Below are positions 1 through 58,185 of a DNA stretch of 58,185 nt, piece by piece. The notes beneath the pieces were generated by a model, which saw nothing but the letters and a program-made list of their open reading frames with translations, did no database searches and was not told where the DNA came from. The position numbers and the translations under genes were made by a program. The DNA is from Candidatus Fermentibacterota bacterium (GTDB taxonomy: Bacteria; Fermentibacterota; Fermentibacteria; Fermentibacterales; JCC-6), in assembly GCA_014728175.1 (NCBI GenBank), contig WJMA01000028.1, forward strand, positions 1 to 58,185. Reading direction: 5' to 3'. The number at the start of each line of letters is the position of its first letter. The first letter of the stretch is position 1.

Positions 1-1
1 T

Positions 2-1339
2 GGGGTTGGGGATGCGTGGACCAGGTTTACCATCGAGGATGGGGCTTACTCGCGTTTTGTGTGCTTTGCTCACATCAACGGAGATGATCACCTCGACGTG
101 GTTGCTCGCAGGTCGGGCACTGGCCTCGCCTGGTGGGAGAGTACCACCTGGCCACCGGATTCGCAATGGGTGAGGCATGTGGTAACCAATGTAGACAGGA
201 ACTATGAGCTATTCGTGGTGGATTTCGATCAGGATGGCGACATGGACATCCTATACCCGTGCTACGATTCGCCAACGGGTCTGGTTCTCTTTGAGAACCT
301 GGACGGAGCAGGTACTACCTGGGGAGAGCTCACTGTCAGCAACAACAGGTTCACATGGACCTCCGCTCACGCCGCCGACATCGACGGCGATGGCGACTTC
401 GATGTAGCGGCTTGTAACGAAGAGAACTCCCCTTATCCGGGCATGGGCCTCTACTGGTACGAGAACTTGGATGGCCAGGGTGATCAGTGGGAGGAACACA
501 TACTTGCCTACGACCTCGATGAGGCTGAGGCAGTGCATGCCACTGATCTAACCAATGATGGGTTTGTTGACATAATCTGCGTCCAGCATGGTGATCAGGA
601 TGTCCTTCTCTTTGAGAATCTCGATGGCGCCGGGGAGGAATGGGCCAGACACGTGGTAGGCCCGGTTTCCATCGGTTACGACGTAGATGCCGCCGACTTC
701 GACGAGGACGGACTGACGGACATCCTTGCTGTAGGATACACGAGCATCTACTGGTACTCCGTCAGCCGCTTCGACTACGGCTGGCTGGAATCCTCGATAC
801 TGGACGTGCGTGGTTATCCCCAGTGGGATTCACTTACGTGGATCGCTACAGAGCCCTCCGGAACGGACATGTACTTCAGAGTGCGCAGTTCCAACGATCC
901 CGAAGAGTTGGGTGCCTGGTCGGATCCCATCCAGTCCCAGGGAAGCCTGGCGGGCTACATGGACAGTACGCACAGGTTCATGCAGTACCGGGTGCATATG
1001 GAGTCACCCGAACGTTCCGGTACGCCCTTTATCGATAGAGTCGTTTTCTACTACAGCAACCTGGGCGTAGAGGAGGAAGAGGAAGGTTCCTTCCTCCTGC
1101 AGGTTGTTCCCAATCCGTCTGCCGGTTCCGCCACAGTGAGGTTCGAACTGTTAGAAGAGGCAGATGTAGAGCTGGGCATCTACGACCTGGCCGGGCGTCT
1201 GGTTCGGATCCCTGCTAAAGGCCCCCACTCATCAGGGCTTCACGAGGTCGTCGTCAGCGATCTGCCTTCGGGCGTCTACGTCGCCAGGTTGCGGGCGGGG
1301 GGGCAGCTTGTTTCGGAGCGTTTCGCGGTGGTGAAGTAG
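2..1339 (+). CDS. Secreted VCBS/FG-GAP repeat protein with C-terminal sorting-type domain (5' partial)
   Basis: The reading frame is already open at the left edge, so the gene starts outside the window; 445 residues are visible. Four calcium-binding-type FG-GAP/VCBS motifs (DFDQDGDMD, DIDGDGDFD, DLTNDGFVD, DFDEDGLTD) are spaced about 50 residues apart, each followed by an ENLDG-type strand, consistent with a beta-propeller exposed outside the cell. After an acidic linker (EEEEE) the last ~80 residues begin VVPNPSAGSATV and contain YDLAGRLV and LPSGVYVARL, the pattern of type IX secretion type-A or FlgD-like C-terminal domains. Binding partner unknown. No SP can be judged because the N-terminus is missing. 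Confidence 0.85.
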   Translation, partial: GVGDAWTRFTIEDGAYSRFVCFAHINGDDHLDVVARRSGTGLAWWESTTWPPDSQWVRHVVTNVDRNYELFVVDFDQDGDMDILYPCYDSPTGLVLFENLDGAGTTWGELTVSNNRFTWTSAHAADIDGDGDFDVAACNEENSPYPGMGLYWYENLDGQGDQWEEHILAYDLDEAEAVHATDLTNDGFVDIICVQHGDQDVLLFENLDGAGEEWARHVVGPVSIGYDVDAADFDEDGLTDILAVGYTSIYWYSVSRFDYGWLESSILDVRGYPQWDSLTWIATEPSGTDMYFRVRSSNDPEELGAWSDPIQSQGSLAGYMDSTHRFMQYRVHMESPERSGTPFIDRVVFYYSNLGVEEEEEGSFLLQVVPNPSAGSATVRFELLEEADVELGIYDLAGRLVRIPAKGPHSSGLHEVVVSDLPSGVYVARLRAGGQLVSERFAVVK

Positions 1340-1640
1340 AGCCAGAGCCTTTAGTCTGTAAATCAGCATATCTTCCTGCAGCAGAGCCTGTAAAGTCCTT
1401 CTATCCACGTCAGAAGATGATTCGAACCAGCGAACGCTTGCGCTACCAAGACAAGAAGAGTCCTAGTCCGAATGGGCCAGGGCTCTTGCTGTTAGTGCAG
1501 GACACTCCCCAGACGTTTTCAAAAACCCTGGCCGCCTTTACTACGGGCTATTCCAAACGCAACGCCTTGCTCAGATGCAAATTGCCTTTTCGTTTTTGCG
1601 AAAAGGTTCAAAAGGTTTAGGAACGTCCCTGGGAGTCGAG
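1340..1640. other. Intergenic region with hairpin and repeat
   Basis: No convincing gene. The open frame at 1417-1620 lacks a Shine-Dalgarno and resembles nothing known. The region holds a perfect 8-bp hairpin at 1585-1606 (CCTTTTCG, 6-nt loop, CGAAAAGG) whose right arm runs into a 24-nt sequence that recurs at 51901-51924. A tRNA-like T-loop string near 1419-1430 on the minus strand has no matching T-stem and was not called. Confidence 0.6.
1606..1629 (+). repeat. 24-nt dispersed repeat, copy 1
   Basis: The 24 nt beginning GTTCAAAAGG and ending GAACGTCCC are identical, in the same orientation, to 51901-51924. Both copies sit in intergenic DNA directly after a small hairpin, here 1585-1606. 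This could be an end remnant of a REP/RAYT-like or other small mobile element; that is inference. Confidence 0.7.
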
Positions 1641-3032
1641 TTAAGTGTTCTCCAGAATCCAATCCGAGACGGTTCTCTTGAAACCTTCTATGAAATCCTT
1701 TTCCAGCGCGGGGTATTCATCCACTCCTCCGGTAGATGCCGCCTGGAACAAGTGATTGGCTCCCTCGACCACGATCACCTCGGCGTCGGGATTGTCCTCC
1801 AGGGCCTCCCGCATGGGCTCCAGGTTGGCCTCCGCGGTAACCTGCACGTCAAGTGATCCGAACAGGGCCAGCACCGGGCAGTCCACTCGGGCTACAAGCT
1901 CCGTCGGATCGTGGCTGAGGAAGTTGTAGAACCAGGGCGAGCTAACCTGGGACATGCTCTGCTGGACCGCCATCTCCACGTAGGTATCCACGTCTCCTAT
2001 CTGGGCCAGCTCCTCCTCGGAAAGGTCATCCAGCTGCTCGGTTACCTGGCGTCTGAACAAGGTGTCCAGGCTGGATAAGTCCTCCCCGGCCAGGACAGCG
2101 TCCATAACCTGCCGCTGCAGCGCCAGCTTCTCCGCGATCTCCTCCTCGCTGTGCCCCTGCAGCTCCAGTATGACCTCCAGCTGGTCCAGGATCAGGTGGT
2201 AGCCGTCCAGCGCGGGCCCGGCCATGCTTATCACGAACGCCACGTCCGCCGGCCTCTGCACCGCCTGCATGAAGGCAATGTTGGAGCCCTCGCTGTGGCC
2301 TAAAAGACCCACGGCCCCGGAATCTATTCTCTCGTCGGCAAGCGCCAGATCGAGAGCCAGCCCGGCATCGACGGCCATGGAGGAATCGTTGATACCCTCC
2401 AGGCTTCCGGTGGACCTGGCGAATCCCCTGTCGTCGAACCTCAGCACGGCGATACCGCTTCTGGTCAGATGATCGGCCAGGGTGCCGAACACCTCGAAGC
2501 CGAATACGTTTTCGTTCCTTTCCTGCAGGCCGCTTCCGGAGAGCAGGACAACACAGGGGAACGGCGGCTCGCCCTCGGGGATGGTCAGGGTGCCGGACAG
2601 AACGTAATCGTCCCCCTGCATCTCCACATCCTCGCTGTGGTAGGGAAGATCCTCGGCCGACATCCTGGCCAGAGTGAACGTTCCCCGCTCCATGCCCTGC
2701 TCGAAGGTTCCCCATATGGAATCACCCGACACGGTACCTCTGAAGGAAGCGGTTCCCAGGCCAGAGGGAAGATCGAATCCCACGCTGTCCGACCTGACGA
2801 ACAGGTTCGACAGGTTAAGTCCGAACGCTCCCTGCATGGGTATGTCTATGGTGCCGGATAGCGTCTCTCCGCTGCCTTCGAAGCCGACCGAGATGCCCAG
2901 TCTCACTCCGGCGATCAGTATCTCGCCCCGCCACTGTCCGGAGATATCGGCTGCTTGCCCGGGATCTTCTCCGCAGGAAGCCAGTATCAAAGCAGTGACC
3001 ATTGCTATCGCGAATAACCACCTAGTGCTCAA
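1641..3032 (-). CDS. Lipoprotein alpha/beta hydrolase (S9/BAAT-type)
   Basis: The TTG start at 3032 is chosen because GGAGG lies 8 nt upstream and because it yields a clean lipoprotein signal (hydrophobic stretch ending LILAS-C); the longer frame to 3089 adds only a charged tail. An N-terminal beta-rich domain (about residues 30-130) is followed by an alpha/beta-hydrolase domain with oxyanion-region GSGLQERN, FDDRGFARS, nucleophile motif GHSEG near residue 247, an acid in LDVQVTAEANL and a catalytic His in VEGANHLF near the end. Such proteins are membrane-anchored esterases or peptidases; substrate unknown. 463 aa. Runs opposite to the upstream gene and stands alone. Confidence 0.85.
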   Translation of the reverse strand: MSTRWLFAIAMVTALILASCGEDPGQAADISGQWRGEILIAGVRLGISVGFEGSGETLSGTIDIPMQGAFGLNLSNLFVRSDSVGFDLPSGLGTASFRGTVSGDSIWGTFEQGMERGTFTLARMSAEDLPYHSEDVEMQGDDYVLSGTLTIPEGEPPFPCVVLLSGSGLQERNENVFGFEVFGTLADHLTRSGIAVLRFDDRGFARSTGSLEGINDSSMAVDAGLALDLALADERIDSGAVGLLGHSEGSNIAFMQAVQRPADVAFVISMAGPALDGYHLILDQLEVILELQGHSEEEIAEKLALQRQVMDAVLAGEDLSSLDTLFRRQVTEQLDDLSEEELAQIGDVDTYVEMAVQQSMSQVSSPWFYNFLSHDPTELVARVDCPVLALFGSLDVQVTAEANLEPMREALEDNPDAEVIVVEGANHLFQAASTGGVDEYPALEKDFIEGFKRTVSDWILENT

Positions 3033-3160
3033 GATTCTACCTCCAGACCTATCTGTCGAACGCCGCTCGGAAGGGCGGCAAAAAAGCAAGATGATTGGAG
3101 TGAACTTCTATCCTTGCAGGCAGTATACCCGCGAATGGGGGCTGAAAGGAAGAGGGGTGG

Positions 3161-3784
3161 TTAGAACAAGGTTTTTATCGATCCCCAGGTGAATCCCTCT
3201 AGGTAGTAAGGCTCAACCTCGCCCCGGATGAACAGGTCATTGGCTCCGGGACCCTGTATTACCCAGGGTTCCCAAGTCTGGAAATCATCGGAGTAGAAGC
3301 TGTGGTCTACGCTGTTGGGTGAATTGTCCCCAAGCGTGGACGGCCAACCCCCGGTGGACATCTCAGTGTTCTCGATGACCCAGAAATCCGGATCGACATA
3401 GACAGGCGGTGAGTGCCCAACATATACGGGCGCATTGTGGGTGGCCGTGGCGGAGGTATGGTCCAATTCCGCATCCGGACCTGTCTGATCGCCGCTGTAG
3501 ATCTCACAATAGAACGCGCTGGCGTCCCACACGTACGGATATCCGTAATGGTAGAACCAATGCTCGGTCTGACCAATATGGCATGGCACCGGCGACCCGT
3601 AGAAGTCAGCGGTGTTGAACCACACACCTCTGTAGGTCCCTGTCCAGGTTAGCCACCAGCTAGTGCCATCATCGTACTGAAAAATGTCATCCGGCGACTC
3701 GACCAGAACGGACTCGTCAAGCTTCAGGTTGCCCGAGGGAGCAAGACCGGCAATCAACAAAACTGCCAATAGGTAATTCCTCAT
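3161..3784 (-). CDS. Secreted hypothetical protein, tandem paralog 3 of 3
   Basis: 207 aa with an N-terminal signal peptide (MRNYLLAVLLIAGLAPSG). Not recognised. The body contains YDDGTSWWLTWTGTYRG, FYHYGYPYVWDASAFYCEIYSG and a C-terminus ending TWGSIKTLF, all shared with the two genes upstream (3797-4414 and 4427-5047). Trp/Tyr-rich beta-strand pattern suggests a secreted beta-sandwich. It lies 12 nt downstream of its neighbour in the same strand, so the three are almost certainly co-transcribed. Only variable loops (about residues 65-80 and 120-140) differ, suggesting functional diversification after duplication. Confidence 0.75.
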   Translation of the reverse strand: MRNYLLAVLLIAGLAPSGNLKLDESVLVESPDDIFQYDDGTSWWLTWTGTYRGVWFNTADFYGSPVPCHIGQTEHWFYHYGYPYVWDASAFYCEIYSGDQTGPDAELDHTSATATHNAPVYVGHSPPVYVDPDFWVIENTEMSTGGWPSTLGDNSPNSVDHSFYSDDFQTWEPWVIQGPGANDLFIRGEVEPYYLEGFTWGSIKTLF

Positions 3785-3796
3785 ATTGCTACCTCC

Positions 3797-4414
3797 CTAG
3801 AACAGCGTTTTGATAGAGCCCCAAGTGGCTCGATCAAGAGCATAAAAGTTGAAGCAACGAATGAAATAATCGTTCGCGCCTGGACCCTGAATCACCCACG
3901 GCTCCCAGGTCTCGAAGTCTTCGGAGTAGAAGCTGTGGTTTGTGCTATTGGGAGTATTGTCCCCCAAATTTGATGGCCATCCCCCGGAGGACATCTCCGT
4001 ATTCTCGATGACCCAGAAATCGGAATCGACAAAGACAGTCGGCGAGTGATCAATAATTACGGGCGCATTGTGGGTAGCCGTGGCGGAGGTATGATCCAAT
4101 TCCGTACCCGGACCCGATTGATCGCCGCTGTAGATCTCACAATAGAAAGCGCTGGCGTCCCAAACGTACGGATAACCGTAATGGTAGAACCACATTTCGC
4201 TTTCATAAATGGAAGTTGGATAAAACATCCCGAAATCCTCGACGTTGAACCACACACCTCTGTAGGTCCCTGTCCAGGTTAACCACCAGGAGGTTCCGTC
4301 GTCGTACTGCAGCAGACCGTCCGGCGATCCGGTCAGAATAGGCTCGTCCAGCCTTAAGTTGCCGGACAACAAAACACCTACCATAAGCAGAGTAACCATT
4401 AATGCATTCCTCAT
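3797..4414 (-). CDS. Secreted hypothetical protein, tandem paralog 2 of 3
   Basis: 205 aa, signal peptide MRNALMVTLLMVGVLLSG, followed by the same conserved blocks as its neighbours (YDDGTSWWLTWTGTYRG, HYGYPYVWDASAFYCEIYSG, NTEMSSGGWPS, final WGSIKTLF). Good Shine-Dalgarno (GGAGGT) before the ATG at 4414. Middle gene of a three-gene tandem array with 12-nt spacers. Function not recognised; exported location is inferred from the signal peptide. Confidence 0.75.
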   Translation of the reverse strand: MRNALMVTLLMVGVLLSGNLRLDEPILTGSPDGLLQYDDGTSWWLTWTGTYRGVWFNVEDFGMFYPTSIYESEMWFYHYGYPYVWDASAFYCEIYSGDQSGPGTELDHTSATATHNAPVIIDHSPTVFVDSDFWVIENTEMSSGGWPSNLGDNTPNSTNHSFYSEDFETWEPWVIQGPGANDYFIRCFNFYALDRATWGSIKTLF

Positions 4415-4426
4415 GCCTCTACCTCC

Positions 4427-5047
4427 CTAGAACAACGTTTTGATAGAGCCCCAGGTGCGCTCTTTCAGGGAAATTCTCCATATAGCCCGGATGAACAGGT
4501 CATTGGCTCCGGGACCCTGTATTACCCAGGGTTCCCAAGTCTGGAAATCATCGGAGTAGAAGCTGTGGTCTACGCTGTTGGGTGTATTGTCCCCAAGCGT
4601 GGATGGCCAACCCCCGGAGGACATCTCAGTATTCTCGATGATCCAGAAGTTGGGATCGGTAATAATGGTTGGCCAATGCACGGCGTATACGGGGGAGTTG
4701 TGGGTGGCCGTGGCGGAGGTATGATCCAGCTCGGTAACCGGACCCGATTGATCGCCACTATAGATTTCGCAGTAAAAAGCGCTGGCATCCCACACGTACG
4801 GATATCCGTAATGGTAGAACCAAAACTCGCCTTCACCTAAATGATAGGAAGTCGGGTAGCCAAAAAAGTCTTCGGTGTTGAACCATACGCCGCGGTAGGT
4901 GCCATCCCAGGTCAACCACCAGGAGGTTCCGTCGTCGTACTGCAGTCTCAACCCGGTGGGATTCGCCAGCACTGGTTCGTCGAGCATCAGGTTGCCGGCT
5001 GATAGCGCGACGGCTGCGGCCAAGATGAAGCAAAACGAGTACCTCAT
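4427..5047 (-). CDS. Secreted hypothetical protein, tandem paralog 1 of 3
   Basis: First gene of the tandem array. The ATG at 5047 (MRYSFCFILAAAVALSAGN) is preferred over the longer frame to 5101 because it starts directly at a signal peptide, aligns with the starts of the two paralogs and has GGAG 7 nt upstream. 206 aa. It carries the same conserved Trp-rich blocks and WGSIKTLF end; the paralogs differ mainly in the segment after GVWFN and in the tail before TWGS. Divergent from the lipoprotein gene at 5275, sharing a ~230-bp upstream region. Confidence 0.75.
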   Translation of the reverse strand: MRYSFCFILAAAVALSAGNLMLDEPVLANPTGLRLQYDDGTSWWLTWDGTYRGVWFNTEDFFGYPTSYHLGEGEFWFYHYGYPYVWDASAFYCEIYSGDQSGPVTELDHTSATATHNSPVYAVHWPTIITDPNFWIIENTEMSSGGWPSTLGDNTPNSVDHSFYSDDFQTWEPWVIQGPGANDLFIRAIWRISLKERTWGSIKTLF

Positions 5048-5274
5048 GTTTTCTCCAGCTGCCTGCAGGCGACCGGGCGGAGCTGGTGGCGGACTTGGCA
5101 AGCCCTGGCTCTGCCGGGCCGCCTATCTTTTTAGAACGATGCTACATAACCATGATAAGGGTGCGAATCGTTCCGGTCAATATTGACCAATCGAGAGCCA
5201 TCTGCCGATTGCCCGGTGGGTAAGGCGGAATTAAATTCTCCTCGAGACAGAATACCACCAACGGAGGAGTCGTG

Positions 5275-5934
5275 ATGGAAAACGTTCACCTTGCCGCTTT
5301 TTTCGTGGTGCTTACGCTGACAATGGCCTGCGGCGGAAGCAGCGGCCCACAGACGCCGACCGGAGATTGGATGCCTCTCAACGTTGGTTCGGAATGGTAC
5401 TACGACGCCGAAGGGTACATGGCTACGGTCTCGGGGGATACCTTCGCCGTTACCGGTTCGGTCACCCGAACCATACCGTCTCTGGTGCCGCATATACAGG
5501 GATTCGACGCCTATACTCTCCACACGGTCACCGAACTGGAGTACGTTTACCCGGATACTACCATGGAGTACAGGGATACGGTATACGCTTACGAGACTGA
5601 AACCGAGTTCAGGGGATACGAGGACACGACCAGCATCTTATACGAGACGGTGGTCAGATACCCGATCAACTTGGGCGACAGCTGGAAGCCTTACCCGGAC
5701 AGTCTGGGCATAACCCGCGAGGTAATGAGTCTTACCGAAACCGTCGAGGTGCCTGCGGGCTCTTTCGGGAACTGCGCCTTCCTCCGGGACTCAGACTCGG
5801 TCAACCCCGAACGGTACACGGAACTCTACCTGGCGAAGGACGTAGGGCCCGTAAAGCACGTCATTCACGATTTCTACGAGGAGGACAGCGTAACCGCGCA
5901 CATCGAGGTGGATCTGGTAACGTATACCGAGTAA
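5275..5934 (+). CDS. Hypothetical lipoprotein
   Basis: Start at the ATG at 5275, which follows GGAGGA by 6 nt; the GTG at 5272 is too close. Signal sequence MENVHLAAFFVVLTLTMAC ends in a lipobox (TMA-C). The mature ~200 residues begin with a WMPLNVGSEWYY block and contain VEVPAGSFGNCAFL and ELYLAKDVGPVKHV, a pattern common in uncharacterised bacterial lipoproteins with an all-beta fold. No enzymatic motif is visible. Stands alone between divergent and convergent neighbours. Confidence 0.7.
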   Translation: MENVHLAAFFVVLTLTMACGGSSGPQTPTGDWMPLNVGSEWYYDAEGYMATVSGDTFAVTGSVTRTIPSLVPHIQGFDAYTLHTVTELEYVYPDTTMEYRDTVYAYETETEFRGYEDTTSILYETVVRYPINLGDSWKPYPDSLGITREVMSLTETVEVPAGSFGNCAFLRDSDSVNPERYTELYLAKDVGPVKHVIHDFYEEDSVTAHIEVDLVTYTE

Positions 5935-6067
5935 TTTTGCAGGGATTGCTTTGCAGGTCGGCGACGCTCTGCGACAGTAATCGGCGGCCAATCACTTGGC
6001 AAATCCGGCCTGGGGCAGTGATGTAAATGTATGAACTCATGAAGTCGGCTGGCCGGGATTTACCGAG

Positions 6068-6886
6068 TTATTCTTCCCAACCCGACAGTCGGGCGCGTAC
6101 ATCTTCATAGAGATGACGTCGCTGGGCGGTGTTGTAGTAATCGGCCGCTCTGACTCCCCCGTAGATGTTCCCCCCGTAGAAGGACAGGCTCAGCCACCCT
6201 AGAAGAATGCTGGTAGCCGTATTGTCCTCGTCCAGCGACAGGTAGAAGAGCGCTCCGGCGGCAGCGTTCATGCCCAGGGCGGTGAGACCGTCCGTGGTAT
6301 GCCCACATATAAGTTGTCCCGAGCCCGGCAGAACCGTGCTGGCCAAACCGCACCATAGAGGGCTCCGATAAGGCAATTCAGAGCCGCTTTCGGCCATTCC
6401 GGCCAGCTCCTCGGCCAGTCGTCCCCTCTCGCCGGGCCAATCGGCGGCCACCTGCCGCAGCTCGGCGCTGCTTCCTTCCCACCGCTCCTGGTACAGCAGG
6501 GCGAGCGAGCCCAGAAGCTGTCCCCTGAATACGAGGTCTTCCGTAACGGCTGATTTTGCGGCCTGGTGGTAAAAGGCCCTGGACCTTCCGTAGAACCCAA
6601 TCTCGGCGCACACCGATCCGGCTCCCAAAGCGGCCATGGCCCTGTCGTCGCCATCGGGAAGCCTGTCCGCAAGGTAACTGTACAGCGAAAGCGACCTTTC
6701 GAGCTCGTCCAGCCTTTGCCAACATCTGGCCAGGCGAAGGGCCTCCGAGGAGCGCTCCAGCGTGTCTCCCCGAGTGTATATGAGGCGGGAGTACTCCAGG
6801 GCAGCCAGGTGGTAATCGCCCCGCTCGTACAGCTGATCGGCGAAGGAAGCGGTCAGGGTTAGAACGGCAAGAGCAGCGAGTCCCAT
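6068..6886 (-). CDS. TPR-like exported protein with C-terminal membrane segments
   Basis: 272 aa. A short N-terminal hydrophobic segment (GLAALAVLTLTASF) is followed by helical tetratricopeptide-like repeats (YERGDYHLAALEYSRLI, ALRLARCWQRLDELERSLSLY, FYGRSRAFYHQAA) over residues 15-165. The C-terminal third has two hydrophobic stretches around STVLPGSGQLICGH and GMNAAAGALFYLSL, ending in an amphipathic tail. The PGSGQ..G pattern resembles small membrane proteins of the DUF5683/TM2 type. The ATG overlaps the end of the upstream yidD gene by 28 nt, so the two are translationally linked; a role in envelope protein handling is only inferred. Confidence 0.7.
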   Translation of the reverse strand: MGLAALAVLTLTASFADQLYERGDYHLAALEYSRLIYTRGDTLERSSEALRLARCWQRLDELERSLSLYSYLADRLPDGDDRAMAALGAGSVCAEIGFYGRSRAFYHQAAKSAVTEDLVFRGQLLGSLALLYQERWEGSSAELRQVAADWPGERGRLAEELAGMAESGSELPYRSPLWCGLASTVLPGSGQLICGHTTDGLTALGMNAAAGALFYLSLDEDNTATSILLGWLSLSFYGGNIYGGVRAADYYNTAQRRHLYEDVRARLSGWEE

Positions 6887-7215
6887 GTCTCGAAACCTCC
6901 GTAGTCTTCGATGGGGTCGAGCAGCTTCGAATTTTCCCCGGACGGTACGTAATAGTCCTGTCTACGGGCCGAGGAGTGGCACCTGGTCCATCTCTCCAGG
7001 GCCATCATGGTTCCCAGTACCGGGCCGTACCGGGATATGGCCCTCTGGCCGTAGCGCGAGCAGGAAGGGATGAAGCTGCATTTCCTTCCCAGAAGCTCTC
7101 TCACAACCAGGCGGTACTGGTAGAACAGAGCGTCGGTGGGTCCGGGCACCCTTCCAGGCTCCGGCCCATCGGGCGGAGCCGCTAAGGTAAACAATAGAAT
7201 CAGAATCCGGACCAA
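6859..7215 (-). CDS. yidD: YidD-family membrane protein insertion efficiency factor
   Basis: 118 aa. The family core is clear: FYQYRLVVRELLGRKCSFIPSCSRYGQRAI...ALERWTRCH, matching the YidD/UPF0161 signature with its conserved cysteines (CSFIPSC, RCH). The family is thought to help YidC insert membrane proteins. TTG start at 7215 follows GGAGG. The protein begins with a short signal-like hydrophobic segment (VRILILLFTLAAPPDG) that ordinary YidD lacks, and the gene is away from rnpA/yidC, paired instead with the TPR-membrane gene it overlaps. That suggests a second, specialised YidD. Confidence 0.8.
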   Translation of the reverse strand: MVRILILLFTLAAPPDGPEPGRVPGPTDALFYQYRLVVRELLGRKCSFIPSCSRYGQRAISRYGPVLGTMMALERWTRCHSSARRQDYYVPSGENSKLLDPIEDYGGFETWDSLLLPF

Positions 7216-7301
7216 CTAGCCTCCTCCGGCAAGTTGCGCAGACCCCGGGCGTTCGGTTAGCGACTTCCGACCGCCTTTGCGAAGATTGCTTTGGTGTAGC
7301 T

Positions 7302-7844
7302 CTAGTCCCCGGCACCCTCCTGGACCACGAACCCCTGATCACCCAGACCGGTGTCGGAGGGTGTGCCTGCCATGCGGGCCAGGAAATTCGAGCCCAGCTT
7401 CTCTATATGGTCGGCTACGTCGTCGAAGTAGTTGAGGTGTATCTGCTCCTCCTCGATTATCTCCTCGAAGATCTTGGCGCTGATACTGTCGCCGTTCTCG
7501 CGGCATACGACGAGGAAGTCGTTGTAGGCGTCAATGGTGTCATCCTCCAGCTTGCTGTCGAAGTCATACATGCCTTCCACGGCCTGGCCCCTGATCACGT
7601 CCTGGGCCCTGTCGGTGGTCGGCTCACCTTCGAGCTCCTTTATTCTCTCGGCGAACTCCTCGGCGTGACGCATCTCGTCTATGGCTATCAGCTTTATCTT
7701 CGCGGCCAGCTCGCCGTAATCTGCATCGTCCAGCCCGTAGTGCTGGTTCATGTACTGAACGATTGCGTGGAGCTCCATCTTCCGGGCCTCATTGAGAACC
7801 TGCAACACGGCGTTCCTGCGTTCCTCTCTGCCCTTCTCGGCCAT
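7302..7844 (-). CDS. bfr: Bacterioferritin (ferritin-like diiron protein)
   Basis: 180 aa four-helix ferritin-like protein of the bacterioferritin type. Diiron ligands are visible as Glu in ARKMELHAIVQY, the ExxH pair in IDEMRHAEEF, Glu in KLEDDTIDAY and the second ExxH in EEEQIHLNYF. Such proteins oxidise and store iron in the cytoplasm as 24-mers. The C-terminal ~25 residues after FLARM are Gly-rich and extend beyond the usual end. Good Shine-Dalgarno before 7844. Divergent from the trehalose synthase gene. Confidence 0.9.
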   Translation of the reverse strand: MAEKGREERRNAVLQVLNEARKMELHAIVQYMNQHYGLDDADYGELAAKIKLIAIDEMRHAEEFAERIKELEGEPTTDRAQDVIRGQAVEGMYDFDSKLEDDTIDAYNDFLVVCRENGDSISAKIFEEIIEEEQIHLNYFDDVADHIEKLGSNFLARMAGTPSDTGLGDQGFVVQEGAGD

Positions 7845-7944
7845 GGTCTCCGAACCTCCTTTTCGATGTGTAACTTCTATATAGGACGGACCGGAAAGAT
7901 AAGCCCTTGTGATAGGGATGGCAAAGGTGATATCGGAGTCGCAC

Positions 7945-7973
7945 TTGTCACCATCGTTACCTGTTATTACGAT
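7945..7973 (+). promoter_or_regulatory. Sigma-70-type promoter of trehalose locus
   Basis: TTGTCA, 17-nt spacer, TACGAT, placing transcription start near 7980, about 65 nt before the GTG of the OtsA-OtsB gene. An inverted repeat (ATTACGA...TTCGTAAAT, 7966-7985) overlaps the -10 region and could be an operator; its regulator is unknown. Confidence 0.5.
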
Positions 7974-8044
7974 TCATTCGTAAATAAGTGCGTAAATCTC
8001 GGGATTGAGCCACTATAGCCCATTTGTAATCGAACGGACGAAAA

Positions 8045-10231
8045 GTGAAGACGTTTCTCATAGCTTCCAACAGGCTGCCGGCGAAGATAAAGCGGAGCGA
8101 GGAAGACGTGATCCTGGAGCCTTCCGTAGGTGGCCTGGCTACCGGTCTGAGGTCTTTTTACCAATCCTATGACTGCTCCTGGATAGGCTGGCCGGGGCTT
8201 CCCAGCGAAGAGCTGGACGGGCTGGAGGACAAGGTCGCGGGACTTCTCGAACAAGAATCCTGCGTCCCGGTCCACCTCCCCTCGAACCTGCTGAACGGCT
8301 ACTATTACGGTTACGCCAACAGAACCATATGGCCCCTCTTTCACTACTTCCAGCATCTGGCGGATTTCGACAGCAGACTCTGGGAATCGTATAGAGAGGC
8401 CAACCATCGCTTCGCGGACACCGTAGCCTCACTGGCGGCACCGGGCAACTTCATATGGGTCCATGATTACCATTTGATGCTTCTGCCAAGGCTTTTGAAG
8501 GAAAGATTGCCCGATTGTCCGATAGGATACTTCCTGCATATACCCTTCCCCTCTTTCGAGCTGTTCAGGCTGCTTCCGGAGAGGGAGGAGATACTGGACG
8601 GACTGCTGGGTTCGGACCTGGTGGGATTCCATTCCTACGAGTACGCCAGGCACTTCCTCAGCTCGGCCCTGAGGCTGAAGGGCTGCGATATTGAGCTGAA
8701 CAAGGTGCTGGTTGGAAACCGTACGGTCAAGGTCGACGTCTTCCCCATGAGCATAGACTACGACCAGTTCTCCAGCCCTCCAGATCTGGACCGGGCCGGG
8801 GAGATAATCAAAGACGCCCGCCAAAGACTGGGAGACCGAAAGATGATCCTCTCGGTCGACAGGCTCGATTACACCAAGGGTATAATCCAGCGGTTGCAGG
8901 CGTTCGAGCTCTTTCTGGAGCGCAACCCCGCTCTGCGGGACAAGGTTCTGCTGGTACTGCTGGTGGTTCCCTCCCGGATCGCAGTACCCCAATACGCACG
9001 TTTGAAAAAGGATATCGACGAGCTGGTGGGCAAGATCAACGGGCGCTACGGAGGGGTGGCCTACGCTCCCATAGCCTACCTGTACCGCTCGCTGGATTTC
9101 CCGGACCTGCACGCCCTTTACGGAATGGCGGATGTTGGTTTGGTCACCCCCGTCCGCGACGGGATGAACCTGGTGGCCAAGGAGTACGTCACCGCCAAGA
9201 GCAACGGGCGGGGAATGCTAATACTCAGTGAGATGGCCGGCGCGGTGATGGAGCTGGGCGAGGCGATAATGGTCAATCCCAACAATCACGGGCAGGTCGC
9301 GGATGCCATCGTCCAGGCCCTGCAGATGGATGAGGAGGAGCGCGAGACCCGTATGAGAGCCATGCAGGACCGAATCCGACGCTACGATGTCACCAGGTGG
9401 GCGGAGGACTTCACGGAGTCTCTGGATAATTGCTGGGTGGAGCTTCGACAGGAACAGGCCGCGGAGCTGGACCCCGAAGAGCCGGGAAAGATCCTGGAGG
9501 AATACCTGAAAGCCGAGAACAGCCTTATCCTGCTTGACTACGACGGCACTCTCATCGATCCCGCCGAGGATGCGGAGAGCGAGGCTATCGATTCCAGACT
9601 CAGAGACCTCATCATCAGCCTGACCAACATCGAAGGCAACACGGTGGTGGTGCTCAGCGGCCGCACCAAGGAGGACTTGGAGCAGTCGGTAGGCTCAGAG
9701 GATCTCAATCTGGTGGCCGAGCACGGAGTGTGGCTGCACGACGTCGGGGGCAAATGGCGGATGATCGCTCCCCTGGACAACAGATGGAAGGAAGATATCC
9801 ACCCGATACTGAGGTTCTACGCGGATCGGACTCCGGGGGCATACGTGCAGGAGAAGGACTACTCCCTGGTGCTGCATTACCGAAAGTCTGAGCCGGACTT
9901 GGCCACCATTCGTTCCAGTGAGCTTCTGGAGGCTTTGCTTCCCAGCGCCTCGCAGATGGATCTGGACGTTCTGGAAGGCGAAAAGCTGATAGAGGTAAGG
10001 AACCGGGACGTACACAAGGGCCGAGCTGCCCTTCACTGGCTGGAAAAGAAGAGATGGGGCTTCATAATGGTTGCCGGCGACGATACCACCGACGAGGATA
10101 CGTTCCGAGCCATGCCGGACCGGACCTTTTCGGTAAAGGTGGGTGGAGGACACACTTCCGCTCGATACAGAGTCAAGTCGGCAAACGAGTTGAGATCGCT
10201 GTTATGGCGTATGGCCAACAAAAAGGTATAG
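8045..10231 (+). CDS. otsAB: Bifunctional trehalose-6-phosphate synthase/phosphatase
   Basis: 728 aa fusion. Residues 1-465 are a GT20 trehalose-6-phosphate synthase: SNRLPAK at the N-terminus, WVHDYHLMLLPRLL, HIPFPSFELFRLLP, LSVDRLDYTKGI (nucleotide-sugar binding) and VTPVRDGMNLVAKEY. Residues ~485-728 are a HAD trehalose-6-phosphatase with nucleophile motif LLDYDGTLID, VLSGRTKEDL and the metal motif GDDTTDEDTF. The protein should make trehalose from UDP-glucose and glucose-6-phosphate through T6P without releasing the intermediate. GTG start at 8045, weak Shine-Dalgarno. Followed after 190 nt by a second trehalose-metabolism gene. Confidence 0.93.
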   Translation: MKTFLIASNRLPAKIKRSEEDVILEPSVGGLATGLRSFYQSYDCSWIGWPGLPSEELDGLEDKVAGLLEQESCVPVHLPSNLLNGYYYGYANRTIWPLFHYFQHLADFDSRLWESYREANHRFADTVASLAAPGNFIWVHDYHLMLLPRLLKERLPDCPIGYFLHIPFPSFELFRLLPEREEILDGLLGSDLVGFHSYEYARHFLSSALRLKGCDIELNKVLVGNRTVKVDVFPMSIDYDQFSSPPDLDRAGEIIKDARQRLGDRKMILSVDRLDYTKGIIQRLQAFELFLERNPALRDKVLLVLLVVPSRIAVPQYARLKKDIDELVGKINGRYGGVAYAPIAYLYRSLDFPDLHALYGMADVGLVTPVRDGMNLVAKEYVTAKSNGRGMLILSEMAGAVMELGEAIMVNPNNHGQVADAIVQALQMDEEERETRMRAMQDRIRRYDVTRWAEDFTESLDNCWVELRQEQAAELDPEEPGKILEEYLKAENSLILLDYDGTLIDPAEDAESEAIDSRLRDLIISLTNIEGNTVVVLSGRTKEDLEQSVGSEDLNLVAEHGVWLHDVGGKWRMIAPLDNRWKEDIHPILRFYADRTPGAYVQEKDYSLVLHYRKSEPDLATIRSSELLEALLPSASQMDLDVLEGEKLIEVRNRDVHKGRAALHWLEKKRWGFIMVAGDDTTDEDTFRAMPDRTFSVKVGGGHTSARYRVKSANELRSLLWRMANKKV

Positions 10232-10421
10232 AGCCAGAGAGCATTGCCTGCCGAATGTAGGCCCGACCGAGGAGCATCGCTGTCGTACGCCGGACAATCT
10301 CATCTCGGCGATGCGGGGAACAATTACCACCCATTCCGTAGTATGTTACGAGGGGATCATCCAGATCCTCCTTTTTGCATTAGGCAAAACCTGTTAACCG
10401 AAGCACCGGGAAGAGGGATGA

Positions 10422-13400
10422 ATGGCTGAACAGCCCTACACAATCGACCTGAGCAAACTTGACGCCTTCATTCTGGACATGGATGGCGTGGTGACCAGAA
10501 CCGCCCGGCTCCATGCCCTGTCTTGGAAGAGAATGTTCGATGAGTTCCTGCAGAGCAGGGCGGAGACGGAGGAAGGTAGCTTCGCTCCATTCGGTATCGA
10601 CGAAGACTACAACCGCTACGTGGACGGTAAGCCCAGGTTCGAAGGAGCCCAGAGCTTCCTCGAATCAAGGGGACTGTCTATTCCCTTCGGATCTCCGGAC
10701 GACCCGCCGGACCGTGAGACGGTGTGCGGACTGGGCAACCGGAAGAACAAGTACTTCCACGCGCTTCTTAGAACCGAAGGCGCAGAGGTGATTCGATCCA
10801 CCCTGGACTTCGTTCACACCATGAAGGCGAGAGGTTTGCGCTTCGCAGTAATCTCGGCCAGCAAGAACGCCAAGACGGTGCTGGAGACCGCCAACGTAAG
10901 TCACCTCTTCCCGGTAGCGGTGGACGGCCTGGAATCCGCGAGGCTGAAGCTGGCAGGCAAACCCGAGCCGGACATCTTCCTGGAGGCGGCGCGAAGGCTG
11001 GGCACAGATCCCGGTCGCACGGCGGTGGTGGAGGATGCCCAGGCCGGCGTCCAGGCAGGCAAGACTGGAGGTTTCGCCCTGGTAATAGGCCTGGACCGGG
11101 GAGATCAGAGAGAGCAGCTCATATCCAGCGGGGCGGACATCGTGGTGAGTGATCTCACCGAATTACGGACGAAAAAGAATGATACCCGTTTGGTTACCGG
11201 GGAGATTCCCTCCGCCCTGAGGTCGACCGACGAGATCCTGTTCAGGTTGCATCAGGGTATACCGGTGCTTTTCTTCGACTACGACGGGACCCTCACTCCG
11301 ATAGTAAGGCACCCTTCCGAGGCAGCCATACCTGTGACCACCAAAGAGATACTTGAGAGACTTGCCGCCAGGTGGCACGTAGCCATCGTCAGCGGGAGGG
11401 ACCTGAAAGACGTTCGGGGCATGGTGGGTCTGGACGAGCTGATTTACGCGGGTAGCCACGGTTTCGACGTCTCCGACTCCACCGTATCCCTTCCCGGGGA
11501 GATAAACGTAGAGAGCATCCTGTCCGCGCTGGACGAGGCCCAGGCCCGGCTCGAGCCCCGGGTGGAAGGTCTGGAGGGAGCCTGGATCGAGCGGAAGAGT
11601 TTTGCCATCGCGCTGCACTACAGAGAGTCCCCGGAGGAGGTGGAACCGGTCCTGGAAAGGCACGTGGATCGAATCGTGTCGGAAACCGAGGAACTCAGGA
11701 AATCGTGCGGCAAGAAGATATTCGAGCTCCGTCCGGACGTGGATTGGGACAAGGGCAAGGCTCTCACCTCGCTCCTTAAGGGAATGGACGTAGATTACGA
11801 CTCCGCAGTACCGCTCTACATAGGAGACGACACCACCGACGAGGACGCGTTCAGGGAGATAGTCGGCCGCGGCATCGGCATACTTGTCAGCGACGATCCG
11901 GGCGAAACCGCCGCCGAATACGGCCTACGAAATCCCGACGAGGTGGCGGTTTTCCTGAACAGGCTTCTCCGTTTCGCGGATGCGGACAGGGCCTCCGGGG
12001 AGTGGATACTCCGCTACGAGGGCTTCGAACCCGACAAGGAGCGGTTCCGGGAGGCTCTCTGCACCACGGGCAACGGCTACTTCGCCACCAGGGGCGCCGC
12101 TCCGGAATCCGACGCCGGCGAGCACCATTATCCGGGTACTTACGTGGGAGGTTGCTACAACCGGCTGGTAAGCAACGTGGCCGGCCGGACCATAGAGAAC
12201 GAGAGCATTGTCAACGTGCCCAACTGGCTTCCCCTGACGTTCCGTCTGGAGGGTGGCGAGTGGTTCGACCTGGAGAAGGTGGACCTCGAGCAGTACGTAC
12301 AGGAGCTGGACATGGCCAGGGGGGTGCTGACCAGAAGGATCCTGTTCTCCGACGGTAACGGGCGGAGAACCCGGCTCGTCCAGCGCAGGTTCGCCCACAT
12401 GGGTAAGAGGCGCCTCGGCGGGCTTGAAACCACCGTGATTCCTGAGAACTGGTCCGGCAGGATAACGTTCAAGGCCTCCCTGGACGGCAGGGTCGGGAAC
12501 ACCATGGTCAAGCGCTACCAGTCGCTGAACAACCAGCATCTCGATCTCATCTCCGAAGGTTTCGACGAAGAAGGTAGTTTTTGGCTACAGGTGGAAACCA
12601 ACCAGTCCCACGTACGGATTGCGGAAGCCGCCATAGTCAGGGCCTTCCGGCACGACCGTACCATCTCGCCCGCCATCACCGATAACAGCGAAAAGGGATA
12701 CGTTAGCCGGGAGCTGGAGGTAGGAGTGACCGAAGGCCAGCCGGTACGAATCGAGAAGATCGTCTCCATATGCACCTCCAGAGACCGGGCCATATCGGAA
12801 AGCCTTCTCGAGGCCCGTCATGAGGTATCCCACAGTCCCGATTTCGACGAACTGTTGGAGGAACACGTTATAGACTGGCAGCATCTTTGGGACCGCTGCC
12901 AGATCACCTGCGGAGTGGAGAACAACGACATCGGAAGGACTCTCAACCTTCACATCTTCCATCTGCTGCAGACGGTGTCGGTCTACTCGATCGATCTGGA
13001 CATCGGCGTGCCCCCCCGGGGCCTGCACGGAGAGGCCTACAGGGGACTAATAATGTGGGACGAGCTGTTCATCTTCCCCTTCCTCAACCTCCGCATACCG
13101 GACCTAACCCGCTGCCTCCTGCAGTACAGGTTCCGCCGGCTCCAGCGGGCTCGCTGGGCGGCCAAAAGCGCCGGATACGAGGGAGCGATGTTCCCCTGGC
13201 AGAGCGGAAGCGACGGCCGGGAGGAGGCCCAGACCCTCCACATCAATCCGGAATCCGGACACTGGTTACCGGACAACTCACAATTGCAGAGGCATATAAA
13301 CATAGCCGTCGCCTACAACGTCTGGCAGTATTACCAGGCTAGTGGGGACGTGGAGTTCGTATGGTATTACGGAGCGGAGATGATTCTGGAGATAGCCCGC

Positions 13401-14399
13401 TTCTGGGCCAGCATAGCCCATCGCAATCCCGAGACGAATCGTTTCGAGATTCACAAAGTAATGGGGCCGGACGAGTTCCACGACGCATACCCCGACTCGG
13501 ACCAACCCGGTGTGGACAACAACGCCTACACCAACGTCATGGTCGCCTGGATCTGCAAACGAGCCCTGGACGTACTTGAAATGCTTCCTCCGGACCGGCT
13601 GCGCTCCATATGCGAGAACCTTAGCATCTGCCCCCGGGACCAGAAGATATGGAACGACATGAGTCGAAGGATGTACGTCCCCTTCCACGGTGACGGAATC
13701 ATCAGCCAGTTCGACCGTTACGACCAACTTTTGGAGTTCGACTGGGAGGGATACAGAGAGAAGTACGGCAACATACACCGGTTGGACCGCATACTGGAGT
13801 CCGAGGGCGATACCCCGAACCGATACAAGCTTTCCAAGCAGGCGGACGTGCTGATGCTGTTCTATCTCCTATCCGCGGACGAGCTGGGAGAGATCTTCGA
13901 AAGGCTGGAGTACGACTTCGATGCCGACCTTATACATAGAAACGTGGAGTATTACCTGGCCCGAACCGCTCACGGATCCACTCTTAGCAGACTCGTGCAC
14001 TCCTGGGTACTCTCCAGGTCAGAGCGGGACGAATCCTGGAGCCTGTTCAAGCAAGCCCTGAAGAGCGACGTCGCTGACATCCAGGGAGGCACCACCCACG
14101 AGGGCATTCATCTGGGAGCAATGGCGGGAACGGTAGACCTGGTTCAGAGATGCTACTCCGGCCTGGAGACCAGGGAAGGAATACTCAGGTTTAATCCAAT
14201 GCTACCGGAGGAGCTGGCCAGCATCTCCTTCAACATCCTATACAGAAGAAACCAGATAGACGTGCACATCGGCCGTAAGTCTCTCGTCCTGTGCAGTCGC
14301 AAGCAGCAAGCAGAACCGGTTCAAGTAGCGATCAAGGACCAGATAAGAACCCTCGAGCCCGGATGTACGGTCGAGTTTCCGCTGGACATTACTTCCTGA
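10422..14399 (+). CDS. HAD / trehalose phosphatase / GH65 phosphorylase three-domain fusion (OtsB1-like)
   Basis: 1325 aa. Residues 1-245: beta-phosphoglucomutase-like HAD (LDMDGVVTRT, SASKNAKT, KPEPDIF, VVEDAQAGVQAG). Residues ~270-515: trehalose-6-phosphatase (FDYDGTLTPI, IVSGRDLKDV, GDDTTDEDAF). Residues ~530-1325: GH65 phosphorylase/hydrolase (GNGYFATRG, GLHGEAYRG, WDELF, and HKVMGPDEFHD with the likely catalytic Glu). The order and length match, from memory, the ~1327-aa mycobacterial OtsB1. A consistent role would be phosphorolysis of trehalose or a related disaccharide to beta-glucose-1-phosphate, isomerised by the first domain, with T6P dephosphorylation. ATG at 10422 is preceded by GAGGG at 4-nt spacing. 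All three active-site motifs are present. Confidence 0.9.
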   Translation: MAEQPYTIDLSKLDAFILDMDGVVTRTARLHALSWKRMFDEFLQSRAETEEGSFAPFGIDEDYNRYVDGKPRFEGAQSFLESRGLSIPFGSPDDPPDRETVCGLGNRKNKYFHALLRTEGAEVIRSTLDFVHTMKARGLRFAVISASKNAKTVLETANVSHLFPVAVDGLESARLKLAGKPEPDIFLEAARRLGTDPGRTAVVEDAQAGVQAGKTGGFALVIGLDRGDQREQLISSGADIVVSDLTELRTKKNDTRLVTGEIPSALRSTDEILFRLHQGIPVLFFDYDGTLTPIVRHPSEAAIPVTTKEILERLAARWHVAIVSGRDLKDVRGMVGLDELIYAGSHGFDVSDSTVSLPGEINVESILSALDEAQARLEPRVEGLEGAWIERKSFAIALHYRESPEEVEPVLERHVDRIVSETEELRKSCGKKIFELRPDVDWDKGKALTSLLKGMDVDYDSAVPLYIGDDTTDEDAFREIVGRGIGILVSDDPGETAAEYGLRNPDEVAVFLNRLLRFADADRASGEWILRYEGFEPDKERFREALCTTGNGYFATRGAAPESDAGEHHYPGTYVGGCYNRLVSNVAGRTIENESIVNVPNWLPLTFRLEGGEWFDLEKVDLEQYVQELDMARGVLTRRILFSDGNGRRTRLVQRRFAHMGKRRLGGLETTVIPENWSGRITFKASLDGRVGNTMVKRYQSLNNQHLDLISEGFDEEGSFWLQVETNQSHVRIAEAAIVRAFRHDRTISPAITDNSEKGYVSRELEVGVTEGQPVRIEKIVSICTSRDRAISESLLEARHEVSHSPDFDELLEEHVIDWQHLWDRCQITCGVENNDIGRTLNLHIFHLLQTVSVYSIDLDIGVPPRGLHGEAYRGLIMWDELFIFPFLNLRIPDLTRCLLQYRFRRLQRARWAAKSAGYEGAMFPWQSGSDGREEAQTLHINPESGHWLPDNSQLQRHINIAVAYNVWQYYQASGDVEFVWYYGAEMILEIARFWASIAHRNPETNRFEIHKVMGPDEFHDAYPDSDQPGVDNNAYTNVMVAWICKRALDVLEMLPPDRLRSICENLSICPRDQKIWNDMSRRMYVPFHGDGIISQFDRYDQLLEFDWEGYREKYGNIHRLDRILESEGDTPNRYKLSKQADVLMLFYLLSADELGEIFERLEYDFDADLIHRNVEYYLARTAHGSTLSRLVHSWVLSRSERDESWSLFKQALKSDVADIQGGTTHEGIHLGAMAGTVDLVQRCYSGLETREGILRFNPMLPEELASISFNILYRRNQIDVHIGRKSLVLCSRKQQAEPVQVAIKDQIRTLEPGCTVEFPLDITS

Positions 14400-14546
14400 T
14401 GGGATAGCCCTAACCGATCCTTAACACATCCATGGTATGCCTACGTAGTAGGTTATTGTCCGAGCGGTCGCCTGAGCGTTAAGCGGCCGTCGCCCGATCG
14501 ATACGACCCCAATCAGGCCGGGCTAAGAGCGGGCGGGTATCTCCCG

Positions 14547-15296
14547 ATGTCGCATCCCAGGACCTACCCGGGGAACGACGGTGAGCGCCCCTCCGAGAAC
14601 TCCGGCCGGCAGATCTGCACCCTTCTTTTCCAGCCTGTGGTGAACCTCTCCGACCTTTCGATACTGGGATTCGAGATCATCCTGGAAGCCGGCGACCACT
14701 CGGGTCCTCAGGGTTCGCGGTGGGACTCGGTAAAGGCCTATGGAAACGCTGCGCTCTCGGCCATTTCCGCTTTCTCCAGAGAGTTGCGTAAGAGCCGGTA
14801 CTTCCTTCCGATCTCCACCGAAGCAATGACCGACCCCCACTTCGCCGACTTGCTTTCCCCGGAAACTCTTCAGGACTACGGCCTGGACAGTAGCCAGATC
14901 CTCCTCCAGCTCGTGGAACCGGGTCCGGAGGAAAGACGGGATCTGGAAAGGACCCTTAGGCGGTGCGTGGAGCAAGGGTTCAACGTAGCTATGGACGAAG
15001 TGGGGGCAGAAGAGTCGACCATGCGGGGCGTGCTGTCCATCAGCCCTCACTTCGTCCTTGTCGATCGTGACATTATCCGGGGATTGGATACGGACGTCGG
15101 AAAACGCAGATTCCTGACTGCGATAACCGACATTTCCCACCGGGCGGACTGCAAACCGATAGCTTCGGGAGTGGCTTCCTTCGAGGAGATGGAGGTGCTT
15201 CTGGACATGGGGCTGAGGTTGGCCTGGGGAGATCTTTGGGGAATGGCTGAGAGAACGACTTCGGAGCTCGGAGCATACCCGGCTTGGTGGCGATGA
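14547..15296 (+). CDS. Degenerate EAL-domain protein
   Basis: 249 aa. The fold of a c-di-GMP phosphodiesterase EAL domain is recognisable (LLFQPVVNLSDLSILGFEIIL, AMDEVGAEESTM, LVDRDIIRGLD, IASGVASFEEMEVLLDMGL), but key residues have changed. EAL is EIIL, the DDFG block is DEVG, the KID block is LVDRD, AEGVE is ASGVAS and QGY/F is WGD. Loss of the metal ligands and general base predicts no catalysis, possibly a c-di-GMP sensor. It is followed within 17 nt by a CBS-GGDEF frame that looks like its own missing C-terminal half. Confidence 0.75.
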   Translation: MSHPRTYPGNDGERPSENSGRQICTLLFQPVVNLSDLSILGFEIILEAGDHSGPQGSRWDSVKAYGNAALSAISAFSRELRKSRYFLPISTEAMTDPHFADLLSPETLQDYGLDSSQILLQLVEPGPEERRDLERTLRRCVEQGFNVAMDEVGAEESTMRGVLSISPHFVLVDRDIIRGLDTDVGKRRFLTAITDISHRADCKPIASGVASFEEMEVLLDMGLRLAWGDLWGMAERTTSELGAYPAWWR

Positions 15297-15312
15297 CACC
15301 ATCGCCGGGCTG

Positions 15313-16293
15313 GTGGCCAAACCGAAAACCTTGCAGGCCGGAACCACCACCTGTCAGGAGATGGACGCCCTGTTCCGCAGTGACAGAATGCTCGATCACG
15401 TGGCCATGCTCGATGGGCGTAAACCGTTGGGAATGATCACCCGCCAGCATTTCTACCTGTCCACTGGAGGGATGTTCGGTTACTCCGTTTTCCAGAGGAA
15501 ATACGCCGAAAGGTTGTGCAAGGACGACCCACTAGTGGTCAGAAACGGGCTAAAGGTAGCCGGTCTGGCCCAACTGGCCATGGACAGATTTCGGGACAGC
15601 ATGTACGATCCGGCGATCGTAATCGATTCGGAAGGTCGCTTTCAAGGCACCGTAACCGTGCAGCAACTCTTGGACAGGGCAGTGGAGCTGGAAGTGAAGG
15701 CTGCGATGAGCGCCAACCCGCTGACGGGCCTACCCGGAAACATGGCCATCCAAAAGTGGCTGCAGAAGGCTTTGGCCTCGCAAAGGTTTACGGTAGTCTA
15801 CACCGACCTGGACCGATTCAAGGAGTACAACGATGCATACGGCTTTCTCAACGGCGACGAGATGATTAGGCTGACCTCGACCATCCTGAGGGATCACGCA
15901 GATACGCTGGCAGAAGAATGCGAAGTCGGACACATTGGTGGCGACGACTTCGTGCTGGTAAGCTACTCCTCCGTCGACGACCGATTCCTGGCGTCCATCT
16001 GTGAGTTCTTCGACCGAAGAAAGATGCAGATGTTCAGGCTGGACGACCGGAAGACCGGTTACTTCGTCAGCATCGACAGGCGGGGGGCGGACACGGTCAC
16101 CCCGCTGACCACGCTCTCTCTGGCCGTGATCACCAGGGACAATTTCGAAGAGGTTCCCCATCCCGCGCAGTTGGGTGAGTACGTCGCCAGTCTTAAGAAA
16201 CGAGTGAAGAAGTCCACCGGTGAGCTCAATAGAAGCTGCTTCATGAGGGACCGGCGTACGTACAAGAGCTCCGGCGGTGGCAAAGCGGTCTGA
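15313..16293 (+). CDS. CBS-pair plus GGDEF-domain protein
   Basis: Residues ~1-120 form a CBS pair (MLDGRKPLGMITRQHF, VIDSEGRFQGTVTVQQLL). Residues ~135-310 form a GGDEF domain (NPLTGLPGN, VYTDLDRFKEYNDAYGF, HIGGDDFVLV), so the signature is GGDDF. No RxxD inhibitory site precedes it. Domain order EAL-CBS-GGDEF in one chain is a known family. Here the GTG at 15313 has no Shine-Dalgarno and the frame is open and family-like upstream (GDDTIAGLVAKP from 15289), which suggests a frameshift from the preceding EAL gene rather than an independent start. 326 aa as listed. Confidence 0.75.
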   Translation: MAKPKTLQAGTTTCQEMDALFRSDRMLDHVAMLDGRKPLGMITRQHFYLSTGGMFGYSVFQRKYAERLCKDDPLVVRNGLKVAGLAQLAMDRFRDSMYDPAIVIDSEGRFQGTVTVQQLLDRAVELEVKAAMSANPLTGLPGNMAIQKWLQKALASQRFTVVYTDLDRFKEYNDAYGFLNGDEMIRLTSTILRDHADTLAEECEVGHIGGDDFVLVSYSSVDDRFLASICEFFDRRKMQMFRLDDRKTGYFVSIDRRGADTVTPLTTLSLAVITRDNFEEVPHPAQLGEYVASLKKRVKKSTGELNRSCFMRDRRTYKSSGGGKAV

Positions 16294-16404
16294 CCCGCTC
16301 CTTCCTCCTGCCCCGACCCGCCTGTATATTGTGGCCCAAGTACCTGTGGTAACGGTTCCCTGCTCCCACCACCGTCGCGAGAGAGCCACTAAAAGGAGGG
16401 GCTT

Positions 16405-16830
16405 ATGCGAAGGATAGTCTTTGTCTGGCTGTTTGCGCTCAGCGCATCGCTCATGGCGTTCGGCGTGCCGGAGACGCCCGACGTACCGGAAGCCGACATC
16501 CCCGAGATCGAGATACCCGGAATGGAGATTCTCGACGAGGTTCAGGAGAAGCTGGACGAGCTGATAGCAGAGACCGACGCCCTCAGGCTGCTAATACCGG
16601 AGCTCTCAACTCTGGACGAGGTCTCCGCCAAGCTGGAGGAGCTGAGAGACACCGATCCGGAGCTTCAGGACCTTCAGACCGAGCTGGACGTCCTTCGGGC
16701 AGATCTGGTCGACGCGAAGGCCGAGCTGGACGAGAAGATCGGGCTGATCAACTCCGAGGTCGAGGAGATCCACTTGCTGGTCGAGACCTTCACCGAAGGA
16801 CTGCCCGAAACCGAAGGCGGTTCCAGGTAG
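16405..16830 (+). CDS. Small exported coiled-coil protein
   Basis: 141 aa. Strong Shine-Dalgarno (AAAAGGAGGGG) before the ATG. Signal peptide MRRIVFVWLFALSASLMAFG, then a Pro/Glu-rich stretch and a heptad-patterned Leu/Glu coiled coil (VQEKLDELIAETDAL, KLEELRDTDPELQDLQTEL) to near the end. Periplasmic or surface location inferred. No family recognised. Confidence 0.65.
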   Translation: MRRIVFVWLFALSASLMAFGVPETPDVPEADIPEIEIPGMEILDEVQEKLDELIAETDALRLLIPELSTLDEVSAKLEELRDTDPELQDLQTELDVLRADLVDAKAELDEKIGLINSEVEEIHLLVETFTEGLPETEGGSR

Positions 16831-16887
16831 ATCCCGGAGAGTAACGGCTTTTCCAAATCGTCTCGAAAGCGGCCTATCGAACCCGTA

Positions 16888-18369
16888 ATGGACCCGGGGA
16901 TATCGCGAAAAGCCTTCCCGCCACCGATCGTCGCTTTAACGCTGGCAACGTTTTTCCTTTGCGCGTCCTGTGGGCTACGGACGGACGTCCCGGGTGGCAT
17001 GCCGCCGCCCTCGCTTTCCCGAAGATGGCTGGTCAGGATCACCATGGAGGACCTGGGAAGCATCTACACGACCCTTAGGTTCTCCGAAAGAGGAGACGGG
17101 ACGATCGAGGCCCAATCGCGTCCGGGAGCCATGAGCGACCTGTCCAGCTCCGTCATCTTTCCCGTTGCCGAGGCCCTCCTTTGGAGATGCGAGAACGGGG
17201 CCATGCTCCACCTTTGGGATGGCCGGTTTTTGAATACGAACAACGGAATCAGCCTCTACGGAGAGCTGGCCTCGCCGGGACTGGGCCGCTACCTGGTACA
17301 GGTCCGGATCCGGGAAGGAGCCTTCGCGGGAAGGATGGCCGCCAGGAGAACCGGGGCGGTGGTGGGTTTCCTGGATGGCTGGCGTAGCACAACCTCCCTT
17401 CCACTCAGAGATTACCGGGAGCTGGCGGCAGACGTGCTTGCGGTCATCGAAGAGCGGATATACGACCCGGACCTGGCAGCCACCCCAGACTACGAGGATT
17501 TCGAGGACAGGGTACTTGCCGACGTGTCAGCGGCCAAGGATGACATGGAAGCGGTTTACGCTTTCGCCAGGGCGGCCCATCATCTGGGAATATCGCATCT
17601 GGGTCTCTCCCGCATACCGGAGCGCGAGCTACCGGCCGAAGCGCTACCAACCGCGGCCTTGCCCCGATTGATGCTGCTGGAGGACGGAATCGCTTACGCC
17701 AGGTTCGGGGCTTTCCCTGCAGCTGCGGAACCGGTGGACAGCCTGTTCGCCGCAGTATGTGCTGCAAACGTCCGTTCCCTGCTCATCGACCTCAGGGGCA
17801 ACCAGGGAGGCGATCTATCCTCGATGGCGGTTGCCGCACACCTGGTGGCAGACACCCTGGGAGTGGGAATCTTCGCCGCCAAAAGCTGGTGGCTGGAGCA
17901 CGACCGCCCCCCGGGGGCGGGATCGTTCTACGACGCCCCCGGCATCGGTTGCTACAGTGTCGACTCCCTCACCACCGTGCTGGAAGAGGAGGGAACGGCG
18001 GTGGAAATGGTCTATCCGAGGGAACCGCTCTTCGGGGGAGAGGTAATCGTACTGACCGACTGCCGTACGTCGAGCGCCTGCGAGCCCTTGGTCTACTTCC
18101 TACAGTCCATACACAGGGCAACGGTCGTGGGCGACATCACCGCGGGAGCCGTACTCTGCGGAACCGATCTGGATTTGGGCGAGGGCTGGGTGCTGCGGGT
18201 TCCGGTGGCGGACTACTACGCTCTGGACGGAACCAGGCTGGAGGGCACCGGGGTCATTCCGGACGTTCGTTGTAAGGCCGACAAGGCACACGAGACCGCC
18301 ATGCGAATACTAAGGACGAACCGCACCCCGGCGGTCTCGGCACCTTACGATGAGGTCACTCCTCCATGA
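16888..18369 (+). CDS. S41-family (C-terminal processing-like) peptidase lipoprotein
   Basis: 493 aa. N-terminal segment PPIVALTLATFFLCAS-C gives a lipobox, so the protein is probably membrane-anchored. The C-terminal domain has the S41 layout: IDLRGNQGGDLSSMAV, LTDCRTSSACEPLVYFLQ (Ser nucleophile in SSA-E context) and VVGDITAGAV, then GTGVIPDV. The typical Lys of Ser/Lys CtpA proteases is not evident, as in the Tricorn/IRBP-like branch. No PDZ domain is seen. Start at 16888 has no clear Shine-Dalgarno. The last 14 nt overlap the convergent metallophosphatase gene. Confidence 0.75.
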   Translation: MDPGISRKAFPPPIVALTLATFFLCASCGLRTDVPGGMPPPSLSRRWLVRITMEDLGSIYTTLRFSERGDGTIEAQSRPGAMSDLSSSVIFPVAEALLWRCENGAMLHLWDGRFLNTNNGISLYGELASPGLGRYLVQVRIREGAFAGRMAARRTGAVVGFLDGWRSTTSLPLRDYRELAADVLAVIEERIYDPDLAATPDYEDFEDRVLADVSAAKDDMEAVYAFARAAHHLGISHLGLSRIPERELPAEALPTAALPRLMLLEDGIAYARFGAFPAAAEPVDSLFAAVCAANVRSLLIDLRGNQGGDLSSMAVAAHLVADTLGVGIFAAKSWWLEHDRPPGAGSFYDAPGIGCYSVDSLTTVLEEEGTAVEMVYPREPLFGGEVIVLTDCRTSSACEPLVYFLQSIHRATVVGDITAGAVLCGTDLDLGEGWVLRVPVADYYALDGTRLEGTGVIPDVRCKADKAHETAMRILRTNRTPAVSAPYDEVTPP

Positions 18370-19711
18370 GAACTACGGTACAGCACGCTTTGAGGTTTTC
18401 CTGACGAATCACGGCGAAGTAAACTCCGGCGGGCACTTGCGATCCGCTGCTGCCTTTTCCGTCCCAGATCATTTTTTCGAAGCCCGGTTGACACTGCTGC
18501 TCAGAGCACAGCCTGCCGGACGCATCGAAGATAAACAGGTCCGCGGTTGCGTCTCGGTCGGGCAGCCCTACGTCGAAGACGACCCTCCCGGTGGCCGGGA
18601 TGGGAGATGGGTTGAGGTATATCTCGCTTACGCCGGTGGGGGTAGTGGTTTCCCAGACCGCGGTGGTCTTATCTATCACCATGCTGTCGAAGATGCTGCC
18701 GTCCGGTTCCACCGCATGCATGGTCAGGACCCGATCCTGGATAGAAATCCAGCAGAAGTGGTTCACGCTGCGCGAGTAAGCGGTCCACGAGCTGGATCCG
18801 ACCCCGTACAGCGGTGCCCCCCCGCCGCCGGTAACCACGTAGACCACACCCTTTATGGGTATGGTGCGCTCGTAGCTATGGTCGTGACCGTTCCATACCA
18901 CGTCCACGTCGTACTGCTCGAACAGCGGGCACCATGCCTCCCGCACCGAGATGCTGCTGCCATGCGATCCGGAGGAGTACGGAGGATGATGGAAACAGAC
19001 CAAGATCCAATCGGTCTGCGGATTGGAGGAGACCTGCGAAAGGTCGTTCTCCAGCCAGCTTCTCTGTGTCCCGTAGAGGTCGCTGCAGGAGTTGAGGACG
19101 ACGCAGTGGCTGTTCAGGTAATCGAAGGAGTAGTACTCCTCGCTGCCGGGCAGGCTGAATAGAGAATCGTAGGGCCAAAAGGGATACTCGTGGTTGCCTA
19201 TGCTGGGTACCAGCGGCGTGGATTGCGCCAGGGTATCCTCGCACTGGAAGAAGTTGTACCAGTCGCCGGTGTTGTCCCCGTCGTTGACCAGGTCGCCGGA
19301 ATGCAGGTAGAACTCACGCTCCTGGTTGCAAATGCCTTCTATGACCCACTCGTGCGTCGAATGATTGCTGCGGGTGTCACCGAACGCAACGAAGGCGTAG
19401 GAGTCGGCCCGGTCGACCGACTCGGGAAACGTCTCGAAGGTCTTCATCACCCCTTCCGGGAGTACCCTGTAGTAGTACAGGGTGCCCGGGTCCAGACCGT
19501 CCATGGTCACGTGGTGATGGTTGGCGACCCCGGGAAGTATGATGGTGTCCCCCAGGGCGGTCGTAGTGCCGTAGGCGAGTATGGAGCTGTCGGCGGTTTC
19601 GGTGTTCCAACCGATGGTCGCGCTGGTGGTCGGTGGATACACCGGCTGGATGTAGGTTCCCGAATCGAACCCCCCGAACGAAATAACTACCGAAAGCAGT
19701 ATCTCGGCCAC
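18356..19711 (-). CDS. Secreted purple-acid-type metallophosphatase with C-terminal sorting domain
   Basis: 451 aa; GTG start at 19711 with GGAG 6 nt upstream. A fibronectin-like N-terminal domain (residues ~25-105, GLDPGTLYYYRVLP) precedes a calcineurin-like phosphoesterase domain with the full metal-ligand series: FGDTR, HSGDLVNDGD, GNHEYP, CFHHPPY, NGHDHSYER. The last ~80 residues (LNPSPIPATGRVVFD, DASGRL, VPAGVYFAV) resemble the type IX secretion/FlgD-like C-terminal domain also seen at 2-1339 and 40572-42602. Likely an extracellular phosphomonoesterase or phosphodiesterase. Substrate unknown. Confidence 0.85.
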   Translation of the reverse strand: MAEILLSVVISFGGFDSGTYIQPVYPPTTSATIGWNTETADSSILAYGTTTALGDTIILPGVANHHHVTMDGLDPGTLYYYRVLPEGVMKTFETFPESVDRADSYAFVAFGDTRSNHSTHEWVIEGICNQEREFYLHSGDLVNDGDNTGDWYNFFQCEDTLAQSTPLVPSIGNHEYPFWPYDSLFSLPGSEEYYSFDYLNSHCVVLNSCSDLYGTQRSWLENDLSQVSSNPQTDWILVCFHHPPYSSGSHGSSISVREAWCPLFEQYDVDVVWNGHDHSYERTIPIKGVVYVVTGGGGAPLYGVGSSSWTAYSRSVNHFCWISIQDRVLTMHAVEPDGSIFDSMVIDKTTAVWETTTPTGVSEIYLNPSPIPATGRVVFDVGLPDRDATADLFIFDASGRLCSEQQCQPGFEKMIWDGKGSSGSQVPAGVYFAVIRQENLKACCTVVLMEE

Positions 19712-19805
19712 CTTTGCTCCTTTCGTAAGGTACGTTGGAAACCCATTGCCAAGTAGGGATAACGGAGCATTGTTAGGATCCTATTAAGGGCCATGCAGAG
19801 CCAAT

Positions 19806-20123
19806 TCACGACTTCTCCGCACTCCTTCGCTTTCCGGTCAAGAAACGGAAGAACCCGTAAGTCAACATACCCAGAACCAGAACCAGAGCCTATTCCCCGA
19901 AATCTCCCAGCGAATTTCTACCGGAGACTACCTTGACGATTGCTATTGGCACTAGGAGCAAAACACCGACGGCGAGGCAGGAAACGGTACTTGCCAGAAC
20001 CGAGGATACCGGCTCTCCGTTTCCAAGCCTTTTGTGAACACGAAGGAAGAACCGCTCCATCACGGGCCAGAACAGACCCCCCTGGCAAAACGCGATTGCG
20101 GTTATCGGCCAGCAGTTGCCCAT
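19806..20123 (-). pseudogene. Possible small membrane protein interrupted by an in-frame TAG
   Basis: Frame from ATG 20123 encodes 77 residues with a hydrophobic segment (VSCLAVGVLLLVPIAIVKVV), then a TAG at 19890-19892. The same frame continues for 27 more codons with a second hydrophobic segment (ALVLVLGMLTYGFFRFL) and a basic tail before TGA at 19806. Two transmembrane segments split by one stop look like a nonsense-mutated or readthrough gene. No Shine-Dalgarno and no family match, so this could also be chance. The remaining 19712-20168 interval contains nothing else recognised. Confidence 0.3.
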
Positions 20124-20168
20124 CCACTAATCGATGTCCAGGCCGTTTCCGGGCTCTTCATACATATC

Positions 20169-20966
20169 TCAATCCCGGTCGTTGGAAAGACGCCTGTCCA
20201 TCACCTTACCCATGGCTCCGGCCACGAGTCGAGCTACCAGGTTTTTTACCAATCCTACCCGGGCGTGGTCGGTGAAGTAGCGACAATCGGGATCGAGCCA
20301 GCCCTTGGTTTTCCAATAGGCGTAGTCCGCGGGGGAGTAAGCTTCCATCCTTGCGTACGCCGTCCGCTGGGTATGAAACGTCAGATGATCCCTAAAGCTC
20401 AGCCTGCGAGGCGGGTTGAGCTTTAGTAGCCGGTGAAGCTTGCGCGCCACCCGTTCGGTCCGGTCCTTGGGCTTAATCAACCGGGGGATGTTGCTTTCCC
20501 GGGGAGGATCGACGTACTTCAGCCCGGCCGCGTACTCGAAACCCCAAAGCTCGGAGAACGTCTCTATGTACCTGAGCGTATCCTTCAGCCCCACGGCCCC
20601 CGCGACTGCCAGGCCCACGGCGTACTTGTCGAAGAAGCGCGGGCGGTGGAAGTTGTAGGCGAAGCGGTCTACGAAGCGCTTCAGAAGGTAGGAGACCTGC
20701 ATGGAGTAAACCGGTGTGGCGAAGACCAGGGCGTCCGCCTCGTCCATCTTGTCTGCGATCATCGCCCGGTCGTCATTCAGGGGGCAGGAATCTTCGCCAT
20801 GGGCGAAACACCTGAAGCAGCCCAGGCAGCCCTTTAGGTTCACGTCCTTCAACGCGATGTGCTCAAACTCCATGTCTCCAAGGCCGACCAGGATCTCTCC
20901 CAGGCGTTCCACGCGGTGGTGCGTGTTGCCTTGGTGAGGGCTTCCCTGTACGGCAAGAACCTTCAA
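20169..20966 (-). CDS. Iron-sulfur flavoprotein / NADPH-dependent FMN reductase-like protein
   Basis: 265 aa flavodoxin-like fold: MKVLAVQGSPHQGNTHHRV (FMN phosphate loop), a Cys cluster CLGCFRCFAHGEDSC typical of iron-sulfur flavoproteins, DADALVFATPVYSMQV and KRFVDRF. The C-terminal ~100 residues are a basic helical extension (RKLHRLLKLNPPRRLSFRDH) without a recognised family. Starts with TTG at 20966, whose TTGA overlaps the stop of the upstream methyltransferase, so the two are coupled. Likely an electron-transfer flavoprotein. Partner unknown. Confidence 0.8.
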   Translation of the reverse strand: MKVLAVQGSPHQGNTHHRVERLGEILVGLGDMEFEHIALKDVNLKGCLGCFRCFAHGEDSCPLNDDRAMIADKMDEADALVFATPVYSMQVSYLLKRFVDRFAYNFHRPRFFDKYAVGLAVAGAVGLKDTLRYIETFSELWGFEYAAGLKYVDPPRESNIPRLIKPKDRTERVARKLHRLLKLNPPRRLSFRDHLTFHTQRTAYARMEAYSPADYAYWKTKGWLDPDCRYFTDHARVGLVKNLVARLVAGAMGKVMDRRLSNDRD

Positions 20967-21586
20967 TCCGTCATCCCTCCGATTACTACGAAAGCTCCCC
21001 TTCCGAAGCCGTCCATAACGGTATCAGAAGGCATGCCAGGCAGCAATGTCTGCCTAACTTCCTTTACCCGGAAGCCCGTCTGCCGGAGGAGATCAAGAAC
21101 CTCGCGGGCCGAGAAGAAGGTAGCCGTTTTGTAGAATCTGCTGCTCTCCCGTCTGGCCCGGTACTTCCTTCCCAGGTCGCTTTCGGCGTCCACGAAGCCC
21201 ACTGCGATCCAACCCCTCGGTCTCAGGACGCGGAACGCCTCCCTAAACGAAGATACGATGTCGTCGACGAAGCAGATGGTGGTCACCATGAGCAGAAGAT
21301 CGAGCCGCCCGGACGCGAAGGGCAGCTTCTCCGCTACGCCCAGACAGACCTCGATTCCTCTGGCCTTTGCCTTGACCGCCATCTTCGGGGAGGGATCCAT
21401 GCCCATTCGTATGCCCAGCGGCTCGGCGAACCTACCGGAGCCTACGCCCACCTCCAGCTTCTTTTGCAGGGATCGCGGAATAATCCCTTGCAGGGTCTTA
21501 AGCTCCGCTTCGTACAGCTCGTAGTGCTCCTCGAACCACCGGTCGTAGTCGTCGGTGTACATCTGAAACGGCTGAATCCTCGGCAT
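20963..21586 (-). CDS. Class I SAM-dependent methyltransferase
   Basis: 207 aa. Motif I KLEVGVGSGRFAEPLGI, acidic end of strand 2 in GMDPSPKM, LPFASGRLDLLLMVTT (post-motif region) and LRPRGWIAVGFVD complete a Rossmann-type methyltransferase of the UbiE/Methyltransf_11 type. The substrate cannot be predicted. Coupled by a 4-nt overlap to the flavoprotein downstream, so the two may act on the same cofactor or metabolite; that is inference. Confidence 0.8.
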   Translation of the reverse strand: MPRIQPFQMYTDDYDRWFEEHYELYEAELKTLQGIIPRSLQKKLEVGVGSGRFAEPLGIRMGMDPSPKMAVKAKARGIEVCLGVAEKLPFASGRLDLLLMVTTICFVDDIVSSFREAFRVLRPRGWIAVGFVDAESDLGRKYRARRESSRFYKTATFFSAREVLDLLRQTGFRVKEVRQTLLPGMPSDTVMDGFGRGAFVVIGGMTD

Positions 21587-21630
21587 GTTGTACCTACCCG
21601 GAAGCGAAGATCGAAGGGCTAGAGGTATAG

Positions 21631-22170
21631 CTATTGGCCGGCTTCCAGCTCCTCGACGATCGTTCCGTACTTCCTGTGGATCATCTTGCTATCGAACTCC
21701 TGAAATTCCTCCAGCATGGCCTTCTCCTCCTCTTCGGTGAAGTAGGCCCGGGACGCCGGAAAGAAGACCTTGTCCTCCTTCTCTATGTGCGAGGGATAGA
21801 AATCGACCAGGTTTCGAAGCTTGTCCTCGATCTGTCCCAGCGCGGAGTCGTCACCCTTCCTATAACGGTCGTTCGCCTCCTTGAGGGCTTTCGTGGTCTT
21901 CCTTCCGAAAAGGTGCTCCTCCATGAGCTCTTTCATCAATCGATCGTCTTCCGGCGAAAGCGAGCGGTCGCTCAGGTCCCGGAAGAGTATGTCCTCTTCC
22001 TTCCCATGATGGGTCGCATCCGCGTAGAAACTTATGAAATCGGCAAAATTATCGATCAGAAATGGGTCTATATCCCCGGTTGTCTCCACCCGATCCAGGG
22101 AAATTCGAATTATCTCCACCATCCGCTCTATCAGCCGATGCTCCACCATAAGCGGTCCCCGTGCCTGCAT
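21631..22170 (-). CDS. Hemerythrin HHE-domain protein
   Basis: 179 aa from the ATG at 22170 (MQARGPLMVEHRLIERM), chosen over the ATG at 22203 because AAAGG precedes it and homologous HHE proteins begin just before the first His. Diiron ligands are visible: His in VEHRLI, HHGKEEDIL, His in MEEHLFGRK, and the HIEKEDKVFF pair. Hemerythrins bind oxygen or nitric oxide, or repair iron centres in the cytoplasm. Stands just downstream of a ~500-bp regulatory interval on the same strand as the methyltransferase. Confidence 0.85.
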   Translation of the reverse strand: MQARGPLMVEHRLIERMVEIIRISLDRVETTGDIDPFLIDNFADFISFYADATHHGKEEDILFRDLSDRSLSPEDDRLMKELMEEHLFGRKTTKALKEANDRYRKGDDSALGQIEDKLRNLVDFYPSHIEKEDKVFFPASRAYFTEEEEKAMLEEFQEFDSKMIHRKYGTIVEELEAGQ

Positions 22171-22436
22171 GGCATTACCTTTCAACTTCGAGTCTCCATC
22201 CAATCTCTTCGCCGCGGTTCTTCCCGGATTTCGTCCTTTCGGTCGAACACCGCCTTCGCTTTACACCGCAAGAGGATATACCTCCCCCGGTTGACGGTCA
22301 ATGATAGTCGCTCTCCCGAAGTCGGCACAGCTTGTTTGAAAATCTAGATGGCCAACGCAAGGCGCTAAGTCCATTTCTAACGAGTATCATTTCTTGGAGT
22401 TAGAAACCCTGCATTAGTCCCTGAATAGCCTTCCAG

Positions 22437-22465
22437 TTGACAGCAATTTCGTTTTAAGTCATATT
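22437..22465 (+). promoter_or_regulatory. Strong sigma-70 promoter for the RRM gene
   Basis: Consensus TTGACA, exactly 17 nt, then CATATT. Start of transcription predicted near 22472, giving a ~215-nt 5' UTR before the GTG at 22689. Confidence 0.65.
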
Positions 22466-22566
22466 TGAATGCTTGATTCAGATCGTCTTGGGTCTGGGCA
22501 GGTTTCGTTCCTCCTTCCAGAGAGTTACGTCCTCCCAATTTCAAGTAATTCTGATTCCAGCCATAG

Positions 22567-22673
22567 GGACCACAGTGGTCCGGGCCGCCAGCGCCGGAGA
22601 AGCTGGCTAGAATAAGCTTCGGCGACACCGAAGCGCCGGGTGAGAATCACCCGGTAGTTTGGGCGGAAAGCCC
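22567..22673 (+). promoter_or_regulatory. Structured 5' leader with five consecutive hairpins
   Basis: Five inverted repeats lie between the promoter and the RRM gene. They are a 7-bp palindrome GGACCAC-A-GTGGTCC at 22567-22581, GCCAGC/GCTGGC at 22587-22607, GCTTCGG/CCGAAGC at 22616-22634, CCGGGTG/CACCCGG at 22636-22654, and GGGC/GCCC at 22661-22673. The last one ends just before the Shine-Dalgarno. Matches no riboswitch I recognise. Possible autoregulatory or cold-responsive leader. The preceding part of the interval 22204-22436 shows no gene. Confidence 0.6.
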
Positions 22674-22688
22674 TGAAAGAAGGAAGTT

Positions 22689-22946
22689 GTGAAGAACAAA
22701 CTTTTTGTTGGTGGACTCTCTTGGTCGATAACCGACGATACCCTCCGTGAGGCGTTCGCGCCCCACGGGGAGATCGAGGAGGCGAAGGTCATTCTCGACC
22801 GCAATACGGGACGTTCCCGTGGTTTCGGGTTCGTCACGTTTGAGTCGGCCGAGAACGCCAAGGCTGCAATGGAGGCAATGGATAACGCTGTTCTGGAAGA
22901 GCGTAGCATCCATGTCGACTACGCAAAGGAACGGTCTCGCGACTAA
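22689..22946 (+). CDS. RRM-domain RNA-binding protein
   Basis: 85 aa single RNA-recognition motif: RNP2 [12 protein letters not shown]1 RGFGFVTFE, plus the usual DDTLREAF and NAKAAMEAM helices, ending in a short basic tail. This is the bacterial Rbp-type glycine-poor RRM, usually a cold- or stress-linked RNA chaperone. GTG start at 22689 with AAGGA 6 nt upstream. Single-gene transcript bounded by the promoter at 22437 and the terminator at 22963. Confidence 0.93.
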
Positions 22947-22962
22947 CCGAGCCGTTTTTCGG

Positions 22963-22997
22963 AGGGGGCAGCCGGCCGGTTGCCCCCTCTACTTTTT
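22963..22997 (+). terminator. Rho-independent terminator after RRM gene
   Basis: AGGGGGCA (22963-22970), 10-nt loop, TGCCCCCT (22981-22988), then ACTTTTTCTC. Confidence 0.8.
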
Positions 22998-23110
22998 CTC
23001 TCCCCGTTTCTCTCTCCCCATTTCGTCACCATCGTCTTTTCGGGCAGCACCCGCCTTGCTATGCTAACAGCGGCTGTGTCTTCAACCACACTCCAGCAGG
23101 ACGGCGCCCC

Positions 23111-24541
23111 ATGAACGATTCCCCGGGCGATAGCCGGGAATCCTCGTTGCGGGAAATCGAAGACCTTCTGAACCGCAGCAAGCAATGTCTGGGATCGGAA
23201 CCGGAGAAGGGCAGAGAGCTTTCGGAGCGGGCCATCGAGATGGCCAGGGAACTGGACGCCACCCGGCAACTGGGCCAGGGACTGGCGTACCTCTCCAGGG
23301 CACTATCCATAATGGAAGGTACCCCGCAGGCCATCCGTCTGGCCGAGCAATCCGTAGAGATCTTATCCGAGGTGGGCAGAGAGGATCTTCTGGCTTACGC
23401 CCTTAACAACCTGGGAAACTGCAGGCGGCGCAGACTGCAGCTGGTGAAGGCCATGGACTGCTATCGTAGAGCCCTGGAGGCGTACGAGGAACTGGGAGAT
23501 TCCAGGGGCGTGTCCACCGTGTGCAACAACATGGGAATTGCTTACAGCGAGATGTCTTCCTACGAGCAGTCCTACCAGGCCTACAAACGCGCCCAGAAGA
23601 TCGCTTCGGAGGTGGGCTACGATCTGGGCGTGGCGATTGCGCTGGATAATCTGGCCGACCTACTGGTGGATCAGGGAGACCTGGAGACGGCGGAAAAGTA
23701 CCTTCTGGAAGGGCTGGCGGTCAACAGGAAGGTCGGTCGAAAGGTCGGTATCGGCTTCTGCTTGTGGGGCTTGGGCAAGCTCAAGCACCTTCGAGGCGAC
23801 CTGGAGGAGGCGGAGCGGTACCTGAAGGAAGGTATCTCGGTCTACAGGGAGCTGGGAGGACGAGGTGATTTGCTTCCCTGCCTGTACAGACTAGCCGACG
23901 TCCTGGAGGATCAGGACAGGCCCGAGGAGGCGGTATCGGTTCTGCAAGAGGCGGTCGAGGAGGCCGAAATTACGCAAATGCCCAGCCTTTTAGGCCGCTC
24001 GAAGGCCAAGCTGGCCTCGGTCCGATTCAGGATGGGCGAGTTGGAGGGAGTCGAGGAGGAACTTCTGGAAGCCATCGAAGTGCTGGAGGGCTCGGTGAGG
24101 GAGAGAAAGGCAAGATCAAGGGTATGCAAGGTCCTTTCCGAGTTCTACGAGCGCGTGGGGCGGCTGGAAGACGCCCTGCGTTACCACAAGCTGGAATCGG
24201 ATATAGACCGGGAGATCCTGGAGAACGAGCGCCAGCAGGACATAGTCAAGCTCAGGCTGAGGAGCGAGTACGAGCGCAGTGAGAACGAGCGGATGATCCT
24301 ACGGAAGCAGAGGTCCGAGCTGAAACGGGCCAATCGCAAGCTCCAGGAAGCCCTGGACAAGGTAAAGACCCTGAGCGGGATGCTTCCCATTTGTGCCCGG
24401 TGCAAGAAAGTGAGGAAAGACGACGGCTACTGGGAGCAGATAGAAAGGTACGTAACCGAGCATTCCGAGGCCGAGTTCTCCCATGGTCTGTGCCCGGATT
24501 GCCTTAAGGAGATGTACCCGGAGCTGGAGGAAAAGGAATAG
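23111..24541 (+). CDS. TPR protein with C-terminal coiled coil and zinc-ribbon-like domain
   Basis: 476 aa. Residues ~30-370 are tandem tetratricopeptide repeats (LAYALNNLGNCRRRRLQL, STVCNNMGIAYSEMSSYEQS, GIGFCLWGLGKLKHLRGDLEEA). Residues ~385-420 form a charged coiled coil (SELKRANRKLQEALDKVKTL). The last ~55 residues carry two Cys pairs: LPICARCKKVRKDDGYW and GLCPDCLKEMYPE. That tail is familiar from the ends of PAS/response-regulator signalling proteins but here follows TPRs with no kinase or effector domain. A signalling adaptor or scaffold role is likely. No signal peptide, so cytoplasmic. Confidence 0.8.
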   Translation: MNDSPGDSRESSLREIEDLLNRSKQCLGSEPEKGRELSERAIEMARELDATRQLGQGLAYLSRALSIMEGTPQAIRLAEQSVEILSEVGREDLLAYALNNLGNCRRRRLQLVKAMDCYRRALEAYEELGDSRGVSTVCNNMGIAYSEMSSYEQSYQAYKRAQKIASEVGYDLGVAIALDNLADLLVDQGDLETAEKYLLEGLAVNRKVGRKVGIGFCLWGLGKLKHLRGDLEEAERYLKEGISVYRELGGRGDLLPCLYRLADVLEDQDRPEEAVSVLQEAVEEAEITQMPSLLGRSKAKLASVRFRMGELEGVEEELLEAIEVLEGSVRERKARSRVCKVLSEFYERVGRLEDALRYHKLESDIDREILENERQQDIVKLRLRSEYERSENERMILRKQRSELKRANRKLQEALDKVKTLSGMLPICARCKKVRKDDGYWEQIERYVTEHSEAEFSHGLCPDCLKEMYPELEEKE

Positions 24542-24542
24542 C

Positions 24543-25472
24543 CTAGAGCTTGACGGTCCAGGGCCTCGATACCAAGTACCTGTCGAAACCAACGGAGGCA
24601 TAGAGCTCGTTCGCGGCTTCCGTCGTCCCTGCCACATGCGCCGTCAGCGCCCCCAATGCCCTGAGCCTGCTCAAGGCCTCGTACATAACTGCTTTCGCCA
24701 GGCCTTTGTGCCGGTGTTTCGGATCCGTGCCCACCGGCTCGAAGTACGCCGAGTTCGTCATATCATCGTACCACACCGTGCAGAACGCTGCGTGTTTCCC
24801 GTCCTCGGTAACAGCGACTATGTCCAAGTCACGGCGATACAAGGGCGTCGCCTGGATGTTGTTGTACCACTTCCATCCCTCGTACTCCTCGCCCGGCTCG
24901 TCCTCATGGAAGGCTCTCCAGGAAGCCAGGCTGCGGGGCGGAATGTCATCGTCACCCATCATCGCCCTGACCGTGTAGCCGGATGGAACCTGTACCTTCG
25001 GTATGGGGGCGTCCACCAGTCTTCTGCGCTGGTATTCCGCGTTCTCACCCTGGTGGTAACCGAACCCCTCCAGGAGGCCGCAGCGCAACTCGTCTCGTTC
25101 GTGGGCCCATACGGTGAGCTCCCGGCCGCCTTCGGGATCTTCCATCGACAGGTTCTCCTCGGCCATAACCAGCATTTCTTCCTCGAGCTCCTTGGTCCGG
25201 GTATCCGGATGTACCTGCAGGAAAGCCTCTCCTCTGCTCTCCGGGTTGAGAACGGAAACTACGTCTCCATCCTCGGTCTCCCAGATGAAGGTTACGTTCT
25301 CCACGGGATCGCTCAGATGGAGGTTCTTCACCACGTGCCATCGCCAGTAGTCCAGCCTTGCAGCCTGCCAACTGAACTCCACTCGCTGGTTGGCCAGAAA
25401 GACCTCTCTGAGGAAGTTCTTTATGTTCCGGAAATCGTCCTCTTTGCCGAACCTGCGCATCCTGGGTCTCAT
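24543..25472 (-). CDS. GNAT-family N-acetyltransferase
   Basis: 309 aa from ATG 25472 (MRPRMRRFGKEDDF), selected because AAGGGGAG lies ~7 nt upstream; the longer frame to 25592 would overlap the next gene. Two GNAT-like halves appear. The C-terminal one has the acetyl-CoA loop region TDPKHRHKGLAKAVMYEALSRL and GFDRYLVSRPW; the N-terminal half is more diverged. Substrate unknown. Last gene of a leftward three-gene run with the DUF6506-like and aminopeptidase genes, and convergent with the TPR gene (1-nt gap). Confidence 0.8.
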   Translation of the reverse strand: MRPRMRRFGKEDDFRNIKNFLREVFLANQRVEFSWQAARLDYWRWHVVKNLHLSDPVENVTFIWETEDGDVVSVLNPESRGEAFLQVHPDTRTKELEEEMLVMAEENLSMEDPEGGRELTVWAHERDELRCGLLEGFGYHQGENAEYQRRRLVDAPIPKVQVPSGYTVRAMMGDDDIPPRSLASWRAFHEDEPGEEYEGWKWYNNIQATPLYRRDLDIVAVTEDGKHAAFCTVWYDDMTNSAYFEPVGTDPKHRHKGLAKAVMYEALSRLRALGALTAHVAGTTEAANELYASVGFDRYLVSRPWTVKL

Positions 25473-25533
25473 CTCGACTCCCCTTCGGTACGCCTGTCTG
25501 CGCCTACCCGTGCCGTAGCCGAAGCCGTTTAGG

Positions 25534-25851
25534 TTACTCGAAGAAACCGGCCCGTCCGAGAGCCTCGGCGGAGATCCTGCCGCTGGGGCCATCTCCCCTG
25601 GCCACCGCTACGGCCACCTCGCCCCCCAGCGCGTCGTAGATTTTTGCCACCTCACCATGGGTGAAGCCGGGACAGAGCAAAATCGAGTCCAGCTTCTTCT
25701 CCCGGTGATATTCGCCGGCCGCCTCTACCGCTTCCTGCTGAGATCCGGTCAGCACCAGGTGGGCCTCGATCATATCGGTCTTGACCTCGGTCCTGTGAGT
25801 CGATGCGTCTGCATCGGGGGCATGGGCCATAATCAATACCCTGAACGGCAT
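25534..25851 (-). CDS. Small conserved protein resembling DUF6506
   Basis: 105 aa, start MPFRVLIMAHAPDADASTHR with a good Shine-Dalgarno (GGAGAGGAG). The body (LDSILLCPGFTHGEVAKIYDAL, VAVAVARGDGPSG) fits my memory of the DUF6506 family of small cytoplasmic proteins with an alternating beta/alpha pattern. Function unknown. It sits 23 nt after the aminopeptidase stop and 61 nt before the GNAT start, on the same strand. Confidence 0.6.
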   Translation of the reverse strand: MPFRVLIMAHAPDADASTHRTEVKTDMIEAHLVLTGSQQEAVEAAGEYHREKKLDSILLCPGFTHGEVAKIYDALGGEVAVAVARGDGPSGRISAEALGRAGFFE

Positions 25852-25874
25852 GAGCTTCTCCTCTCCGTAGCGAG

Positions 25875-27887
25875 TTAGGCGTCTACCTCGTCTATGGGCC
25901 CGTTTAGCTCCTCGGTGCCCTCCAGCACGAACCTGCCGTCCCTTATTATCTCTATCTGCTCCCCATCTCCCGTCACCGCCGCTATCGATGCAATCGAGTG
26001 GTAGGGAACCGTAATATCTATGTGCTTGAACGTGTAGGCTTCCTCCATGGACTCATCGCGTTTGGCCGTTTTCTCGTTGAACCGCGCGATGACCTCCTTG
26101 CCGCTCTCGTGGTTCATGGTGGGGAGATCCTCCTGCAGCGCGAAGCAGGTATCGCCTATGGCGAAGTGGGGACCCATCTTCTCCAGTATCACCACCGGAA
26201 TTACGTCCATGATCCCGTGGCGCCTGGCCATCGCGTAGGCCTCGGTGTTGCTTCCTATGGCGAACTCCCCCATGGGAAGCGTATCGTGGGGGTGGAGGAG
26301 GTTGTCCTTTAGGTATCTGCGGTTCTCTTCGGGGTCGTCGAAGTTGGTGCATGAGTAGTCCTCGATCATCCCGTCGACGAACTCGATGCGCAGGTTTTCG
26401 AAACGCAGCCTGTTGAGGAAGGCCTCTTCCACGTGCAGCACACCGCTGGTTCCCTGGAGCAAGGGAGAGGTGAACACCTCGCCCAGGGGGATGTTCTGAG
26501 CAGCAAGCTCGTTGGTGAAGTTGGTCTGGCTGGAAGGATCCTCGATGTCATGCATGTTGATCCTGAGGTCGGTCTGGTTGGATCCACTGCCCATGACTCT
26601 TACATGATCCGCCCGATCGAGCACGTCCACCATCGCCTGCTGGATCCTACCGTACCTCTCGCTGTCCAGCATGTTGACCTTCATCGTATCCCTGAAGATA
26701 GCCTCGAAATCCCCCCTTACGAACGGTCCCGGGAAGGATGCCAGGGAGAAACCCGTCTCCTTGCGCGGGCATCTGGCGTTCCAGATCTCCACGTTGACCT
26801 GCTGGAATCGCCTGTACAACTGCGCGGAGTCGGAATCGGGCGCGACCTTTTCCTTCTTCTCTATCGGGTCGAAGGGCTCCCTTCCGAAAACCCTCATCAC
26901 CAGATGACCCGAGAACCTGTCCACATCCTCCGAGTAGGAATCCAGGGCCTTGGTCATGTACTCTTTTTGCTTCTCGATACTCTCCTCGTCCAGGTGGAGT
27001 ACCGCATCGAACTTGTGATCGTACTGGGCCTGCCTGCAGGGAAGCATGGGTGAAACGGAGGCCAGGAAGGGCGTCATGCCCATCTCTTCCAGCTTGAAGG
27101 CAATCGCTCTGTAGAGCCTTTCGAACCCCATCGGCAGGCCGACCGAGACGTTCTTCCTCTTGCTGAGATCCTTGTTCTCCAACTCGAAGCCCTTTACGTA
27201 CGCCCTGGCAAGCGTATCGGCTACCTCCTCTATATCCGCCTCCGGAAGGCCGGAGAGGAATTCCGCCGTTCTCAGCTCGGCGTCACTTACCCTCGGTCCG
27301 TAGCGGAACATGTATCCGGGATTGTCATCCGCACCCAGGGCGACGTTCGTATTATGGGTCCGCGACGGCGAAATCACGGAGCCCAGAAGGAACTCGGTCT
27401 CGAGCGTCAAATCTCGCCGCCAGTGTTCGACCAGGATATCCCGGACGGCTTCCCCGTCTAGGTGCCGGCCGTTGGATGTGGCCTCCGCCATCCGCAGAAG
27501 TGGCTGGAAGGCTCTGCTCAGCAAATCCTTTCGCTCCTGGCAGGCCGTTTTCCCGTTTCCCAGAAGGCGCATGAACCAGGAAGCCACCGCCTGGCCAGGC
27601 ACCGGGCCCAGACGCTCCACCGCGTAGGAAGGATCGGCCCAGCTGTCCTCGTAACCCTCCGGGGACAGCTCCTTGTACAGCCTTTCGTTCTCAGTCTTCA
27701 ACTCCTCGAAGGATTTGCCTCCGCTACCCTTTCCCCGGCCTTCCAGGCACATGCTTCCCATGGTAAGGACCTTCTCCGCCGCCGCACCCAGGAATTCAGC
27801 CATCGGCTCCGTTGCTTCTCTCGTGCTGCTTAGAATTTCCCTCACGCTTTCGAGCTGTGCTTCCAGCGGTACGGCTTCGTCATTCAT
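25875..27887 (-). CDS. M29-type aminopeptidase with long N-terminal extension
   Basis: 670 aa from ATG 27887 (MNDEAVPLEAQLESV), which has GGGAGG 9 nt upstream; the frame to 27983 is rejected. The C-terminal ~370 residues match M29 thermophilic aminopeptidases: GEVFTSPLLQGTSGVLHVEE, GEFAIGSNTEAYAMAR, MGPHFAIGD and the final metal pair HID (FKHIDITVPYH). M29 enzymes are usually ~370-415 aa, so ~280 N-terminal residues (helical, charged) are extra and unassigned. A cytoplasmic metallo-aminopeptidase is expected. Its upstream region carries two micro-ORFs and a terminator-like hairpin that may control it. Confidence 0.85.
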   Translation of the reverse strand: MNDEAVPLEAQLESVREILSSTREATEPMAEFLGAAAEKVLTMGSMCLEGRGKGSGGKSFEELKTENERLYKELSPEGYEDSWADPSYAVERLGPVPGQAVASWFMRLLGNGKTACQERKDLLSRAFQPLLRMAEATSNGRHLDGEAVRDILVEHWRRDLTLETEFLLGSVISPSRTHNTNVALGADDNPGYMFRYGPRVSDAELRTAEFLSGLPEADIEEVADTLARAYVKGFELENKDLSKRKNVSVGLPMGFERLYRAIAFKLEEMGMTPFLASVSPMLPCRQAQYDHKFDAVLHLDEESIEKQKEYMTKALDSYSEDVDRFSGHLVMRVFGREPFDPIEKKEKVAPDSDSAQLYRRFQQVNVEIWNARCPRKETGFSLASFPGPFVRGDFEAIFRDTMKVNMLDSERYGRIQQAMVDVLDRADHVRVMGSGSNQTDLRINMHDIEDPSSQTNFTNELAAQNIPLGEVFTSPLLQGTSGVLHVEEAFLNRLRFENLRIEFVDGMIEDYSCTNFDDPEENRRYLKDNLLHPHDTLPMGEFAIGSNTEAYAMARRHGIMDVIPVVILEKMGPHFAIGDTCFALQEDLPTMNHESGKEVIARFNEKTAKRDESMEEAYTFKHIDITVPYHSIASIAAVTGDGEQIEIIRDGRFVLEGTEELNGPIDEVDA

Positions 27888-27988
27888 TCGAAGAGACCTC
27901 CCATGTCGCTTTCTTAATGCAATTTCTACCCACCGCACGGGCGTAAGTCGAGAAGCTCCGTATCGGATCGGGTGGAAATACAAATATA

Positions 27989-28018
27989 GGGGCCGGGGCG
28001 ATGCAACACCCCGGCCCC
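27989..28018 (-). terminator. GC-rich terminator/attenuator hairpin upstream of the aminopeptidase
   Basis: Perfect 10-bp stem GGGGCCGGGG/CCCCGGCCCC with a 10-nt loop; in the leftward direction it is followed by TATATTTGTATTT. It lies between the micro-ORFs and the aminopeptidase start, so it either ends a small transcript or attenuates the operon. Confidence 0.65.
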
Positions 28019-28026
28019 GTCCTCAT

Positions 28027-28061
28027 GCGGGGAGTATGGAGCTAATTTCCTCCCTCCCCGC
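28027..28061 (-). promoter_or_regulatory. Hairpin enclosing the stop codon of micro-ORF B
   Basis: Outer 8-bp stem (GCGGGGAG 28027-28034 with CTCCCCGC 28054-28061) and inner 4-bp stem (28038-28041 with 28050-28053), separated by a 3-nt bulge. The 8-nt loop contains the TAG of micro-ORF B. It starts 8 nt from the terminator hairpin. Confidence 0.6.
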
Positions 28062-28083
28062 GCCTTGCTTTATACTCTTCCAT
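28042..28083 (-). CDS. 13-codon micro-ORF B
   Basis: Encodes MEEYKARRGEGGN and ends in TAG. The evidence is the ribosome-binding site: AAAGGAGGTG 3-6 nt before the ATG is a perfect anti-16S match, one of the strongest in the window. Its last codons and stop fold into the hairpin at 28027-28061. It aligns without gaps with micro-ORF A (shared start, Arg/Lys at 7, Arg 8, Glu 10), and the two share the initiation context GGAGGTGC..CTATG. Could be a leader peptide whose translation controls the terminator downstream, or a functional peptide. No family recognised. Confidence 0.5.
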   Translation of the reverse strand: MEEYKARRGEGGN

Positions 28084-28111
28084 AGGCACCTCCTTTGCTG
28101 GTTTGCGGCCA

Positions 28112-28143
28112 GTGGAGGCGCAGTTCTAGGCGTGCACCTCCAC
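28112..28143 (-). promoter_or_regulatory. Hairpin enclosing the stop codon of micro-ORF A
   Basis: 10-bp stem (GTGGAGGCGC 28112-28121 with GCACCTCCAC 28134-28143, one G-U pair in the leftward RNA), 12-nt loop containing the TAG of micro-ORF A. Same arrangement as the hairpin at 28027-28061. Confidence 0.6.
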
Positions 28144-28167
28144 GCGCTTTCTCCCGGTGTTCTTCAT
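28126..28167 (-). CDS. 13-codon micro-ORF A
   Basis: Encodes MKNTGRKRVEVHA, stop TAG. GGGAGGTG lies 5 nt before the ATG, about 27 nt after a predicted transcription start at ~28194. The length is identical to micro-ORF B (42 nt including stop) and its stop is likewise placed in a hairpin loop. Basic residues dominate (Lys2, Arg6, Lys7, Arg8). Function unknown; leader peptide or micropeptide. Confidence 0.5.
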   Translation of the reverse strand: MKNTGRKRVEVHA

Positions 28168-28200
28168 AGGCGCACCTCCCTTCGACTACGGACGACTCGT

Positions 28201-28231
28201 AGAATAGACTCCGAGAGGCACGCAAGGTCAA
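28201..28231 (-). promoter_or_regulatory. Promoter for the micro-ORF transcript
   Basis: Leftward TTGACC (28226-28231) and TATTCT (28201-28206) with a 19-nt spacer, slightly long for sigma-70; TCTATT gives 17. Divergent from the lipoprotein gene at 28302. Confidence 0.45.
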
Positions 28232-28301
28232 CATCTGGAACAAACGGCCAGGCCTTAGCTATCTTCCATCGACTGGCCAGAAAAGCTAGAGAGAGGCTCC
28301 G

Positions 28302-28931
28302 ATGACCAGGTATATGGTAGTGTTGAGCGGCCTACTGGCTCTCTGCTCCTGCGACGTAACGGACCCGTTCACTCTTCTTCGATGCGAGTTCAGGGTGGAG
28401 AGCACGAAAGACTTCTACCTGGCGGGCGTTTCGCTGGACAGCCTGGAGTCGCTCTCATCTTCCCAGGTCGCTCAAGTACTGGCCGCATGGGCGGAGGGCG
28501 AATGCCCCATGGACTTCACGCTGAACGTCGGGATCCGAAATCCAAACGACTCCTCCTCCGCGGGTATGGATATACCGGCCACCCTGACAGACTTCGGGTG
28601 GGACCTGTACCTGGACACCTCCGATGACGGGGACTTCGACACCACCTGGGTCTGCAGCGGTTCTCTGGGCAGCCCGTTCGAGGTTCCCGAAGGAGGAGAG
28701 ACGGTAATCCTCCCGCTGGACGTGGCCTTCGACGCCTTCGCTCTGCTGGGAAGCCTGGATCCCATGTTCGTAATCGACTTGGCGCTGGCCATAGGTGGAA
28801 TAGACAGCGACATACGGGACCCCCAGCATCTGGGCAGGCTCTACATCAAAACCCTGCCCGAGTTCGACACCCCGCTGGGACCCATAACCTATCCCTCAGA
28901 GCTGCTGATCAACCTGGACTGGGCCGACTAG
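28302..28931 (+). CDS. Hypothetical lipoprotein, possibly LEA14/WHy-like
   Basis: 209 aa. Signal MTRYMVVLSGLLALCS-C with lipobox. The mature part contains FTLNVGIRNPNDSSSAGMDIPATLTDFGWDLYLD, reminiscent of the WHy/LEA14 beta-sandwich (a nonpolar strand followed by N-P-N), and ends INLDWAD. The family assignment is tentative. Membrane-anchored, role unknown. The final 4 nt overlap the stop of the convergent gene at 28928. Confidence 0.65.
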   Translation: MTRYMVVLSGLLALCSCDVTDPFTLLRCEFRVESTKDFYLAGVSLDSLESLSSSQVAQVLAAWAEGECPMDFTLNVGIRNPNDSSSAGMDIPATLTDFGWDLYLDTSDDGDFDTTWVCSGSLGSPFEVPEGGETVILPLDVAFDAFALLGSLDPMFVIDLALAIGGIDSDIRDPQHLGRLYIKTLPEFDTPLGPITYPSELLINLDWAD

Positions 28932-29866
28932 CGACGTCCCGGAAACGCCGCGGAAATGCTAAGGTAGGACTGCCCCTGTAGGTAATCCTGCTCGTACTTC
29001 CTTGCGTAGTGCAGAAGCAGAGTTCTGGGGACAATTCCGGGAACCATTCCCTGTTTGAATTCCTCCACGATCTCCAGAAGCTCCCGCTTCTCCCACGAGT
29101 CGAGGTTCTCCTTGAAGTAGCCCAGGAGGTGCATCATCACGTTGGCGTGCCTTCCCGGGCTCGACCTTACCGAAAGAGCCTGCATCAGAAGCTCCTCATA
29201 GCGGTCTAACCTCTCCTCGTCACTACCTTCGAAGCCGGCCACCAGCCTGCCCATCTCTCCCAACAGATCCTGGCTGTGGGCCATCAGCTGTAGCTTGTGC
29301 CGGGAGTGGAAATCGACCAGGTCTTGGATCTTCCCATCCTTAGCCATCAGCCGAAACCGGTGAAGGCAGAACAGCCTTTCGAAGAAGTTCTCCCTCAATC
29401 CAGGGTCGTGCAGCCTTCCTTCGTCCTCGAAGGGAATACGAGGGAAATGCTCCATCACCGCCGCGGCGAACAGGCCCACGCCCGTGGGATGGGGAACGCC
29501 GTTTTGGTCGTAGACCTTTATCCTCTCCATCCCCGAGCTGGGGGAACGGCTCTTGAATATGAAGCCGCAGAGGTTCTCCTCTTCGAGCTCGATTACCCTC
29601 CTGCGAGAGAACTCGAGCATCTTATCAGTAAGATCCTTCTCCGTCTTGGTGGTAACCAGTCGCGGCGCCTGCGGGTCTCCCCGAAGCTGCATGGCCTCGC
29701 GGGGGACGGGCAGGCCGCACTCGACCTCCGGGCATACCCGAACCCACTGCACGTACTCGCTTACGGTACCCACCAAAAACCTGTCCCTCTTGTGCTGCCC
29801 ATCGTAACGGACAGGCTCACCCAGAAGGCATGTGCTTACGCCCACCTTTGGTTTTTTGTTTTCCAT
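28928..29866 (-). CDS. DUF523-DUF1722 protein
   Basis: 312 aa. N-terminal DUF523 (residues ~5-150): VGVSTCLLGEPVRYDGQHKRD, VCPEVECGLPVPREAM, with conserved Cys; family members are often annotated as possible iron-sulfur or thiouridine-degrading enzymes. C-terminal DUF1722/YbgA-like (residues ~175-300): LVDFHSRHKLQLMAHSQDLLGEMG, HANVMMHLLGYFK, LLLHYARKY. The two-domain order is common. It follows the D-cysteine desulfhydrase-like gene by 16 nt, so the two are probably co-transcribed, hinting at sulfur chemistry (inference). Confidence 0.85.
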   Translation of the reverse strand: MENKKPKVGVSTCLLGEPVRYDGQHKRDRFLVGTVSEYVQWVRVCPEVECGLPVPREAMQLRGDPQAPRLVTTKTEKDLTDKMLEFSRRRVIELEEENLCGFIFKSRSPSSGMERIKVYDQNGVPHPTGVGLFAAAVMEHFPRIPFEDEGRLHDPGLRENFFERLFCLHRFRLMAKDGKIQDLVDFHSRHKLQLMAHSQDLLGEMGRLVAGFEGSDEERLDRYEELLMQALSVRSSPGRHANVMMHLLGYFKENLDSWEKRELLEIVEEFKQGMVPGIVPRTLLLHYARKYEQDYLQGQSYLSISAAFPGRR

Positions 29867-29882
29867 GGTTTTACAGCCTCTA

Positions 29883-30857
29883 TCAGTCTTGAATTTCGAA
29901 TCCGAACAGGCTGAAGATGCCTCCGGTGTGGATGAAGAGGATCGTGCCCCCGTCGATCCGGCTCTCCTCCTCCATCACCCCGTACATGCCCTTGGCGCTG
30001 TAAACCGGATCGAGGACGATTCCCTCGCTTCTGGCCAACAACCTTATGGTGTCCAGCGCTTCCGGGGTGATATCGCCGTAACCCTCACCGTAGTAACCGT
30101 CCACAATCTCCAGGCTGCAGTCCTCGTAGGATATGGGTACTTCGTAGTCCTTTATGGTATCCCGTACGAGCTTCTCTATGAACTCCACGAACTCCTGCTG
30201 CGGCTCGCCGACGTTTATTCCCCTCACCTTTCCCCTGATCCCGTACAGCCTCGTTCCGATGGTCAGCCCCGCGGACGTCCCTCCGGACCCCGCCGCGTGG
30301 TAGATGCGGTCGGGTTCTACGCCGCTCTCCTCCTGCCACTGGAAAATCTCTTTGGCGGCCAGTATGTACCCCATGGCCCCCAGTGGGGTCGATGCCCCGG
30401 AGGGGACGTACAGGCAATTCCTGCCCTCGGCCTCATGCTCCTCGACGACCTCATGCACTACCTCGTCCAGCCGCTGGTAGTAGTCGTCGGGAGAGATCAC
30501 CTTGACTCGTGCCTCGCACAACCTATCAAGCAGAAGATTGCCCGTGGCCTTCCCCGGCTTTTCACCCCTGAGTATCAGATGCGGCTGCAGACCCACCTTC
30601 CGGCAGGCGAAGGCGGTGGCCCGGCAGTGGTTCGACTGGATGCTGCCCACGGTTATCACCACGTCCACTTCCCTGCGCAGGGCTTCCGCCAGCACGAACT
30701 CCAGCTTACGGATCTTGTTGCCGGACGTGGCGCAACCGGTGAGATCGTCCCTCTTCACGTAGATCTCTTTGCCCAGCCTCTGCGACAGGGAGTCCATTCT
30801 CCGGACGGGGGTGGGAATGTTGGCCAGCTCCACTCTCTCGGGCAGTTGGAAGTCCAT
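29883..30857 (-). CDS. dcyD: PLP-dependent D-cysteine desulfhydrase / ACC deaminase family enzyme
   Basis: 324 aa fold-type II PLP enzyme. RVELANIPTPVRRMDSLSQRLG, YVKRDDLTG with the PLP Lys in SGNKIRKLEF, and TVGSIQSNHCRATAFAC match the DcyD/ACC-deaminase family; AAGSGGTSAGLTIGTRL is the phosphate-binding glycine loop. D-cysteine desulfhydrase (giving pyruvate, H2S and ammonia) is more likely than ACC deaminase, but the specificity residues cannot be settled by eye. Good Shine-Dalgarno before 30857. Confidence 0.8.
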   Translation of the reverse strand: MDFQLPERVELANIPTPVRRMDSLSQRLGKEIYVKRDDLTGCATSGNKIRKLEFVLAEALRREVDVVITVGSIQSNHCRATAFACRKVGLQPHLILRGEKPGKATGNLLLDRLCEARVKVISPDDYYQRLDEVVHEVVEEHEAEGRNCLYVPSGASTPLGAMGYILAAKEIFQWQEESGVEPDRIYHAAGSGGTSAGLTIGTRLYGIRGKVRGINVGEPQQEFVEFIEKLVRDTIKDYEVPISYEDCSLEIVDGYYGEGYGDITPEALDTIRLLARSEGIVLDPVYSAKGMYGVMEEESRIDGGTILFIHTGGIFSLFGFEIQD

Positions 30858-31031
30858 CTCGCACCTCTCAGGAATAAGCGACCATCTTTGGAACCCCTCG
30901 CTTCTTTCAGACTATGTGCAACCCGAAGCAGGATTAAAAGCCGGCTCCGACTTCGGCATGCCGCGTTTCGTTATAATCGGCGGTAACTAACCGGCTTATC
31001 AGAGTCAGCAATTCTTTAGCGGAGGTTGGGC

Positions 31032-33041
31032 ATGGGGTACAGGTTTGGACTATTGGCAATAGCGGCTTTGATCGCGGCCGGCTGCGGAAGGCAGCCGGGT
31101 GAAGAAGAAACCCGGCGGGAGACGCTTCCGGAGCCGGAGCACGTGGCCTCGGAGAACGCGGAGACGCTGATACCGCGGGAGGTGCTCTTCGGCAACCCCG
31201 AGAGGATCCTTCCCCATCTGTCGCCGGACGGGGAGCGTATAGCTTACATCGCCCCGGCCGACGAGATCCTCAACATCTGGGTCATGGACAGCGACGGAGG
31301 AAACGTCCGTCAGCTCACCCATGACGAGAGCAGGGGAATAATCAACTTCGACTGGGCGAAGAACGGCCGGCAGATACTCTACACCCGCGACGAGAGCGGT
31401 GAGGAGAACACGCACGTCTACCTGTTGGACGTGGAATCGGGGGATGCGGTAGACCTTACCCCCTACGAGGAAGTGAAGGCCTACGTTTCGGCCATGGACA
31501 AGGATCAGCCGGACAGAGTGCTCATCGAGATGAACCGCAACAACCCCATGTTCTTCGACGTCTACTCCTGCGATCTGACCACCGGCGAGCTAGCCCTGCT
31601 GCAGGAGAATCCCGGTTACGACGAGAACGGCAACATCATCCTCGGCTACCAGACCGACAGGGACATGAACATCCGGATGTACGTGGGCATAGACCCCGAG
31701 ACGGGGGAGTGGAGCTACTGGATACGGGACGATGACCAGGATGAATGGTCCCTGCTGATGACGGCCTCCCCTCTGGACGAGGTTCTGCCCAGGAAGTTCA
31801 CCGAGGACGGAAACGGTCTGTACCTGACCTCCAACCGTGAGACCAACACAACGCAGCTTTACCTCATGGATCTGGCCACGGGAGAGAAGACTCACATCGC
31901 CGGGGACAACCTGGCCGACATCGGGGGCGTATACTGGGATCCGTTCACCGGCCGGCCCCGGGCATGCTCGTTCCACTATCTGCGCAGGCGCGTCGAGGTT
32001 CTGGACGAGAGTCTCCAGGACGAGTTCGAGCTCTTGCGGAACTTCCACCAGGGAGATTTCGCTCCCACCGGTCACGACCGGGCCGACAGCACCTGGATAG
32101 TGGTGTACTTCACCATCGACAACCCGGCCGAGTACTTCGTCTACGATCGGAGGACCGGGAACATAGACCCCCTCTTCACAGCCATTCCCGAGCTTGAGAA
32201 CTACGAGATGGCAGAAATGGAACCCCTGATCATAGAATCCCGAGACGGGCTGCGGCTGCCATCCTACCTCACTCTGCCCAAGAGAGGGGATCGGCCATAT
32301 CCCTTGATGCTGTTTGTCCACGGCGGGCCCTGGGCCAGGGACTACTACGGCTATAGGCCTTTCACGCAGCTCTTCGCCGACCGCGGTATGGCCGTCTTGA
32401 ATGTGAACTTCCGGGGTTCGCACGGATTCGGCAAAGAGTTCCTCAACGCTTCCAACAAGGAATGGGGAGCGGCCATGCAGGATGACCTGACGGATGCCGT
32501 ACACTGGGCCATCGAGGAGGGCATCGCCGACCCGGACAGGATAGTCGTAGGCGGAGGGTCCTACGGCGGCTACGCCGTTCTTGCCGGCCTGGCGTTCACT
32601 CCGGACCTCTACTGCTGCGGTGTCGATTTCTTCGGGCCGTCCAACCTGGTGACCTTCAGGGAGACGGTTCCGCCTTACTGGAAGCCCCTGGACGTGATGA
32701 TGGACATCAGAATAGGCAACCTGGAGGAGGACCTGGAGATGCTGCAGGACAGATCTCCTCTCAGCCATGTCGACAGCATTCGAGTACCCTTGTTCGTCGC
32801 CCAGGGAGCCAACGATCCCCGGGTGGTCAAGGCGGAGTCCGACCAGATGGTCGACGCCCTGCGGGAGAGGGGTAGGGAGGTCACTTACGCCGTGTACGAG
32901 AACGAGGGCCATGGTTTTCTGGTGGAGGCCAACAGGCTGGACTTCGCCGGAAGGGTGGAGGAGTTTCTTTATATGCACGTTCCCGGCCTGGAGTGCGAGC
33001 TTTTCGAGTCCCCCGAGAACGCCCAGGTCCATCTGGAATGA
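31032..33041 (+). CDS. S9-family prolyl oligopeptidase-type peptidase, lipoprotein
   Basis: 669 aa from ATG 31032, which follows GGAGG by 6 nt; the in-frame TTG at 31026 is too close. Signal LLAIAALIAAG-C indicates a lipoprotein. Residues ~60-385 are a TolB/DPP-like beta-propeller (LSPDGERIAYIA, IWVMDSDGGNVRQLTHDE, INFDWAKNGRQILYTRDE). The catalytic domain has FVHGGPWARD, nucleophile GGGSYGGYAVLAG, Asp in GANDPRVVKAE and His in ENEGHGFLVE. It should cleave short peptides at the cell envelope. A TATAAT at 30972-30977 may be its -10 box. Confidence 0.93.
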   Translation: MGYRFGLLAIAALIAAGCGRQPGEEETRRETLPEPEHVASENAETLIPREVLFGNPERILPHLSPDGERIAYIAPADEILNIWVMDSDGGNVRQLTHDESRGIINFDWAKNGRQILYTRDESGEENTHVYLLDVESGDAVDLTPYEEVKAYVSAMDKDQPDRVLIEMNRNNPMFFDVYSCDLTTGELALLQENPGYDENGNIILGYQTDRDMNIRMYVGIDPETGEWSYWIRDDDQDEWSLLMTASPLDEVLPRKFTEDGNGLYLTSNRETNTTQLYLMDLATGEKTHIAGDNLADIGGVYWDPFTGRPRACSFHYLRRRVEVLDESLQDEFELLRNFHQGDFAPTGHDRADSTWIVVYFTIDNPAEYFVYDRRTGNIDPLFTAIPELENYEMAEMEPLIIESRDGLRLPSYLTLPKRGDRPYPLMLFVHGGPWARDYYGYRPFTQLFADRGMAVLNVNFRGSHGFGKEFLNASNKEWGAAMQDDLTDAVHWAIEEGIADPDRIVVGGGSYGGYAVLAGLAFTPDLYCCGVDFFGPSNLVTFRETVPPYWKPLDVMMDIRIGNLEEDLEMLQDRSPLSHVDSIRVPLFVAQGANDPRVVKAESDQMVDALRERGREVTYAVYENEGHGFLVEANRLDFAGRVEEFLYMHVPGLECELFESPENAQVHLE

Positions 33042-33208
33042 GCAGCTGGATGGACTTTCCGCAAAAGAATGGGAAATAATCCATTGCAGCCGTGTATATG
33101 GGGAACCTCGAGGTAGAAACGGGGTTTTGTTAATGTAGCAGAGCCTCCAGAGCAGAAAGATCGCCCGGCGGTACCTGAAGAGCTCTGACTCGACCTGGAA
33201 GGTGGTCG

Positions 33209-33829
33209 ATGATGAGAAGATTCCTGAAGATACTGTTCAAGCTGTCGCTGCTGGTATTCATTGCCGTTGCCGTTTACAGTGTCATAGTGGTCGTCAGGTC
33301 GCGCTTCATCGCCGATACTCTGGTCGATGCCAGGATCTCCTCCCCCCAGACGGTTCTGGAGCTGACCGACTTTCCCGATGACTGGCTGGAAGTTCTGGTG
33401 GCGGTCGAGGATCCCAACTTCCACCATCACTGCGGGTTGGAGTACTCCGCTCTTTTCGAGCGACCGGGCACCATCACCCAAAGGCTGGTAATAGACCTCT
33501 ACTTCGAAGAAAGCAAGCCCAGGATGGGTATCCTGGAGGAGTTGCTCATATCAAGGTTCTCGCTGCATCCGTTGATCTCCAAGGACAAGCAGCTGCTGGT
33601 TTTCGTGAATACCGTATCCTTCGGGCTCGAAAACGGCCGGGAAGTCAGGGGCTTCGCCAAAGCCTCCGAGGTATTTATAGGCAAGCCTTTCGCCAGGCTG
33701 AACAGAGGCGAGTACCTCTCCCTTCTGGCCATGCTATCTTCACCCGAAACCCTCCACCCGGCAAACAACAGAGAGGCCAACGCCAGGAAGGTGGAGCAGA
33801 TCAGGCAATTGCTGGCCAACCGAATGTAG
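33209..33829 (+). CDS. GT51-like membrane transglycosylase, partly degenerate
   Basis: 206 aa: one N-terminal transmembrane helix (LFKLSLLVFIAVAVYSVIVVV), then a domain with the order of motifs of monofunctional peptidoglycan glycosyltransferases. These are VAVEDPNFHHHCGL (motif with catalytic Glu), GTITQRL (usual GGSTITQQ), ISRFSLHPLISKDKQLLVFVNTVSFG, and FIGKPFARLNRGEYLSLLAMLSSPETLHP. The changed second motif and missing RK..E motif suggest altered or lost activity. Stand-alone gene with GAAGGTGG before the ATG. Confidence 0.7.
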   Translation: MMRRFLKILFKLSLLVFIAVAVYSVIVVVRSRFIADTLVDARISSPQTVLELTDFPDDWLEVLVAVEDPNFHHHCGLEYSALFERPGTITQRLVIDLYFEESKPRMGILEELLISRFSLHPLISKDKQLLVFVNTVSFGLENGREVRGFAKASEVFIGKPFARLNRGEYLSLLAMLSSPETLHPANNREANARKVEQIRQLLANRM

Positions 33830-33861
33830 ATCTAGATGCAGAATTTGGCTATCTCGGTCCA

Positions 33862-33890
33862 TTGACCGGGAGCCGGTCTTCCCCGAATAT
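33862..33890 (+). promoter_or_regulatory. Promoter of the fur-znuACB operon
   Basis: TTGACC, exactly 17 nt, GAATAT. Predicted start ~33897, i.e. inside the operator and 0-3 nt before the ATG at 33899, so the message may be leaderless. Confidence 0.6.
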
Positions 33891-33913
33891 TGTTGCAAAT
33901 GAGTTGCAATAAT
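33889..33913 (+). promoter_or_regulatory. Fur/Zur-type palindromic operator
   Basis: 25-bp inverted repeat ATTGTTGCAA-ATGAG-TTGCAATAAT with 9 of 10 arm bases matched. It covers the predicted start site and start codon of a Fur-family regulator gene heading a metal-uptake operon, the typical position for autorepression. Confidence 0.65.
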
Positions 33914-34342
33914 GTATACGATTCGATCGAGGTGGAAAGTTCCCTGCGAAGACTGGGGCTGAGGATGACGCCGTTGAAACGGGCCGTGGTCGGTCTCTTC
34001 CTGCAGGGAGGCTGCGGGCTTTGCGCCTCGGAGGTGCACGACGCCATCGGATCTGGTCACGACCTGTCCAGCGTGTACCGCTGCCTGACGGTTCTGACGG
34101 AGGCGCGCTTCCTCAGGGTCTCGCGATCGGCCGACGAAGTACAGCGTTACCGCCTGGCGGGAAGCTACGACGACGGGCACGACCATTTTCGGTGTGCCCG
34201 TTGCGGCCGCACCATACGGGTCGATCCCGTCCAGCAACGATCCGTCCGTAAAAAGCTGGAGCGGGTCTACGGTTTTCGAATTCACAGCATGGACGTGCAC
34301 ATGGACGGAATATGCCCGGGTTGTCTGGGGAGCAGGGAATGA
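33899..34342 (+). CDS. Fur-family metalloregulator, probably Zur
   Basis: 147 aa from ATG 33899 (alternatives are the TTG at 33890 or a downstream GTG). Winged helix with LGLRMTPLKRAVVGLFL and the recognition region SSVYRCLTVLTEARFL. Metal-site residues are DDGHDHFRCARCGRTI and HMDGICPGCLG (two CxxC pairs for structural zinc). As first gene of an operon with znuA/C/B-type genes, zinc (Zur) is the most likely effector, but manganese or iron cannot be excluded. Its TGA overlaps the ATG of the substrate-binding protein gene (ATGA). Confidence 0.88.
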   Translation: MSCNNVYDSIEVESSLRRLGLRMTPLKRAVVGLFLQGGCGLCASEVHDAIGSGHDLSSVYRCLTVLTEARFLRVSRSADEVQRYRLAGSYDDGHDHFRCARCGRTIRVDPVQQRSVRKKLERVYGFRIHSMDVHMDGICPGCLGSRE

Positions 34343-35250
34343 GCCAAAGAAAGCTTGTTGCCCTGCTTACGTTCCCGCTGCTGGTAATCACGGCCTTCTC
34401 CTGTCGGTCGGGGCGGCCGGCGGGCAACGACGGTGAAGGCCTGCAGGTGGCGACGAGCATTCTGCCGCAGAAGTATTTCGTCCATCGAATAGCGGCTGAC
34501 CGGGCCGATGTGATCGTCATGGTTCCCTCCGGGGCCAGCCCCGCCACCTACGAGCCCTCCAGCGAGGACTTGCGCATGCTGTCCGAGGCCGACCTGTATC
34601 TGACCGTAGGGGTTCCCTTCGAGCGGGTATGGCTGGACAGGTTCGAGAGCATAAATCCCTCCATGAAGGTGGTAAGCACCATAGAGGGCCTGAATCGTCG
34701 ATCCATTGACAGGTGGGCCCCGGGGAAAGCCTCCCACCGGGGGGAAGATCACCACCATGCCCAGGGCAATCCGGACCCCCACGTATGGCTCTCCCCCGAG
34801 ATGGTAAAAACCCAGGCTGAAAACATCGCCGAGGCCCTGACGGAGCTCGATCCCCAAAATGCGTCGGTTTACGAATCTCAGTTGCAGGCCTTCGTATCCG
34901 ATCTGGAGACCCTGCAATCGGAAATAGACAGCATCCTTCGCCCCATGAGAGGCTCGGCCTTCATGGTCTTTCATCCCTCGTGGGGTTACTTCGCCGACGA
35001 GTTCGGTCTGAGGCAGCTGCCCATAGAGATTGAGGGAAGGGAGCCCACCCCCTCCGAGCTGGCCGGAATACTGGATCACGCCGACTCCGCGGGTATCCGG
35101 GCCATTCTGGTGGCTCCCCAGTTCAGCACTGGCACCGCTCGGACCATAGCCCGAGAGATAGGAGCGGAGCTGGTCGAGGCCGACCCCCTGGCTGAGGGCT
35201 GGAGAGAGAATCTCCTGCGGGTGGCGGAGAGGATAGCGGACAGCACATGA
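34339..35250 (+). CDS. znuA: Metal ABC transporter substrate-binding lipoprotein, ZnuA-like
   Basis: 303 aa from ATG 34339, which overlaps the upstream stop; the longer frame to 34312 is inside the regulator gene. Lipobox signal (LLVITAFS-C). Cluster A-I solute-binding family: VATSILPQKYFVHRIA, SPATYEPSSEDLRMLS, a His-rich loop GEDHHHAQGNPDPHVWLSPEMV, FMVFHPSWGYFADEFG and the acidic end ELVEADPLAEGW. The short His-rich loop favours zinc. Membrane-anchored receptor for the ZnuC/ZnuB pair that follows with 4-nt overlap. Confidence 0.88.
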   Translation: MSQRKLVALLTFPLLVITAFSCRSGRPAGNDGEGLQVATSILPQKYFVHRIAADRADVIVMVPSGASPATYEPSSEDLRMLSEADLYLTVGVPFERVWLDRFESINPSMKVVSTIEGLNRRSIDRWAPGKASHRGEDHHHAQGNPDPHVWLSPEMVKTQAENIAEALTELDPQNASVYESQLQAFVSDLETLQSEIDSILRPMRGSAFMVFHPSWGYFADEFGLRQLPIEIEGREPTPSELAGILDHADSAGIRAILVAPQFSTGTARTIAREIGAELVEADPLAEGWRENLLRVAERIADST

Positions 35251-36038
35251 GCAGCTCGAACCATGGGCAACCCGCGATCGAGGTATCCGACGCAAGCTAC
35301 TCGTACGCCCCGGGCCATCCGGTCCTGATGGACATCGACCTGGAGGTCGAGCAGGGGGACTTCCTGGCCATCATAGGCCCCAACGGAGGAGGCAAGAGTA
35401 CTCTACTGAAGCTGATTCTGGGGCTGATTCGTCCCGACAAGGGCCGGATCAGGGTATTCGGGGACCGGCCCGAGGACGCCCGGGAGGACGTGGGGTACGT
35501 ACCGCAACTCACCACCTTCAATCCGGACTTTCCCCTCTCGGCCCTGGACGTTGTCCTTATGGGCAGGCTGGGCCTGGTTGGCTCCTTCCGGCGGTACTCC
35601 TCCGAGGACCTGTCTCTGGCCAGGGAGTACATGGACCTGCTGGGCATCTCCGACCTGGAGAGCGAGAAGATCGGCCACCTGTCCGGAGGCCAGAGGCAAA
35701 GGGTTTTCATAGCCAGGGCGCTGGCCACGGAGCCGAGGCTCTTGCTGCTGGACGAACCCGCCGCCAGCGTCGATCCGACCAACCAGGAGAGCTTCTATTC
35801 CCTACTGAGCAAGCTAAACCGTACCGTAACCGTAGTGATGGCCACCCACGACGTGGGGGCGGTATCCTCCTACGTGAAGACCATAGCATGTCTCAACGTA
35901 AGGCTGGCCAGCCATGGGGAGGGCCTGGATCACAAGGCCCTCCAGGAGGCGTACGGATGCCCGATCGAGCTGATAGCGCACGGTGTTCCCCATCGGATCC
36001 TGGGGCTGAAGAAGAACCTGGAAGACGGAGATGATTGA
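35247..36038 (+). CDS. znuC: Metal ABC transporter ATP-binding protein, ZnuC-like
   Basis: 263 aa ABC ATPase. Walker A IGPNGGGKSTLLKL, Q-loop YVPQLTTFNPDFP, signature LSGGQRQRVFIARAL, Walker B LLLLDEPAASVD and switch His in MATHDVGAV, all intact. MntB/ZnuC subfamily by the C-terminal CPIELIAHGVPHRIL. Start ATG 35247 overlaps znuA by 4 nt; its end overlaps znuB by 8 nt. Powers zinc (or manganese) import. Confidence 0.9.
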   Translation: MSSSNHGQPAIEVSDASYSYAPGHPVLMDIDLEVEQGDFLAIIGPNGGGKSTLLKLILGLIRPDKGRIRVFGDRPEDAREDVGYVPQLTTFNPDFPLSALDVVLMGRLGLVGSFRRYSSEDLSLAREYMDLLGISDLESEKIGHLSGGQRQRVFIARALATEPRLLLLDEPAASVDPTNQESFYSLLSKLNRTVTVVMATHDVGAVSSYVKTIACLNVRLASHGEGLDHKALQEAYGCPIELIAHGVPHRILGLKKNLEDGDD

Positions 36039-36852
36039 GGCGATCCTGAGTTACGGGTTCATGCAGAACGCTTTTCTAGCGGCGCTGCTGGGCGCGGTCG
36101 CGGCGGGGATAGTGGGTACCCTGATCTCGGTGAACAGGCTTTCCTCGCTTACCGGAAGCGTGGCCCATGCCTCCTTCGGCGGCCTGGGTCTGGCCTACAT
36201 GCTCGGTTTCTCCCCCTTGATAGGAGCGTTGACCTTCAGCCTGGCCGCCGCTCTGGGAATCGGGGCGATCTCTTCGCGGTACAGGGAGAGGAGCGATACC
36301 GCCATAGCCGCCTTCTGGGCGATAGGGATGGCCCTGGGGCTGGTCTTCATAAAGCTTTCGGAGGGCTATGCGGTGGATCTGATGAGCTACCTGTTCGGAA
36401 GCATCATGGCCGTACCCGGCACCGACCTCATGCTAATGGCGGTACTGGATGTTATCGTGGTGCTCTTCGTGGTAGGTTTGTTCAAGGAGCTGCTGGCGAT
36501 CTCCTACGACCCCGAGTTCGCCACCATACAGGGGCTCAGGGTACGGCTGCTATACCTTACGTTTCTGTGCCTGGTAGCCCTTACCGTGGTCATGCTCATA
36601 AGGGTGGTCGGCCTAATAATGGTCATCGCCATGCTGGCCATACCTCCGGCCATAGCCCGGATGTTCATGCACGACATGCGGAGGATAATGTGGGTGTCCA
36701 TGGGGCTGTCAGCGCTTCTGAGCATGATCGGGCTATCGGTCGCCTGGTACCTGGAGCTTCCCGGAGGTGCCTCCATAATACTGGTAGCCGGGGTGGTATA
36801 CTTCGCGGCTCTGGGAACGCAGTCGGCGATCCTGCGAAGGCAGCGGGCCTAG
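36031..36852 (+). CDS. znuB: Metal ABC transporter permease, ZnuB-like
   Basis: 273 aa, about eight hydrophobic helices, of the ABC-3 family (NAFLAALLGAVAAGIVGTLI, SLTGSVAHASFGGLGLAY, LLAISYDPEFATIQGLRV, GLIMVIAMLAIPPAIARM). Forms the inner-membrane channel of the ZnuACB importer. Last gene of the operon; its stop overlaps the convergent sulfatase gene by 4 nt. Confidence 0.9.
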   Translation: MIEAILSYGFMQNAFLAALLGAVAAGIVGTLISVNRLSSLTGSVAHASFGGLGLAYMLGFSPLIGALTFSLAAALGIGAISSRYRERSDTAIAAFWAIGMALGLVFIKLSEGYAVDLMSYLFGSIMAVPGTDLMLMAVLDVIVVLFVVGLFKELLAISYDPEFATIQGLRVRLLYLTFLCLVALTVVMLIRVVGLIMVIAMLAIPPAIARMFMHDMRRIMWVSMGLSALLSMIGLSVAWYLELPGGASIILVAGVVYFAALGTQSAILRRQRA

Positions 36853-38258
36853 ATGTAGCCGAGGTCCCGCAGCGCCGGTCCCACCTCCATCGACTCCAGG
36901 CGTACCGGCTGGAACACGGGGGGAGTCGCCCAGTACCGAAGCACCGCTTGCTGCAGCTCGGGGTCAGCCTCTACCGGGTTTTGCTCCAAAGGATCGGACA
37001 TCAGGTCGTACGCGACGCAGGTATCCGCCTCCGGGTACCACAGAACCTTCCTCCCGTCCATGACCAGGGAGGCCAGCTCGAAGGGCGGCCCGGTATTCAC
37101 CCCGCTGGCCGGTATGGGGCGTGACCTCGTTACTTCCCCTGCGAGCAGGTCGAATCCCTCGGCATGATCCGGGAGCCCGGCGTCCAAGAGACCCAGTACG
37201 GTCGGCAAAACGTCCAGCTGGGAAGCCGCCGAAGAGTCCACCCTTCCCGCTGGAACGCCGGGGCCGGACAAAACCAGGGGAACGTTGACCGTCTCCCCGT
37301 ACAGGGTGCGTCCGTGGCCTACGTAACCGTGCTCCAGGAACTCCTCTCCGTGGTCGGCGGTCAGCGCCACGATCGTGCTCTCGGCAAGACCCATCTCCCG
37401 CAGGCCGGCGAACAGCCTGCCCAGCTGGCCGTCGGTCCAGGCTATCTCCCCGTCGTAGAGGTTCATCAGATGCTCCTTCTGGGACGGCCGGGCAAGGCCT
37501 CCCTCCGGGGTGAACTCCCAGACGCTGTCCCCGGCGATTCCCTCCGGGGCGTAAAGGGTGTCGAAAGGAGCGGGGGGAGCGTAGGGATCGTGGGGATCGA
37601 AAAGATGAACGGCCAGGAAGAACGGCTGATCCGAACGGGCTTCCTCCAGCCAGCCCAGGGCCTGATCCACGGTCACCCCGGCCCGTCCGTGCCCGTTGTC
37701 GTGACATTCGAAGCTCTGAAATCCGCGATCGAAGTTGAACTGCCGGCTCATCAGGTACACGTTGAAGAAGGCAGCCGTTCGATAGTTCCTGGAGCCGAGT
37801 ATCGTAGCCAGGGTAGGCATCTGCTCGTTCATCCCGTACACCTCACCTGCCGATACCTTCATACCGACCCTGTGCGATCTCTCGCTGAGGCCGGTGAGGA
37901 TGGTGGTGGTAGCGGGAAGCGTCCAGGATGACTGGGCGTAGACGTTGCTCCAAAGGGTTCCCACGGCGGCGAGGCTGTCTATGTGGGGAGAGGTGTCTCT
38001 GGGGTAACCGTAGCATCCCAGGTGATCCGCGCGCACGGTATCCACGATGATCAGAACCACGTTGCGCTTCCGGCCACGGCAGCCCGAGAGCAACAATAGC
38101 AGAGCCAATACGGCCGCCAGGGCTCCGCCGGCAGACAACGAAAAGGCCGCAGCTACTTCCTTCCGGCTCTTAGCGGTTTCCCCAGACCCGTCGCACCCGA
38201 CTTCCCCCCGGGCCGAAGTGGGCTCTACCTGGTACCTCGGTTCATGCAAACTCGCCAT
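36849..38258 (-). CDS. Sulfatase-superfamily hydrolase, lipoprotein
   Basis: 469 aa. A ~40-residue polar leader precedes a hydrophobic segment with lipobox (ALLLLLSG-C), so the true start may be internal; no better Shine-Dalgarno was found. Alkaline-phosphatase/sulfatase fold: VVLIIVDTVRADHLGCYGY (metal Asp), FLAVHLFDPHDPYAPP, ALTADHGEEFLEHG, LPTVLGLLD. The residue that should be the formylglycine Cys/Ser lies in SSWTLPATTTILTG, where no C-x-P-x-R motif exists; Thr may be the nucleophile, as in phospho-transferring members. Sulfatase activity is therefore doubtful. Confidence 0.8.
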   Translation of the reverse strand: MASLHEPRYQVEPTSARGEVGCDGSGETAKSRKEVAAAFSLSAGGALAAVLALLLLLSGCRGRKRNVVLIIVDTVRADHLGCYGYPRDTSPHIDSLAAVGTLWSNVYAQSSWTLPATTTILTGLSERSHRVGMKVSAGEVYGMNEQMPTLATILGSRNYRTAAFFNVYLMSRQFNFDRGFQSFECHDNGHGRAGVTVDQALGWLEEARSDQPFFLAVHLFDPHDPYAPPAPFDTLYAPEGIAGDSVWEFTPEGGLARPSQKEHLMNLYDGEIAWTDGQLGRLFAGLREMGLAESTIVALTADHGEEFLEHGYVGHGRTLYGETVNVPLVLSGPGVPAGRVDSSAASQLDVLPTVLGLLDAGLPDHAEGFDLLAGEVTRSRPIPASGVNTGPPFELASLVMDGRKVLWYPEADTCVAYDLMSDPLEQNPVEADPELQQAVLRYWATPPVFQPVRLESMEVGPALRDLGYI

Positions 38259-38327
38259 GCTGGTATTATATCCATAGGCCGGGGCTATCGAGGACGGTCC
38301 GGTACAAATTTAGTGCGAAAGGCACGC

Positions 38328-38726
38328 ATGGCCTACGAGGTTAGCAAGTCCGATCGGGAGTGGCGTGAGCTCCTGTCGCCTTTGCAGTACAGAGTAACCC
38401 GGAAGAAGGGTACCGAGCCTCCTTTCAGCGGTGAGTACACCGATTGTGACCGCAGGGGCACTTACAGATGCGTCTGCTGCGGTCAGCCCCTATTCTCCTC
38501 CCGGGCCAAGTTCCACTCCGGATCCGGATGGCCCAGCTTCCGTGGGCCCGTAAGCCCCGACAATACGGAGCTGACAGCCGACAGGAGCCATGGAATGGTC
38601 AGGACCGAGGTACTGTGTGGCCGCTGCGGGGCCCATCTGGGCCACGTGTTCGACGACGGTCCGCCCCCGGAAGGCAAGCGCTACTGCATAAACTCGGCAG
38701 TGCTGAAGCTCGACCCCTCCGACTGA
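38328..38726 (+). CDS. msrB: Peptide-methionine (R)-S-oxide reductase
   Basis: 132 aa from ATG 38328 (MAYEVSKSDREW), preceded by AAAGG; the frame to 38244 is rejected. SelR/MsrB family: GTEPPFSGEYTDCDRRGTYRCVCCGQPLF, FHSGSGWPSF, GMVRTEVLCGRCGAHLGHVFDDG and the catalytic Cys in RYCINSAVL. Two CxxC pairs (CVCC, CGRC) bind zinc. Reduces methionine-R-sulfoxide in proteins. Cytoplasmic, no signal. One base separates its stop from the convergent aminotransferase. Confidence 0.93.
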   Translation: MAYEVSKSDREWRELLSPLQYRVTRKKGTEPPFSGEYTDCDRRGTYRCVCCGQPLFSSRAKFHSGSGWPSFRGPVSPDNTELTADRSHGMVRTEVLCGRCGAHLGHVFDDGPPPEGKRYCINSAVLKLDPSD

Positions 38727-38727
38727 G

Positions 38728-40281
38728 CTACTCGGCCCGCCGCTTCTTCTCCAGTCTCTTCAGGGAGTTGTCCAGAGCGTCCACCACCACGTCTATCTCG
38801 GCTCTGGTAATCACCAGAGGAGGCATCAGTCGGATGGTTGCCCCGGTCGATAGCGAGGAGTGCGCCCTGTTCTCCTTCATCAGCTCCTGGACCTCTTTGA
38901 CCGTATCCGGGGAGTCCAGATCCGCGGCCACCATCAGCCCCAGGGTGCGGTAGCCCTTCAGCAGGTCGGACTCGATGCTGGACAACCTTCCGTCGAAGTA
39001 CCTGGACAGGGCCTGGACTCTGGTGGGCAGATCCAGGGCCTTCATTTGCCTGGTCGCTATGAGGGTCGCGGTCATGGCCATCGGGTTTCCCCCGAACGTC
39101 GAGCCGTCGTATCCGGGGACCATCTTGGAGGATATCTCCGGCGTGGTGACCACTGCGGTGACCGGGTATCCTCCACCGAAGGATTTTCCGATGGTAATGA
39201 TGTCGGGAGTGATTCCGTAGCGCTGGCAGGCGAACCACTGCCCCGGACCGTCGGCGACCCGGGCGAAGCCGGTCTGCACCTCATCGACTATCATCACCGC
39301 GTCGTTATCGTCACACGCCTTTCTCAGACCCTTCGCGAACGCCGGGTCGGCGGGACGCATACCGCCTTCCTCTCCCTGGATCAGCTCCAGGATGACTATC
39401 TTGGCCTTACCTTCCGACAGTACCTTCCTGGCCGCGTCCAGGTCGTTGAAGGGCGCGAAGTGAACCCAGTCTTCGTTGTCCAGGCCGAACGGTTCCCGGT
39501 AAGCCTTGTTATGGGTAACGGCAACCGCACCGTGCGTCCTGCCGTGGAATCCGCCCTCGAACGACAGCACCCCCCGCTGGCCCGTGTACGCCTTGGCTAT
39601 CTTCAGAGCTTTGTCTACGGCCTCTCCTCCGGAGTTCTGCCAGTAGAAGCGGCTCAGCCCCTCGGGCATCATTCCGCCTATCTCCTTGAGAAAGCGGGCC
39701 CGGGCAACCTGGATCCTGTCCTCCTTCTGGGAGATGAGCAGCCTGGCCTGGTTGTAAAGCCCCTTGGCGATTGCCGGGTTGGCGTTCCCCAGATTGGTGG
39801 CGCTGTAGTTGCTGTCCAGGTCTACGTACACCCTTCCCCTGGAATCCTGGATGCATGCTCCCTGGCCGTTGACTGGAAGCAGATCGTCCTCCAGCCGGGA
39901 GACGGGTATCTTGAACGTCCTGTGTAGCTCGATCACCTCTCTGGTGGAAAGCTCGGATTCCATCAGAAAGTCGGCCACCCGCGAAACCTCCTCGGCCTCC
40001 AGCCTGGCCAGGAGAACCGCCGACACCCTGATGGCCGCGTCCAAGGAAAGCGCATCGAAGGGAGCCACCTCGCCGCTGGCCTCCTTGCACTCGGCGAGTA
40101 TCCGGCCTCCCCGGTCTCCGGGACCCAGAATGATCCCCAAGACCTCCGTTATTCTGGCCAGGGTAGTGCCCGAGCGCTCGGGGTGCTTGGCGGGATCGAA
40201 GACCACCGCTTCCAGAAGGCTGTGCTGAACGCTCTCGAACTCGCCATCTCTCTCGGGAAACGCCGATATGTCACTTATCAT
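38728..40281 (-). CDS. Class III PLP aminotransferase with N-terminal extension
   Basis: 517 aa. Residues ~120-517 are a class III (acetylornithine/putrescine-type) aminotransferase: DLDSNYSATNLGNANPAIAKG, WQNSGGEAVDKALKIAKAYTG, VLSFEGGFHGRTHGA, LELIQGEEGG, MIVDEVQTGFARV, and the PLP Lys in TIGKSFGGGYPV. About 115 extra N-terminal residues (LLEAVVFDPAKHPERSGTTL) form a helical region not normal in ArgD and not recognised. Substrate uncertain; no arginine or polyamine genes are adjacent. Confidence 0.85.
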   Translation of the reverse strand: MISDISAFPERDGEFESVQHSLLEAVVFDPAKHPERSGTTLARITEVLGIILGPGDRGGRILAECKEASGEVAPFDALSLDAAIRVSAVLLARLEAEEVSRVADFLMESELSTREVIELHRTFKIPVSRLEDDLLPVNGQGACIQDSRGRVYVDLDSNYSATNLGNANPAIAKGLYNQARLLISQKEDRIQVARARFLKEIGGMMPEGLSRFYWQNSGGEAVDKALKIAKAYTGQRGVLSFEGGFHGRTHGAVAVTHNKAYREPFGLDNEDWVHFAPFNDLDAARKVLSEGKAKIVILELIQGEEGGMRPADPAFAKGLRKACDDNDAVMIVDEVQTGFARVADGPGQWFACQRYGITPDIITIGKSFGGGYPVTAVVTTPEISSKMVPGYDGSTFGGNPMAMTATLIATRQMKALDLPTRVQALSRYFDGRLSSIESDLLKGYRTLGLMVAADLDSPDTVKEVQELMKENRAHSSLSTGATIRLMPPLVITRAEIDVVVDALDNSLKRLEKKRRAE

Positions 40282-40571
40282 CTTCGTTCGCCTTTCCAGG
40301 TTTCACAGCGATCGGACGGTTCGTTTGTTTCGCATTGGTATCCGACCCGGGCGGTATTCCGGGTTGGGACACTTAGGATACACTTCTGGCCGGTAGCCGC
40401 AAGTACCCATTTTGACGGCCGTCGAGGAACGCCGCCTTCCCCCATGGTGTTAACGATTAATGAACAAGTTTTCCTACCTGCATAATACTTTACTCGGGAA
40501 AGCCGTTTGTGTAGACTGTTTCACTGCAAGAGTTACAATTCTCGTTTATCCCAGGATTGGAGGCACCACAA
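40282..40571. other. Intergenic region
   Basis: Divergent control region between the aminotransferase and C25 peptidase genes. A possible rightward -10 (CATAAT, 40481-40486) has only a weak -35. No gene, repeat or RNA recognised. Confidence 0.5.
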
Positions 40572-42602
40572 GTGAGAATCTTGGTTGCAATAACCGCAAT
40601 TCTGGCCGCAGCGGCGCTTGCCGGTCAGATAACCACATCCTTCTCCCTCTCGCCGGACGACGTCCATTTCATGGACTACGAGGGCCGGGACGCCATGGAG
40701 CTTCGGAACGCGTTTCCCGTATTGGACGAGGGCTACCCCGCCCTCCTCGGCATGGGGCGGGCTTTCGTTCTGCCCCAGGGAGCGACCCTAACCGACGTGG
40801 ACGTAGAGATACTCGAAACCATCGAGTTGGACGGAACCCACGACCTGGTTCCGGTCAGGCCCGTTCCCATAGGCCAGATACCCGGGCCCTTCACCGAGTC
40901 GGTAGTTTACTTCCAGGACTCCTTCTACCCCACAGAGCCCATCGTGGATTACCACACCGGCAGCAAGACCGGCTTCAGAATAGGTTCCTTCACCTACCTC
41001 CCCTTCAGCTACAACCCGATAAGCGGAAAGATAAGGATGATAACCGAGGCCGAAGTCACCTGTACCTACGAAACGGACGCCTCGGTGCGCCTGCTGCGGC
41101 TTACAGAGCAGCAGGTGCAAATAGCGCTCGACGGGTTGGACGGAATAGTCGCGAATCCAGAGATGCTTTCCTCCTACGCTCCCGCTATCCGCGAGGGGGG
41201 TACGGACTGGTCGAGTTGGGTATGCATATCTGACCCCGATCTGGAGTCCAACCTCCAGCCCCTGGTTGATCACAGAGACCAGACGGCGGGTTCGGCGGAG
41301 TACGTAAGCCTGGACTGGATAAAGAGCAACTACTCCGGCTACGACACCCAGGAGAAGATCCGCAACTACCTCAAGGAGGCGTTCGAGGATCACGGCCTGG
41401 TATACGCCCTGATAGTCGGCGACTTCGGTGAGACCAACCGGGTATCCTCGCTTACCGTCGGCGGGTCCGCGATGAACACCACCACCGACCTCTACTACAG
41501 CGATCTGGACGGCACCTGGGACGGTGACGGTGATCACAGGTACGGCGAGAACACGGACAACATCGATTACTACTCGGACATCTACGTGGGGCGTTTCAGC
41601 GGCGACAACTCCACCTGGATCGATCCCATGGTGGACAAGACCCTCGACTACGAGGGCGGGCAGGCCAGTGGCTCCTGGAAGACGGAGGCACTTCTCTGCG
41701 GAGCCGTTCTCTGGCCCTCCTACAGCTACACCGGATCCAAGCTCTGCAACGAGTTGTGCAGCATAATTCCGGCCGGTTGGACCGAGCACAAGCTCTACGA
41801 GAGCCTCGGCGGCTCGCATCCAAACAACCAGATCGACATGATGAACCAGGGAGCCTCCCTGGTGGAGCCGACCGGGCACGGCTACCAGAACGGCGTGTTC
41901 TGGTACTACTCTCCCACCGCCATGTTCACGACTGCCAACTATACCGACCTCACCAACATAGAGAAGCTCTCCGTCATGCACTCAATAGCCTGCCTTTCCG
42001 GGCAGCTCAAGAGTGCCGGCGCCATCTCCGAGAGGATGATGTTCTGGAGCAGCGGGGGTACGGTAGCAAACTTCTTCAACTCCAACAACGGCATAGGCAC
42101 TCCGCCCAGCTTCGGGCCCTCGGAGTGGCTGGAGATCTACTTCTACAGGCAGATGTTCTGGGAGGATGATTACGAGCTGGGCGTAACCCAGGCCCTGGCC
42201 AAAGACGCGTTCAAGGCCAGCGGAGGAATGGTCTACCAACACTGGATCCTCCAGGAGAACAACATGCTCGGAGATCCGGCGACCATGTTCATAAGCGCTC
42301 AGACCGGCCTTTCCGAGGAGGAGAGCTCCGTGGCGGGCGGCGGCCCCGTGCTCTATGATCCCAGCCCTAACCCGGCCCTGACCATCTGCAACATCTGCTA
42401 CGCGGTCCCGGGTGCCGATAGGGCTACCATAGAGGTCTTCGATATGGCGGGCAGGCTGGTTAGCACCCTTCACGAGGGCAGTCTACCCGGCGCGGAGGGT
42501 TCGGTATCCTTCGACGTAACCGACCTTCCTTCCGGATGCTACACGGTTCTGCTTAGAACCGACGAGGCTTCGGTCTCGCAGAACATGATCGTGCTCGAGT
42601 AG
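40572..42602 (+). CDS. Gingipain-like C25 cysteine peptidase with C-terminal sorting domain
   Basis: 676 aa from GTG 40572, which has GGAGG 8 nt upstream and begins at the signal peptide (VRILVAITAILAAAALAGQ); the TTG at 40557 lies before the Shine-Dalgarno. An N-terminal pro-region (~190 aa) is followed by a C25 peptidase domain: VYALIVGDFGE, YYSDLDGTWDGDGDHRYGE, DIYVGRFSG, catalytic His ~436 in GHGYQNGVF and Cys ~474 in SIACLSGQL. Final ~85 residues (DPSPNPALTICNICY, FDMAGRLVSTL, LPSGCYTVLL) are a type IX-like sorting domain. Predicted secreted or surface protease. Confidence 0.88.
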   Translation: MRILVAITAILAAAALAGQITTSFSLSPDDVHFMDYEGRDAMELRNAFPVLDEGYPALLGMGRAFVLPQGATLTDVDVEILETIELDGTHDLVPVRPVPIGQIPGPFTESVVYFQDSFYPTEPIVDYHTGSKTGFRIGSFTYLPFSYNPISGKIRMITEAEVTCTYETDASVRLLRLTEQQVQIALDGLDGIVANPEMLSSYAPAIREGGTDWSSWVCISDPDLESNLQPLVDHRDQTAGSAEYVSLDWIKSNYSGYDTQEKIRNYLKEAFEDHGLVYALIVGDFGETNRVSSLTVGGSAMNTTTDLYYSDLDGTWDGDGDHRYGENTDNIDYYSDIYVGRFSGDNSTWIDPMVDKTLDYEGGQASGSWKTEALLCGAVLWPSYSYTGSKLCNELCSIIPAGWTEHKLYESLGGSHPNNQIDMMNQGASLVEPTGHGYQNGVFWYYSPTAMFTTANYTDLTNIEKLSVMHSIACLSGQLKSAGAISERMMFWSSGGTVANFFNSNNGIGTPPSFGPSEWLEIYFYRQMFWEDDYELGVTQALAKDAFKASGGMVYQHWILQENNMLGDPATMFISAQTGLSEEESSVAGGGPVLYDPSPNPALTICNICYAVPGADRATIEVFDMAGRLVSTLHEGSLPGAEGSVSFDVTDLPSGCYTVLLRTDEASVSQNMIVLE

Positions 42603-42621
42603 GAAACACCGCACGAAGCAG

Positions 42622-42649
42622 AGAGCGGGGTGGCCTTCCGCCCCGCTCT
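42622..42649 (+). terminator. Terminator after the C25 peptidase
   Basis: AGAGCGGGG (42622-42630), 10-nt loop, CCCCGCTCT (42641-42649), followed by TTGCTTCCCC; moderate T-content. Confidence 0.6.
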
Positions 42650-42689
42650 TTGCTTCCCCTATGGTATTCCTTTGAGGGGAATGTTGAGC

Positions 42690-43847
42690 ATGGACACCGA
42701 ATCCATTGAAGGCCTGATCAAGCTCAGGCGGGAGTTGCATGCCAGAGCGGAGCTCTCGGGTATGGAGGCGGATACGGCAGCCTATCTCCGGGAAGCCCTC
42801 TCGAGTACCTCCCCCGCCGAGCTGCGGGAGGGGATAGCCGGAAACGGTCTTCTAGCCGTATACGATTCCGGCCAGCCCGGCCCCACGGTGCTCCTGCGTT
42901 GCGATATGGATGCTCTACCAATACCGGAGGATACCGATCTCCCCTACGCCTCCCGGGATCCCGGTGCATCCCACAGATGCGGCCATGACGGACATATGGC
43001 CATCATGCTGGGGGTCGCCGACTTCGTGGCCGGCTCCGGTCTGGCTAGGGGCAGGTCCCTGTTACTCTTCCAGCCATCGGAGGAAACCGGCGAGGGCGCG
43101 GCCATGGTGATTTCGGACCAGGCCTTTGCCGATCTGGAAATAGACTACGCCTTTGCTCTGCACAACATGCCCGGCTTTCCCATCAATTCGGTCGTGGTAC
43201 GTGCAGGGGCCTACGCGGCGGCTTCCAGGGGTCTGATAGTCAGCTACCATGGAGGCTTCTCCCATGCGGCCGAGCCGGAGAAGGGAACCAGCCCGACCCC
43301 GGCCGCAGCCTTCCTCATGCTGGAGCTGGGCCGGCTGCCCCAATCCGCGACGGCCCTGGAGGACAACTCCAAGGTCACCGTAATCCATGCCAACTTAGGC
43401 AGCCGGGCCTTCGGAACCTCTCCCGGGGAGGCGGTGGTAATGGCCACCCTCCGTTCCTACACCGAGGAGGCGATGAAACGCCTGGCGGACCGGGCGGTCG
43501 GTCTGGCCGAAAGCCTGGGCGATACCTACGGTCTGCGCACGGAGACCTCCTGGACCGAGCCGTTCCCCGCCACGATAAACGACGGGGAATGCGTACGGAT
43601 CGTAGAGGAGGCGGCATCCGGGATGGGGCTGCAGGTTATCAATCCGGGTCGGACCTTTCCCTGGTCGGAGGACTTCGGTCATTTTACGGCGAAGTTTCCC
43701 GGAGCACTCTTCGGTTTGGGCGCCGGGGAGGATCATCCCAACGTTCACAGCCACCGGTACGACTTCCCGGACCGGATTTTACCCACCGGGGTCGGCATCT
43801 TCGAGGAGATACTCCAAAACCTACTCGGTACAGGGAGCGACAGATGA
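42690..43847 (+). CDS. M20-family amidohydrolase/peptidase
   Basis: 385 aa from ATG 42690 (MDTESIEGLIKLRRELHARAEL), with GAGGGGA ~9 nt upstream. M20D type: LLRCDMDALPIPE, SHRCGHDGHMAIMLG, FQPSEETGEGAAMV, FALHNMPGFP, SHAAEPEKG and a C-terminal SEDFGHF. Metal ligands Cys/His/Glu are all present, as in N-acyl-amino-acid or hippurate hydrolases. Cytoplasmic. Its stop overlaps the alanine racemase start (ATGA), hinting at amino-acid or peptidoglycan-fragment recycling. Confidence 0.88.
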   Translation: MDTESIEGLIKLRRELHARAELSGMEADTAAYLREALSSTSPAELREGIAGNGLLAVYDSGQPGPTVLLRCDMDALPIPEDTDLPYASRDPGASHRCGHDGHMAIMLGVADFVAGSGLARGRSLLLFQPSEETGEGAAMVISDQAFADLEIDYAFALHNMPGFPINSVVVRAGAYAAASRGLIVSYHGGFSHAAEPEKGTSPTPAAAFLMLELGRLPQSATALEDNSKVTVIHANLGSRAFGTSPGEAVVMATLRSYTEEAMKRLADRAVGLAESLGDTYGLRTETSWTEPFPATINDGECVRIVEEAASGMGLQVINPGRTFPWSEDFGHFTAKFPGALFGLGAGEDHPNVHSHRYDFPDRILPTGVGIFEEILQNLLGTGSDR

Positions 43848-45016
43848 CTTTTGACACTTCCGTCATAGAGCTGAGCCGAAGCGCCCTGAAGAACAACTAC
43901 CGCTTCTTTAGGAGGCTGACCGGCAAGCGAACCCGGATCTCATGCGTAGTGAAAGCCAACGCCTACGGTCACGGGATACCCACCTTCGTACCCCTGGCCG
44001 AGGAGTGCGGGGCAAACCATTTCAGCGTGTTCAGCGCCAGTGAGGCGGTAAAGGTTCTGCAGAGCGCGCGGCAGGACAGCGACGTGATGATCATGGGTGC
44101 CATAAGAAACGAGGAGCTCCCGTGGGCCATCGAGAACGGCGTCTCCTTCTACGTATTCGAGCTCGATCGCCTCAATGCAGCTACCAAGCACGCCCGTCGC
44201 ATGGATACAAAGGCTCGAATCCACCTGGAGCTGGAAACGGGGATGAACCGCATCGGATTTCAGGAGCCGGAGCTAACCAAGGCCATAGAGATGGTGAAAG
44301 AGAATCTGGACCATCTTTCCATCGACGGGGTCTGCACCCACTACGCCGGTGCGGAGAGTTGTAACAACTACCTTCGGGTTACCCGCCAGATCGAGAGGTT
44401 CAATCATCTTTGCAAGAGGCTGGGCGAAGAGAACGTTCCCTACAAATCCAGGCATTCCGCATGCTCGGCCGCGGTGTTCAACTATCCCCCCGCGATAATG
44501 GACATGGTCAGGATAGGCATCTCCATGTACGGCTTCTTTCCCACCCAGGAGACCAAGACCAATTACATGATCAGCGTCGGTAAGACCGGGCCCAGTAAGA
44601 AGGTGAACCCCCTGAAGCGGGTAATGCGCTGGCGGAGCCGGGTGATGGCCGTGAAGGAGGTGGAGGAGGGCGAGTTTATAGGCTACGGCACCACCTGCCT
44701 TGCCACCAGACGTAGAAAGGTGGCCTCGGTTCCGGTGGGTTACTACCATGGATTTGCTCGAAACCTCAGCAATCTGGGTTACGCTTTGATCCATGGTCAT
44801 CGGGCCAAGGTAGCCGGCCTGGTAAACATGAACATGATGCTGGTCGACGTGACCGAGATACGGGAGGGAGTGAAGAAGGACGACGAGGTGGTTCTGATAG
44901 GTAGGCAGAAGCACGGGCATATCTCCGTCAGCTCATTCAGCGACATGACCAGGAATCCCACCTGGGAGGTTCTGACCAGGCTTCCCGCGGAGATACCGAG
45001 ATTGATCGTGGACTAG
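43844..45016 (+). CDS. alr: Alanine racemase
   Basis: 390 aa from ATG 43844, which overlaps the M20 stop; the open frame continues upstream but only as a shadow. PLP Lys37 in CVVKANAYGHG, HLELETGMNRIGF, GVCTHYAGAESC, RIGISMYGFFP, and the second-site Tyr region GYGTTCLATRRRKVASVPVGYYHG. Makes D-alanine for the cell wall. Slightly longer than usual because of an insert after NYMISVGKTG. The last 4 nt overlap the convergent gene. Confidence 0.92.
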   Translation: MTFDTSVIELSRSALKNNYRFFRRLTGKRTRISCVVKANAYGHGIPTFVPLAEECGANHFSVFSASEAVKVLQSARQDSDVMIMGAIRNEELPWAIENGVSFYVFELDRLNAATKHARRMDTKARIHLELETGMNRIGFQEPELTKAIEMVKENLDHLSIDGVCTHYAGAESCNNYLRVTRQIERFNHLCKRLGEENVPYKSRHSACSAAVFNYPPAIMDMVRIGISMYGFFPTQETKTNYMISVGKTGPSKKVNPLKRVMRWRSRVMAVKEVEEGEFIGYGTTCLATRRRKVASVPVGYYHGFARNLSNLGYALIHGHRAKVAGLVNMNMMLVDVTEIREGVKKDDEVVLIGRQKHGHISVSSFSDMTRNPTWEVLTRLPAEIPRLIVD

Positions 45017-45324
45017 GAAGCCTCCGATACCAACCGCCTGAGAATAACCACGGCGCTTCCCAGACAATCGCCAATTGCGCAGACCTCCCAGCCCTTCTTC
45101 TGCTGCTCCTGGATCATCTGCCACAGATTGCCACGAAGCCGCCAGAACAACTGGATTACGTTGTGCTCATACCTCCGGCTGCCGTCCCTGATCATAACCA
45201 GGACCGTACCCCCGAAGACGCTACCCAGCGCGCCCACCGTCCAGCCTTCCTTTTGCTGCCTGATCAGCATGTTGGCCAACGCGGACTTACTTTTCCAGGT
45301 AGCCTGAATGAGTCTGTGCTCCAT
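45013..45324 (-). CDS. Small protein with internal duplication, unknown function
   Basis: 103 aa from ATG 45324 (MEHRLIQATWKSK), preceded by AAGGGAAGG. Two related halves: IRQQKEGWTVGALGSVFGGTVLVMIRD and IQEQQKKGWEVCAIGDCLGSAVVILRR, each following a Gln/Trp-rich helix. The pattern recalls the single-unit DUF4177-like small proteins (helix, GW, two strands) duplicated in tandem. No catalytic motif. Divergent from fetA. Confidence 0.6.
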   Translation of the reverse strand: MEHRLIQATWKSKSALANMLIRQQKEGWTVGALGSVFGGTVLVMIRDGSRRYEHNVIQLFWRLRGNLWQMIQEQQKKGWEVCAIGDCLGSAVVILRRLVSEAS

Positions 45325-45418
45325 AGCCTTCCCTTCGCTCGATTGCATCCAGGGCCGTTTGCGTCGGAGTATCTACGATGGTTAGAATCTCCTCTTGCAA
45401 CAACAACGGAGGTGATCC

Positions 45419-46078
45419 CTGCTTGTTCTTTCCGATGTTACCGTGGGTGTTGATGACCATATTCTCCTGCAAAACATAAACATCCGTCTTAGAGAAGGGG
45501 AGTTCGTGGCACTGCTGGGTCCCTCGGGCTGCGGCAAGACGACTCTTCTAAGGTGCGTGTCGGGGCTATCCGATCCCCTGAAGGGCGACGTCCTCTTTCG
45601 AGGGGAGCCCATACCGGAGACGGGAAGGCCTTGCTACCGGAGACGGGTGGTCCTGGTTCACCAGAATCCCGTGCTGTGCGAGACCACGGTGATCCAGAAC
45701 CTTCGCCTTCCTTTCGGGTTCAAGTCCCTGCAAAGCGAGCCTTTCCCCCGGGACAGGGCCGAGGAGCTGCTGTCGGTCTTCGGCATATCTGCCCGGCGGC
45801 TCGAGCAGGCCGCACTCTCGCTCAGCGTGGGCCAGCAGCAGCGGGCCTGCCTGGTGAGAGCCCTGTTGCTTCAGCCGGAGGTCCTTCTGCTGGACGAGCC
45901 CACCAGCTCTCTGGACGAGCAGGCCAGGACCTCGGTGGAGAGAACGTTCGTGGAGGAGGCCAGGAGCAGGAAGATGTCCGCTCTGCTTGTTACCCATGAC
46001 CAAAGCCAGGCCCGGCGCATCTGCGACCGGGTGGTGGACCTGGTCCCCCACATACCCGACGGGGTGGATCATGCCTGA
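45419..46078 (+). CDS. fetA: ABC transporter ATP-binding protein, FetA/YbbL-like, probable CTG start
   Basis: The only start that keeps the family N-terminus (LLVLSDVTVGVDDHILLQ) and has a ribosome site is CTG 45419, 6 nt after GGAGG; the first canonical start, GTG 45443, has none and removes the first beta-strand. 219 aa. Walker A LGPSGCGKTTLLR, Q-loop VLVHQNPVLCE, signature LSVGQQQRACLVRALL, Walker B LLLDEPTSSLD, switch His in LVTHDQSQ. With the permease downstream it resembles the FetAB iron exporter. 8-nt overlap with fetB. Confidence 0.85.
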   Translation: MLVLSDVTVGVDDHILLQNINIRLREGEFVALLGPSGCGKTTLLRCVSGLSDPLKGDVLFRGEPIPETGRPCYRRRVVLVHQNPVLCETTVIQNLRLPFGFKSLQSEPFPRDRAEELLSVFGISARRLEQAALSLSVGQQQRACLVRALLLQPEVLLLDEPTSSLDEQARTSVERTFVEEARSRKMSALLVTHDQSQARRICDRVVDLVPHIPDGVDHA

Positions 46079-46880
46079 CGGCACCGGGCAGCCGGTGGAT
46101 CTGGGTTGGCTTCAGCTGGCGATCGCCGCTTCCCTGGTTCTGGTCTCCGGCGGGGTGAGCGTTCTGCTGAGGCTGAAGATGGAGAAGAGGCTGGCTATCG
46201 CCTCCTTCCGGACCATCGTACAACTCCTGCTGATCGGTTACGTCCTCAAGTGGGTGTTCGGGCTCAGCTCTCTGCTGGCCCTGGCCCCGGTGGTTCTGTT
46301 CATGGTGTCCACCGCCACCCAGGCCGCGGTAGGCAGACCCCGACGGAAGTACCGGGGATCGGTATGGAGAACCTTCATGACCCTGGCCCTGACCGGCCTG
46401 GTGGTTACCGTCACCGCCACCAGGGTGATAGTGGGCATAAAACCTTGGTACTCGGCGCACTACTTTATACCGCTTCTGGGAATGGTTCTGGGTAATAGCA
46501 TGAATGCGGTCTCGCTCTGCCTGGACGAGCTGCTGGAGAGCTTCGCCCAGAAGAAGGAGATTGTGGAGATGAAGCTGGCCCTGGGAGCCACCAAATGGGA
46601 GGCCGCTAGGCAGCAGGTGGCCGACGCGGTGAGGAAGGGAATGATACCCATAATCAACTCCATGATGGTGGTGGGGGTGGTTTCCCTGCCGGGGATGATG
46701 ACCGGACAGATTCTGGCCGGCGCCGACCCGTTTAGAGCGGTGAAGTACCAGATCGTTATCATGTTCATGATCGCCGCCGGAACCGCAATGTCCAGCATGG
46801 CCGTCGGCCTACTCAGCTTCAGGGTTCTCTTCAACGACAGGCACCAGCTGCTTGCCAACCGAATAATATCCAGGAAATGA
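46071..46880 (+). CDS. fetB: FetB/YbbM-family ABC permease
   Basis: 269 aa, about seven hydrophobic helices (LQLAIAASLVLVSGGVSVLL, LSSLLALAPVVLFMVSTATQ, MINSMMVVGVVSLPGMMTG-type region). Family blocks ASFRTIVQLLLIGYVL, LGMVLGNSMNAVSLCLDEL and LALGATKWEAAR are clear. UPF0014/FetB proteins export iron or act in metal homeostasis with FetA. The ATG 46071 lies inside the ATPase stop region, indicating coupling. Confidence 0.88.
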   Translation: MPDGTGQPVDLGWLQLAIAASLVLVSGGVSVLLRLKMEKRLAIASFRTIVQLLLIGYVLKWVFGLSSLLALAPVVLFMVSTATQAAVGRPRRKYRGSVWRTFMTLALTGLVVTVTATRVIVGIKPWYSAHYFIPLLGMVLGNSMNAVSLCLDELLESFAQKKEIVEMKLALGATKWEAARQQVADAVRKGMIPIINSMMVVGVVSLPGMMTGQILAGADPFRAVKYQIVIMFMIAAGTAMSSMAVGLLSFRVLFNDRHQLLANRIISRK

Positions 46881-48463
46881 CACTTGGCCCCATCCGCAGG
46901 AATTTACCTCTTCTAATCGCGATAGCCGTGATTTTGGCAATGGGGGCGGCGATTCTCCTGCCGGGCCCGTCGTACGCCCCCTTCTCCGGGGACAACGGTC
47001 TGAAGCTTTGGCAGGCCAGCGGAACCCGTACCGAAGCGGAGGGATTGGCCAGGTCCATGCCTGCGGGTATTCCCCCCTCCCAATTCCCGCCCGCCCTCAC
47101 CGTATCCGAGGGGGACGAACTATACGCCGGGTTCTCCGCCAGCTTTGCCTGGCTTTTGGGGCACCTGGGACTGCGCCGCCCGCTTCCGATGAGAGTCTGG
47201 CTGCTGGTTCTGACCGTATGCTCGATTCCCCTTCTGGGCCGGCTTTCCGGGAGGGGCAACCTGTCGGGTCCGTTCGCCTTCCTGCTGTGCGGCCTGGCTC
47301 CCTACTCCCTGGTATTCTGGGAGCACGGCCCGGCACTATCGCTGTTCCTGCTCTCGGCCCTTTTGCTGATGGAGGGGCTGCGCCGCCGCCGGGCCGTTCC
47401 CTGGTGGCTGGCGCCGCTTCTACTGGCGGCACGCTGGAGACCGGAGCTGCTGGTGGCTTTCGCTGCCCTGGCGGTGACCGCCCTGATCCGGTCGCGGGCG
47501 ATGGAAGGCTTCAGGAGTACGCTCACCCAGTCGGCCATTGTGGCAGCCCTGGGCATGGCCGCTTTGCTGCTGCAGCCCGGATTGCTGCTCGGAGAACATG
47601 TCATGCAGAACCTTCCCGGCTCTTCGGGCAGCTTTTTTTCCACCAGAGCCGACGTCTACTCCTCCTGGTTCGTAGATCCCTCCAACCTCGTCGCGACCTT
47701 TGGATTGTTGTTGTGGATTGCCGGGACGGTGATCGCGACGCTCAAACCCCGGGGGAGCCTCCACAGGGTTTCCCTCCTTCTAGCGGGCCTGGGGACGATC
47801 TCCCTGCTCTACTACTTCGTCAGGGGATCGCTGGGCCCCAGATCGCTGCTGTCGCTCTCCCCGGGACTACTGGTCGCACCCTGGCTCTTGAGCACGACCG
47901 GAGACCGCCAGAGAACGCTTCTCGCGGCCGGTGTTTTCTCGATGCTGGCGATACTCGTGTTCAGTCCCACCGACGGGATGTTCCAGTTCGGTCCCAGGTT
48001 CCTTTTGGGACCCATGGCGCTGGTCTCCGCAGGACTGGTTGGAAGCGTTTCGAGGACCGGGGGGGGCCGGTCGCGAGCCCTGCTGGGAGCAACCTTGATC
48101 GTTTCTCTGGTGGGGAGCATCCGGGGAATCGTCTTCCAGGAGTACTTCCGCCATCGTCACTCAGACCTGGCCGCCACCATCGAGCACCTTCCAAAGGAAG
48201 ACGTGGTCTGCACCGACGAGCCGTGGCTACCCCTGGTATCCTGGTGGGTCGCGATGGAACGTCCCCTCCTGGTCATGTCCTCACCCACGCAGGCCGAATC
48301 CCTTTCCGGGGAGGGCATGAGGGTGGTCTGGATCTCTTCTAAGACCGTTATGGAGGGCCAGACGGGAAATCCTGGCTATCGCGGTCTGCGCTTCAGCGGG
48401 GATGGGGTTCGTTCTCCTCCGCCCGGGCCTTCGGTGCCCAATCCTCCCAGGATATCCCTTTGA
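46877..48463 (+). CDS. Polytopic membrane protein, possible GT-C-type glycosyltransferase
   Basis: 528 aa, ATGA-overlapped with fetB. About ten hydrophobic helices (LPLLIAIAVILAMGAAILLP, LPMRVWLLVLTVCSIPLLG, ALSLFLLSALLLMEGLRR, LLGATLIVSLVGSIRGIVF) and an extracytoplasmic loop between the first two (SGDNGLKLWQASG). The layout with an early acidic loop and a soluble C-terminal ~100 residues is GT-C/mannosyltransferase-like, but no diagnostic DxD motif is seen, so function is unassigned. Pro-rich C-terminus. Confidence 0.65.
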   Translation: MTLGPIRRNLPLLIAIAVILAMGAAILLPGPSYAPFSGDNGLKLWQASGTRTEAEGLARSMPAGIPPSQFPPALTVSEGDELYAGFSASFAWLLGHLGLRRPLPMRVWLLVLTVCSIPLLGRLSGRGNLSGPFAFLLCGLAPYSLVFWEHGPALSLFLLSALLLMEGLRRRRAVPWWLAPLLLAARWRPELLVAFAALAVTALIRSRAMEGFRSTLTQSAIVAALGMAALLLQPGLLLGEHVMQNLPGSSGSFFSTRADVYSSWFVDPSNLVATFGLLLWIAGTVIATLKPRGSLHRVSLLLAGLGTISLLYYFVRGSLGPRSLLSLSPGLLVAPWLLSTTGDRQRTLLAAGVFSMLAILVFSPTDGMFQFGPRFLLGPMALVSAGLVGSVSRTGGGRSRALLGATLIVSLVGSIRGIVFQEYFRHRHSDLAATIEHLPKEDVVCTDEPWLPLVSWWVAMERPLLVMSSPTQAESLSGEGMRVVWISSKTVMEGQTGNPGYRGLRFSGDGVRSPPPGPSVPNPPRISL

Positions 48464-48467
48464 GTTG

Positions 48468-50144
48468 TTAGAAAAGCCCCGTTATAGTGCCGGAGTCGTC
48501 TATGTCCATGAACTCGGCGGAGGGGGTTCCGGGTAAACCGGGCATTCGCAGGATGCTTCCGGTGATGGGAATCAGGAAGCCGGCGCCGGCCGCGATCTCG
48601 ATCTCCCTGACCGTAACCACGAAGTCCTTGGGTCTACCCAGAAGCTTCGGGTTGTCCGAGAGTGATTTCTGGGTCTTCGCTATGCATACGGGCAGGCCTG
48701 CGTAGCCGAAGCGCTCTATGGTCCGCAGATCCTTCCGGGCCTCCTTGGTGTAGTCGATGTGTTCGGCGCCGTATATCTGACGGGCCACGGTAGCTATCTT
48801 CTTCTTCACCGGCCATTCCCACTCGTAGAGCGGATGGAACTCGGCAGAGCAGTCCCGGGCCTGCTTCATGACCTCCCGGGCCAGGTCTGTCATTCCCTCT
48901 CCGCCTTCCTCGAAACCGGTACAGATCACCGCGGGAACGTCCAGCCCCCGGCAGTGGGACAGAACCATCTCCAGCTCCTCGTCCGTGTCGTGGGAGAACC
49001 TGTTCAGGGCTACCACCGCCGGTAGACCGAACTTGCCAATGTTCTCCAGGTGCTTATCCAGGTTGGGTAGCCCTTTCTGGACGGCTTCGGGATCGGGCTC
49101 GTCCAGCCGGGACCTCTTTACCCCTCCATGCATCTTCAGAGCCCTGGCCGTGGCCACCAGCACGACCAGGCTGGGACACAATCCCCCGTACTGGCATTTG
49201 ATGTCGAAGAACTTCTCCGCGCCCAGATCGAACCCGAATCCGGCCTCGGTCAGGGCCCAATCCGAGAAATGCTGGGCCATTCTGGTCGCCAACAGCGAGT
49301 TACAGCCATGAGCGATGTTGGCGAAGGGACCGCCGTGAACGAACGCCGGGCCTCCCTCCAGGGTCTGAACAAGGTTGGGCTTAATCGCTTCCTTAAGCAG
49401 CATGGCCATGGCCCCACAAACCTTCATCACCTCCGCGGTTACTGGCTTGCGTTCACCGGTCAGGCCCAGGAATATCCTCCCTATCCTCTCCTTCATGTCC
49501 CCGAAGCTCTCCGAAAGGGTGAGTATGGCCATTATCTCGCTGGCCGCGGTTATATCGAAGCCACTTTCCCTGGGAACCCCTTGAGTCCTTCCCCCGAGTC
49601 CTATAACTATGTCCCGCAATGCCCTGTCATTCATGTCAACCACCCTGCGAAACCTTACCGTCCTGGGATCGAGACCCGACGGGTTTCCCTGGTGCAGATG
49701 GTTGTCCAGGGCGGCGGCCAGCAGGTTATGGGCGGAGGTTATCGCGTGCAGGTCACCCGTGAAATGGAGGTTGATATCCTCCATGGGCACGATCTGCGAG
49801 TACCCTCCCCCGGCCGCTCCCCCCTTGATGCCGAAGATGGGGCCCAGCGAGGGCTCCCTTATGGCGCAGCTGACCGATTCCCCGAGCTTTCTCATTCCCT
49901 GGGCCATGCCGATGGTCATCGTGGTTTTGCCCTCCCCCGCCCGGGTGGGGGTGAGGGCCGAGACCAGTATCAACTTGCCGGCGCGGCTCTCATGGTTGCG
50001 CATCGACTCCAGATGGACCTTGGCCTTGTAGGCCCCGTACAAGTCGAGCTCCTCAGCCGTTAGCCCCAGCTCGGCTGCAACATCGACTACGGGACGAGGA
50101 CGGGTGGAGCAGGCTATCTCTATATCCGGGGGTATGCCGTTCAT
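48468..50144 (-). CDS. fhs: Formate--tetrahydrofolate ligase
   Basis: 558 aa from ATG 50144 (MNGIPPDIEIACSTRPRPV), which follows GGAGG and gives the normal family length; the frame to 50231 is too long. P-loop TPTRAGEGKTTMTIGMAQGM, REPSLGPIFGIKGGAAGGGYSQ, FHGGPFANIAHG-type region, CQYGGLCPSLVVLVATARALK, and C-terminal GSILRMPGLPGTPSA. Converts formate, ATP and THF to 10-formyl-THF for one-carbon metabolism. Single gene; no other Wood-Ljungdahl genes nearby. Confidence 0.95.
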   Translation of the reverse strand: MNGIPPDIEIACSTRPRPVVDVAAELGLTAEELDLYGAYKAKVHLESMRNHESRAGKLILVSALTPTRAGEGKTTMTIGMAQGMRKLGESVSCAIREPSLGPIFGIKGGAAGGGYSQIVPMEDINLHFTGDLHAITSAHNLLAAALDNHLHQGNPSGLDPRTVRFRRVVDMNDRALRDIVIGLGGRTQGVPRESGFDITAASEIMAILTLSESFGDMKERIGRIFLGLTGERKPVTAEVMKVCGAMAMLLKEAIKPNLVQTLEGGPAFVHGGPFANIAHGCNSLLATRMAQHFSDWALTEAGFGFDLGAEKFFDIKCQYGGLCPSLVVLVATARALKMHGGVKRSRLDEPDPEAVQKGLPNLDKHLENIGKFGLPAVVALNRFSHDTDEELEMVLSHCRGLDVPAVICTGFEEGGEGMTDLAREVMKQARDCSAEFHPLYEWEWPVKKKIATVARQIYGAEHIDYTKEARKDLRTIERFGYAGLPVCIAKTQKSLSDNPKLLGRPKDFVVTVREIEIAAGAGFLIPITGSILRMPGLPGTPSAEFMDIDDSGTITGLF

Positions 50145-50250
50145 CGGGTGCCTCCTGAGGTCGGTTCCATCGAGGGAAGGATAAGACCTCCTCTCAGCCA
50201 TAGAATAGAGGATTCCATGCCCGCCTGGCAATCAAGCTGAAGGCGAGGGT

Positions 50251-50276
50251 GGGGGAGGGCCGGGAGACCCTCCCCC
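50251..50276 (-). terminator. Terminator after the Spy-like operon
   Basis: 9-bp stem GGGGGAGGG/CCCTCCCCC with an 8-nt loop; lies 20 nt beyond the Spy-like stop on its strand. No long T-run follows, so efficiency is uncertain. Confidence 0.5.
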
Positions 50277-50295
50277 AAAGAGAAGGGAGGTGGGA

Positions 50296-50793
50296 TCAGA
50301 AGCGCGGGCGGGGTCCGCCCAGGTGGCCTCTGCTATCCGCCAGCTCCAGTATCCTCTGAAGCTGCTCTTCGGTCAGAACGTCGTGGATGTCCGCGATGGC
50401 GCCGATGATAACCTCTCGGATGCTCTCTCGGGTCTGCCTCATCTCCGTGAAAAGGGCATCGAGATCGGCCTCGGTCATGTCGGGATCGGTGAAGGTTTCC
50501 AGGAACTCCTGCCTGATATCGCGAGCTCTGGTCCTGTCCATTATCGACCTGACCTCGCTTCTGGCCTCATCGACTATGTTCCTGATCTCCTCCCTCTGCT
50601 CCTCGGTGAGATCCAGGGCGCCCAGCATTCTGTGTACGCCCGAGAGCTCGCCCATCGGTCCGGTCTCTGAGGGATTGTGCCCACCGCGCATGGGGGCCTC
50701 CATGGGCCCGCCGTGACCGAACGGTTGGGCTATAGCCGTACCCGCTCCGGCGGCGAGGATTGCCGCGGCCGCTATTATCTTCAGCTTCTTCAT
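50296..50793 (-). CDS. Spy/CpxP-like periplasmic protein
   Basis: 165 aa from ATG 50793 (MKKLKIIAAAAILAAGAGTAIAQ), preceded by GAAGGTGAT. After the signal peptide comes a Gly/Pro/His-rich stretch (PFGHGGPMEAPMRGGH), then long helices with the LTEEQREEIRNIVDEAR and LTEEQLQRILELA motifs of the LTXXQ/Spy family. These ATP-independent chaperones or stress sensors act in the periplasm; the His/Met-rich start could also bind metal. 13 nt downstream of a lipoprotein gene, same operon. Confidence 0.82.
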   Translation of the reverse strand: MKKLKIIAAAAILAAGAGTAIAQPFGHGGPMEAPMRGGHNPSETGPMGELSGVHRMLGALDLTEEQREEIRNIVDEARSEVRSIMDRTRARDIRQEFLETFTDPDMTEADLDALFTEMRQTRESIREVIIGAIADIHDVLTEEQLQRILELADSRGHLGGPRPRF

Positions 50794-50806
50794 GTTATCA
50801 CCTTCC

Positions 50807-51685
50807 CTACTGGCTGTCCGGTTGAATGGGCATGGCCCACGCGCCGGCATCGTAATCGTCTTGCTCTTCGTCGTTCATGGTCTCGGTGTCTATCACATCT
50901 GCGGCTACGAAGGGAAGATCCTCCGTGTTCTCGGCGTACCACTCGTAGCTGTACACCCCGTCGCCGGGGGTCACGTCGCCGTACAGTCCGTCGTCGTTCA
51001 GGGGGTGCCTCTGCCATACGGGGCAGGGACCGTGGACGAACACGAACTGCGCTGGCTCGTAGACGGGGTTGGTATGCGTAACCTCGACCTCCACCCTTAC
51101 CAGGTCGCTCTCGTCTACGTCCGGAAGGCCGTCCCCGACGGAGAAGAACTCCTCCGAGGAGGTGGTCTGCCATATCTGCTCGCCTTCACGGTACACGGTG
51201 AACGACTTTACGAAAACCTCCTGCACGTCACCGGAATCCAGAGCGTACTCGGCCGGGGTGATGTGGGTCAGCTCCCAACCGCCGTACCGGTTGGAGGTAT
51301 CGCCGGTTTTCTGGACGATCACCCTGCGGCTCCTCAGCTCCGACATGGGCTTCTGGGAAGGGTCGATCTGCCCGTCGTGGACCACGTCGATGTTGAGATG
51401 ACCCTGCAAAGGATGGGTAACGGCAACGGTGCACACGCCCATGGATGGATCGTTCTCCAGCAGAACCGTGAACTCTCCGGTACTGGTGACCTCGCGCCAC
51501 CAGATCTCTGGGGCCTCCACGTCCTTACCACTCTGCTCTCCCCTGGAGGTGAGTGGTGACATCTCCACCAGATCGCTCTCCGCCAGGAGAAGGCTTATGT
51601 AGTCCTCGTCGTCCAGCTGCGGTGTCTCGCTGCAACCGAGGAAAGCTGCAAGTACCAGGGTTCCCGCTAGCACCAGGTATCTCAT
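50807..51685 (-). CDS. Hypothetical lipoprotein upstream of Spy-like gene
   Basis: 292 aa from ATG 51685 (MRYLVLAGTLVLAAFLG-C, lipobox), with GGAGGA upstream. The mature protein has an acidic N-terminal stretch (LDDEDYISLLLAESDLVEM), a beta-rich middle and a segment near the end (LNDDGLYGDVTPGDGVYSYEW) shaped like the DGxxGDxxxGDGxY motif seen in Ig-like repeats of secreted proteins. No family recognised. First gene of the two-gene operon with the Spy-like protein, suggesting an envelope-stress role (inference). Confidence 0.7.
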   Translation of the reverse strand: MRYLVLAGTLVLAAFLGCSETPQLDDEDYISLLLAESDLVEMSPLTSRGEQSGKDVEAPEIWWREVTSTGEFTVLLENDPSMGVCTVAVTHPLQGHLNIDVVHDGQIDPSQKPMSELRSRRVIVQKTGDTSNRYGGWELTHITPAEYALDSGDVQEVFVKSFTVYREGEQIWQTTSSEEFFSVGDGLPDVDESDLVRVEVEVTHTNPVYEPAQFVFVHGPCPVWQRHPLNDDGLYGDVTPGDGVYSYEWYAENTEDLPFVAADVIDTETMNDEEQDDYDAGAWAMPIQPDSQ

Positions 51686-51753
51686 TTGCGTCCTCCTCTC
51701 GCCGTTATTTTCTTCTTCGAGGAATATTCTCAACACCCGGTTTTAACGTACGA

Positions 51754-51778
51754 TGAACGAATTGTAACTGAATGTAAC
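51754..51778 (-). promoter_or_regulatory. Direct repeats upstream of the lipoprotein-Spy operon
   Basis: TGAAC, TGTAAC, TGTAAC on the plus strand at 51754, 51763 and 51773, i.e. ~10-nt periodicity, as in OmpR-family response-regulator sites. About 70-95 nt upstream of ATG 51685. Regulator unknown. Confidence 0.35.
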
Positions 51779-51981
51779 AACCAACTCCGGGACGTTTTTC
51801 AAAAAACTCAAAAAACCCTATAATCACTGTTGTAACATGCATATGAGAAATACGGAATCCCGTATGCAATTTCCAGTTACTCTCCGAACTTGTATTAAAA
51901 GTTCAAAAGGTTTAGGAACGTCCCCGTTGTGGCAAGGGGTTGCTTCATATCATCGTACCCTACATGCATATCCTTTTTATA
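51779..51981. other. Junction between chromosome backbone and cassette array
   Basis: AT-rich interval without a gene. Contains a hairpin GAACTT/AAGTTC at 51886-51904 that runs into the 24-nt repeat copy at 51901-51924. The cassette array starts at 51982. Confidence 0.5.
51901..51924 (+). repeat. 24-nt dispersed repeat, copy 2
   Basis: Identical to 1606-1629 in the same orientation, again directly after a small hairpin (51886-51904). Lies ~60 nt outside the last attC. Confidence 0.7.
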
Positions 51982-52058
51982 GAACACTAAGCCTTAGCGG
52001 ATTGTGATCAGATCATCCTCTGACCAAGCAGCAATTCCGCTACAGCCGCTTGATAGGC
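51982..52058 (-). repeat. attC site 1 (mazEF cassette, outer end of array)
   Basis: Leftward sequence runs from GCCTATC to AGTGTTC with imperfect self-complementary arms (AAGCGGCTGTAGCGG / CCGCTAAGGCTT). A 25-nt arm (52028-52052) is identical to 55394-55418 in attC 5. Its outer core is degenerate, as expected for the terminal site. Confidence 0.65.
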
Positions 52059-52061
52059 ACT

Positions 52062-52409
52062 CTATTCAGTTTCTAAGAGTGTGCCTAGCTTAGTAATAAC
52101 CTCAGCGACTACTCCTTGCCCTGCTCGGTCTACGATCTCTGCTTCTCGTGCTCGCCAATCCAGGCTCTTTACCTGGTCCGCAAGAATGACTCCCTGTATC
52201 TGCCCTTTGAACGGCAGCTTGACCTCAAAGGGATACCCCTTTTCTCTCTTTGTGATGGGGCACATAAGGGCCAGGCGGACCTTTGCATTGTACTCGTGTG
52301 GTGATAGCACAACGGCAGGTCTTCGCCCACGTTGTTCATGCCCTTTCTGCGGATCGAAGGAAAGCCAGACCAAATCTCCTCTATCTGGGGCGGCTTCTGT
52401 ACTCACCAT
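52062..52409 (-). CDS. mazF: MazF/PemK-family endoribonuclease toxin
   Basis: 115 aa. RGDLVWLSFDPQKGHEQRGRRPAVVLSP, LALMCPITKREKGYPFEV and VILADQVKSLDWR are the standard MazF/ChpB blocks. The conserved Arg and Thr (PITKR) of the active site are present, so the toxin looks intact. It cleaves mRNA at short sequences when free of antitoxin. The start overlaps mazE by 7 nt; the attC begins 3 nt after its stop. Confidence 0.92.
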   Translation of the reverse strand: MVSTEAAPDRGDLVWLSFDPQKGHEQRGRRPAVVLSPHEYNAKVRLALMCPITKREKGYPFEVKLPFKGQIQGVILADQVKSLDWRAREAEIVDRAGQGVVAEVITKLGTLLETE

Positions 52410-52642
52410 TCTTCTCTACCCTGCCGATCTCCTGTGTCTATTTCCTCATGTATGTTTTCTGCTGTGATCTTCGCCAGCATTGCTTCCAGTGAATAATTAG
52501 CCTTCCTTGGTCGGAGTATTAGACACCCATCCTTTACCATGACCTCTACTTCAGTGTTGTATTCGATGTTCAGATCCTCAGAGATCGCCTTTGGAATCCT
52601 TAGCGCAAGGCTATTGCCCCACTTCTTTACAGTAGTCTTCAT
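52403..52642 (-). CDS. mazE: MazE-family antitoxin (AbrB fold)
   Basis: 79 aa. N-terminal SpoVT/AbrB DNA-binding half KTTVKKWGNSLALRIPKAISEDLNI, followed by VEVMVKDGCLILRPRK and an acidic C-terminal tail (AENIHEEIDTGDRQGREEW) that would wrap MazF. Presumably autorepresses the pair. First gene of the cassette. Confidence 0.9.
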   Translation of the reverse strand: MKTTVKKWGNSLALRIPKAISEDLNIEYNTEVEVMVKDGCLILRPRKANYSLEAMLAKITAENIHEEIDTGDRQGREEW

Positions 52643-52702
52643 ATCGCCCCCGTTTCTACATTGTATATACGTGAGCAGGGCGATTGAGTCAATCTCATTA
52701 TG

Positions 52703-52781
52703 GCCTAACGTCCCAAATCAGCAGGCTGCGAGCTCTGAGCATTACACCTCTAAGCAGCTCTGCTGTATTTGATTGTTAGCT
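52703..52781 (-). repeat. attC site 2 (Fic cassette)
   Basis: The clearest site. Leftward it reads AGCTAAC (overlapping the Fic stop codon), paired arms (AATCAAATACAGCAGAGCTG / GCAGCCTGCTGATTTGG) and ends with a perfect GTTRRRY core, GTTAGGC. 79 nt. Confidence 0.8.
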
Positions 52782-53991
52782 ACATATTTTTCTCGTAATG
52801 TTCATACATAAAACTTAAGATCTTCTCAGCGATGAATACCATATTTCTGGATCGTCCCGAAATCTCTGTAAGAATGCCTAGATCTTCAAGTTTTCTGATG
52901 TTGTTTGCAGCAGCTTGATGAGAAACATTCAGCAAATTAGCTGCTTTGTTTATAGTAATTGCAGGCAACTGGAAAAGTGAATCGATAAGCAGAACGAGTA
53001 GAGCTGTCGATCGGCCTTTTTGCACTAGCCTGTGATACTGTTGGCGAAGTTCGAGCAAAGCTTCCGCGATTGTGATCGATTCCTCTGCAGAGACCAACAC
53101 TGCCTCCAAGAAAAAGTCAATCCATGAAATCCAATCACCTGTCCTGCTCACATTCAGTAGAAGGTCTACATATTCATCTCGGTTTCTTTCAAAGAAAGCA
53201 CTCATGTAAAGAATAGGGGAATTTAATTTACCCTTATTGCAGAGTATCAATGGTAGAATCAACCTGCCTATCCTACCATTTCCATCACGAAACGGGTGAA
53301 TAGCCTCGAATTGGTAATGTATTAATGCGAGTCTGATTAGGATTGGATTTTCACATTGGTCCTCCTCAGTATTTACATATCGCTCAAAATTATCAAGCGC
53401 TACATTCATTTCCTTCACAGGGGGAGGAATGTAGCGCGCATTCTTGATACCTCTACCGACTTTGCTTCTTATGTAGTTCTGACTAGTTCTGAATTCCCCC
53501 GGTTTTTCCTTACTACCTCTTACTCCAGACATAAGGACTTTATGCTCTTCTCTTATCAATCTTAGACAAACCGGAAGACTCTCCATCAAAGCCAAACCAT
53601 GCTTCATTGCACATGTATAATTCACAACCTCTTGCGTATCTATATGCTCTGTATCTGCTTCTTCGTCAGCAAGTTCAAACAATACCAGTTGTCTGGGGGT
53701 TGTGATTGTACCTTCAAGTTTTGATGACAGTATCGCTTCACGATGCAGCATTGGTGAAGCAATCAAGAATGGATTAAACTCCCTTCCGCAGATGCCAAGA
53801 AGTTGTCCAATTCCGTTTTCAGCTTTAGCAAGTCGTTTAACAATATGCGAAGGGAGTGAAAGTTCCCTTGGGAGATCGTCTGGGATAAATGCAAACACAT
53901 CATGTTCGATCTCAACAAGTTTCCCTGGTGAGCTATCAGTTAGTTCTGAAGGAGAGATAGGCATATGTAAGATTCCTTTGCTTGACGACAT
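52780..53991 (-). CDS. Fic-family AMP-transferase with C-terminal winged helix
   Basis: 403 aa. Fic core HPFRDGNGRIGRLI (catalytic His and phosphate-binding loop) near residue 235. An inhibitory-helix motif SSKLEGT near residue 90, N-terminal to the core, marks a self-inhibited class II Fic. The C-terminal ~90 residues contain a winged-helix DNA-binding motif (ITINKAANLLNVSHQAAANNIRKLEDLGIL). Predicted to AMPylate target proteins. AT-rich codon use compared with the chromosome to the left. Single-gene cassette with attC 2 at its 3' end. Confidence 0.92.
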   Translation of the reverse strand: MSSSKGILHMPISPSELTDSSPGKLVEIEHDVFAFIPDDLPRELSLPSHIVKRLAKAENGIGQLLGICGREFNPFLIASPMLHREAILSSKLEGTITTPRQLVLFELADEEADTEHIDTQEVVNYTCAMKHGLALMESLPVCLRLIREEHKVLMSGVRGSKEKPGEFRTSQNYIRSKVGRGIKNARYIPPPVKEMNVALDNFERYVNTEEDQCENPILIRLALIHYQFEAIHPFRDGNGRIGRLILPLILCNKGKLNSPILYMSAFFERNRDEYVDLLLNVSRTGDWISWIDFFLEAVLVSAEESITIAEALLELRQQYHRLVQKGRSTALLVLLIDSLFQLPAITINKAANLLNVSHQAAANNIRKLEDLGILTEISGRSRNMVFIAEKILSFMYEHYEKNM

Positions 53992-54053
53992 CCTATGTAA
54001 GTATATACGTTTTTGCTTACATTGCCAAAGTCTTGTGCAAGCTTCCTTATCTA

Positions 54054-54118
54054 GCTAAACTCCAAATAAGCAGACCAGCATGTCCAAGCGCTTGCGGTTC
54101 TGCTGCATTTAGTTGTCA
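54054..54118 (-). repeat. attC site 3 (hicAB cassette)
   Basis: Leftward TGACAAC..., complementary arms (TAAATGCAGCAGAACC / GGTCTGCTTATTTGG) and right core GTTTAGC. 65 nt, 5 nt after the hicB stop. Confidence 0.75.
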
Positions 54119-54123
54119 GCGTG

Positions 54124-54450
54124 TCAATTCGCTAGTCTTGAAGTTACAAGACGATTGATGCTTACTCCCTCTTCAGCAGCTTCTTCAGCAATACGACGGT
54201 GTAGCTCGGGAGGGATTCGGAGTATAAATTTGCCGCTGAACTGACGGGTTGAAAACGGCTCTGGAATATCCTCATTGTTCGTTCTCATATCTTCTACCAC
54301 TTCTGAAACAAGCTGCCTGATTCCCTGAAGAGCTTCTTCCTGAGTTTCATCAAGCCAGCTGAGGCTGGGGAATTCAGTACAAAGGCCGACATATTCCTGA
54401 TCTTCCTCAGACCAGATAACCCGGTAGGTATAATGATCATTCTTCAACAT
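54124..54450 (-). CDS. hicB: HicB-family antitoxin
   Basis: 108 aa. N-terminal HicB fold (YRVIWSEEDQEYVGLCTEFPSLSWLDETQEEALQGI) and a C-terminal ribbon-helix-helix/HicB-type DNA-binding end (GKFILRIPPELHRRIAEEAAEEGVSINRLV). Would bind HicA and repress the operon. Appears intact although its toxin partner is interrupted. Starts 14 nt inside the hicA frame. Confidence 0.88.
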   Translation of the reverse strand: MLKNDHYTYRVIWSEEDQEYVGLCTEFPSLSWLDETQEEALQGIRQLVSEVVEDMRTNNEDIPEPFSTRQFSGKFILRIPPELHRRIAEEAAEEGVSINRLVTSRLAN

Positions 54451-54691
54451 TATTCTGTTCCTGTAACCTTTCTATGGCTTTGAGCGCTTGTCTGACCTGG
54501 TAAGGTTTAGCCTTGCCTTTCTTATTCTGGATATTGACTCTCGGATCACCTTGCCAGGGCGTTTTATAAACCTGATGACTCGACCCGGACTATCTTGGTC
54601 TCCCGAAGAAATATTTGCAGACCTTTGCCAAATCAGAAAAGCGTACATTCCTTGGGTTCTCCTTGATCTTCCTTTCATCTATCTTAGCCAT
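54437..54691 (-). pseudogene. hicA: HicA-family toxin with in-frame amber codon
   Basis: ATG 54691 opens MAKIDERKIKENPRNVRFSD... and codon 34 is TAG (54590-54592). The same frame then continues without shift as SGSSHQVYKTPWQGDPRVNIQ...KGKAKPYQVRQALKAIERL to TGA at 54437. Relatives have Gln at the stop position (GxPRQSGSSH), so a single CAG-to-TAG change explains it. The catalytic His (SSH) is downstream of the stop, so the product should be inactive unless read through or re-initiated. Confidence 0.8.
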
Positions 54692-54736
54692 AGATTATAG
54701 TATCAATAATGATACTACTTGTTAATCCTCCATTCA

Positions 54737-54815
54737 TGCTAACGCTCTGTATAACCAGCGCGGGAACTACCCTCGCATATCCAGCTGCTCCCCCGGCTGG
54801 TTTATGCAGTTATGG
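54737..54815 (-). repeat. attC site 4 (brnTA cassette)
   Basis: Leftward CCATAAC..., arms TGCATAAACCAGC / GCTGGTTATACA, right core GTTAGCA. 79 nt, 5 nt after the brnA stop. Confidence 0.75.
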
Positions 54816-54820
54816 CCTTT

Positions 54821-55051
54821 CTATTCATGGTAGACTGCGTACTCGTCCAGAAGATTGCGGATCATCTTCTGGTATTGAGTATCATGCAGTGCTGCCTCTT
54901 TCTTGAAGAACTCAACGCTTCGCTTTGTGAGCGAGATGGTTATCTTGATCGTGTCGTCCTTCAAGGCCAATTCCTCCGGAGAAGGCAGGAAGTCATCAAC
55001 TCTCCTAACCTTGCCCATAGGTTCGTCCGTGTATTCAATTTTCTTGTTCAT
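54821..55051 (-). CDS. brnA: BrnA/CopG-type antitoxin
   Basis: 76 aa. MNKKIEYTDEPMGKVRRVDDFLPSPEEL is the toxin-binding half and IKITISLTKRSVEFFKKEAALHDTQYQKMIRNLLDEYA a ribbon-helix-helix DNA-binding half, the usual BrnA layout. Starts 17 nt inside the brnT frame. Intact, while the toxin is frameshifted. Confidence 0.82.
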   Translation of the reverse strand: MNKKIEYTDEPMGKVRRVDDFLPSPEELALKDDTIKITISLTKRSVEFFKKEAALHDTQYQKMIRNLLDEYAVYHE

Positions 55052-55287
55052 ATATCTTCTTGCCCTTTCGCCAGTATCCTGCGCCGATGATCCTGATCTG
55101 CCTGTCTCTATATGTGAAACGTACAGTCAGTATGCCCTCTGCCACCCGACCTATGCAATAGTACCGCCTCTCTTCCTTACTCGGGGTCGAGAAAAGCCAG
55201 TTGAGCCAAAGCGAAGGATACTCCGCGTTTCTTCTGGTTCTTCTTTTCCTTCTTCTTGTCCCACTGGAAATCCGATTTGCGACTCAT
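55035..55287 (-). pseudogene. brnT: BrnT-family toxin, frameshifted
   Basis: ATG 55287 encodes 36 codons matching BrnT (FQWDKKKEKKNQKKRGVSFALAQLAFLDPE) and stops at TAA (55177-55179). The neighbouring frame then supplies the rest (EERRYYCIGRVAEGILTVRFTYRDRQIRIIGAGYWRKGKKIYEQ) to TGA at 55035. Between the two, the D..HS segment normally linking DP and EER is missing, so a small deletion with frameshift is likely. Toxin presumed dead. Confidence 0.75.
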
Positions 55288-55344
55288 GGGTAGATAATGC
55301 AGAATATATGGCTATTCACCATATTATTGCATTTCCCTTCATGG

Positions 55345-55424
55345 CCATAACACTAAGGCTTAGCAGATTGCGATAGACTCAGCCCCTAGACCGGCAGCAA
55401 TTCCGCTACAGCCGCTTGTTCGCG
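55345..55424 (-). repeat. attC site 5 (parD-like/relE cassette)
   Basis: Leftward CGCGAAC, arm AAGCGGCTGTAGCGG...GC, complementary arm GCAATCTGCTAAGCCTT, then GTTATGG. 80 nt, 2 nt after the relE stop. Shares 25 identical nt with attC 1. Confidence 0.78.
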
Positions 55425-55426
55425 AT

Positions 55427-55714
55427 CTATCTCCTGTCCTTCATGTACTTCTCAAGATCCCTGTAGTAATTCTCGTGGGGTCCGATCATGATAAGTTCGA
55501 GAATCTCCTTATCCCTGATTCGATAAGCCAGAAGGTATTGGATTGCATTGATCTTGAATTTGTGAACGAGTACCCCCTTCAGGACACCGCGCTTCTCCTG
55601 GCCTATCTCAGGATCCTTGATGATCTGCCGAACTTGACTATCGAGTACTTGTTTCTCCTGTTTCTTGAATTTTTTGACGCGCTTCATGAAGGATCTTGAC
55701 TGGGTTACTTTCAA
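55427..55714 (-). CDS. RelE/ParE-superfamily toxin
   Basis: 95 aa. MKVTQSRSFMKRVKKFKKQEKQVLDSQVRQII is the N-terminal helix pair and VLVHKFKINAIQYLLAYRI...ELIMIGPHENYYRDLEKYMK the beta-sheet core of RelE-type toxins. TTG start 6 nt after the upstream stop. Full length, appears intact. The target (ribosome-dependent mRNA cleavage or gyrase) cannot be told from sequence alone. Confidence 0.82.
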   Translation of the reverse strand: MKVTQSRSFMKRVKKFKKQEKQVLDSQVRQIIKDPEIGQEKRGVLKGVLVHKFKINAIQYLLAYRIRDKEILELIMIGPHENYYRDLEKYMKDRR

Positions 55715-55720
55715 CGTGAT

Positions 55721-55939
55721 CTATCCAAACTCGTATTCGGTAGACTCACCGCGATCCAATTCCTCCAGTCCAATGAGTATCTCCTTAATAAGGCTGAAGG
55801 TGAGATTGGGATTCTCTTCGGCACACTTGCCGATCTTCGCCCAGTATTCTATCTGACCTGTGGCAGATCTGTGCTCCACGGAACTCATTAGTTTTGCCTC
55901 ACGCATAAGCTCTTCGGAAATCCTTACAGCACTAGACAC
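55721..55939 (-). CDS. ParD-like antitoxin
   Basis: 72 aa from GTG 55939, chosen because GGAGG lies 7 nt upstream; the longer frame to 55966 has none. SSAVRISEELMREAKLMSSVEHRSATGQIEYWAKIGKCAEENPNL matches the ParD-like (PF11903-type) antitoxins with their HRS..GQIEYWA signature, followed by an acidic tail. Partner of the RelE-type toxin downstream. Confidence 0.82.
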   Translation of the reverse strand: MSSAVRISEELMREAKLMSSVEHRSATGQIEYWAKIGKCAEENPNLTFSLIKEILIGLEELDRGESTEYEFG

Positions 55940-56015
55940 GATAGCACCTCCATTTCTCTGTTGCATACATACAACATATCATAGCACCTTGCAACATATG
56001 GAGCTGCCCTTCATT

Positions 56016-56088
56016 CGCGAACGCCAGCCATCACGGGCGTGGATGGAGCGCAGCGGAATCCACGTCCGTGTGCATGGCATTGTTATAC
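56016..56088 (-). repeat. attC site 6 (HAD cassette)
   Basis: Leftward GTATAAC, arms GCCATGCACACGG-ACGTGGAT / ATCCACGCCCGTGATGGC, right core GTTCGCG. 73 nt, 4 nt after the HAD stop. The apical sequence (ATTCCGCTGCGCTCCAT) is near-identical to that of attC 7. Confidence 0.78.
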
Positions 56089-56092
56089 GCCT

Positions 56093-56842
56093 TCATTTTT
56101 GTTCCAATACTGTCAATACGTCCGGTAGCTTCGCTATTACTCTCACATTATCGTTGTCAACTGAAGCCATTTTCTGTTGCTCAACAGAATAATCCAATGC
56201 TGCATTGTTCGTTCTTTTGTCTTTTCTTTCTATCAGTATCGGGACCATACCTGCAGTCTCGGCTGCCATGATGTCTTCTTGAGTATCTCCAACATAAGCC
56301 ACTTCACCTGCATTCAAATTCGTTTTCTTCAATGCAGGTTTAAATATTCGAGAATTCGGCTTCTTCACTCCTACTTCTCCGGAAATGACTACAGTATCAA
56401 ACAAAGAGTCCATACCATATTTTGACAAGCACCGACGGACGTGAGGCGGATGATCAAAATTGCTGACAAGCCCAATAATCTTATCCCGCTTCAATTGCTG
56501 AATTGTCGGTATTGCATCAGAGTCGATACTGATTTGTTCTTGCCACTTTCCAACAATTAAGTCTGCGATAGAGGTCACATCATTCTTCGAAATATCCAAT
56601 CCCAAATCGGTGCTCAGGGCTTTGATGCGCCCTTCAAACACTGTCATCTCCGCGTCTATCATTTCGGGTTCATCTTTTCCAAAGAAAAGGTCGCATGCCT
56701 TCGAAAAATCTTCTTTCTGCATCATAAGGCCACAACCCTTCATGGACTCGTAAAAAAAATGAAGCCAGTCGCACCATGCTTGTTTCATGTCACCATAGAC
56801 AAAAAGGGTACCGAAAAGGTCAAAGAATACGGCCTTTATCAT
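56093..56842 (-). CDS. HAD-superfamily hydrolase
   Basis: 249 aa. HAD motifs: nucleophile FFDLFGTLF, motif II GLVSNFDHPP, Lys in VGVKKPNSRIFKPAL and acidic motif IV VAYVGDTQEDIMAAE. A helical cap domain occupies residues ~18-95, so it is a subfamily IA phosphatase/haloacid-dehalogenase-like enzyme. Substrate unknown. Conspicuously AT-rich codon use. Single-gene cassette, the only non-toxin, non-Fic cargo. Confidence 0.9.
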   Translation of the reverse strand: MIKAVFFDLFGTLFVYGDMKQAWCDWLHFFYESMKGCGLMMQKEDFSKACDLFFGKDEPEMIDAEMTVFEGRIKALSTDLGLDISKNDVTSIADLIVGKWQEQISIDSDAIPTIQQLKRDKIIGLVSNFDHPPHVRRCLSKYGMDSLFDTVVISGEVGVKKPNSRIFKPALKKTNLNAGEVAYVGDTQEDIMAAETAGMVPILIERKDKRTNNAALDYSVEQQKMASVDNDNVRVIAKLPDVLTVLEQK

Positions 56843-56855
56843 TTATTTCCCTTGT

Positions 56856-56927
56856 GTGTAACGATCAAGTTCACCTGCCGCTATGGAGCATAGCGGAATA
56901 GCGGTCAGGTGCAGCGCCTTGATACTC
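56856..56927 (-). repeat. attC site 7, interrupted core (dinJ-yafQ cassette)
   Basis: Strong arms (leftward GCACCTGACCGCTAT / ATAGCGGCAGGTG) and right core CGTTACAC, but the left core reads GAGTATC instead of RYYYAAC and abuts the IS110-family DNA. Fits a site split by the insertion. Confidence 0.65.
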
Positions 56928-57633
56928 ATTGAGGCCTCCCCCTCAGCATGCCCCATCGGTATGCTGCGGGTATAACCAGTTCCCCTGAAAGGAGGAGGCC
57001 CCATGAGGTTCTATACGAATACACATCAATATTACTGCGGCATAGACCTGCACGCCAGAGTGATGTACCTCTGTATCATCAGTTCCGACGGCCAGATCGT
57101 GCTGCACCGGAACATGAAGGCCAGGCCTGAATCCCTTCTAAAAAGCGATAGAACCCTACAGGCAGGATATTGTGATCGGGGTGGAATGCATCTTCACCTG
57201 GTATTGGATCGCCGATCTCTGCGCTGAGAAGGGGATACCGTTCGTTCTCGGTCATGCCCTATACATGAAGGCGATCCACGGAGGCAAGGCAAAGAACGAC
57301 AGGATCGACTCCGCTAAGATCGCCGCCCTTCTCAGGGGCGGGACATTCCCCATGGCCTATATCTATCCTCGGGAGATGCGGCCCACTAGAGACCTGATCA
57401 GGCGGAGGAACTACCTGGTCCGGAAGAGAGCCGATCTCATAAGCCATATCCAGAACACCAACAGCCAGTACAACCACGAGCCTTTCGGGAGATGCAACAT
57501 CACCCACAAGTGCCGGAGGGAGGAAGTTCTCGGTCACTTCGAGGATCCGGATGTTCAGATGAGCATGGAGGTGGACTTCGCGCTGATAGACCAGCTGAAC
57601 GTTCAGATCAGGGCGATGGAGAAGCATGTGTAC
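56928..57633 (+). mobile_element. Truncated IS110-family element
   Basis: Left non-coding end plus the N-terminal part of an IS110-type DEDD transposase. The right end is lost exactly at the yafQ stop codon. No flanking inverted repeats, as expected for the family. Inserted between a cassette gene and its attC. Confidence 0.75.
56933..57000 (+). promoter_or_regulatory. Folded leader before the IS110-family transposase
   Basis: Outer stem GGCCTCC (56933-56939) with GGAGGCC (56994-57000) and inner stem CAGCAT/ATGCTG (56944-56966). The outer stem would hide the Shine-Dalgarno GGAGGAGG. May also be part of a bridge-RNA-type non-coding end. Confidence 0.5.
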
Positions 57634-57636
57634 TAA
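57003..57636 (+). pseudogene. IS110-family transposase, frameshifted and C-terminally truncated
   Basis: ATG 57003 with GGAGGAGG upstream. Residues YYCGIDLHARVMYLC hold the first catalytic Asp. The frame breaks in a run of five A at 57140-57144; skipping one A restores LLKAIEPYRQDIVIGVECIF..., which continues through IADLCAEKGIPFVLGHALYMKAIHGGKAKNDRIDSAKIAALL (further DEDD acids) to TAA at 57636 after EKHVY. The C-terminal transposase domain with the catalytic Ser is missing, so about 210 of the usual 330-400 residues remain. Non-functional. Confidence 0.85.
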
Positions 57637-57905
57637 TTTGTGAATAGCTCTGCATGTGAACCGATCCGCTCGAAGATCAGCCTGTCTTCTTCGATCTTGT
57701 AGATTAGCAGCCAGTCCGATTTGACATGGCATTCGCGGCGGCCCTTGTAGTTTCCGATAAGCTGATGGTCGCGGAATATCGGATCTAGCGGCTTTCCAGA
57801 AAGCAGTGTATGCGCAATGAGTTTGAATTGCTCTATGTCTTTGCCTTGTTTCTTAGCCTTCTTAATATCCTTCTTGAACTGCCTTGTATAGACAGGACGA
57901 TACAT
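57633..57905 (-). CDS. yafQ: YafQ-type RelE-superfamily toxin
   Basis: 90 aa. YRPVYTRQFKKDIKKAKKQGKDIEQF, LSGKPLDPIFRDHQLIGNYKGRRECHVKSDWLLIYKI and RIGSHAELF match YafQ, and the catalytic His/Asp set (DHQL, CHVKSDW, SHAEL) is intact. Ribosome-dependent mRNA endonuclease. Stop overlaps the end of the IS110 fragment; its attC (site 7) now lies ~700 bp away beyond that insertion. Confidence 0.92.
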   Translation of the reverse strand: MYRPVYTRQFKKDIKKAKKQGKDIEQFKLIAHTLLSGKPLDPIFRDHQLIGNYKGRRECHVKSDWLLIYKIEEDRLIFERIGSHAELFTN

Positions 57906-58165
57906 CAGATGCCTAGCTTTTTGAACATGTCCTCTTCGTCTTCACATACAACAAGATCTCTGCCCGAGTCTGTGGCATCTAACGTCTTCTTCGTTGTCTC
58001 GTTAGGTATGACCAGATCGAAAGGCAAGCCATTGCTCATCTCTATCTGGCGGTAGAATAGGGTGATGGCTTGTGTCGTGCTTAGACCAAGGCGCTTGAGA
58101 ATCTTCTCTGCCTTTTCCTTGAGCTCTGGTTCGAGTCTTGCCCTCACTGTAGTGGTCTTGCTCAT
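57905..58165 (-). CDS. dinJ: RelB/DinJ-family antitoxin
   Basis: 86 aa. TTTVRARLEPELKEKAEKILKRLGLSTTQAITLFYRQIEMSNGLPFDL is the ribbon-helix-helix half diagnostic of RelB/DinJ; the acidic tail binds YafQ. GAGGAGGTTCTC precedes the ATG. Immediately upstream of yafQ (1-nt overlap). Last feature before the right edge; 20 nt of leader remain. Confidence 0.92.
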   Translation of the reverse strand: MSKTTTVRARLEPELKEKAEKILKRLGLSTTQAITLFYRQIEMSNGLPFDLVIPNETTKKTLDATDSGRDLVVCEDEEDMFKKLGI

Positions 58166-58185
58166 GAGAACCTCCTCTCGAACCA

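Follow-up and report, generated by a model that had tools for sequence, protein, structure and literature searches.

Introduction

Leader open reading frames (ORFs) are usually viewed as cis switches for the next gene. In leader-peptide attenuators of the erm and trp type the position of a ribosome on a short ORF selects between alternative hairpins, and anti-Shine-Dalgarno (anti-SD) switching is employed. Stand-alone RNAs that are both terminated and translated are represented by the dual-function sRNAs SgrS, SR1 and RNAIII. We know of no described system with tandem leader ORFs whose stop codons lie in a loop.

Two characterized systems come near to the element described here. Among experimentally studied systems the nearest is the speF leader (orf34) of Salmonella, in which ribosome pausing at a stop codon within a hairpin alters downstream folding and access to the ribosome binding site; it acts in cis on speF and involves one 34-codon ORF, arginine codons and Rho control (PMC6386406). 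The closest trans parallel is rnTrpL/peTrpL of Sinorhizobium, a trans-acting small RNA with a leader-type ORF of 14 amino acids, which arises by attenuation ahead of trpE(G) and carries a single leaderless ORF encoding a functional peptide (PMC7298713).

The present element lies on the minus strand at positions 28231-27989 of the window, i.e. the 58,185-nt stretch of Fermentibacterota DNA that was analysed. As in the speF leader, a short ORF ends with its stop codon inside a hairpin (PMC6386406), but there are two such ORFs of 13 codons each, with neither a regulated downstream gene nor a conserved codon signal. Unlike rnTrpL it is free-standing, has two SD-led ORFs and encodes no conserved peptide. 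It belongs to neither type, because a regulated downstream gene, a codon signal and a conserved peptide are all missing. Attenuators of the erm and trp type precede a regulated gene, which this element does not, and the dual-function sRNAs have a conserved peptide and an ORF apart from the pairing region, whereas here the ORF ends are the hairpins. The best reading of the sequence is that the element would work much like a leader-ORF attenuator while controlling no downstream gene.

Architecture of the element

The following features were located in the window:
28203-28231, minus strand: promoter-like TTGACC-17-TCTATT (TTGACC 28231-28226, TCTATT 28208-28203)
28172-28179, minus strand: Shine-Dalgarno GGAGGTGC of ORF A, the same in 11/11 copies having ORF A
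28126-28167, minus strand: ORF A, 13 codons and TAG (MKNTGRKRVEVHA)
28134-28141, minus strand: SD-like GGAGGTGC within ORF A, covering -13 to -6 relative to its stop codon
28112-28143, minus strand: hairpin 1, 11 pairs, UAG unpaired in the loop
28086-28093, minus strand: Shine-Dalgarno GGAGGTGC of ORF B, the same in 12/12 copies
28042-28083, minus strand: ORF B, 13 codons and TAG (MEEYKARRGEGGN)
28027-28061, minus strand: hairpin 2, 12 pairs, UAG in the loop
27989-28018, minus strand: terminator-like GC hairpin, 12 pairs (11 G-C), weak U-tract

The 5′ arms of hairpins 1 and 2 are formed by the final codons of ORF A and ORF B, respectively, and an anti-SD (GCGCCTCC) makes up the 3′ arm of hairpin 1. 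The SD-like motif inside ORF A is a third copy of the SD sequence and is invariant wherever ORF A is present. The region 28231-27989 folds with a z-score of -3.6. All parts named in the original prediction (promoter, two SDs, two 13-codon ORFs, hairpins with the stop codon in the loop, terminator) were found on the minus strand; only the length of the terminator hairpin, given there as 10 pairs, had to be corrected to 12. Its tail is T-rich rather than T-only. Terminator-like hairpins of the GGGCCGGGGC...GCCCCGGCCC stem type also recur after unrelated Fermentibacterota genes (L084, L087, L088, L090), some of them with hardly any U-tract.

Apart from ORFs A and B, the 58-kb window has no ORF of 7-29 codons that follows a GGAGGTG; this SD precedes none of 46 longer ORFs there, and the SDs of A and B, of 7-10 nt, are longer than in any of these 46 genes. 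Together with the folding score, the specificity of the single-unit pattern and the recurrence in other species described below, this points to more than a chance arrangement. The element occurs once in the 2.6-Mb assembly. The 16S tail pattern was not found in a search of the source assembly.

Distribution and conservation

A BLASTN comparison with relatives gave four homologues, and a scan of 84,980 species' genomes with an IUPAC pattern gave nine matches, all in Fermentibacterota and named Candidatus Fermentibacteria, Aegiribacteria or Hyd24-12. Of 42 Fermentibacterota genomes examined with a covariance model, 12 carry the element: the source and 11 other species. One carrier belongs to the source genus and ten to a second genus within its family, the remaining one coming from a different family of that order. 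Comparison of these copies shows that the predicted unit and the length of its frame are conserved over three genera in two families of Fermentibacterota, as are the two hairpins and the terminator. The original prediction had staked itself on conservation of the ORF starts and stems, and the search of relatives for the SD-13-codon-hairpin unit found both conserved in the 12 genomes.

Copies from most of the second genus are 87-93% identical to one another. Identity falls to 72-76% with G045 and to 57-65% when distant lineages are compared. Every two-unit copy has kept both SDs, both short ORFs and both stop-in-loop hairpins. ORF A has 13 codons in ten copies and 12 in G045 (in-frame deletion), and is deleted in G008; ORF B has 13 codons in 12/12 copies, with a TTG start in G045 and either TAG or TAA as stop. 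A single-unit pattern (SD-start-23 nt-GGAG-9 nt-stop) matched only the known elements in the 42 genomes and gave no control matches, and neither extra copies nor single units were found elsewhere in these genomes.

The element is absent from 30 of the 42 genomes, several of those assemblies being at least 95% complete; some absences may be assembly gaps, because the named genomes compared were all metagenome assemblies. Hidden divergent copies in non-carriers were considered and rejected: the weak covariance model matches inspected were ordinary terminators or coding sequence, except for a remnant in G015. A phage or plasmid origin was likewise dismissed, as no match was obtained in the viral contig, phage and plasmid collections searched. 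No Rfam match was obtained, either for the window at gathering score or for three homologues by permissive search, and nothing was found in the literature on small RNAs in Fermentibacterota.

ORF A has been lost by a clean deletion in G008 with ORF B retained, and in G015 the terminator and its downstream flank are the sole remnant. This patchy presence and the two reduced loci show that the element is, to judge from these genomes, dispensable. At the G008 locus (L057; contig C101, ~5145-5260) SD-A, ORF A and the 5′ arm of hairpin 1 are missing, so that the leader runs directly into that hairpin's 3′ arm, with ORF B and the remainder intact. At the syntenic G015 locus (L081; contig C103, 1100-1700) only the terminator hairpin and the downstream convergent gene remain. 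Homology between G015 and G019 begins exactly at CGATAAGG, and the terminator hairpin may therefore also serve the convergent gene.

Conservation of the reading frames

Across lineages the two ORFs have accumulated 10-19 substitutions per 42 nt. Under random substitution only 3-22% of trials per ORF kept the 13-codon frame intact, which gives a joint survival probability of about 1e-6 over five lineage-ORF cases in three lineages, a rough estimate as ORF sites also carry structure. Changes at the signals are harmless in kind (ATG to TTG, TAG to TAA, deletion of a whole codon), and indels of 1-3 nt fall outside the ORFs. Only UAG and UAA are used as stop codons, never UGA.

The encoded peptides behave differently. 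Rough dN/dS values, from small samples of few lineages, were 1.01 for ORF A and 0.97 for ORF B, and 0.75 and 1.17, respectively, for codons 2-8, which lie outside the hairpin arms. The ORF B peptides of four lineages share almost nothing (MEEYKARRGEGGN, MAENGRRRGEDGF, LAGLDCKSRESGY, MVGNKYKCGENKV). Since the peptides drift at a dN/dS of about 1, selection appears to act on frame, length and stop position and not on the peptide. Neither the regulatory codons or arrest peptide of an attenuator nor the conserved peptide of a dual-function sRNA were found.

These data bear on the possibility of a bicistronic micropeptide gene, in which two 13-residue peptides would be the product and the hairpins would merely protect or terminate the message. 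Such a gene would account for the strong SDs, the conserved frames, the often basic character of both peptides and the R-x-E-V-x-A end of the ORF A peptide, which is retained in most copies. However, dN/dS is near 1 in both ORFs even outside the hairpin arms, ORF B has nearly no shared residues, and the residues kept in ORF A coincide with the GGAGGUGC stem arm, and we regard this explanation as unlikely. The stand-alone micropeptide transcript offered as the second option of the original prediction is thereby weakened in its coding part, while its stand-alone part is supported by the variable flanks described below.

RNA structure and covariation

Hairpin 1 was present in the predicted folds of 11/11 copies and hairpin 2 in 12/12, and in every hairpin the stop codon was unpaired or at the loop edge. 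With the sequence 3′ of the stop codon shuffled, 0.5-4% of trials per genome gave an equally good hairpin 1, and 0.15-10% an equally good hairpin 2. The terminator hairpin retains 97.5-98.3% of pair cells, with changes on both sides, and forms the last conserved block.

In the RNAalifold consensus (R1), 93.8% of cells can pair, compared with 46-52% when the structure was slid along the alignment. Seven pairs are changed on both sides (shuffle mean 2.8, reached by 1/500 shuffles), and the covariation score was reached in 9/500 shuffles. The significance of the covariation belongs to this full consensus structure only: for the two stop hairpins and the terminator, 91.8% of cells are kept and covariation is no better than in shuffles, and hairpin 2 alone gave no significant covariation in a MAFFT alignment. 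The hairpins are thus predicted structures that persistence supports well and covariation only moderately.

The R1 consensus additionally contains a long-range helix of the 5′ leader and SD-A with SD-B and the start of ORF B. Since hairpin 1 is partly replaced by alternatives in this consensus, both states are possible in the modelled RNA. In G045 (L037/L058) leader GCCAA pairs with UUGGC at the start of ORF B, a pairing that the change from ATG to TTG lengthens; the other copies form the same helix as ACCA/UGGU.

A ribosome or 30S decoy would explain some of these features, with three or four exposed or releasable SDs and tethered termination capturing ribosomes, for example during slow growth. 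Consistent with this are three identical GGAGGUGC motifs plus one GGGGAG, the SDs that exceed those of the 46 window genes, and stop hairpins sized like a ribosome footprint. A single-copy gene, however, would need extreme abundance for this purpose, opening either SD costs 5-10 kcal/mol in the free RNA, and a decoy requires neither exact frames nor stop codons; this role is accordingly given little credence.

Flanking regions and downstream genes

In the alignment of all copies, similarity drops to randomness immediately upstream of TTGAC and immediately downstream of the GC hairpin. TTGAC and TCTATT, with which the alignable block starts, are retained in nearly all homologues. By its sequence the element has its own promoter and terminator, with no dependence on neighbours. 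The neighbouring genes differ among nearly all genomes, also within a genus, and are convergent in about half of the 12; downstream genes comprise an M29 peptidase in the source genome and elsewhere convergent pyrI, a convergent Y2-type transposase, FG-GAP, metallo-beta-lactamase, EamA and others. The position ahead of an aminopeptidase operon, from which the original prediction started, holds for the source genome alone, and is therefore an accident of position. The M29 ORF is listed at 25875-27983 on the minus strand from a TTG at 27983, and its translation more probably starts at an SD-led ATG near 27887 (GGAGG...ATGAATGACGAAG).

A cis-acting leader, i.e. a translation-controlled attenuator of the downstream gene and here of the M29 aminopeptidase as first proposed, would have the observed order of leader ORF, hairpins and terminator, would comprise short SD-led ORFs that overlap alternative hairpins, as they do in the predicted structures, and would lie close to a co-directional gene, the M29 ORF following within about 110 nt. 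Against it, no co-directional regulated gene is conserved downstream in the 12 genomes, where the neighbours are unrelated and often convergent, and the conserved block stops at the terminator. Moreover, no antiterminator partner of the 12-pair GC terminator is consistently conserved: the suggested pairing of CCCCG in hairpin 2 with CGGGG of the terminator stem exists in the window but was inconsistently retained in relatives upon inspection of the folded sequences. Attenuation of the aminopeptidase is thus not supported, and a cis leader in general, which the convergent neighbours contradict, is very improbable. A CsrA/RsmA sponge RNA of the CsrB/RsmZ kind, considered for the repeated GGA motifs and for CACGGAGG in the ORF A tail, which fits the CsrA/RsmA site consensus CANGGANG, was rejected as scarcely credible, barring an unrelated protein that binds GGA, because csrA (PF02599) is absent from 24/24 sampled Fermentibacterota genomes and was found in control genomes, most GGAs furthermore sitting in stems or SDs.

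Proposed mechanism

We favour a stand-alone translated RNA gene of ~210 nt, built of two tandem SD-13-codon-stop-hairpin units and reporting the status of translation in trans; from the sequence comparisons the chances of this reading are put at about even. A more specific version is offered tentatively, as one that may well prove wrong: a new class of free-standing translation sensor in which two tandem mini-ORFs of fixed length would set a terminating ribosome, tethered by an internal SD, exactly in a hairpin, and in which initiation, elongation or RF1-dependent termination (the stops being UAG and UAA only) would be read out in trans with no meaningful peptide being made.

In such an RNA, ribosomes would begin at both SDs, translate 13 codons and, melting the hairpin, come to termination within it. 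In ORF A, 5 nt separate GGAGG from the last sense codon, a distance equal to the GGAGG-AUG spacing in most copies, and GGAG is also found at -13 to -10 of the stop codon in ORF B. At both stops the GGAG at -13 would tether the ribosome during termination, as an SD does during initiation, so that a ribosome whose A site contains the stop codon would be SD-held within a hairpin of roughly footprint size. Which hairpin arms are available would depend on where the ribosome stands. Hairpin 1 has a 3′ arm that could pair alternatively with the last part of ORF A or with SD-B, so that a ribosome slowed in the middle of ORF A would close ORF B, and one reaching the ORF A stop codon would leave ORF B as open as in the free RNA, or more so.

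The cost of opening SD-B was computed with a 31-nt ribosome footprint masked. With the ribosome at codons 6-9 of ORF A the opening energy was higher in most genomes, and with the ribosome at the ORF A stop codon it was at or below the free-RNA value in most genomes. The switch amounts to 1-5 kcal/mol, is weak or irregular in some copies and is non-monotonic in the window itself. From these models we infer a control of SD-B by ribosome position.

The output is probably in trans: the RNA would signal translation status as a regulatory RNA and not via a cis gene. A C-rich leader, considered as a trans seed, occurs in the large genus and is lacking in the window.

Significance

We know of no earlier candidate regulatory RNA family described for Fermentibacterota. 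The natural deletion in G008 provides a ready-made comparison for function. The combination of an SD, N codons, a stop codon in a loop and a peptide free to vary may serve as a comparative signature for other phyla. If the proposed reading is true, a small RNA can fulfil its function simply through being translated, termination included.
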